Virus record (IMG/VR): IMGVR_UViG_3300018423_000056
Coordinates: 1-26,334 of that record
Length of the DNA: 26,334 bases
Direction: 5' to 3' (one strand)
From: a virus
Shown here: piece by piece, positions 1 to 26,334 of the stretch
Layout of the letters: each line of letters starts with the position of its first letter
Position numbering within the stretch: position 1 is the stretch's first letter
Notes under the pieces: model-generated
Database searches by the model: none
Told to the model about the DNA's origin: nothing
What the model saw: the letters and a program-made list of their open reading frames with translations, nothing else
Program-made: the position numbers and the translations under genes

Positions 1-410
1 AGTCGGTGATATTCCCAGGTGGCTTCATGATCTTGCTTCATGAAAGCCATCTTGTCGTTGACAGTTTTCGCAATGCTTTCGACTTGATTCTCGGAACCGA
101 ATTGTCGGACTCCTTGAATGTCGTCGGCCAGCACTTGATCGCTGTACGGAATATGCGGAATGGCGAACGTGCGAGCTTTACGCTTGCGGTTCGGTGCTTG
201 TTGATCTCGAACGCCACGTGTTCGTGTTTGCAGCAAGGACAACTTGCCATCACGTTCTTCGATCATTACGGAAAGGTGAGGAACCCCAGTCTCCTGGAAG
301 AGCCCCATGCTGCCAATACGATTAGGCATATACGGCAGCTTGTCGATTGCGGTGGTCAACGATAGTGTGCCGAACACGTCATCGCTGAACACGTCAAGTA
401 CTCCGGGCAC
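1..410 (-). CDS. Major capsid protein, lambda gpE family (5' part only, runs off the left edge)
   Basis: The reading frame opens at a GTG (408-410) preceded by a clear AAAGGAG Shine-Dalgarno six bases upstream and stays open to the window edge, giving the first 136 residues. The product begins VPGVLDVFSDDVFGTLSLT and continues through LPYMPNRIG, GLFQETGVP, EERDGKLSLL, the basic stretch NRKRKARTF, AIPHIPYSDQVLADDIQGVR and FGSENQVES. This order of short motifs is the N-terminal half of lambda gpE-type major capsid proteins (Phage_cap_E), which assemble the icosahedral head shell. It follows the decoration-protein gene by about 55 bases, the usual D-E order. The family normally has roughly 340 residues, so more than half lies outside. 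Family recognition is from memory of the conserved N-terminus. Confidence 0.85.
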   Translation of the reverse strand, partial: MPGVLDVFSDDVFGTLSLTTAIDKLPYMPNRIGSMGLFQETGVPHLSVMIEERDGKLSLLQTRTRGVRDQQAPNRKRKARTFAIPHIPYSDQVLADDIQGVRQFGSENQVESIAKTVNDKMAFMKQDHEATWEYHR

Positions 411-465
411 TGTTGTCTCCTTTCAAGAAGTTAGTGCGTATGGGTTACTGCTGCTGGCCCTCAGA

Positions 466-900
466 CTACGTCGTCTGAGTTTCCGTGACAGCGACTTGTG
501 AACGAGACACGATGTTAAGCGCTTCGAGTGCCGTGACAATTTCTGCCACGGTGTCGAATGCAACACCTGAGCCATCGTTCGCTTGAATGAGATCTTGCAC
601 GATAACTGCAGGACCTCGCACAAGCGCCTTGTACGGACCAGAGGTCGTGGCGGCCGCTTTGCTTCCGTCAGTACCAGGTCCGGTGATAAGAACGCCATCG
701 GCGTTTGCTTCGTCAGTGCTTCGAAGAAACTCCCATGTTCCGGCGTTGTCCTTGATGGGCATGCCGAGGACTTCTTCCTCAGTCACATCCATGTTCGCAC
801 CAGTCGGAACATCGACATCCACTTCTTCGAAGTTGTAACGATCCGAGTAGTATTCCGCAAGGAACTCGCCCGGGTCGTTTCCTTCTGTCTTCACCACCAT
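466..900 (-). CDS. Head decoration protein, lambda gpD-like
   Basis: 144 residues; ATG with AAGGAG eight bases upstream. The pattern fits the head decoration (HDPD) family: an N-terminal FLAEYYSDRYNFEEVDV strand region, a VLGMPIKD turn, a central ADGVLITG, then YKALVRGPAVIVQDLI and a C-terminal helix ending LNIVSR. Such proteins bind as trimers to the outside of the expanded capsid and stabilise it. The position between the protease/scaffold gene and the major capsid gene supports the call. The C-terminal tail is rich in Q and T and not informative. Assignment rests on motif order and synteny; a search of HDPD profiles would settle it. Confidence 0.72.
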   Translation of the reverse strand: MVVKTEGNDPGEFLAEYYSDRYNFEEVDVDVPTGANMDVTEEEVLGMPIKDNAGTWEFLRSTDEANADGVLITGPGTDGSKAAATTSGPYKALVRGPAVIVQDLIQANDGSGVAFDTVAEIVTALEALNIVSRSQVAVTETQTT

Positions 901-949
901 TTTTCATTCTCCTTGAGAAAGAGTATACGACTCGATAAGACGGGCGGCC

Positions 950-1969
950 TTACGAGTTACGAGATTCAGCGTCCTTCAGCAAAGGGTTTGAGCCGTCCTT
1001 TGGAAGGGTTTGCCCTTTGGTCTTTTCACCCATGGACATGACGGGTTCGTTGTCCTTCAAAGCATCGATGACATCATCGAAGTTATCGGTGATCTCACCT
1101 TCGGAGAAGGACAAGGTCAACCGGTCTTTGCCAGTGTATTGCTTCTTCAGCTTTTTGGCAACAGCCGGTGTGATCTTGCAGTCATCTACAAGACCATCGA
1201 TGATCGTGTTGCGTGAAGAGGTGACAAGCTTGACGAGCGAGGCAGACATGCCTTTCTTCTTTTCTTCGTCATAGTCGTCATCACCGCCTTCAGCCATTTC
1301 TTCGCCTTCATCGGTTTCGTCGCCTTCACCGCCTTCATCATCTGGCGGAGGAGCAAGTTTTGCGGCGTCGATGGCAGCTTTCACAGCGGCATACACCGTT
1401 GCTTCGTTGGACCCGGGCTCCAGCTCCAAGCCCAACTCTTCGTTCAGGAGTTGGATAAGGTTATCCATAGGTTGTGCTTTCTTTGTCAAAGATGCAGCGA
1501 GGACCTTCTCGAAACCTTGAAGCCCGGGGACAACAGGGTAATCGGTGAGAGCCACATGTCTCACAGGTCGATAGTATTTGTTGCCAAGTCCGTCCGTGTA
1601 GCTAGGAGGGACAAAGACACTAACTTGATTGCCTCTTTCGGCGTCTTCTTTAGAGTTGAACTTAATCTTACCGAAGAGAGCATAACGACCTTTCTCATCT
1701 TCACCAGCACGGAGCTCAACAACTGTGCCACGTCGTTTGTCAGGGTCGTCAGTATGTTCAAGAGGCACAGGAACCTCAATATCATTTTCTTTCATTTCAC
1801 TGAAGACTTTAACCCAATGATCAATGTCTTCAGCAGTAACAGAGTGTTTGCCTTCCTTTGTGTAGAACTCTCCAGTGTAGATGAGTTCCTTTTCATACAC
1901 GTGTTCAGCCTCATCACTTAATTTGAGAGGTGAAAGGTCATCAGTGTTGTAGGCTAGTGGTGTTGTCAT
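950..1969 (-). CDS. Prohead protease fused to scaffold (phage Mu I-like)
   Basis: 339 residues. The N-terminal ~155 residues look like a Mu-I-type head maturation protease: IYTGEFYTKEG, VPVPLEHTDDP with a candidate catalytic His, VSVFVPPSYTDG with a candidate Ser, and HVALTDYPVVPGLQGF, the characteristic HVALT-x-x-P element. From about residue 165 the protein becomes a low-complexity, strongly acidic scaffold-like segment (residues ~200-240 rich in D, E and G), followed by a charged helical tail. One gene therefore probably gives both protease and internal scaffold, as in Mu-like and lambda-like systems (C/Nu3 logic). The ATG has no Shine-Dalgarno; a promoter lies directly in front of it (separate entry), so a leaderless message is possible. 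It is flanked by minor head protein upstream and decoration protein downstream. Confidence 0.8.
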   Translation of the reverse strand: MTTPLAYNTDDLSPLKLSDEAEHVYEKELIYTGEFYTKEGKHSVTAEDIDHWVKVFSEMKENDIEVPVPLEHTDDPDKRRGTVVELRAGEDEKGRYALFGKIKFNSKEDAERGNQVSVFVPPSYTDGLGNKYYRPVRHVALTDYPVVPGLQGFEKVLAASLTKKAQPMDNLIQLLNEELGLELEPGSNEATVYAAVKAAIDAAKLAPPPDDEGGEGDETDEGEEMAEGGDDDYDEEKKKGMSASLVKLVTSSRNTIIDGLVDDCKITPAVAKKLKKQYTGKDRLTLSFSEGEITDNFDDVIDALKDNEPVMSMGEKTKGQTLPKDGSNPLLKDAESRNS

Positions 1970-2004
1970 ATATATCTATACCCGAAAACTAACTTCGTTT
2001 TCAA
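1970..2004 (-). promoter_or_regulatory. Sigma70-like promoter abutting the protease start codon
   Basis: On the minus strand TTGAAA (2004-1999) is followed after 18 bases by TATAGA (1980-1975). Only five bases then separate the -10 box from the ATG at 1969. With normal start-site spacing, transcription would begin at or next to the A of the ATG. No Shine-Dalgarno exists in the 31-base gap. A six-base inverted repeat (GAAAAC/GTTTTC) lies in the spacer. Inferred from the sequence only. Confidence 0.45.
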
Positions 2005-3176
2005 TTGAGAAACGATCTTACGTTCCTCACAACACGTTCATACTGTTGAACCGTGTGTCTCAATAATAACTCAGCTTTGACCTTCTCCTCTGAATTAGGA
2101 GGCAAACTCTTTGCAGCATTTGCCGCTTCATATGCCGCGTCCCTGAGTTGTTGAATCTTTTCAAGTTGTGCACGTGCCATCGATATGTTACGTGGTTTCT
2201 TAACTTGAATGCGACCCGATTCTTTAACGGTGATTCCTGCAATACCTAAGCCTGGATCTTGCTTGGCTCGCTCATAGGCGTTAAGATCAAATGAAGGGTC
2301 TCTAGGCAGAGGTTTAGGTACTACAAGTTTGCCTGAGCTAGGAGGTGGACGGAGGATGCTACCTGGACGAAAAGCGAATTGTGGATCGACCTCCGGAACA
2401 TCAGATGGAGGACGTTTGATGCGGCCTGGTGGCCTATCAAATAACGGTACAAGTTGACATCGACATGACCATCCATTAGGAGGATACCACCTATCGATCA
2501 GTGGGTCATCCTTTTCAAACACAACACCTTCCATTCGCTCATGCTCATCACGAACCCGATTGTCTCCCACGGTAAGATACTTATAACCCCATAGGATTTC
2601 TTGGACTTCAGGCGACTGCTCGGCGTGATCCTTGGCGGCCCCATAGACAAGTTGGGTTTGTGTTCGGAACAGGTTCTCGATTTGATACGAGTTACGCGGG
2701 GTAAGGCCCAAGCTATCGAATGTCTTTCCAAGTTCTTGAGTTCCTCTCCGTGTTGTTGCGCCTTCGCTTATAAGTTCATTTACTTTCTTACGAAGCTTAG
2801 ACTCGATTTCGTCTGTGGAGTCCTGCAAGACTCTAATTGCACGGGACTCTAGTTGGCGTTCAAGATCCTCTACTGTTGGAAGATCAGCAAGTCTTCCTAG
2901 GACACGTTCCATATCTCCAAGTTCGCTGAACTTAAATGATTGCTTAAGTGCTTCAGATTCGATACGTCGCCAGCCAGCAAGATAGGCGACCTTCATAGCA
3001 CGAACAAGAATGTCCTTATACCCATCGATAAGTATGTCACGAACCTCAATGATCGATTCGTTTCGTTGAAAGGCAGACACAGCTCGCTTACGTATAGCGT
3101 TGGCCTTTCTTAACGCAAGCTTTTGTCCAGCTGCGTTGATGCGACGAACGTCTTTTAGCTGTTGTGCTTGTGTCAT
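2001..3176 (-). CDS. Minor head / head morphogenesis protein, Mu gpF / SPP1 gp7 family
   Basis: 391 residues, overlapping the preceding gene by four bases (ATGA). The N-terminal half is helical and charged. The diagnostic block lies near residues 150-245: IENLFRTQTQLVYGAAKDHA, GYKYLTVGDNRVRDEHERMEGVVF and the terminal RWYPPNGWSCRCQLVPL. That D-x-R-V-R-x-x-H ... PPNGWxCRC signature is typical of the phage Mu F-like head protein domain. The C-terminal ~130 residues are proline-rich and then helical and are not recognised. Such proteins sit at the portal vertex or inside the capsid and are needed for head assembly. The neighbouring portal, DUF1320-like and protease genes fit this. Confidence 0.88.
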   Translation of the reverse strand: MTQAQQLKDVRRINAAGQKLALRKANAIRKRAVSAFQRNESIIEVRDILIDGYKDILVRAMKVAYLAGWRRIESEALKQSFKFSELGDMERVLGRLADLPTVEDLERQLESRAIRVLQDSTDEIESKLRKKVNELISEGATTRRGTQELGKTFDSLGLTPRNSYQIENLFRTQTQLVYGAAKDHAEQSPEVQEILWGYKYLTVGDNRVRDEHERMEGVVFEKDDPLIDRWYPPNGWSCRCQLVPLFDRPPGRIKRPPSDVPEVDPQFAFRPGSILRPPPSSGKLVVPKPLPRDPSFDLNAYERAKQDPGLGIAGITVKESGRIQVKKPRNISMARAQLEKIQQLRDAAYEAANAAKSLPPNSEEKVKAELLLRHTVQQYERVVRNVRSFLN

Positions 3177-3583
3177 GTTACAACTTCAGGAAAAGGATCA
3201 ACTCCATCACGACGATCAAGTTCGCTTATACGATACTTACCGGCAAGGACCGCGTTTATCCAAGACGTATACTTGTTGCGATGAGTTTGAAGAATGTCCT
3301 TACCCGGGTCAGCGTCTCGTAGGCCGCGTGAATCATAAAGAAGTATGCCAGCCGACATCGCTGTGTAGTATATCACAGACGAAGGATAAGGTGTTGCAGT
3401 CAACGGGAATTCGTACGGGCCTTCGTGCATGTGGTCATTGAGCGTGTTTGTTGCAAGTTCAAGGGCCCAATCAATTCGCTCTTCAATGTATGACGCATCA
3501 CCATTATTTTCAAGGTCGGCCCATGTGTCAACGTTGGTACAGCCGAAGATGTTTTCAATGTCTTTACGAACAGCGTACGTCAT
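3173..3583 (-). CDS. Head-tail connector candidate, DUF1320 / Mu gp36-like
   Basis: 136 residues; ATG with AAGGA about ten bases upstream. It opens with TYAVRKDIENIFG and continues with an all-helical pattern (IEERIDWALELATNTLNDHM, YYTAMSAGILLYDSRGL). The start (an adaptor helix, then a run of acidic residues and a second helix of the 'xxAxxxIDxYL' sort) matches the DUF1320 family of phage head-completion/connector proteins represented by Mu gp36. Its position directly before the gpF-like gene is a little unusual, since DUF1320 genes often lie after the capsid gene. It is the first gene after an intrinsic terminator, so it must be read through from upstream or have its own weak promoter. Confidence 0.6.
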   Translation of the reverse strand: MTYAVRKDIENIFGCTNVDTWADLENNGDASYIEERIDWALELATNTLNDHMHEGPYEFPLTATPYPSSVIYYTAMSAGILLYDSRGLRDADPGKDILQTHRNKYTSWINAVLAGKYRISELDRRDGVDPFPEVVT

Positions 3584-3597
3584 ATCTTTTTCCTTAT

Positions 3598-3639
3598 AAA
3601 AAGCCAGCCGGCTTCATCTTCCTAAATCCACCGACTGGC
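3598..3639 (-). terminator. Intrinsic terminator after the holin candidate
   Basis: Minus strand: GCCAGTCGG (3639-3631) pairs with CCGGCTGGC (3611-3603) over nine positions with one G.U pair and a 19-base loop. It is followed at once by TTTTT (3602-3598). It separates the exported/lysis cassette from the head-assembly genes. Confidence 0.8.
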
Positions 3640-3651
3640 CGATCCCAGTTC

Positions 3652-3828
3652 TTACTTGTCGTTATCCTTTGCCATCACCAATCCCGTGGCGGTCAAAACG
3701 ATTGCGACAACTGCATTCCAGTTCGGGTTGGTACCTGGGTCAGCATCGAACAGAAGCTTAACTTCCATTGCGACAACTTCCAAAGCGGCCAAGACTCCGA
3801 ACACCGTGGTCTTCCAGTTAGACTTCAA
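3652..3828 (-). CDS. Small holin-like membrane protein, TTG start
   Basis: A 58-residue frame starting at TTG (3826-3828) with a very strong AAAGGGGGT Shine-Dalgarno just upstream; an in-frame stop lies a few codons before it, and no ATG fits. The product reads LKSNWKTTVFGVLAALEVV, then a short polar loop with DADPGTNPNWN, then AVVAIVLTATGLVMAKDNDK. Two hydrophobic segments with both ends charged and a mid loop of D/P/N residues are the layout of small class II phage holins. The opening K-x-N-W-K-T-T and the closing GLVMAKD are typical of a widespread unnamed phage holin-like family. It would sit in the inner membrane. The neighbouring one-pass coiled-coil protein and metalloprotease support a lysis or envelope role. 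An endolysin is not obvious nearby. Confidence 0.72.
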   Translation of the reverse strand: MKSNWKTTVFGVLAALEVVAMEVKLLFDADPGTNPNWNAVVAIVLTATGLVMAKDNDK

Positions 3829-3844
3829 AGGATCACCCCCTTTC

Positions 3845-4222
3845 TTAATGCGAACTTATTTCAGAACGTATGTTGTTGATGCTAGCCCTCGTTTGATCCT
3901 CAATGTCTAAGGACTTAGCAACTTGCTCAAGGTAGTCGCATGCGTGTGATGCGGCCCTATGCAAATTGTCTCTTGAGGCGCTCATCATCTGTATGTTCTC
4001 AGAGGCAACCTTTGATGACGTAGCCAACTGTTCGGTGGCTGACGTTAACTTTGTTTGCTGCTCCTGCATTACGTCGATGAATTGAATGTGCCTTTGCGAA
4101 ACGATGGTTAAGATCCCGTCTTGCTTTGCGAACAAGCGGTATAGGATATAACCACCACCTGTAAAGATAGCGATAACGATGGCGACTCCTACACCAAACT
4201 CTCGCACTAAGTCAGTGAACAT
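3845..4222 (-). CDS. One-pass membrane protein with coiled-coil tail (spanin- or holin-partner-like)
   Basis: 125 residues; ATG with a perfect AAGGAGGT Shine-Dalgarno. Residues ~9-30 (FGVGVAIVIAIFTGGGYILY) form one transmembrane helix with a short N-terminus. The rest is a long amphipathic helix rich in Q, S, T and E (IDVMQEQQTKLTSATEQLAT, SLDIEDQTRASINN). This N-in, single-helix plus coiled coil layout resembles i-spanins and other accessory lysis proteins, and it lies 16 bases before the holin candidate. No lipoprotein-type o-spanin is nested in or next to it, so the spanin reading is only a possibility. It could equally be a membrane anchor for a host-takeover protein. Confidence 0.6.
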   Translation of the reverse strand: MFTDLVREFGVGVAIVIAIFTGGGYILYRLFAKQDGILTIVSQRHIQFIDVMQEQQTKLTSATEQLATSSKVASENIQMMSASRDNLHRAASHACDYLEQVAKSLDIEDQTRASINNIRSEISSH

Positions 4223-4228
4223 CCGTGC

Positions 4229-4831
4229 TTACCTCCTTGGGCAGTTGCCTGAAGGGCAAACCGTAGTCCATCCACCTTCAGTCACAGTACGTTGTGTAGC
4301 TTTAAAAGATGAGCGAGGAGGACCAGGAACATAACCATTTCTGATTACATTGTCGTGATCATCAGAGTGTAAGGCTCTTAGCCTTGCGTTCCCATTCTCA
4401 AGTGAGGCAAGGTACTGCAAGTACTCGCGACTGAACCTTCCACGGTGTTGTGGATCTCCAATCTCTCCCATCAAGTGTCTTATAAGATTTGCATTGGTCA
4501 TAGGTATGTTGCCCATGTTCCAATGACGTGCCGCAGGAGTCGTTGGGTACGGAGCAAACTTAGGCATCTCAGGTTCAACGTCGATGACAGGAACCTTAAG
4601 CTTTTGCCTGTACTCAAGTAGTGCTCTTAACTCCTTTACCTCCTTCTCCAACTCGGCGACCCGATTCGTCGACGCACCAGATTCGGCCTTGGACGACGTC
4701 ACCTCAGAAGACGTCTCCACTGGGCTGGAGTCGATACGAATGTAAATAGGTCGTGCATCGGGTTTCACGACCACCTGGGCTAGTGCCGGTTGGCACAAGA
4801 AAGTAAATCCAATAAGTAAGATGTATCGCAA
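4229..4831 (-). CDS. Exported protein of unknown function with coiled-coil segment, TTG start
   Basis: 200 residues from a TTG preceded by AAAGGCGATGATCCC, a ribosome-binding context very like that of the holin candidate further down. RYILLIGFTFLCQPALAQ is a good Sec signal peptide with cleavage after ALA. A Ser/Thr-rich linker, a short coiled coil (RVAELEKEVKELRALLEYRQ) and a proline-rich segment follow. The C-terminal half carries an aromatic and histidine-rich region (AARHWNMGNIPMTNANLIRH) and ends TTVCPSGNCPRR with two cysteines that may form a disulphide. I do not recognise a family. It lies between the metalloprotease and the membrane protein and is probably made with them in the same cassette. 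Confidence 0.68.
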   Translation of the reverse strand: MRYILLIGFTFLCQPALAQVVVKPDARPIYIRIDSSPVETSSEVTSSKAESGASTNRVAELEKEVKELRALLEYRQKLKVPVIDVEPEMPKFAPYPTTPAARHWNMGNIPMTNANLIRHLMGEIGDPQHRGRFSREYLQYLASLENGNARLRALHSDDHDNVIRNGYVPGPPRSSFKATQRTVTEGGWTTVCPSGNCPRR

Positions 4832-4835
4832 GGGA

Positions 4836-5738
4836 TCATCGCCTTTCTGACATCAACATTTCGATCAATTGTCGGTTGATTGAGATGTCGAGTTCATTCT
4901 GTAGAACACGCTGCTCCAAGGTTCGTGGAATCCCTGGTCCCGGAGTTCCTGGATCAGTAGGTGGTGTTGTTGGCTTCCCGTATCTGTCCTGAACACGCTT
5001 GGCATCTCGTGCTGTTGGAACGATAACGTTTCTCTGATAATACGGGTAGAGTAAAGCGTTACGATTCGAGTCGTGACCAAGTCCAAGGCCATGTCCGTCC
5101 TCATGACCGCTTACTGCCTTGAAGAAATTGAAGCTCCATCGTTCGCCGGAATCGAATCGACCAACCAATGTTGAGCCGGCAGGCTGTCCACAGTTAGGAA
5201 GGTAGTGATAAGCAAGCTTGCCACTTGAGCCATCCATACGTTCCATGCTGTGAACAAAGTTTGCAGAACGGGCACCATCGTAAGGCACATGCTTGAAGAC
5301 GATACCACAAACTTTCATCCACTCAACTTTTGCTTCCCACCACGCCTTGTGAATCTCTTCCTTTGACATAGCAGAGTGTGACAAGTTGTGAGTGCAAGTT
5401 AAGTTCTTCGTTGCCCACTTTCTTGTGCATGCTTCCTCAATTGAGAACTCAGCCCAACCATTTCCTTTACGCACGAATCCGTGATTAAGGTCAGGTAGCG
5501 CACAGCACTTATCATGCGTCCGCCGAATTGATTGAGGTCCGAAGTTACCATCTGGCAGCAGTCCCGCAAGTTCTTGGAATGCCAGCGTAGCATTTCGGAA
5601 TAGAGTGTCTTTTTCGGAGAGCTTGTCTGCATCGGGCATGTCACCTTCAAAGTAACCGTTGGCTGCCAAGTACTCAACCTTGTCCTTATGAGGTTCACGT
5701 AGTGGCGGTAAGTATCCATCGCTTTTTCGTGAAGGCAT
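4836..5738 (-). CDS. Matrixin-type (M10) zinc metalloprotease with peptidoglycan-binding-like prodomain
   Basis: 300 residues. Residues ~5-80 look like a PG_binding_1 / MMP prodomain: a three-helix pattern with FQELAGLLPDGNFGPQSIRR, ending in DKCCALPDL, which resembles the PRCGxPD cysteine switch of matrix metalloproteases. The catalytic domain follows (a WxxA ... VxFxHV pattern and ADIxF-like ANFVHSM) with the zinc site HEDGHGLGLGH. A Met-turn-like NALLYPYY follows, in which the usual Met is Leu. A proline/glycine linker and a helical tail end the protein. It would cleave proteins or peptide cross-links at the cell envelope. No signal peptide is visible, so it would need lysis or a virion to reach a target. 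It follows the exported 204-residue gene without a gap and precedes another exported gene. Confidence 0.85.
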   Translation of the reverse strand: MPSRKSDGYLPPLREPHKDKVEYLAANGYFEGDMPDADKLSEKDTLFRNATLAFQELAGLLPDGNFGPQSIRRTHDKCCALPDLNHGFVRKGNGWAEFSIEEACTRKWATKNLTCTHNLSHSAMSKEEIHKAWWEAKVEWMKVCGIVFKHVPYDGARSANFVHSMERMDGSSGKLAYHYLPNCGQPAGSTLVGRFDSGERWSFNFFKAVSGHEDGHGLGLGHDSNRNALLYPYYQRNVIVPTARDAKRVQDRYGKPTTPPTDPGTPGPGIPRTLEQRVLQNELDISINRQLIEMLMSERR

Positions 5739-5739
5739 A

Positions 5740-6354
5740 TTACTTGAGCACCCCTAACAGCTTAAGTAGTTGAACGATGGCTTCGATGATCAACAAGATC
5801 TCCGCGCCTGTAGCGTCTTCACGTTCGGAGTTAAGCAGCTCCGAAGATTCAACGTTGGCATAGTTACTTAAGCCTTCAGAAATCTTTGCGAGGTACGAAG
5901 GCAAATCATTTGCCTTTTCCATGCCTTCGTCAAAGACTTTCCAAGCAGGCGACCAGTCCTCCTCAAGTCGTCGGCCGGCAATACGACGTGCGACTTTAAA
6001 CGCAGTTTCAAATCCTGACTTATCCATTTCACCGGAAGCCAATTTGTCTGAAAAGAAAAGATAAGCGGCGGCTACGATCTCGGCATCCTTTTTGTTTCCG
6101 ATGGACTGTGCCATCCGCTCTGCTTCCTTTACGATAGGATCCTCATCCGGCGTGTCAGGCTCTTGTGGATCAGTCGGCGTCTGCCCGTTGGACGTGACGT
6201 CAATGACAACGTCGATCTTCTCGAAGTAAGGTGCAGCAGTCTGAGGCGTGATCATCAAGTAATAACCTGAATCGTTGATCACAAGTGTTCTACTGTCGCC
6301 AGCATAAACGACTGACGCACTAAGCATTAGTAAGAAAGTCAATAGCTTCTTCAT
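5740..6354 (-). CDS. Exported protein of unknown function with hydrophobic C-terminus
   Basis: 204 residues with a textbook signal peptide, KKLLTFLLMLSASVVYAG. A short beta-rich segment follows (TLVINDSGYYLMITPQT), then an acidic proline linker (residues ~58-75) and a helical domain of about 100 residues (AERMAQSIGN, AAAYLFFSDKLASGEMDKSG, VARRIAGRRLEEDWSPAWKVF). The last 20 residues (AEILLIIEAIVQLLKLLGVL) are strongly hydrophobic and could insert in a membrane or act as an amphipathic anchor. No family is recognised. The stop is separated from the metalloprotease ATG by one base, so the two are probably translated together and may act together in the envelope. Confidence 0.7.
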   Translation of the reverse strand: MKKLLTFLLMLSASVVYAGDSRTLVINDSGYYLMITPQTAAPYFEKIDVVIDVTSNGQTPTDPQEPDTPDEDPIVKEAERMAQSIGNKKDAEIVAAAYLFFSDKLASGEMDKSGFETAFKVARRIAGRRLEEDWSPAWKVFDEGMEKANDLPSYLAKISEGLSNYANVESSELLNSEREDATGAEILLIIEAIVQLLKLLGVLK

Positions 6355-6365
6355 GTCGGGATCTC

Positions 6366-6719
6366 CTAGTAATAATTCATGTGTCCTCGACGTTCGAGCT
6401 GAACACTTACGGTTACGTCAGGACCACCCGTCTCTTTAATGAACTTGAGGTTCTTGACGTTAACCTCTCCGAACACAACAGCAGTAGCGTCTCCACCTGA
6501 GTCATCAAGCATTAAGCCTGCGGCGCCAGTTGGGTTACCGCCGTCATAACGATAATGAAGTTGGCCGCCGTTCACAGAGAACACAGCAGCGTTCGCTTGA
6601 TCGAGTTCCTCAGCAGTAAAGTGAGACGTGATCGCGACAACAGATGTAGACGCTGTGAAGCTTGCGAATTCAATCGGCACAGGAACCTTTTCATTTCCAA
6701 TGTATTGCCTATGTACCAC
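6366..6719 (-). CDS. Small beta-rich virion protein candidate, GTG start
   Basis: 117 residues starting at GTG (6717-6719) with AAAGGAG six bases upstream; this signal and the start lie inside the last codons of the portal gene. The protein is beta-rich and without charge clusters (VPVPIEFASFTASTSVVAIT, GQLHYRYDGGNPTGAAGLML, EVNVKNLKFIKETGGPDVTV). This composition and the FGEVNVKNLKFI strand are seen in small phage head-tail or decoration proteins, but I cannot name a family. Location between portal and the exported cassette supports a structural role. Confidence 0.6.
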   Translation of the reverse strand: MVHRQYIGNEKVPVPIEFASFTASTSVVAITSHFTAEELDQANAAVFSVNGGQLHYRYDGGNPTGAAGLMLDDSGGDATAVVFGEVNVKNLKFIKETGGPDVTVSVQLERRGHMNYY

Positions 6720-7959
6720 TGGGCACTCCTTTCAAAAGATCTAATGCATCAGGACCATCGTCTGCAGGCATGTTAGGAATGCCAAGCCGTTCACGAACAG
6801 CTTCAAGATCGATGTTATCGATTTCTTGTAAGAACCCTTCCGGATTCGTTATCATAGCTTGGTAGAGTTGCTTGAGGTATTCTTTCTCTGTGTCGGCCAA
6901 ACTTGCAGGAACGATCTTAACCGTCTCCACAGCCTTGGGACCCCAGTTAAGGGCAAGCAATTGATTGACACAGTACTTGTTATAAAAGTTAACAAGCGTG
7001 AGGTGTCGAAGTTCAAGGTTGGTGATTGCGAAGTCACCGTGTTCACCAGCTTCAGCCTTTGTGCCGAACTGACCTTCAAGAATTGATCGTTCAGGAAATC
7101 CGAATGCTCGAACCTTAAGGGCATCAAGATACTTGAGACGATCAGTAAAGGACGCACTACTTGAAGCTGTGATAAGTTCAATGTGCCATGCATCAACAGG
7201 TTGTGAGTCAACGAATTCTTGAATGACGCGCGGCACCATGATACGCCCTGAGGATTCAAGCTTACCAAGAATGTCACGTGCTATGTCAGCGTTCGATACT
7301 TCCTCACCATTGTATAAGCTTTCGCCCATTGGGTAATGAACCACCCAGTGACTGCCGGCAATTTTAGAATCGTGTCGACTGGCGGCATCGTTGGCATCGT
7401 TCCACATGTTGTATGCAGACTCTGCGACCTTCATTGTTGGGTACCCATACCAATCGGTACCTTCGACATCGAATGCAACAGACAATGTTTCCTTTGAGTC
7501 AAGCAAGATCTCATCTTGTTTCAAGCCATAGAACGCGCCTGTCTGTTCATCAATTCTAATTTCTGTTATATCCTGCAGCAGCGGCTTGAGCTTTTTGTAC
7601 GTGATGTTTGAATCATCGTCGGTAACGAATACCTTTTCGTAACCTTGCCACCCAAAATCGATACAACCCATAAGCGATGTTCTTACGAGCTCGAACTTGA
7701 TCTTGAGCATCTCTCGTCGGATGAATTCAGTAGCGCCTTCAGGAACGTTTTCAGTTTCCTCAAAGGACCATGATGCTGCAAGTACTGGTGCTGCTACCAA
7801 CTGACGCACAAGCGAGATGGTCGGGTCACGACGCATCTTGCGAACTTTAGTGTACCAATCGAATCCAATGTTCGAGTTACCGATGGCACCACGGTCAGTC
7901 GTAACAGTTGATGTGCCGTAGGCGACTAACTGAGGTGGTGTCTTTTGCTTTGCTGTCAT
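6709..7959 (-). CDS. Portal protein, DUF935 / Mu gp29-like
   Basis: 416 residues, joined to the terminase gene by an ATGA overlap. Portal-type features are the early GFDWYTKVRKMRRDPTISLV followed by APVLAASWSFEE, a long wing domain (FELVRTSLMGCIDFGWQGYE), the stem-like RLKYLDALKVRAFGFPERSI and GTKAEAGEHGDFAITNLELR. A C-terminal helical part contains ADTEKEYLKQLYQAMI and PNMPADDGP. This arrangement agrees with the portal branch used by Mu-like phages, which forms the dodecameric DNA channel at one capsid vertex and docks the terminase. Length (usual 400-520) and the position just after TerL fit well. Confidence 0.88.
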   Translation of the reverse strand: MTAKQKTPPQLVAYGTSTVTTDRGAIGNSNIGFDWYTKVRKMRRDPTISLVRQLVAAPVLAASWSFEETENVPEGATEFIRREMLKIKFELVRTSLMGCIDFGWQGYEKVFVTDDDSNITYKKLKPLLQDITEIRIDEQTGAFYGLKQDEILLDSKETLSVAFDVEGTDWYGYPTMKVAESAYNMWNDANDAASRHDSKIAGSHWVVHYPMGESLYNGEEVSNADIARDILGKLESSGRIMVPRVIQEFVDSQPVDAWHIELITASSSASFTDRLKYLDALKVRAFGFPERSILEGQFGTKAEAGEHGDFAITNLELRHLTLVNFYNKYCVNQLLALNWGPKAVETVKIVPASLADTEKEYLKQLYQAMITNPEGFLQEIDNIDLEAVRERLGIPNMPADDGPDALDLLKGVPSGT

Positions 7960-9230
7960 ATCGCTGCGACCTCAGCTACTTCGTTTGTGACAATACGAAT
8001 AGGCCACTTAGCGTATATGATGTAGCCTAGTGCATCTGACATATGACCAATGTTTCCGGAATCGTTAGGTTCTTTAGTGCCAGGCGTGTAAGCTCTTTGA
8101 TTAAGATCCCTGATGAGGTGTGTACATCTAGGATTAACCCAAAAGCGACGTGTACCCTTAGCGTTACAGAAGAGAGCGTTACAAGCGGCAAACCTGTTAG
8201 CCCTTAATGGGTTCTTCTTTGGATATAATACCTTCTTACGAGCAAATCTTTCATCATTCTTTATTTGAGCATAGTCGCTTGATGATGCGGACGTCTTACG
8301 TGCGGCTCCGCTTGCGTCCCCATAGAACACCCAACCATTTTCATGGGTCTTATACCGATTGTAAAGTGTGTCCAATGTTTCACGAGTGTTCGTGTTGCTC
8401 AAGCTTATCTCATCAAAGCAAAAGAGTTCACCGTTAACCTCATGACACAATACCCAAGACATGGGATCAACGTTGAAGTCACTACCGACGATGACGGGTT
8501 TGCTTGGATCATACACAGCGGCTGGTGTAATGTTCTCATCGCTAAAGGCATAGAATATAGCACCACTTGCCTTCTCCCAAGACGCATTGTACTGTTCGTT
8601 AAAGTCTCTTGGGTCAAGCGCGTTCCTATGCATCTCAAGTTCTTCAGGATCAACAATGTCAGCGCTTGGCCATGTCCACGATGCAAAGCTACCATCCATA
8701 CGTTCAAGGCCTTTATCAAAGGCTGTCTTGAACTCGCCAGCGCCTATGCCGAATCGTTTAGGAACTCCAATACGCCAACACCAACCTCGCCTGTGTGTAA
8801 GAGCCGGCAACACAGAAAGGTCGAACACTCCGGGTCTTTGGTCTGATGACTCGTCGATTACCCCGCCATCCCACTGAACACCTTCAAGTCTTTGAGGTTT
8901 ATCCATACCCACAATGTAAAGCGTGGAACCGAAGATGGTTTCGATAACCATCTCAGAGACACTTTCCTTTATTATCCATTCGTCTGGTATAAGAGCTCGA
9001 ATGGGTTTCCACGCAACACGCTTAGCTTGGTTGAACGTAGGCAACGCGAAGAAGTAAAGTGGATCAGGATGCGGCTTCTTTTCGGGTAAAGCGCAGACGA
9101 TACGTCGTCGAGCAATTTCTGTTTTCCCTGATCCACGACCGCAAGCAAGATGCTTAAACCTTGCAGGATGACGAAAGGCTTCGCATTGCTGACTGTGATA
9201 CTTAAGCTGTGTCCATTGTTTAGGAAGCAT
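7956..9230 (-). CDS. Terminase large subunit (ATPase-nuclease)
   Basis: 424 residues. The packaging ATPase has a Walker A at residues 31-37 (GRGSGKT), an adenine-binding region near LPTFNQAKRVAW, and a Walker B at about 123-127 (GVIDES). The nuclease half begins with VIVGSDFNVDPMSWVLC (Asp near 251) and closes with GHMSDALGYIIY, giving the acidic triad typical of RNase H-fold terminases. The protein cuts concatemeric DNA and drives it into the head through the portal. There is no good Shine-Dalgarno before the ATG; it sits ten bases after the previous stop and is probably translated by coupling. The small subunit is probably the gene about 7 kb upstream (16991-16329). Confidence 0.93.
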   Translation of the reverse strand: MLPKQWTQLKYHSQQCEAFRHPARFKHLACGRGSGKTEIARRRIVCALPEKKPHPDPLYFFALPTFNQAKRVAWKPIRALIPDEWIIKESVSEMVIETIFGSTLYIVGMDKPQRLEGVQWDGGVIDESSDQRPGVFDLSVLPALTHRRGWCWRIGVPKRFGIGAGEFKTAFDKGLERMDGSFASWTWPSADIVDPEELEMHRNALDPRDFNEQYNASWEKASGAIFYAFSDENITPAAVYDPSKPVIVGSDFNVDPMSWVLCHEVNGELFCFDEISLSNTNTRETLDTLYNRYKTHENGWVFYGDASGAARKTSASSSDYAQIKNDERFARKKVLYPKKNPLRANRFAACNALFCNAKGTRRFWVNPRCTHLIRDLNQRAYTPGTKEPNDSGNIGHMSDALGYIIYAKWPIRIVTNEVAEVAAI

Positions 9231-9239
9231 AATAGGATC

Positions 9240-9560
9240 TTAGATTCTGGGTTCAACTTCAAAGGATGCACTTGTGGAATACAAATCTTGATCGTTAGGA
9301 GCGACGCCTAAGGTAACGAATCCTTCGACCTTCCATCGACCTTCTTTGAACTCTGTGCCATTAACTTGGTAAGCGATCTTTCCATCAGTTCCGCCTGTGT
9401 GGAGTGTCGCTACTTTTTCGATAACAGCTTCATCAGCAAAACGAAAGAACATCTTAATCGTTTGAGCTGACGCAATGTTCATGGGTTGACCTGTCACCGG
9501 ATCATAAACGATCAACACGATGACTGGCTCACTACCGAGTCTATAGGTGGCGCATCTCAT
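9240..9560 (-). CDS. Small beta-rich phage tail/baseplate-associated protein
   Basis: I place the start at the ATG at 9560 (RCATYRLGSEPVIVLIVYD), which overlaps the end of the fibre gene by 20 bases; an upstream start at 9665 would add 35 residues that read like out-of-frame fibre sequence. The 106-residue product has the pattern of a small BppU/DUF2479-like or immunoglobulin-like beta sandwich: VLIVYDPVTGQPMNIASAQT, TLHTGGTDGKIAYQVNG, EGRWKVEGFVTLG, then SASFEVEPRI. Proteins with this 'TDG...Y ... GxWkvxgyV ... F.V.P' pattern occur beside phage fibre genes. A function in the fibre or baseplate is inferred from the neighbour. Confidence 0.6.
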   Translation of the reverse strand: MRCATYRLGSEPVIVLIVYDPVTGQPMNIASAQTIKMFFRFADEAVIEKVATLHTGGTDGKIAYQVNGTEFKEGRWKVEGFVTLGVAPNDQDLYSTSASFEVEPRI

Positions 9561-12500
9561 CTTTGTATACCTTAAGTTTAAGTTCGTCGGACATTTCTGT
9601 TTTGAGCTCAAGTGACTTAGCAGCGAATACCTTGAGCAGTATTCTATAAATACCTCGTTCCTCAACTTTTATTTGACCCGCGTTAGACATTGCGCTTAAC
9701 ACGGAGTTGATTGTGGCGTCGTCGATTGCTTGCACAGTGCTTAGTGCTTGTAGGTACCCAAGCCCAGTGTTGATTGCAGCAGCCACATCGTTTAAGGACT
9801 CAGCTGTTTGTGTCATCGCTTGAAGTGTTTGACGAACCTCAGTATCAGTTAAGATACTTGCAAAGGCCGACATCTGTAAGGCGACTAAGTTTTGACGTAT
9901 CTCGAATTCAGTTCCTGTTGCCTCAGCGAACAGGTTGAGTGCTTCAAGGCGTTGTGCAATCGATGATCCTATTTCAGTTGACCCATCAAGTTCTGACTTG
10001 AGAGGCTGCAAGGCTTGATTGATCGTCGCCTCATAGTCTGCTGCTGCCGCGGCCGCTTGGTTGATTGCCTTAAGAACTTGATTGACTTGTGCAGAGAAAT
10101 CGGTTCGGCCTATTGCGACAGCATCGATAGCAGCAAGAACAGAATTGACTGCCGCTTCAACTTCGATGATGGCTTCCATGCCTTGTGACATTGCAGGGAA
10201 GTCAGACGATATGCTTGCAAGATGAATCGATGCTGTGTAAACTTCTTGCTTAATAGGTTGCAAGGATTGAGCTATATTCGATAGGATTGAGATCTCTACT
10301 ACTGCCTCTGAAACCATCGCTTGAAGTTGCTGATTGATCTGTCCCGCGCTAGAAGCAGGACCCGTAGCGGATGAAACCATAGCCTGTAAAACTGACTCAA
10401 CGTCTAGGCTGTTCTCAGGATATACTTCAGCATTCGTCAACAGCATTGCAAGATAAGTACTGATGGCTCCAGCATGTTCACCAGCGGCCGCAAGGCTTTG
10501 CTGAAAGGCGGGCAAGTCTTGAATTGCCTCATAGACATAATCGTAAGAGGCTTGGATTGATTGTGTAAGCGTCGGCAGTATCGATTCAACCTCAGCAACT
10601 GACTGAGGATTATAAACCGTGATGCCCGTTCTTAAGGACGCAAGTAACGAATCAATTTGCGATACTGATTGTGGAGGCACAGAGGCGGTGACCGCTTGTT
10701 GCATTGCTTGAAGCGTTTGCTCCATGCTTGCGATGTTAACCCAAAAGGCCTCTTGCTGTAATGGAGCAAGTACTTGGGCGACAGGTCCTTCGTGCACAAG
10801 CCAGAACGCTGTTTGAATAAACGCCGGCAGTTGCTGATTGATCGAGTAGAAGTAGTAGGCTGGGATGTTGAACTTGAGGAAAGCAAAAGCATTGTACCAT
10901 ACGTCATAGTCATCCACAGGCAGCCAAGTGCCTCGCACAAGAAACCCAAGATCGGTTCCTGTTAATCCTTGAGGTGGTATGTCAGCTCCTATGACAGGAA
11001 CGAATCCCGCATAGAAATCCGTGTCAGCATCGTCTGCTTGAAGGTTAACTGATGCGTCTGTAGTATGGACATAACTGTCCCAGTGCATTTCAACGTAACC
11101 TGCGAACGGCGTACCATCGTAGGCATACAGCCCACAACCCCAAGTGCCGTCTGTTACGAGTTGATGTGTCCCATCGATTTCATATCGACTAACGACATCA
11201 TCATAAGCATCAGCTGCGACACAAGTTTGAATTGTCACACCGTCTATCTCTGCTTGATGCCTAACATAGATGTGGCCGTTAAGATCCCATACAGCAAGCT
11301 GGTCCCAGGTGGTGCCATCGCCTAAGCTCACAGGCACAGACGCAAGTACTGTTGTGGTCTCTTGCGTGGTGTTACGCCACGTTACCGTTGCGATCCTTAA
11401 GTAAGCAGACAATGTGCCTATAGGTTCAAGGTAAGCAACAGTTATATCGTATTGATTCCAGTAACGAACGACAAGTCCTTGACGAACTGTCTTTGTCCCA
11501 ACGTAATTGTCAAGTCTTGACTGGAGGATGTTAACCTGCAAGTAGTTGTGCCACGACTCAACGCCTGATACTCCTAAGGCCAACCAGTCACGAACATCAA
11601 CTTGCCCGTAGAATCTTACAGCGTTTGATTGAATAGTTGCACTTCCACTTCCTAAGCTTCCTACTGCCCAAGAAGTACCTGTGTCGGGAGTATGCGAAGC
11701 TAGGGTTGTGCCATTACCATCTGTGAAATTATCTACAAACGCGTTGCCTGAGTTTGAGTAACTTGATCTTGGGAACAGCCATCGCTTAAGGTTCGTTCCT
11801 GATCTTGTGAACTCAACTGATGCACGATGTTTCCAGTTATTGCTTTCAGTTCTGTACCTCGCACAGAAGACATAAGGATAAATGTTCTGGTAGACATTAG
11901 TGTCGCCTGTGTCATTGAACTCAGACGTTGAATCTGAAAGGTCAGACTCAGGTGTAGCGTTATCATTGAACAACGTCGACGTTGCGTCATCGATGTTAAA
12001 GAATCGGAATTCGTTAAGCGCAACGTTAGTGGCTACTGATCCTTTGTCTCCGCAGACCCCTGAATACTCGCCTGAGAACCTCGATGTGTTGCTGTCAGTC
12101 CAAGTCCAGATTTTAGTTTCGTCAGTTCCTACACATAAGGAGAACACGCCGGCTTGAACTCGGAACCACATCAGTACATTACTGGCGCCTCCACCGCCAC
12201 CCCAGTTCCATTCGACGTCGAGTGTCTCGTGTAGCTCTGTGACAGTGCCGGCACTTATTGAATAGACGCGTATGTCAAACTCGAATGGTGCAGCAGTTCG
12301 TGAGGCATCGCATACAACAGCATAGCCTGTGTCAGCAACTCCTGAGTACTGAAGCAGTGCACCCATCCTTGCACCGCCGCTTGATGAATTAAGTCCTACG
12401 GCATTAAGGTAATCAAACACAACTGCTTGGCCTGGATGTGTGGACCCGCTTACGGCAACATCACAGCGAACTCTTGCGAAATCGGTTTCGCTTGCACCGC

Positions 12501-12855
12501 TTGATGTGACATACATTTGCTGAACGCCGTTGAACGTTCCACAAAACCATACTCCGTTTAAGATCGTCCAAGCATTGTCTTGACTTGACTCAGGGCTGGC
12601 GGCCGATGGAAACGTCTCAAGTACTTTGTCATAGTCGGTGTTGTACCATGACGCCTTCCAAGAAGACCCATCCCAAGAGCCTCCTGTGCCGTCGTTATCT
12701 AATGCATCATTTGCAGAGTCATCAAGCGTACTAAAGTCATTGATATTATCAGTGCTAAACGCACCGGCCATTACGTGATGACCTAGGCTCGTGTAGTCAG
12801 TGAGAAAGGTCTTAAGCACGTCATAGACGTAATCGTTAGGATCGTATACTGTCAT
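9541..12855 (-). CDS. Large tail fibre / receptor-binding protein with degenerate helical repeats
   Basis: 1104 residues; the ATG overlaps the preceding glycosyltransferase-methyltransferase stop by four bases. The N-terminal ~650 residues are beta-rich with many G, W, S, T and D residues (GSWDGSSWKASWY, two successive jelly-roll/LamG-like stretches with WNQYDITVAYLEP and HIYVRHQAEIDG). Residues ~665-1060 are at least twelve diverged ~30-residue helical repeats of the type I-x-Q-x-L-x-A-M-x-Q-x-x-x-A (INQQLQAMVSEA, VNQVLKAINQAA, INQALQPLKSEL, VRQTLQAMTQTA). A charged tail (LKTEMSDELKLKVYK) closes it. Length, composition and position before terminase suggest a virion fibre. There is no recognised chaperone or enzymatic domain. 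Confidence 0.7.
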   Translation of the reverse strand: MTVYDPNDYVYDVLKTFLTDYTSLGHHVMAGAFSTDNINDFSTLDDSANDALDNDGTGGSWDGSSWKASWYNTDYDKVLETFPSAASPESSQDNAWTILNGVWFCGTFNGVQQMYVTSSGASETDFARVRCDVAVSGSTHPGQAVVFDYLNAVGLNSSSGGARMGALLQYSGVADTGYAVVCDASRTAAPFEFDIRVYSISAGTVTELHETLDVEWNWGGGGGASNVLMWFRVQAGVFSLCVGTDETKIWTWTDSNTSRFSGEYSGVCGDKGSVATNVALNEFRFFNIDDATSTLFNDNATPESDLSDSTSEFNDTGDTNVYQNIYPYVFCARYRTESNNWKHRASVEFTRSGTNLKRWLFPRSSYSNSGNAFVDNFTDGNGTTLASHTPDTGTSWAVGSLGSGSATIQSNAVRFYGQVDVRDWLALGVSGVESWHNYLQVNILQSRLDNYVGTKTVRQGLVVRYWNQYDITVAYLEPIGTLSAYLRIATVTWRNTTQETTTVLASVPVSLGDGTTWDQLAVWDLNGHIYVRHQAEIDGVTIQTCVAADAYDDVVSRYEIDGTHQLVTDGTWGCGLYAYDGTPFAGYVEMHWDSYVHTTDASVNLQADDADTDFYAGFVPVIGADIPPQGLTGTDLGFLVRGTWLPVDDYDVWYNAFAFLKFNIPAYYFYSINQQLPAFIQTAFWLVHEGPVAQVLAPLQQEAFWVNIASMEQTLQAMQQAVTASVPPQSVSQIDSLLASLRTGITVYNPQSVAEVESILPTLTQSIQASYDYVYEAIQDLPAFQQSLAAAGEHAGAISTYLAMLLTNAEVYPENSLDVESVLQAMVSSATGPASSAGQINQQLQAMVSEAVVEISILSNIAQSLQPIKQEVYTASIHLASISSDFPAMSQGMEAIIEVEAAVNSVLAAIDAVAIGRTDFSAQVNQVLKAINQAAAAAADYEATINQALQPLKSELDGSTEIGSSIAQRLEALNLFAEATGTEFEIRQNLVALQMSAFASILTDTEVRQTLQAMTQTAESLNDVAAAINTGLGYLQALSTVQAIDDATINSVLSAMSNAGQIKVEERGIYRILLKVFAAKSLELKTEMSDELKLKVYKDEMRHL
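9678..10880 (-). repeat. Degenerate ~90-base repeat region inside the fibre gene
   Basis: Minus-strand coding for repeated units such as INQQLPAF, MEQTLQAMQQ, VESVLQAMVS, INQQLQAMVS, IAQSLQPIKQ, VNSVLAAIDA, VNQVLKAINQ, INQALQPLKS, IAQRLEALNL, IRQNLVALQM, VRQTLQAMTQ and INSVLSAMSN. Spacing is mostly 30-36 residues. At DNA level the units are well diverged, with only short matches (for example the complement of CTTGCAAG-type stretches). They probably form a long helical or coiled-coil rod. Confidence 0.75.
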
Positions 12856-14045
12856 GGTCTAATGATTCCCCATCCATTATACTCTGTCTTATCGAGCGTG
12901 CACTCATCAAAGACCTTGCGAATGCCTTTATAGGTAGGATGATCCAAGTCATCCATAATGATCGTGCCACCCGGTGCTAAGTACTCATAGGCCTCTTGTA
13001 AGTCGTGACGAACACCTGATTCACTGTGATCACCATCAATGAATATGAAGTCATAACGACCTGTGATGTACTCAGGAAACCCGTTGCTGTCAGGTTCACG
13101 ATAATGAGCGACGACGTTGGTTCTTTGAGTTGCTGCAAGCGTGTCCCATACGTTAGGAGCACGGTGCATCGATATGTTAAGGTCTAACGTATCCACGTGA
13201 TCGAATATTACACTTAAGTATGCAGCTCCAACTCCATAACACGTTCCTATCTCAAGTGCACGTCTTGAAGGCTTATCACTGAAGTATGACGCAAGCCATA
13301 AGGCTCGAGCGTATGTCATAAAAGGAACGCCATGTACGACTTTATCGATGTCCTCGATTGTTTTGCATTTAATGTTACATTCATATTGAAGATACATAGC
13401 CTTCACAGCATTGAAGTACCAGCGTTCGCGCATGCTTAATTGCTTACGTGTCTTACCTATTTTATTAAACACATGGTCATAGGAACACGTGTTCTTGCCG
13501 TGATACCAGCGTACATAATTAGTGGGCGAGTTGTCGATTACATCAAGGTCTTCGAGTTGAGACGTGATGTGATAGTCCTCGTGCATCATCTTATGAGGGT
13601 AGCCTATCTTTCTGACATCTTCGGTCTTTGCACAAAAGAGTCCGACGAATCCGAACTTACCACCTTGAGCGACGAAAGGATCAACGTCGTGAAGATCGCA
13701 GATGATCATGTTCTTAAGTGTGTTGGGACGGCCAGTAAGTTCGATTTGTCCTAGCTGAAGGTTGACTCGATCTCTCCCATGATAGTCGTCATCGTCCCAG
13801 TGCATGATGTAAGGAGTCTGCACGAGGTCAAGCGCATACTCTCTGGCCTCTCCGATTGTTTCAAAGGGCTCTACGAACACCTCCTTAACGTTTCGATAGT
13901 TATCACCGGCAATTCGTGTGCCTCCTTGGTTGATGATCAGGAGCTCAGCACAATCAACCGTCTGCCTCATGAATGAACGCAATGACTTACGTGCAAAGTC
14001 CTCACGGCATTTGGTCGTCAGCATTACGCATGTGACTTTAGTCAT
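12852..14045 (-). CDS. Glycosyltransferase family 2 fused to class I SAM methyltransferase
   Basis: I choose the ATG at 14045 because it overlaps the previous stop (ATGACTAA) and has GAGAGG in front; a further upstream ATG at 14084 lies inside the previous gene. The product has 397 residues. Residues 1-~210 are a GT-A domain: TKVTCVMLTTKCREDFARKS, LLIINQGG and the metal-binding HWDDDDYHGRD. Residues ~250-397 are a Methyltransf_24-type domain: RALEIGTCYGVGAAYLSV (motif I), DTLDLNI, YDFIFIDGDHSESGVRHDL and LAPGGTIIMDDLDH. One polypeptide may thus add and then methylate a sugar. It lies between another glycosyltransferase and the fibre, so host surface or virion glycan is the likely target; the acceptor is unknown. 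Confidence 0.85.
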   Translation of the reverse strand: MTKVTCVMLTTKCREDFARKSLRSFMRQTVDCAELLIINQGGTRIAGDNYRNVKEVFVEPFETIGEAREYALDLVQTPYIMHWDDDDYHGRDRVNLQLGQIELTGRPNTLKNMIICDLHDVDPFVAQGGKFGFVGLFCAKTEDVRKIGYPHKMMHEDYHITSQLEDLDVIDNSPTNYVRWYHGKNTCSYDHVFNKIGKTRKQLSMRERWYFNAVKAMYLQYECNIKCKTIEDIDKVVHGVPFMTYARALWLASYFSDKPSRRALEIGTCYGVGAAYLSVIFDHVDTLDLNISMHRAPNVWDTLAATQRTNVVAHYREPDSNGFPEYITGRYDFIFIDGDHSESGVRHDLQEAYEYLAPGGTIIMDDLDHPTYKGIRKVFDECTLDKTEYNGWGIIRP

Positions 14046-14889
14046 CCTCTCGCCTTCCTTTGAAATACTGAAGCATAGCGTCATTGAACCTGGGATCAGT
14101 CCAAGTCCACAAAGGACCTTCCTTGACGATATGCTTCCTGGGATCGAAACCTAAACGTCTTAAGATATGGAACCTTTCATTGTACTTACGGTTGTCATGG
14201 GACCCGTGTGGAAAGTAACGTAGCATTCCTTGTGTGCAGCCGATGTCTGCTTGGCACTCCATGTTAACGGGAAAGCACTGTTTCATTGCCTCTTGTTTCC
14301 ATATAGGACTTAGGGAATCGAACATTGGATGTTCCCACCAGCCTGTGACCGCGTTCAGCATCAGGCGATCGCCTCCGCCGCATATAGCGACATCAGGTAT
14401 AGGTCCTATATGAGATCGCCAAGCTAATGAGTACCCAGGCTTAGCGTGCCACGTAGGATTTAATCGGATCTTGTACGTTGCAGCAAACGACGGAAAAATC
14501 CTTGGGTCGTATTCCATGTCATAGCATTGCACAGATGTGAAGGGCTGCACGACCTTGTGTACGTCGAGCAACTGCTCTGTTTTAATTAACCAGTCTTGGT
14601 CACTGAAGAGTATGTCAGCGTCGCACCAACACAGGTACGGCTTAACAGACATTGCGGCTGCGTGATTTATCAGCGCTTCCTTTTGCCACGCTACATGACG
14701 ATCTCGTGACCCACGAACAATGATATGATTCGCTGCTAAGTACTCAAGGTCAAGAGGTTCATCGTCATCATACACGAGCTCAACAACTGTCGTCGGATAA
14801 GCATGGGCAGTAAGCGACCTTATGAGGTTCTCAACAGGTTTCTTGTACCTACAAGGATTAAAGAATGGTATGATTACTTCCGTGCGCAT
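14038..14889 (-). CDS. GT-A glycosyltransferase
   Basis: 283 residues. The N-terminus RTEVIIPFFNPCRYKKPVENL is the nucleotide-binding start of GT-A folds, VELVYDDDE follows, and YLCWCDADILF carries the DxD metal/nucleotide-sugar motif. A distal CGGGDRLMLNAVTGWW and the HGSHDNRKYNERFHILRRLG block, which is common in phage and capsule-type glycosyltransferases of this group, lie in the second half. It should transfer a sugar from an NDP-sugar in the cytoplasm. Start ATG at 14889 overlaps the preceding gene by 16 bases; its stop overlaps the next gene. Substrate and acceptor are not predictable. Confidence 0.85.
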   Translation of the reverse strand: MRTEVIIPFFNPCRYKKPVENLIRSLTAHAYPTTVVELVYDDDEPLDLEYLAANHIIVRGSRDRHVAWQKEALINHAAAMSVKPYLCWCDADILFSDQDWLIKTEQLLDVHKVVQPFTSVQCYDMEYDPRIFPSFAATYKIRLNPTWHAKPGYSLAWRSHIGPIPDVAICGGGDRLMLNAVTGWWEHPMFDSLSPIWKQEAMKQCFPVNMECQADIGCTQGMLRYFPHGSHDNRKYNERFHILRRLGFDPRKHIVKEGPLWTWTDPRFNDAMLQYFKGRREDD

Positions 14890-15278
14890 CGAGCCTCCAA
14901 TGCCCAGTCGTCAAGTGAGAATGTAATGCAGTTAGTAGACACGTTCCATGTTGAGTACCCAGGCTTTGCATGAAGCTCGCCGCTGATCTGATCGTCCTCA
15001 TAAGCAGTGTGAATACCGAAACGACCTTTAGGTGAGTACATATGAATGGTACCATCGAAAGATTGCCATGCGGTATGACACTTAGGCGGATGTAGCCAGA
15101 ACTCAGTCACGCCTAGTGATTCACTCACATCATCACCGGGTCTAATCATTACTGCGGTAGCCGGCAACATACGGATGATACCGAACCTCGAGATGGCGTA
15201 GCACAAACGAGCCTCAGTCAGCTCCGTCAGGACAAGTCTCGAATAAACTGAAAGCATCGAGTTTAGTAAGTCCTCCAT
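14874..15278 (-). CDS. Unrecognised phage protein
   Basis: Open frame of 134 residues that overlaps the DUF3310 gene by 65 bases if the first ATG (15278) is used. That ATG has no Shine-Dalgarno; a TTG about 75 bases downstream (after GAGG) would remove the overlap, so the true N-terminus is uncertain. The body (SESLGVTEFWLHPPKCHTAW, GTIHMYSPKGRFGIHTAYED, GELHAKPGYSTWNVSTNCIT) is beta-rich with conserved-looking W, H and P residues. The short 'HAKPGYS' motif also occurs in the following glycosyltransferase (WHAKPGYSLAW), a curious shared string. I do not recognise a family. Confidence 0.55.
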   Translation of the reverse strand: MEDLLNSMLSVYSRLVLTELTEARLCYAISRFGIIRMLPATAVMIRPGDDVSESLGVTEFWLHPPKCHTAWQSFDGTIHMYSPKGRFGIHTAYEDDQISGELHAKPGYSTWNVSTNCITFSLDDWALEARCARK

Positions 15279-15507
15279 AGGTCACATCGCTTTCTATGCC
15301 GTACTCCATGTGGAGCAACATCTGCAAGTAGTGAATAGCTTTCTTGAGGTCGGTGACGCCTTCGCCTTTGTCCTTGTGACGGGTGATATGCTTTATGGCG
15401 AAGGACTCGCAGGCATTGAGCTGATTCTTTTGACAATACTCAATGGGTTGAATGGGACGGTCCTTGTAGTGGTCACCGTCATGTTGAATGTTTAAGGGAT
15501 CGGACAT
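15214..15507 (-). CDS. DUF3310 family phage protein
   Basis: 97 residues; ATG with AAGGA in front. The sequence contains DGDHYKDRPIQPIEYCQKNQL, then FAIKHITRHKDKGEGVTDLK and KAIHYLQMLLHMEY. This is the DUF3310 signature (IQPI-[DE]-Y ... C/S-x-x-x-x-IK-x-[VI]-TR-[YH]-K-x-K-G ... DL-x-K-A-x-x-Y-L), a small helical domain that is widespread in phages and sometimes loosely annotated as a nucleotide kinase. Its biochemical role is not established. It is the first gene after an intrinsic terminator and starts the operon that leads to the glycosyltransferases and fibre. Confidence 0.88.
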   Translation of the reverse strand: MSDPLNIQHDGDHYKDRPIQPIEYCQKNQLNACESFAIKHITRHKDKGEGVTDLKKAIHYLQMLLHMEYGIESDVTYGGLTKLDAFSLFETCPDGAD

Positions 15508-15531
15508 GGGATCGTAGTCCTTATGAGCATT

Positions 15532-15571
15532 AAAAAGATGGCGCCGGCCGCGCGCTCAAACGACCGACGCC
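15532..15571 (-). terminator. GC-rich intrinsic terminator after the FCCH-containing virion gene
   Basis: Minus strand: GGCGTCGGTC (15571-15562) pairs with GGCCGGCGCC (15549-15540), ten pairs including two G.U, with a 12-base loop, then ATC and TTTTT (15536-15532). Confidence 0.8.
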
Positions 15572-15592
15572 TTCACCCCACACACAGGTGAC

Positions 15593-16300
15593 TTATGCGT
15601 TAGGATCGAACTCTGGCATTGTGACTGTCCACAGAGTGATCTTAACGGTTTGTGCTGCGACAATGTCGCGGTTGTCAAGGATCATGTCGGCGCCTGATCC
15701 CGAAGGACCAGCATCACCGTCGATGACCGCCGTTTCATTACGGTCCACAGCACGGAACCAAGAAGCAGCGCCGCTTGCGTTAGCAGACGAATCGTCTGTA
15801 ACTGAGTTAGCTGTTGCTTTACCTCCTGGGTTGGCATCAGCCGCTCCACCGAAGGCGGGGTTGCTGAGGTTAAGTTCTGCAAGTAAGGCATTGCCTCGTG
15901 TCCAAGTACCACCGCTGGTGTAGGCTGTGAAGGCTGTACCATCGATGTTATTGGAGTCTTCGTCTTGCAGCTCGAATGTATTAGCCGTGACGTTCGCAAC
16001 GAGGTACTGATTCTCGTTGAGCTCTGTCATGCCGGCAACGCCGGTGATGAAGACCTTGTCACCATTACTCAGGCCATGACCATTACTTGTCACAACCACT
16101 GGGTCTGCCTGCGTCGCTCCTGTGATGGCACCAGTTGCGTGGTTGCCTGTGGAAGGAGCATCATCAACATTGTCTGGCTGAGGCCCATCATAGATGCGCA
16201 CCCGTCCTTCCGTGTTTGTGATACCGACATCGATCAAGTCGACGACAGTATCGCATGCGGCAATAGCCGATGCATTTGAAATCTTTGTGCCACGTGGCAT
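15593..16300 (-). CDS. Virion structural protein with an inserted FCCH-like beta domain
   Basis: 235 residues; ATG preceded by GAGGAG-like sequence (AAGAGGAGAGGACA). The outer parts (PRGTKISNASAIAACDTVVD, GRVRIYDGPQP ... LAELNLSNPAFG, ASWFRAVDRNETAVIDGDAG, KITLWTVTMPE) match a type of small phage structural protein that I have seen without the insert. Between residues ~52 and ~137 lies a separate module: PVVVTSNGHGLSNGDKVFIT, YLVANVTANTFEL and YTSGGTWTRG, the ubiquitin-activating-enzyme FCCH-like strand pattern common in phage tails and fibres. This module probably projects from the virion. The gene stands between the small terminase candidate and a terminator. Confidence 0.7.
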   Translation of the reverse strand: MPRGTKISNASAIAACDTVVDLIDVGITNTEGRVRIYDGPQPDNVDDAPSTGNHATGAITGATQADPVVVTSNGHGLSNGDKVFITGVAGMTELNENQYLVANVTANTFELQDEDSNNIDGTAFTAYTSGGTWTRGNALLAELNLSNPAFGGAADANPGGKATANSVTDDSSANASGAASWFRAVDRNETAVIDGDAGPSGSGADMILDNRDIVAAQTVKITLWTVTMPEFDPNA

Positions 16301-16328
16301 TGTCCTCTCCTCTTAGCTAAGATATGAT

Positions 16329-16991
16329 TCAGTCCGGACTCTTTGGGATCGAATCGAACATGCCTTGCACATCTTTATCCGGAGTAAGTTCAGTGCCTGA
16401 CACATCGCTGGGTAATTTTATTTCATCCTTGACTCGACGCTCAAACTCACGTGCTATAGTTTCGTTGTCCTCGCCGCATACGACATACAGCAGACGAACC
16501 AGTTGATTCACGATCTGCTTGAGGTCCATCGGTGTGATGGCATCTTTTCGTGTTGATTCGACAGCAGCAGCGTCTTTGCACATTTGGGCGACAGACTGCA
16601 AGGCCTCTCGCATTAGTATGGCCGCTGACATTATCGTTTCGTCTCGATTGTCTTGATCTTCGGGGATCTCATTAGCACCAGAGAAAAGCTTAACAGCCTG
16701 AGCGCACGTCATACGCATAAGGGCGAGCTCTTCCTGTAGGTTTAACTGTTCAGAAGAGTCAAGATCGAGCTGGGCCTCGAGTGCTTCGTTTAATGTATTC
16801 GTTAGGTACTTAGAATAAAACATTGGTAGGCTGTAGTTCCTGACCTTTGCTCGCTTGCCGCTTCCTCCATGAAACTGACAGAAGCGAGAACCAGTGATTG
16901 CCCACTTAGCGCATCGATGACCGGTGTGCCTGATCCTTTGACATTGGCGTTCATGTCCTTCGGGTGGTCGACCCTGCAAGAAACCAGTCAA
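16329..16991 (-). CDS. Putative small terminase subunit with N-terminal Cys/His zinc motif
   Basis: 220 residues, joined to the sigma-like gene by a four-base overlap. The start carries CQRIRHTGHRCAKWAITGSR then FCQFHGGSGKRAKVRNYS. This C-x8-C ... C-x2-HGG motif is common near the N-terminus of phage small terminases and related DNA-binding proteins. The middle is helical (LNLQEELALMRMTCAQAV, MREALQSVAQMCKDAAAV) and MDLKQIVNQLVRLLYVVC follows, compatible with an oligomerising packaging-initiation protein. There is no other small-terminase candidate in the window. It lies about 7 kb from the large subunit, so the pairing is inference. Confidence 0.6.
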   Translation of the reverse strand: MTGFLQGRPPEGHERQCQRIRHTGHRCAKWAITGSRFCQFHGGSGKRAKVRNYSLPMFYSKYLTNTLNEALEAQLDLDSSEQLNLQEELALMRMTCAQAVKLFSGANEIPEDQDNRDETIMSAAILMREALQSVAQMCKDAAAVESTRKDAITPMDLKQIVNQLVRLLYVVCGEDNETIAREFERRVKDEIKLPSDVSGTELTPDKDVQGMFDSIPKSPD

Positions 16992-17455
16992 GTCCAGATC
17001 TCCCGGGCTTCCTCAAGCGCCTTGTGTATCATAGTATGTGCAGTGCCCATGCTTACGTCATAGTACACAGAGATCTCTTCCGTTGTGCAACCGTTCATGT
17101 ACTTAAGATAAAGTATTTCACGTGATGCGTGGGACAAGCTCTCCAGTATTTCTATTACCTCTAAGCGGGTAGAGTATTCAACTACTTGTGACCTTTCATT
17201 GAGCTGCTCTAAGGCTCCATGCTGCAAGCGCTTGTTCACGTACTTCCAAACGTATGCTCTTATCGTTACTGCGACATAAGTCCACAAAGGCCGGACCTCG
17301 TCCCAAAGTTCGATGCAGCGTGGCACCTTCACTAACACTACGTCAGACCAGAGTTCCTCTTCGAGATCACGCCGGCCACGGCTGCCGATACGACATATGT
17401 TCCGAAGCCGGCGTTCATTCTCAAGTATGTACTCCCACGGGTCAGGCTTATCCAT
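16988..17455 (-). CDS. Sigma-factor-like protein (ECF / sigma-70 group)
   Basis: I use the ATG at 17455 (MDKPDPWEYI), which has AAAGG seven bases upstream, rather than a TTG at 17512 without a signal; the product has 155 residues. Residues ~1-80 fit a region 2: NICRIGSRGRRDLEEELWSD, LWDEVRPLWTYVAVTIRAYVWKY. Residues ~100-152 fit a region 4 helix-turn-helix: LSHASREILYLKYMNGCTTE then EISVYYDVSMGTAHTMIHKA. This is the layout of extracytoplasmic-function sigma factors. It probably redirects host RNA polymerase to phage late promoters; the AT-rich region just upstream is a natural target. It might instead act as a phage transcriptional regulator without sigma activity, because region 2 is diverged. 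Confidence 0.72.
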   Translation of the reverse strand: MDKPDPWEYILENERRLRNICRIGSRGRRDLEEELWSDVVLVKVPRCIELWDEVRPLWTYVAVTIRAYVWKYVNKRLQHGALEQLNERSQVVEYSTRLEVIEILESLSHASREILYLKYMNGCTTEEISVYYDVSMGTAHTMIHKALEEAREIWT

Positions 17456-17518
17456 GCCTGTGCCTTTCTTACTTGCCGCCGCAAGCTGTGCAGCGGTAAC
17501 GATTCCCAACAAAATAGG

Positions 17519-17782
17519 TCATGAGTAAATCTTTCTCCAGCATCCTAGGCAAGTGACAATGCCATCCTTAATGACCCACTGCCTCGACTTTAATTTTATC
17601 TGCCCACAGTCTGGACAGCGACGATCTTTGGGTAGATCATAGTTTCTGATTTTTCTTCGGCGCTCCTTCCGTGACTTATGCTCTGGTGCATCAATTATGT
17701 TATCTTCTGGCAAGGACTTACGTGCCTCATCCAAAGTATGTCGTAAGTCTGCAAACGTTGTGTCTATTTTCGGACGGCTCAT
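17519..17782 (-). CDS. Small zinc-ribbon protein
   Basis: 87 residues. The first half is charged and helical (TTFADLRHTLDEARKSLP, then a basic EHKSRKERRRKIRN). The second half carries RRCPDCGQIKLKSRQWVIKD and TCLGCWRKI, a C-x2-C ... C-x2-C zinc ribbon. Such proteins often bind nucleic acid or RNA polymerase. The gene is the first after the non-coding switch region and 64 bases before the likely start of the sigma-like gene; a role in transcription control is plausible but only inferred. The Shine-Dalgarno (GGAAAAA) is weak. Confidence 0.65.
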   Translation of the reverse strand: MSRPKIDTTFADLRHTLDEARKSLPEDNIIDAPEHKSRKERRRKIRNYDLPKDRRCPDCGQIKLKSRQWVIKDGIVTCLGCWRKIYS

Positions 17783-17811
17783 GAAATTTTTCCAGTATAC
17801 GAAACACAGTG

Positions 17812-18048
17812 CCCAGAAGTGTCAACTCACATGAAAAAACGACTGATCAAATTTTCGAGTCAGAATGCATGCACATCAAAATCAGATGTATAGTATTTGT
17901 ATGTATTCTTAACTTAAGCCTTAGTTATTATTATTATAGTTTATATCAACTGAGATTGCAGTATTTGGCAGTTTGATCAAATTACTCACGTGAAAGTTTT
18001 TCAAGTTTAGTAGCCTCGCGTTTTCCAACGTGCTTTGACACTTCTGGG
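17812..18048. repeat. Imperfect 30-base inverted repeat (14 bases perfect)
   Basis: The arms are 17812-17841 and 18019-18048. The outer 14 bases, CCCAGAAGTGTCAA at 17812-17825 and TTGACACTTCTGGG at 18035-18048, are perfectly complementary. After two unpaired positions the next 14 bases match at ten positions (CACATGAAAAAACG versus CACGTTGGAAAACG). The arms are 177 bases apart. TTGACA faces outward on both sides. Confidence 0.8.
17933..17961 (-). promoter_or_regulatory. Promoter with perfect TATAAT for the late operon
   Basis: Minus strand TATAAT at 17938-17933, 17 bases after CTGCAA (17961-17956; three of six matches to TTGACA). It points to the zinc-ribbon and sigma-like genes. A second TTGACA (17825-17820) nearer the gene has only a TATACT at a 20-base spacing and is less convincing. 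Confidence 0.5.
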
Positions 18049-18100
18049 AGCAACACTTTCTTTTATCATTTTATTAACGGTCAATCGTAAGGTAGCATTT

Positions 18101-18379
18101 TCATTTGGGATCTTTCTTTAAGAAAACTTTCAAAGTCCAATTATCATCGTGTTCAAAGTAGAAATGTCTAACACGATCATCGCCAGTCAGTTTCTTAATA
18201 GTCTCTAGTCGAAAGGAAAGCTTTCGCATTTGAGGTATCACAAGAGCAGGGTCAGAGTATATGCCAGCGCCAGACTCATAAAAGATAAGCATGCCGTTGT
18301 TAGGATTCTGCAATCGATACTCTATCTTGTCCTCGGGTGCCAGCCGGAACCTTTCGTCGCGTGTCAGATCAGAATACAT
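18101..18379 (-). CDS. Unrecognised small phage protein
   Basis: The open frame starts at an ATG at 18394, but the third ATG (18379, MYSDLTRDERF) has AGGA eight bases upstream and is the more likely start, giving 92 residues. The sequence (RFRLAPEDKIEYRLQNPNNG, MLIFYESGAGIYSDPALVIP, LETIKKLTGDDRVRHFYFEH, NWTLKVFLKKD) looks like a compact alpha/beta domain. I recognise no family. It overlaps the preceding gene by a few bases and is the last gene before the non-coding switch region. Confidence 0.6.
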   Translation of the reverse strand: MYSDLTRDERFRLAPEDKIEYRLQNPNNGMLIFYESGAGIYSDPALVIPQMRKLSFRLETIKKLTGDDRVRHFYFEHDDNWTLKVFLKKDPK

Positions 18380-18854
18380 TCTTTGCATCCTCATTTGTGG
18401 TTATGAAAAAGCATTCTTGCTTGTCGTCACGCAAGACGCGAATGTTTTCATTTAAGTCAAGACCCTCGACCAAGTCGTAAGGAATAGTGATCTCTTCACG
18501 GTGCTCAAGCATAGCAAGAACGATCATCTTCAAGGTAGTGCGTTCGTTCAACAGTTCTTGTACGCCTATGAGCGACTTATGTTTACTCTTCCCATATCGA
18601 TTGTCAAGAAACTGGTAGCCCGAAGCAACTGCAAGATCACCAATCAGATTACGCAAACCATTCAGCCGTTCGGTCAGGTCTTCGCAGTTCGGACAGCAAA
18701 GCCTTTGCTGAGTCAAAGGTGAAGAGCGTTTCACTTTCTCCGCTTCGAGATGTTCTGACTGTTGTGATGACTCCTTCCCAGTCGCTTGGCTTTCCATTGG
18801 GTAAGAGCCGTGCAATGAATGCGGAACCATGTTTTCGTTCGTTGAGTTGTCCAA
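18369..18854 (-). CDS. Unrecognised protein with Cys pair, overlapping the nuclease gene
   Basis: 161 residues if the TTG at 18854 is used; it has AGGAG seven bases upstream. That start makes a 206-base out-of-frame overlap with the nuclease gene. A TTG at about 18654, overlapping the nuclease stop, would give a ~94-residue protein but lacks a ribosome-binding signal. The N-terminal third is polar and low in complexity, as expected for sequence constrained by another frame. The body has LCCPNCEDLTERLNGLRNLI (possible zinc knuckle then helix), ERTTLKMIVLAMLEHREEIT and IPYDLVEGLDLNENIRVLRD ending in a beta pattern. No family is recognised. Confidence 0.6.
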   Translation of the reverse strand: MDNSTNENMVPHSLHGSYPMESQATGKESSQQSEHLEAEKVKRSSPLTQQRLCCPNCEDLTERLNGLRNLIGDLAVASGYQFLDNRYGKSKHKSLIGVQELLNERTTLKMIVLAMLEHREEITIPYDLVEGLDLNENIRVLRDDKQECFFITTNEDAKNVF

Positions 18855-19047
18855 TTCTTTGCTCCTGATGTTTGCCTAGCTTAGTGGTTACACCTTTGAA
18901 TTCGATGAACCCTTGCCAGTACTTATGGTGTATGTACCGATCCGGCCAACCCGGCGGCATCTTCATCTGTGCAACGATCGGTAAGATCACAGCATTCATT
19001 CTTTCCAGTTCCTTTGTCACAATGCTTGTCCACTGTGATTCTTTCAA
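18649..19047 (-). CDS. VRR-NUC-type nuclease (PD-(D/E)XK), TTG start inside csrA
   Basis: 132 residues from a TTG at 19047 with a perfect AAGGAGGT upstream. Residues ~2-80 match the VRR-NUC layout: an N-terminal helix (ESQWTSIVTKELERMNAVIL), PPGWPDRYIHHK with the first catalytic Asp, GFIEFKGV with the E-x-K pair, then KHQEQRIGQLNERKHGSAFI with the conserved Gln. These small phage nucleases cleave branched or Holliday-like DNA and may act in replication or recombination. The last ~45 residues are extra and lie in the overlap with the following gene. The first 41 codons overlap the 3' part of csrA in another frame. Confidence 0.82.
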   Translation of the reverse strand: MKESQWTSIVTKELERMNAVILPIVAQMKMPPGWPDRYIHHKYWQGFIEFKGVTTKLGKHQEQRIGQLNERKHGSAFIARLLPNGKPSDWEGVITTVRTSRSGESETLFTFDSAKALLSELRRPDRTAEWFA

Positions 19048-19183
19048 TGGTTACCTCCTTTGGTGCTTCAACGCCGATGCGAACGTGCGCAGTTCTTATC
19101 TTGCATATCATTACGTCGATGTAAGACCCGTCAGTCAAATGTAAACGAACGGTTTCTTTTTCTTTTCTTGAAAGTACTAACAT
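18923..19183 (-). CDS. csrA: CsrA/RsmA-family post-transcriptional regulator
   Basis: 86 residues; ATG with AAAGGA upstream. Residues 1-~50 are clearly CsrA: MLVLSRKEKETVRL with Leu4 and Arg6, IDVMICKIRTAHVRIGVEAP and KEVTIERI, whose Arg corresponds to RNA-binding Arg44 of the E. coli protein. The homodimer binds GGA motifs, usually in hairpin loops over ribosome-binding sites, to block or stabilise mRNAs. The 36-residue tail is unusual: it has a Cys-rich stretch (ECCDLTDRC) and ends in a region overlapping the nuclease gene, so it may be little more than constrained readthrough. A phage copy probably reprogrammes host or phage mRNA translation. Known CsrA homologues occur in other dsDNA phages. 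Confidence 0.92.
   Translation of the reverse strand: MLVLSRKEKETVRLHLTDGSYIDVMICKIRTAHVRIGVEAPKEVTIERITVDKHCDKGTGKNECCDLTDRCTDEDAAGLAGSVHTP
19053..19060 (-). promoter_or_regulatory. Nuclease Shine-Dalgarno embedded in the conserved CsrA coding core
   Basis: AAGGAGGT on the minus strand is contributed by the codons for Pro-Lys-Glu-Val of CsrA and lies five bases before the nuclease TTG. It contains AAGGA, a match to the ANGGA core of CsrA sites, and can form a small hairpin ACC-AAAGGA-GGT with GGA in the loop. Confidence 0.75.
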
Positions 19184-19255
19184 CTAGGATTCCTTTCTCA
19201 GGATGTAGTATTCATCCCGTAGTGTATTAGTGCGATTCGTTCGATAAAATCAACA

Positions 19256-19272
19256 GACTTGAAGATCAAGTC
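19256..19272 (-). terminator. Possible weak terminator after the glycosyltransferase
   Basis: Minus strand GACTTGA-TCT-TCAAGTC (seven perfect pairs, three-base loop) just after the stop codon at 19276, followed by TGTTGATTTT. The stem is AT-rich and the T tract imperfect, so it may be only an attenuator or an RNA-stability hairpin before csrA. Confidence 0.4.
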
Positions 19273-19275
19273 CAT

Positions 19276-20448
19276 TTACTTTCGTTTGTAACCTCCGAAC
19301 TCATCCCAGTACATATCTTTCTGGAACTTGTCTGGATCGACCAATAACTTATCGATCATGTCGTCAAAGATTTCCCACTTGGGAACAAGATGCAACTTAA
19401 CGGACTCACGCATCTGTTCTCTGAACTCTACATCCTTCCAAAGAATCTCTGCCTTCTCTTTAAACTCAGCCGGCGTCTTCATTCGACACCAGTGATCTTT
19501 AGGCAAGAGCTCACAACCTTCATCGTACTCAGGATGAAACAGCGGGATGCATCCTTGTGAGATCATGATGTAAGGCTTACCAGTCAAGAACCCTTTCGTA
19601 TGCGGAACGACTGGCCCGCACACATGCATTTGGAATTGCTTGAACACTTCTGCCGGCTTGAGCTTACCACACCAAGGAAGGTTCTCTTGTGGCCCATCGT
19701 ATGAGTCCCAACCCTCACCGAAGATTTCAGTACCTTCAGGCAAGTTGTCAAGTAGCTCATACCAACGTTCAGGCTTACCCATCTTGATACCAGTGTTGAA
19801 GTGAGCGTGAGCCACGATGACCGCTGGGTATTGGTTCGTGTTTTCACGTTCATACTGATAGGCCCAAGATTGACAATTGGCAAACTTGGAGTGAACAGCA
19901 TACTCTTGTCCACCCACTACTTTGTTGAACGACGCCTCACACTGATCAAGCAAAGCAGCGGGTCTGCAATAATCCGAGTACCACGTCATCTCCTGATCCC
20001 GAGGGTAACTGCGTGGATCATTACTTAGGACGATACGAGGTAACTGCAACTCGTGTAGAGCCTGCAGCATCGGAGCATTGTACCGAATAGCAAAAGCCAA
20101 GCAAGCAGCGCCCATAGGATTCCAACCTAAGGAACTTGTAGGCGCTTGACCCGTAACATTGATCATTGCGATCGGGTCATGCTTACTTAACTCTTCGTGG
20201 TCTTTGGCGTAGGCCTCGCGTTGCTCAGATTCGAGCGACCAGTTGTCGAGACCTTCAATAGTCGATTGCACAACAGTAAGACCAGGTATGACCTCACCGC
20301 GGTACTGACCATAGAAGACTACATTGCAGTCTCCACGATCAATCAAGCGGCGAATGACTCCTTCCGTTTCGCCTTGCTCACCACGTTCAATAACAAGGTC
20401 GCGTGTGTAAAACACTGACCCTCCTTTGCATACGATTAAGGTCTTCAT
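19276..20448 (-). CDS. GT-B-like glycosyltransferase
   Basis: I place the start at the ATG at 20448, which overlaps the preceding stop (ATGA) and has GGAGG upstream; a TTG at 20466 is part of that signal. The product has 390 residues. The N-terminal half has a Rossmann-like opening (KTLIVCKGGSVFYTRDLVIE), a central NPMGAACLAFAIRYNAPML and IVLSNDPRSYP. The C-terminal half contains PAVIVAHAHFNTGIKMGKPE, EIFGEGWDSYDGP and MHVCGPVVPHTKGFLTGKPY then IMISQGCIPLFHPEYDEG, the typical GT-B donor-binding end. It probably uses the NDP-sugar made by the adjacent nucleotidyltransferase. Acceptor unknown. Confidence 0.7.
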   Translation of the reverse strand: MKTLIVCKGGSVFYTRDLVIERGEQGETEGVIRRLIDRGDCNVVFYGQYRGEVIPGLTVVQSTIEGLDNWSLESEQREAYAKDHEELSKHDPIAMINVTGQAPTSSLGWNPMGAACLAFAIRYNAPMLQALHELQLPRIVLSNDPRSYPRDQEMTWYSDYCRPAALLDQCEASFNKVVGGQEYAVHSKFANCQSWAYQYERENTNQYPAVIVAHAHFNTGIKMGKPERWYELLDNLPEGTEIFGEGWDSYDGPQENLPWCGKLKPAEVFKQFQMHVCGPVVPHTKGFLTGKPYIMISQGCIPLFHPEYDEGCELLPKDHWCRMKTPAEFKEKAEILWKDVEFREQMRESVKLHLVPKWEIFDDMIDKLLVDPDKFQKDMYWDEFGGYKRK

Positions 20449-21131
20449 GCTTCGTGAATCCTCCAAAGATTAAGATAAGTTTGATATGTGGGAACAGTCC
20501 CAAGGTCCATCCATTCATTCGTCCACTGAGCAGACAACTTAACGCCTTTTATTTTCTGATCGTTCAAGAAGTTGATCAAAGGACCATCCATGTCTTCCAT
20601 CGTTGATCTTTTCAAGCCAAGAAAGCCGGCAAGATAATACTTATGTACTCCATTGTCTCTTTCAGACCATTGGCATGTCTTAAGGTGGTTTGGCTCGTAA
20701 CGATCAAGTTCGGGTAACTTTGTTTGAGCGTCATAACTAATGTAGGTACAGTAATCGGGTATGCCGTTTTTCACAATGCTCATGGTGTGAGGGTCAGGTA
20801 ACGTTGGGTAGCGGTTGTCACCGAAGGTAATGACGGAGTTGTCACTGCAAAGAACAGCTGCTCGGTTAAGCGCATCGCTTATGCCCACAGGCTTGGGTTG
20901 CACAACGAACTCAACCTCAGGGCAGTCGCCTTCATAGTACTCTGAGCGAATCTTCCAATAGGATTCCACGACCCTTGATCGGTCTTGCACAACGACGATG
21001 TTTTCGATTGTCTCGTGTTGCCTTAAAAAGTTCAAGGCAGACTCGAACATAACGCCGCCCTTTATTGGAAGTAAGACCTTGTTCTCAAGGCGTGTTGACT
21101 TGCCGGCTGTCAGTATGATTCCTGTACTCAT
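20445..21131 (-). CDS. Sugar-phosphate (or choline-phosphate-type) nucleotidyltransferase
   Basis: 228 residues. Signature GIILTAGKSTRLENKVLLPI at residues 4-23 is the L-x-x-G-x-G-T/S-R-L ... K-x-L-L-P-I loop of nucleotidyltransferases. QPKPVGISDALNRA at ~78-91, FGDN at ~103 and EWMDLGTVPTYQTYL at the C-terminus complete the RmlA/LicC/GlmU-type GT-A fold. It transfers NMP from NTP to a phosphorylated substrate, releasing PPi. The nearby APH-fold kinase and HAD phosphatase suggest it activates a substrate that the kinase phosphorylates. Substrate could be a hexose 1-phosphate, a heptose or phosphocholine; the sequence does not decide. The start overlaps the preceding stop by one base. Confidence 0.88.
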   Translation of the reverse strand: MSTGIILTAGKSTRLENKVLLPIKGGVMFESALNFLRQHETIENIVVVQDRSRVVESYWKIRSEYYEGDCPEVEFVVQPKPVGISDALNRAAVLCSDNSVITFGDNRYPTLPDPHTMSIVKNGIPDYCTYISYDAQTKLPELDRYEPNHLKTCQWSERDNGVHKYYLAGFLGLKRSTMEDMDGPLINFLNDQKIKGVKLSAQWTNEWMDLGTVPTYQTYLNLWRIHEA

Positions 21132-21547
21132 TACTTTTCTCCTATTTCAATATCACGAACATCGATGAAGCGAACGTGTATCGTCGCTCCAAGACCTCTC
21201 ACATAAGAGATCGGAATTAAGGCGTCGCGCATGTCGCGCTTGGTCTTTTCAGGTTTTGATCTGATAAGGAATATGATCCCGGGTTCGTTACCAGTTTTCA
21301 TCGCATACCGTAAACTCTGAGACAAGGCTGCGTCATATTTGTCCAACCATTCGACTTCCCAAACGATGTCCTGTTGAAGGATATCGGGACGTGTACCGTC
21401 AGGCAAAATGAACTGTGTAGTCGACCCAGGCATCGACTTTGCAATTGCTTCAGTGTAGTCGTCTTCCTTAGGCTGAGCAAAGCCAACTTGGGACATCACG
21501 ATTAGTGTACTCAAGCAAATGGTATTTCTCAAACATATAGTAGTCAT
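21131..21547 (-). CDS. Exported nuclease-like protein
   Basis: 138 residues; ATG with AAGG six bases upstream, overlapping the preceding gene by 80 bases. A signal peptide (TICLSTLIVMSQVGFAQ) precedes a compact domain: TQFILPDGTRPDILQQDIVW, EVEWLDKYDAALSQSLRYAM, KTGNEPGIIFLIRS. The G-x-R-x-D ... E-V-E-x-x-x-K-x-x-x-A-x-x-Q-S-L-x-Y-A pattern resembles a family of small secreted proteins with a PD-(D/E)XK-like core. If active it would cut DNA in the periplasm, for example incoming competing phage DNA. It may be an inactive member; the acidic and basic residues are consistent but not proof. Confidence 0.62.
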   Translation of the reverse strand: MTTICLRNTICLSTLIVMSQVGFAQPKEDDYTEAIAKSMPGSTTQFILPDGTRPDILQQDIVWEVEWLDKYDAALSQSLRYAMKTGNEPGIIFLIRSKPEKTKRDMRDALIPISYVRGLGATIHVRFIDVRDIEIGEK

Positions 21548-21941
21548 GATAAGCCTTCACTGGGTCGTCTTGATAGTACTCCTCAGGCATAGCTTGAGGA
21601 GGGTCAAAGAAGTAGTGAGATGGAAACTTAAAGTGCTGAACATCAACACTCAAGTCATCAAGTATGAAATGAGTCTTGTGCCACTTATTGAACCTATGCT
21701 TGTACTCATAGGAAAGTTGATAGGCTAGTGTAAGTGTCCATCTATAATTGCCAGCAGCAGACCTTACCCACTTGGCACAAGGATGATTGTAATGCGTAAG
21801 CTTGTATGGAGCAAAGAACCCGTAATGAATCCTTGCAGTCGACAGCAATTGAGCAGACTCAATTAACATCTTACCTACATGCTTATCACAATGATACTTG
21901 GCCGCATCATAAGGAGATCGTGACAAAAAGAATATGTTCAT
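21468..21941 (-). CDS. Conserved phage protein (often annotated as pyrimidine-dimer DNA glycosylase-like)
   Basis: 157 residues. The start NIFFLSRSPYDAAKYHCDKH then VGKMLIESAQLLSTARIHYG, THYNHPCAKWVRSAAGNYRW, KWHKTHFILDDL and FFDPPQAMPEEYYQDDPVKA, YHDYYMFEKYHL are the hallmarks of a widespread phage family (N-terminal D-x-x-x-x-x-A-x-x-x-C-D-K-H-V-x-K-M-x-x-E). These proteins are thought to be related to DNA repair enzymes, but the activity is unproven. The conserved histidines and aspartates suggest a metal-binding or catalytic helical fold. The gene starts one base before the previous stop. Confidence 0.75.
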   Translation of the reverse strand: MNIFFLSRSPYDAAKYHCDKHVGKMLIESAQLLSTARIHYGFFAPYKLTHYNHPCAKWVRSAAGNYRWTLTLAYQLSYEYKHRFNKWHKTHFILDDLSVDVQHFKFPSHYFFDPPQAMPEEYYQDDPVKAYHDYYMFEKYHLLEYTNRDVPSWLCSA

Positions 21942-22135
21942 CAGTAACGTCCTATAAACTTAAAGTACTTTGGCTCGAAACCGCACCAGTCAATTGTAAC
22001 ATGTGTCACAGTGTTTGTCAACATGATTCGACGCGAGGGTAGTACTAAGTCAACTATGTATTCATAGCCTGTCAGTTCTGACTTGACCCTGTCACCGATA
22101 CTGGGTCGACGATTGCTTCTAAAGTACGTTTTCAT
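21941..22135 (-). CDS. Small beta-rich protein of unknown function
   Basis: 64 residues, linked to the HAD gene by an ATGA overlap and to the next gene by a one-base overlap (TGATG), so it is probably translated in the chain. The sequence (PSIGDRVKSELTGYEYIVDL, VLPSRRIMLTNTVTHVTIDW) resembles a small SH3-like beta barrel. No family is recognised. Confidence 0.6.
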   Translation of the reverse strand: MKTYFRSNRRPSIGDRVKSELTGYEYIVDLVLPSRRIMLTNTVTHVTIDWCGFEPKYFKFIGRY

Positions 22136-22500
22136 TTGTCATCTCCATAAGAGTGCCAGCCTTCTTTCATTCCGGCGTCGCGTTTACAGTTCACAGCGTG
22201 CGCTGACTTTTGACCGTTAGGTTTCATATCGTTTACTAATGTGCGTGGACCGCTGCCGCAGTTCATAAGCAGCGCATCCCAATACAAACCTTTGCGACGT
22301 AACTGATCTTGCAGCCACTGACGATTCGATTCCTTGCGGCCTGTCATCAACACTATGTGACAGCCTTGTGATTCCCAATCAGCAAACTGCTCCAAGACAC
22401 CGGGCAGTATGGTGATAGGATTAGTCCATTCCCATGGACGACAATGTTTGATGACTGTTCCATCAATGTCAACGATAACACATTGCTTCTTACAATTCAT
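22132..22500 (-). CDS. HAD-superfamily phosphatase, capsule-locus type
   Basis: I use the ATG at 22500 with AAGGAG eight bases upstream; a TTG six bases earlier is less likely. The product has 122 residues. Motif I is CVIVDIDGTVI (nucleophile and acid Asp), motif II is IVLMTGRKESN, and the third region has GPRTLVNDMKP and SAHAVNCKRDAG. The N-D-x-K-P plus A-x-A-x-N-x-x-R-D-x-G ending is the type found beside sugar kinases and nucleotidyltransferases in capsule loci, rather than the polynucleotide 3'-phosphatase type. It probably removes a phosphate from a sugar or polyol intermediate. It lies between the kinase and nucleotidyltransferase genes. Confidence 0.8.
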   Translation of the reverse strand: MNCKKQCVIVDIDGTVIKHCRPWEWTNPITILPGVLEQFADWESQGCHIVLMTGRKESNRQWLQDQLRRKGLYWDALLMNCGSGPRTLVNDMKPNGQKSAHAVNCKRDAGMKEGWHSYGDDK

Positions 22501-23191
22501 TTGCAATACTCCTTGCTCTATCTAATGCCCACTTACGATACTTGAATGGATGAAGGTCTTTGTGACAAGCTAAACGAATGTAGTGTGTTGCCAGCAAAGC
22601 CCAGTGCACGTGAGAGATATCAAATCCTAACGCGCCGGGTTGACTGCCGTGTTTCATTTTGTGCCACCCGTCATATGACTGCAAGATCTTTGATTCGTCA
22701 AGCTCCATGCAGTCAAGACCGCGGCTCTTTCCTGGGTCGATGAGTTTCACTTCACCATGTGAAAGTATAACGTTCTCACAAGTAAGGTCGCCATGACAAA
22801 AAGCTACAGGCGTGAGATGCTTGTCACGAATCGTTCGCCATATAGGATCAGCCCATTCACTTGACGAACTGTGCTCGATCAAAGAAAGCCGCTCCTTACA
22901 GTACTCGATGTAGTGTTCCTTGTCTACGCTTAAGGTAGTTTCGATGCAAGGGTTGAACCAGACATGACTCTCCATGAAATCGTGGATGACGTCAGGCTGT
23001 GCATGAACCCCGGAAATGTAATCATACACAAGACACTGAGGACTTATTGCCTTTAGGTTGTCAGCGATAACACTATGAGGTAACTTAAGCAGCCTTGCGA
23101 CTTGCCAAGTAGCATCAGGACAAAGCTTGATAATAATGTCGCAAGTTTTCGTCTTGTGTCGATGGACAGTCTGCTGCAAGTTTGTCATCAC
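22490..23191 (-). CDS. APH / choline-kinase-fold small-molecule kinase
   Basis: 233 residues from GTG 23191 (or ATG three bases later), overlapping the ligase gene by 77 bases. The catalytic loop is at ~131-140 (FCHGDLTCENVIL; Asp and Asn), and the metal-binding Asp is in VKLIDPGKSRG at ~152. Near the N-terminus CDIIIKLCP may carry the ATP-binding Lys. The fold is that of aminoglycoside phosphotransferases, choline kinases and sugar kinases. Given the HAD phosphatase and nucleotidyltransferase downstream, I infer phosphorylation of a sugar, polyol or amino-alcohol precursor of a surface glycan. Drug resistance is unlikely from the context. Confidence 0.82.
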   Translation of the reverse strand: MMTNLQQTVHRHKTKTCDIIIKLCPDATWQVARLLKLPHSVIADNLKAISPQCLVYDYISGVHAQPDVIHDFMESHVWFNPCIETTLSVDKEHYIEYCKERLSLIEHSSSSEWADPIWRTIRDKHLTPVAFCHGDLTCENVILSHGEVKLIDPGKSRGLDCMELDESKILQSYDGWHKMKHGSQPGALGFDISHVHWALLATHYIRLACHKDLHPFKYRKWALDRARSIANEL

Positions 23192-23945
23192 GGAACCTTT
23201 TGAATGTTGGGTGTCTTAGCCGGCCTTTAGTGCCGACACATTGGTATTGAACTTCAACTACTTTGCCGATGTAGTATTCTTCGCGACAAGAGATTTCTTC
23301 ACGGGTATCGACATCCATCCCTGATACGTTTGCAACTTCGTATCCTTCTGATGTGCTACATATAATCGACCCAATGAATCCTTCATGAGCGCCTTGGCCT
23401 TCGGTGTACCCAGTGATGATGAGGTCAATGGTTTCTTGAGGCTTATACTTATACCAGTCATACATGTTTCCGTTCTTAAGTACGTAACCTTCAATGTCAC
23501 CGCCTATAGGTAACTCACGGACGTTATCGAATCGACCAAGAGATCCCATAAGCGACATCGTTTCGTCAACCCAAAAGTCGAGAAACGTGAAGCCCCAGTT
23601 CTCGCACGTTAACTTAGTGGCTCCTAAGTCTTGTGCGTGATGAAGGCTTGGTGAGCAGAACGCATCGAAGCGAAGGTTCTTATCTTCTTTAGCAATAGCC
23701 GAGGACACATAAGATGCAGGTTCACCTGGGTACCAAAGTTCTCCCCACACCTCAGTGTCTCTCGGCATCTCAAGCACGCCCAACATCAGTGTCGGACAGA
23801 ACTTGAGTTTCTCGTAGTATTCCTTTGTGTTACGTGACTTGATGCTAACACGGCCGGCAGTGTCCTTTCGTACCCTCATCTGCCAGCCATCGTGTTTAGC
23901 ATGAGCAAAAGCAACAGGCTGATTCTTGTACCTCGGAGCCTTCAT
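23115..23945 (-). CDS. ATP-dependent DNA ligase, minimal type
   Basis: 276 residues; ATG overlaps the preceding stop (ATGA). Motif I is AKHDGWQMRV with the adenylated Lys at 17, an SRNTKEY motif follows at ~37, motif III is VWGELWY (~66-72), IIIa lies near RFDAFC (~92), motif IV is IEGYVLK (~151-157) and motif V is WYKYKP (~164-169). The C-terminal ~90 residues (VVEVQYQCVGTKGRLRHPTF) form the OB fold with motif VI near RHPTFKRFRDD. This compact size is close to the Chlorella-virus ligase. It seals nicks during phage replication or repair. Start is close to motif I, so there is no DNA-binding N-terminal domain. Confidence 0.9.
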   Translation of the reverse strand: MKAPRYKNQPVAFAHAKHDGWQMRVRKDTAGRVSIKSRNTKEYYEKLKFCPTLMLGVLEMPRDTEVWGELWYPGEPASYVSSAIAKEDKNLRFDAFCSPSLHHAQDLGATKLTCENWGFTFLDFWVDETMSLMGSLGRFDNVRELPIGGDIEGYVLKNGNMYDWYKYKPQETIDLIITGYTEGQGAHEGFIGSIICSTSEGYEVANVSGMDVDTREEISCREEYYIGKVVEVQYQCVGTKGRLRHPTFKRFRDDKLAADCPSTQDENLRHYYQALS

Positions 23946-24271
23946 GAGTTGATCTCCTCTTGCAGATCTTCAATGCTATCCTGTAAGCGGAGCAGTTGTT
24001 CAACCTTGGCCCGTTTATTTTCGATAGCAAGTTCTTGATTAAGCTCTTTAAGATGCTCCTCAGCGTCGTCAAGCATTGGGATAAGATTCTGTTGACGATG
24101 GAGCAAGGAATCAAGTTCCCTTTGCAGTTTCTCGATCTTTGCTCTTGTGTGATCGATGTTGTCCTGCAAGATCCTTGGAATTTGTATGTCTGTCTTAAGG
24201 GTCCGGATCAGCGACTCTTCAGCTTTGATTGCTTCCTTTAGATCAGCGACGACTGTTTTCCGTCCAGTCAT
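23942..24271 (-). CDS. Coiled-coil protein of unknown function
   Basis: 109 residues, almost all helical with heptads (LKEAIKAEESLIRTLKTDIQ, RAKIEKLQRELDSLLHRQQN, AEEHLKELNQELAIENKRAK). The ATG has AGGAG upstream in ATAGGAGAAACAA, one of a set of very similar ribosome-binding regions in this part of the genome. It is the first gene of the ligase operon and has its own promoter and 5' hairpin. It might be a scaffold or DNA-binding accessory; no family is recognised. Confidence 0.7.
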   Translation of the reverse strand: MTGRKTVVADLKEAIKAEESLIRTLKTDIQIPRILQDNIDHTRAKIEKLQRELDSLLHRQQNLIPMLDDAEEHLKELNQELAIENKRAKVEQLLRLQDSIEDLQEEINS

Positions 24272-24304
24272 TTGTTTCTCCTATGTTAGTAGTAGTACCC
24301 AGTG

Positions 24305-24331
24305 GGGGAGCTTATCCTGAAGCTGGTCCCC
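24305..24331 (-). promoter_or_regulatory. 5' leader hairpin with GGA in the loop (candidate CsrA site)
   Basis: Minus strand AGCTT-CAGGAT-AAGCT gives a perfect five-pair stem with a six-base loop containing GGA. Outside it GGGG and CCCC pair with a three-base bulge. It is predicted to form at the very 5' end of the transcript from the promoter at 24337-24366. The loop differs from the ANGGA consensus by having C in the first position. Confidence 0.5.
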
Positions 24332-24336
24332 AGTTC

Positions 24337-24366
24337 ATTGTAACAAATGCTATGGTCAGTTGTCAA
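24337..24366 (-). promoter_or_regulatory. Strong sigma70-type promoter of the ligase/glycan operon
   Basis: Minus strand TTGACA (24366-24361, six of six) and TACAAT (24342-24337, five of six) with an 18-base spacer. It reads into the coiled-coil gene at 24271 and the following operon. The predicted start is near 24330. Confidence 0.8.
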
Positions 24367-24395
24367 CCCCAGAATGCACTAATTTGGAAAAACTT

Positions 24396-24440
24396 CTAAA
24401 ATAAACTTGCTCCCAGAAATGGCACGTCCTGAGAGCAAGT
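24396..24440 (-). terminator. Intrinsic terminator after the acidic-repeat gene
   Basis: Minus strand ACTTGCTCTCAG (24440-24429) pairs with CTGGGAGCAAGT (24416-24405), twelve pairs with one G.U, followed by TTATTTT (24404-24398). Confidence 0.75.
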
Positions 24441-24486
24441 CTCGTGTCCTTGATCAAGTACACGTGATAATTATCACGCGGCGATA

Positions 24487-24846
24487 TTACTCGTCGTCAG
24501 CATCCTCCTCAGGACCCTCAGACTCGTCATCTTCATCATCGCCTTCGACTTCATCATCGACTTCGACTTCATCATCGACTTCGACTTCATCGTCGACTTC
24601 GACTTCGTCAGCATCTTCGGTCTGACGTTGACGCGGCTCTTCGTCGGACTCGACCATCGGCATCGGTGCGCCTTTGATCTCATGTTCGTTGAGCAACTTG
24701 AAGGCGTCGTTCAACGCTTGTGGATCATCGGTGCTGATGATGAACGCACCTTCGGCTTGCTTAACTTCGACGTTCATGCTGGTCAGCTTTTCTTTCACTT
24801 CGTTTGGGCATTGCCCGTGGAAGCTTGATTCACGTGTATGTCCCAT
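24487..24846 (-). CDS. Small protein with extremely acidic repeat tail
   Basis: 119 residues; AAAGGA lies upstream of the ATG. Residues 1-~62 are an ordinary small alpha/beta domain (CPNEVKEKLTSMNVEVKQAE, AFIISTDDPQALNDAFKLLN). From ~74 on the protein is nearly all E, D and V, with four EVEVDD-type units and a DDEDDESEGPEEDADDE end. Acidic tails in phage early proteins often imitate DNA or bind basic host proteins, but nothing shows the target here. The gene lies between two intrinsic terminators; no clear promoter was found just before it, so its expression may depend on readthrough. Confidence 0.7.
   Translation of the reverse strand: MGHTRESSFHGQCPNEVKEKLTSMNVEVKQAEGAFIISTDDPQALNDAFKLLNEHEIKGAPMPMVESDEEPRQRQTEDADEVEVDDEVEVDDEVEVDDEVEGDDEDDESEGPEEDADDE
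24547..24609 (-). repeat. 18-base tandem repeat in the acidic-tail gene
   Basis: About three and a half copies of GACTTCATCATCGACTTC (plus-strand reading) with single changes in the last copies. They encode EVEVDD units on the minus strand and could vary in number by slippage. Confidence 0.85.
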
Positions 24847-24876
24847 AACTTTTGTTCCTTTCGAGAACTACAAACG

Positions 24877-24905
24877 AAAAAAGGGTCGCCCACAATGGAC
24901 GACCC
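24877..24905 (-). terminator. Intrinsic terminator after the basic/acidic coiled-coil gene
   Basis: Minus strand GGGTCGTCC (24905-24897) pairs with GGGCGACCC (24891-24883), nine pairs with one G.U and a five-base loop, then TTTTTT (24882-24877). Confidence 0.88.
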
Positions 24906-24926
24906 AAGGTCTCAGACAGCGGTGAA

Positions 24927-25361
24927 CTACTCGTCTTCTTCGAGAGTCGACAGCAGTTCGGCAGTGTCGATGCCGGACTCTTCGAGCTCCTTCTTGAGAG
25001 CGTCCATCCGTTCTTGCATCTTCTGCAAGCGTTTGGCTTTGGCCGCGGCTTTCTTGCCACCACCCTTGCGAATCAGTTCGGCTTCATCGCGGTAGCCTTT
25101 GGCTTTCTGCTCGAGATCTTCGGCTCGCATAATGAGGTAAGAGGCTTCGGAAGCGAAGTCTGATTTGCGAAGCGGCTTGTGAACTTTGGGATCAAAGTCA
25201 TCGGGAACAGACTCGAGTTTTTCGGTCGGTTTCCCGTCAGCATCGACCTTGAGCAGCGGATGATGAACTTTGCCTTTCTTTTGCGGCGCAGTCGATTCAT
25301 CGCCTTTGCTTCCAGGTTTAGCAGACTTGGCAGATTCTTGAGGTTTGTTCTTCGTAGCCAT
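24927..25361 (-). CDS. Charged helical protein of unknown function
   Basis: 144 residues. The N-terminus is basic and low in complexity (NKPQESAKSAKPGSKGDEST, histone-tail-like), a middle part reads HHPLLKVDADGKPTEKLESV, and the C-terminal half is a coiled coil (RAEDLEQKAKGYRDEAELIR, KRLQKMQERMDALKKELEES) with an acidic end. This basic-head, coiled-coil, acidic-tail pattern could bind nucleic acid or host proteins. No family is recognised. It has its own promoter and terminator. The ribosome-binding site AGGAGA can pair in a six-base stem with the upstream GTTTCT. Confidence 0.65.
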   Translation of the reverse strand: MATKNKPQESAKSAKPGSKGDESTAPQKKGKVHHPLLKVDADGKPTEKLESVPDDFDPKVHKPLRKSDFASEASYLIMRAEDLEQKAKGYRDEAELIRKGGGKKAAAKAKRLQKMQERMDALKKELEESGIDTAELLSTLEEDE

Positions 25362-25366
25362 GATTC

Positions 25367-25384
25367 GTTTCTCCTATAAGAAAC
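25367..25384 (-). promoter_or_regulatory. Hairpin enclosing the Shine-Dalgarno of the gene at 25361
   Basis: Minus strand GTTTCT-TATAGG-AGAAAC is a six-pair perfect stem; the six-base loop and the start of the right arm contain AGGAG. Folding would hide the ribosome-binding site. Confidence 0.5.
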
Positions 25385-25432
25385 AGAGTTCAAAAGTTTT
25401 CGACAATCAACTTTGATTGCCAAGATAGGTCC

Positions 25433-25461
25433 AATGTATCCTGTGGATGTGTTTGTGTAAA
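25433..25461 (-). promoter_or_regulatory. Sigma70-like promoter
   Basis: Minus strand TTTACA (25461-25456, five of six) and TACATT (25438-25433, four of six) separated by exactly 17 bases, about 70 bases before the ATG at 25361. The rest of the 177-base gap (25362-25538) is AT-rich and holds the upstream terminator. Confidence 0.6.
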
Positions 25462-25493
25462 TCTCAAATCAGTAAAAATTGGAAAGTTTTTAG

Positions 25494-25526
25494 AAAAAGT
25501 TCTGGGGCCCGAGATGGACCCCAGAA
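25494..25526 (-). terminator. Strong intrinsic terminator
   Basis: Minus strand TTCTGGGGTCC (25526-25516) pairs with GGGCCCCAGAA (25510-25500), eleven pairs with one G.U and a five-base loop, followed by CTTTTTC (25499-25493). It ends the transcript of the gene at 25970. Confidence 0.9.
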
Positions 25527-25538
25527 TCGTCGGGTCTA

Positions 25539-25970
25539 TTAGTCCAATTGAATCAACTGGCCAATAACATCGATGAACCCTAGCTCGTCACGTTGGACTT
25601 GCCAACGGTCGCCGTCACCATCTACATAGATGGCATAGTCATCGGAGCAGCTGGAAAGTTTACAGAGTTCGGGACATCCGAAAATCGGAAGTTGCATTTC
25701 ATCAACCCAAGTCCAACATTCGGTCAAGTAGAACTCAGTGAACAAGAAAAGCTCTGCATCCTCAAGTACTAAGAATGTCTTGCAGCTATTTCCGATGACA
25801 ACATCGAAAGTGTTTGCGACTGTCTTCTCAATGAAGAGCGTGCCGCCGGCGTAAGTGTAGCCTTGTGAACTTCCAAGAACGTCGTCAGCAAGAGCGTCAG
25901 CAAGCGAGTCGTTCCAAGTTCGTGTTAGTCGAAAAGATTCAATGTTGTGAAAGTCGTGAATGTTCTTCAT
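25539..25970 (-). CDS. Unrecognised acidic phage protein
   Basis: 143 residues; ATG with AGGAG upstream, in an initiation region that repeats exactly in front of the next small gene. The protein is acidic and beta-rich (TLFIEKTVANTFDVVIGNSC, LFLFTEFYLTECWTWVDEMQ, YAIYVDGDGDRWQVQRDELG) with five cysteines. It resembles in style the small single-domain early proteins of phages that bind host targets. I do not recognise a family. Confidence 0.65.
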   Translation of the reverse strand: MKNIHDFHNIESFRLTRTWNDSLADALADDVLGSSQGYTYAGGTLFIEKTVANTFDVVIGNSCKTFLVLEDAELFLFTEFYLTECWTWVDEMQLPIFGCPELCKLSSCSDDYAIYVDGDGDRWQVQRDELGFIDVIGQLIQLD

Positions 25971-26241
25971 TGTGATGTCTCCTATGTGTAAAGGTAAAGT
26001 TAAGTAGGTTATCCGACTACTGTGATCCCGTGATGAACAAGAACGGTGATCATTGGATCATTGTTGTGCATGACGACTGGAACGAATCGACCTTCCTCGT
26101 TTACTGCAATCAAGTAGTTCACTCGGTCGAAGCCACATGCTTCAAGTTCTTTCTCCAGTTTCTTCTTTGCGTTATCGAAGGTAGCGTAGCCTTTTGACTT
26201 TGCGATGTTTGTCAAGTTCTTCATTGTGATGTCTCCTATGT
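25962..26241 (-). repeat. Exact 26-base direct repeat spanning two translation initiation regions
   Basis: Copies at 25962-25987 and 26216-26241 are identical. On the minus strand each holds ACATAGGAGACATCACA, the ATG and the codons AAG AAC. The downstream protein sequences diverge immediately after. Confidence 0.9.
26009..26224 (-). CDS. Unrecognised small phage protein
   Basis: 71 residues; ATG with AGGAG in the repeated initiation region. It has a short helical start (KNLTNIAKSKGYATFDNAKK, KLEKELEACGFDRVNYLIAV) and a beta end (GRFVPVVMHNNDPMITVLVH). Similar short orphan proteins are common in phage early regions. No function can be given. Confidence 0.6.
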   Translation of the reverse strand: MKNLTNIAKSKGYATFDNAKKKLEKELEACGFDRVNYLIAVNEEGRFVPVVMHNNDPMITVLVHHGITVVG

Positions 26242-26253
26242 AAGTGTTAGTGA

Positions 26254-26334
26254 TTAAGCGTGGCAGCGATTCTGTTGACGAACTTCATTTGCGAACTCAA
26301 GGAACAGTTGAGTCAAGTCTTCGATCAAAGTGTC
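26254..26334 (-). CDS. 3' end of a gene entering from the right edge
   Basis: The frame is open from the edge to a TAA at 26254-26256 and encodes 26 residues, DTLIEDLTQLFLEFANEVRQ and QNRCHA. The helical, non-random composition and the spacing to the next ribosome-binding site suggest a real gene. Too little is present to name it. Confidence 0.5.
   Translation of the reverse strand, partial: DTLIEDLTQLFLEFANEVRQQNRCHA

Follow-up and report, generated by a model that had tools for sequence, protein, structure and literature searches.

The DNA of phage RB69 is arabinosylated (PMC6024577), and the cytosine-arabinosylation set described for RB69 and Mosigvirus (PMC6024577, PMC13390438) shares with the phage reported here a nucleotidyltransferase (NT) domain, a kinase domain of the APH type, a small HAD protein, a nucleotide kinase gene and a GT-B transferase. 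As of June 2026, the synthesis of the activated sugar for RB69-type arabinosylation was still described as uncharacterized (PMC13390438). In Shewanella phage Thanatos, which has a pentose-cytosine modification, an NT plus phosphotransferase protein (TH1_060) occurs together with the dCMP hydroxymethylase-like TH1_062, and the UDP-xylose pyrophosphorylase activity was assigned to TH1_063, not to TH1_060 (PMC12838424); the likeness of this system to our gene set is taken from the published description alone. In T4, a DNA beta-glucosyltransferase (BGT) is partnered by the dCMP hydroxymethylase gp42, and host UDP-glucose is used. The bacterial GDP-heptose pathway (HddA, GmhB, HddC) follows the same logic as proposed below, namely a 1-kinase, then a phosphatase, then a nucleotidyltransferase; HddA is a GHMP kinase.

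The window, i.e., the whole stretch of 26,334 nucleotides analysed (IMG/VR record IMGVR_UViG_3300018423_000056), contains genes for a kinase, a HAD phosphatase, an NT and a glycosyltransferase (GT) on the minus strand at 19276-23191 (Table 1), which confirms what a sequence-only reading of this DNA had noticed; the enzyme classes given there also hold by profiles and motifs. A DNA ligase gene lies directly upstream of the kinase gene in one operon with the four-gene set and is not part of the proposed pathway. From the ligase through the GT, each gene overlaps the next on a single strand, in agreement with the overlapping operon described earlier, except that three small ORFs separate the HAD gene from the NT gene. 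The ORF adjoining the NT gene, when read from its first ATG, overlaps the phrog_624 gene by 80 b; further ATGs are found at 21496 and 21433. Shine-Dalgarno-like sequences precede the ATGs of the NT (ggag) and of the GT (ggagg, ahead of the ATG at 20448). Elsewhere in the window, GT2 and methyltransferase genes (12852-14889) were observed near a 1104-aa gene; for the suggestion that these share the same sugar donor, no evidence was found.

Table 1. Features of the operon on the minus strand, listed in the direction of transcription
Feature	Coordinates	Strand	Supporting matches and motifs
ATP-dependent DNA ligase	23115..23945	-	phrog_114 3e-37; DNA_ligase_OB_2 6e-13
APH/choline-kinase-fold small-molecule kinase, 232 aa	22490..23188	-	HGDLTxEN and IDP motifs; Choline_kinase 1.3e-4
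Small capless HAD phosphatase, 122 aa, ATG start	22132..22500	-	DIDGT, TGRKES and ND motifs
64-aa ORF	21941..22135	-	no family match above chance
phrog_624 'DNA binding protein'	21468..21941	-	phrog_624 4e-46; Pyr_excise 8e-4, below cut-off
ORF of at most 138 aa, start uncertain	21131..21547	-	no family match
RmlA/MobA-like nucleotidyltransferase (NT), 228 aa	20445..21131	-	NTP_transf_3 5.9e-7 and NTP_transferase 4.3e-6, over cut-off
GT-B glycosyltransferase (GT), 390 aa, T4-BGT-like phage family	19276..20448	-	family profile 69.5 bits

The four genes most probably constitute a phage DNA-hypermodification module, by which an activated sugar is built and attached to a modified cytosine of the phage's own DNA. 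From the gene content, the homologies, the conserved linkage and the fold similarity of the GT, we infer the reactions, their order and the nature of sugar and base as follows: the kinase would phosphorylate C1 of a host-derived sugar phosphate, the HAD would then strip the original phosphate, the NT would turn the sugar-1-phosphate into an NDP-sugar, and the BGT-like GT would transfer the sugar onto 5-hydroxymethyl- (or 5-hydroxy-) cytosine of the phage DNA. The base would be prepared by genes of the same genome located outside the window, which encode a thymidylate-synthase (TS)-family enzyme of the (d)CMP hydroxymethylase type, a nucleotide kinase and a MazG-like pyrophosphatase. Such a modification would presumably serve to shield the phage DNA from host nucleases.

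Pfam identified a single match for the GT, Glyco_trans_1_2 at 0.036. When the GT was scored against a profile of its phage family that had been built without it, 69.5 bits (2.7e-20) were obtained, the best of 2000 shuffles reaching 5.8 bits. A search of all PDB sequences with the family profile (20 members) returned T4 BGT first (3.4e-5), and a smaller alignment of the family retrieved BGT at 0.006. With a window GT model of moderate confidence (pLDDT 62, pTM 0.65), Foldseek placed T4 BGT at ranks 1, 2, 4, 5 and 7 (best 1.2e-6; TM 0.45-0.54); BshA-type small-molecule GTs follow closely behind, and this proximity, given a moderate model, counts against a DNA-modifying role. Arg228 and Lys291 of the GT, which align to Arg195 and Arg269 of BGT, are invariant in 20/20 members. 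BGT Glu272 holds the nucleotide ribose; its column is occupied by Glu in the other 19 aligned members and by Ile294 in the window GT, and the latter substitution likewise counts against the proposed role. From the alignments and the model we nevertheless propose that the window GT is a putative DNA glycosyltransferase resembling T4 BGT. The likeness to T4 extends to the GT sequence profile, the fold and the gp42-type TS-family partners; unlike the window phage, which has all three, T4 has no annotated kinase, HAD or NT in the gp42/b-gt stretch viewed.

Single-protein scans of viral contigs with the window NT, kinase, GT and HAD recovered the four-gene set in two near-identical IMG/VR contigs and nothing beyond near-identical contigs. 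One of them, of 47,760 b, holds the whole window at 99.88% identity. This 47.8-kb genome carries the gene of a TS-family protein that, among solved structures, matches the CMP hydroxymethylase MilA best (2e-27) and that, in common with RB69, is a cytidylate enzyme of the TS superfamily with Asp at the position of ThyA Asn177; its gene overlaps two others, one C5-methylase-like and one for a nucleotide kinase. The TS-family and C5 genes are not neighbours of the four-gene set, being about 7 kb away across the contig ends. Searches of the 47.8-kb genome with SIS, SIS_2 and Rpe gave no matches, and neither an isomerase nor an epimerase was found. Both the distance and the missing isomerase or epimerase weigh against a DNA-modification module. 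The missing SIS isomerase also sets the phage apart from the GDP-heptose pathway, and a heptose reading, based on SIS and transketolase genes in some HAD loci, was dropped for this reason. Likewise, the genome contains neither Tet_JBP nor TAGT genes, which excludes a TET route for the window phage.

To survey the linkage, we picked 80 viral contigs by the GT family alone. A C5-cytosine-methylase-like gene was present in 79/80 contigs, a HAD gene in 70/80 and a TS-family gene in 53/80, and kinase, HAD and NT occurred together at 64 of 83 loci, L038, L111 and L113 being counted among these 83. All 60 TS-family sequences (57 loci and 3 references, overlapping) have the cytidylate-type Asp at the ThyA Asn177 column. 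Of the HAD alignments used for genome scans, one of seven sequences was too diverse, and one of four led to nine loci, mostly marine and metagenome-assembled. As a control, 81 non-redundant loci outside the window were anchored by the HAD alone. TS-family and C5 genes were present in just the 2/81 control loci that carry the window GT family, and in 0/79 of the others. Scores of other phages have related sets that adjoin genes for DNA-base modification and are largely unannotated. In the Enterococcus phages Planchet and 9183 the order is nucleotide kinase, TS-family, dUTPase, HAD, NT::kinase and GT; in Pseudoalteromonas XG4 it is TS-family, HAD, NT::kinase, GT, a further ORF and C5. Some loci of the GT family (L117, L118) include pentose-phosphate epimerase and SIS isomerase genes. 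The SIS protein of L043, considered as an arabinose-5-phosphate isomerase, has YckF as its nearest solved relative, so no substrate is assigned to it.

Comparison with RB69 showed both shared and divergent features. RB69 encodes a SIS isomerase (ORF055c), which the 47.8-kb genome does not; its NT and kinase are fused (kinase part 4e-23, NT part 9e-15), whereas those of the window phage are separate genes and distant by profile from the fused NT::kinase proteins at the other loci of the GT family (E 6e-4 for the NT and 8e-4 for the kinase). The small HAD of RB69 is ORF051c, annotated as a phosphoheptose isomerase; it matches the Planchet HAD at 1.8e-13 and belongs to another subfamily than the window HAD, the two giving no match to each other. 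The distance from NT::kinase and the differing HAD subfamily both speak against the module as proposed. The RB69 GT, the arabinosyltransferase ORF003c, is not matched by the profile of the window GT family at E 10. In the Synechococcus cyanophage S-CBWM1 the gene order is TET, TAGT, HAD, NT and kinase, and the trio is directly beside a DNA-GT-family gene, as in the window; S-CBWM1 differs in having TET and TAGT in place of the TS-family protein and BGT-like GT, and a HAD of another subfamily. Since a PF00303 search for TS-family genes was negative for S-CBWM1, AG-345-E15, S-SRM01 and TJE1, the trios of these four are not TS-linked, and only S-CBWM1 among them has TET.

The comparison points to one enzyme set, comprising an anomeric kinase, a small HAD and an NT, that accompanies DNA glycosyltransferases of several kinds, both where a TS-family enzyme prepares the base and where TET does. 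We lean slightly towards the broader view that the GT belongs to a widespread phage DNA-GT family, for which our scans showed no dedicated PHROG or Pfam family and in which each member would have its own kinase-phosphatase-NT set and place a phage-made non-glucose sugar, possibly not arabinose and possibly phage-specific, on modified cytosine, some members having swapped the RmlA-like NT for an unrelated HxGH cytidylyltransferase. The BGT-like family occurs in many viral contigs, and its products may be new DNA bases with a bearing on restriction, CRISPR and type IV enzymes. The comparison also yields an ordered, assayable pathway and a plausible role for RB69 ORF051c. We did not find the four-gene set with TS and C5 genes described in open-licence papers; earlier accounts may exist.

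That the phage makes an activated sugar for the adjacent GT, as the sequence-only reading proposed, is supported; of the destinations it listed (host surface, virion or DNA), DNA is favoured because the GT is BGT-like, because genes of the cytidylate hydroxymethylase type and C5-methylase-like genes are constantly linked to it, and because of the TET/TAGT linkage in S-CBWM1; a capsule-like glycan is not a likely one. Delivery of the same sugar by the GT to LPS, capsule or a virion protein, for superinfection exclusion or virion decoration, appears rather unlikely to us. The HAD subfamily and NT::kinase are often found in phage loci that also hold GatZ-like, AroE-like, SIS/transketolase and SDR genes together with more than one GT, and most HAD and NT::kinase cassettes adjoin GatZ-like, AroE-like or transketolase genes rather than base-modifying genes, which counts against the DNA module. 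The NT::kinase-HAD of S-SRM01 adjoins GDP-fucose genes, and the GT2 and methyltransferase genes of the window would also fit a surface or virion glycan. However, the glycan-type loci do not carry the window GT family, the loci that do carry it have base-modifying genes, the nearest solved relative of the GT is a DNA glucosyltransferase, and the four genes share their strand with the replication genes of the genome.

The HAD was examined with regard to end repair, in which it would be a polynucleotide 3'-phosphatase acting with the adjacent ligase, the kinase, NT and GT being unrelated. The sequence-only reading had named such a HAD-ligase pairing among the outcomes that would refute it, and the gene context speaks against the pairing. 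It scored exactly at the Pfam cut-off for HAD_PNKP (27.6 bits) and slightly under that for Acid_phosphat_B (26.1 bits), and it matched the polynucleotide kinase families phrog_415 (1e-7) and phrog_505 (4e-7); the best solved match of its profile is the bacterial Pnkp1 (4.5e-9). With PNKP phosphatases as its nearest solved relatives, its chemistry can be assigned only by inference. Nonetheless, we regard end repair as very improbable: the 122-aa protein gave HAD matches only and does not possess the 5'-polynucleotide kinase domain that PNKP has, none of the HAD-anchored and GT-anchored loci contains a homologue of the window ligase, the subfamily occurs as an NT fusion in other phages (among them L039 and L062) and adjoins NT::kinase in many, and the profile also matches D,D-heptose bisphosphate phosphatase (0.0065). 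Within the DNA-modification module, the HAD is proposed to remove the non-anomeric phosphate from a sugar bisphosphate.

A LicA/LicC-like route to CDP-choline or a similar non-sugar group that decorates a surface polymer is the least probable reading, for although the kinase matches Choline_kinase best in Pfam and the NT has a match to CTP_transf_3 (2.5e-4), such a route needs no phosphatase, whereas a HAD is retained next to the NT or kinase or as a fusion with one of them, and the epimerase and SIS genes of L117 and L118 point to sugars. Choline_kinase and CTP_transf_3 both fall under their cut-offs (21.8 of 29 bits and 21.4 bits vs 22.6, respectively). The earlier emphasis on capsule and LicC was not upheld. 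For the NT, NTP_transf_3 (30.2 bits) and NTP_transferase (26.9 bits) exceeded their cut-offs, and the HddC model gave 16.0 bits against a cut-off of 300. A PDB sequence search returned no match for the window kinase or NT, and the kinase model (pLDDT 37.5) was unusable, so no claims are made on the pockets of these two enzymes. In the DNA-modification pathway we propose the NT as a sugar-1-phosphate nucleotidyltransferase and the kinase as a sugar(-phosphate) 1-kinase. The latter is below the APH cut-off as well (6e-3), its catalytic motifs are intact, and it shares 30% identity over most of its length (8e-13, a single comparison) with gp12 of S-CBWM1, which is itself marginally above the APH cut-off.

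The sequence-only reading had placed a kinase, a HAD phosphatase, a nucleotidyltransferase (NT) and a GT-B-like glycosyltransferase (GT) in a single operon of overlapping genes in the 26,334-base window, a virus record, and all four genes are present there on the minus strand. Each gene overlaps the next from the DNA ligase through the GT, and three small ORFs lie between the HAD and the NT. Phage S-CBWM1 is the source of the closest named relative of the kinase, which aligns with gp12 of that phage at 30% identity. The closest solved relatives of the HAD are polynucleotide phosphatases, and the window NT and kinase are only distantly related to versions in which the two are fused (NT::kinase).

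Positions of the four genes and of the DNA ligase in the window
Gene	Position	Strand	Evidence
Kinase	22490-23188	-	Pfam matches below cut-off; HGDLTxEN and IDP motifs kept
HAD	22132-22500	-	HAD_PNKP match at Pfam cut-off
NT	20445-21131	-	Over two Pfam cut-offs
GT	19276-20448	-	Pfam match below cut-off
DNA ligase	23115-23945		Start of the overlapping gene chain running to the GT

Scanning with the HAD subfamily turned up 80 viral loci and 9 genome loci; removal of near-copies and addition of named phages and the window resulted in a set of 82, in which the HAD is accompanied by both NT and kinase in 36, by the NT only in 17, by the kinase only in 4 and by neither in 25. As for fusions, NT and kinase form one protein in 39 loci, and other loci have the HAD joined to an NT. 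Such repeated linkage and fusion speaks for a single pathway. Many of these loci also bear GatZ-like, AroE-like, SIS, transketolase or GDPD-like genes, labels given partly by resemblance: the AroE-like and SIS labels were confirmed by search, the transketolase label is by resemblance, and the GatZ-like and GDPD-like families had no Pfam match. Such neighbors suggest glycan synthesis; hence the kinase, HAD and NT alone leave the destination of the sugar undecided.

A second recurrent phage cassette combines the HAD and NT::kinase with a GatZ-like protein and an AroE-like dehydrogenase (loci L017, L018, L021, L027, L029, L030, L033, L037, L041, L048, L054, L072 and L094), some examples adding SIS and a split transketolase, and looks like a route to an unusual nucleotide-sugar for glycans. 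Elsewhere an NT::HAD fusion is followed by a small cupin-like and a GDPD-like protein (L039, L062, L067, L097, L101, L102, L103 and L104). Marine virus AG-345-E15 has two versions (L012:1397-3254 and 4998-7229), one pairing a separate kinase with NT::HAD and the other pairing NT::kinase with a HAD of its own.

The GT is more informative with respect to destination. Its family profile, searched against all PDB sequences, found T4 DNA beta-glucosyltransferase (BGT) as the best match (3.4e-5), and the window GT matches a profile built without it at 2.7e-20. With the predicted structure (pLDDT 62, pTM 0.65), a fold search ranked T4 BGT 1, 2, 4, 5 and 7, with the bacillithiol GTs BshA next. In the alignment, Arg228 and Lys291 of the window GT, invariant in 20 of 20 sequences, correspond to BGT Arg195 and Arg269. 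The BGT Glu272 column holds Glu in 19 of the 20 and Ile294 in the window GT, which may reflect a different nucleotide or weakened activity.

Among the HAD loci, relatives of the window GT beyond near-copies were found only in L038 and L043, where they adjoin thymidylate-synthase (TS)-family and C5-methylase-like genes; the profile built without the window GT, run over the HAD-locus ORFs, recovered no further protein. Comparison of the L043 GT with annotated phages led to Enterococcus phages 9183, TJE4 and Planchet and Pseudoalteromonas phage XG4. Planchet and 9183 share the row nucleotide kinase, TS-family, dUTPase, HAD, NT::kinase, GT; the XG4 order is TS-family, HAD, NT::kinase, GT, another ORF, C5-methylase. 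In a GT-family scan of viral contigs, 252 candidate stretches were confirmed and 80 of them retained; together with L038 these 80 form 14 groups below 80% identity. A C5-methylase-like gene is present in 79 of the 80 contigs, a HAD in 70 and a TS-family gene in 53, even though many contigs are short; these and the other counts are numbers of loci, with only partial correction for relatedness. If matches to catalytic motifs are included, 64 of 83 loci contain all three of kinase, HAD and nucleotidyltransferase. The 81 non-redundant HAD-anchored loci besides the window served as a control: L038 and L043, the only two with the window's GT family, are also the only two to carry TS-family and C5 genes. 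These two are not independent of the HAD because they were first found through it; the remaining GT loci were selected solely on the GT. The C5-methylase-like protein (L107:11217-12479, L113:5363-6577 and L038:9450-10670, for example) keeps the catalytic-motif Cys, the usual PCQ being replaced by PRCT, PVCS or PCAG.

The whole window lies, at 99.88% identity, within IMG/VR contig 3300023116_000076 (47,760 bases), which is probably near complete, since its 430-base ends are 97% alike. Beyond the window, on the strand of the four genes, it encodes MazG-like, C5-methylase-like, TS-family and nucleotide kinase-like proteins, along with SNF2-like, primase/helicase-like and polymerase A-like proteins labeled from sequence alone. 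The TS-family and C5 genes lie about 7 kb from the four genes, across the contig ends. Among solved proteins, the TS-family protein matches MilA, a CMP 5-hydroxymethylase, best (2e-27), and the phage protein carries Asp at the position of thymidylate synthase Asn177, a known mark of cytidylate specificity; Asp was found in 60 of 60 TS-family sequences. In a tree whose long branches make placements unsure, this protein groups with that of Planchet (96/97), and T4 gp42 sits among the TS-family proteins of other cassettes.

The most economical scheme is the order kinase, HAD, NT, GT. The kinase would convert a sugar-n-phosphate to the sugar-1,n-bisphosphate, from which the HAD would produce the sugar-1-phosphate; the NT would then form an NDP-sugar, and the GT would yield glycosyl-cytosine in DNA. 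The starting sugar phosphate is assumed to be the host's because searches of the 47.8-kb genome revealed neither an isomerase nor an epimerase. DNA as the destination, with this general scheme, is likely, and the order of the steps less certain. HddA-GmhB-HddC follows a parallel logic. T4 borrows host UDP-glucose, and the T4 stretch viewed shows no kinase/HAD/NT set.

Some GT cassettes have NT::kinase with a separate HAD; others have HAD::kinase and, for the nucleotidyltransferase step, an unrelated enzyme, an HxGH cytidylyltransferase. L117 and L118 additionally carry a SIS isomerase together with a member of the ribulose-phosphate epimerase family, which points to the use of pentose or hexulose phosphates in these phages.

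RB69 DNA bears arabinose on cytosine (PMC6024577), the linkage having been revised to 5-hydroxycytosine in a study that states the sugar pathway to be uncharacterized (PMC13390438). The NT::kinase of RB69, ORF053/052, is a match to the fused family, at 4e-23 for the kinase part and 9e-15 for the NT part. Next to it lies ORF051c, a HAD with relatives in Planchet, XG4 and S-CBWM1. ORF051c (L114:3709-4095) is annotated as phosphoheptose isomerase, yet its family is that of the small HAD phosphatases; its phosphatase domain and presumed arabinosyl-modification role were already noted (PMC8056088). The order in S-CBWM1 is Tet_JBP (in gp8), TAGT (gp9; 40.6 bits), HAD, NT, kinase. The gp8 protein (L006:3549-4985), annotated as an SNF2 DNA repair protein, contains a Tet_JBP dioxygenase domain (3e-20).

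Elsewhere in the window, a GT2 domain fused to a Methyltransf_24 domain (12852-14084) and a second GT2 gene (14038-14889) adjoin the 1104-aa gene; no link of either to the DNA-type cassette was found. A Matrixin-type (M10) metalloprotease with a peptidoglycan-binding domain (4836-5738) lies among the head genes, a Sigma-70 region 4 protein (16988-17512) is located between the structural genes and the operon, and the protein at 24487-24846 has a strongly acidic EVEVDDEVEVDDE repeat tail.
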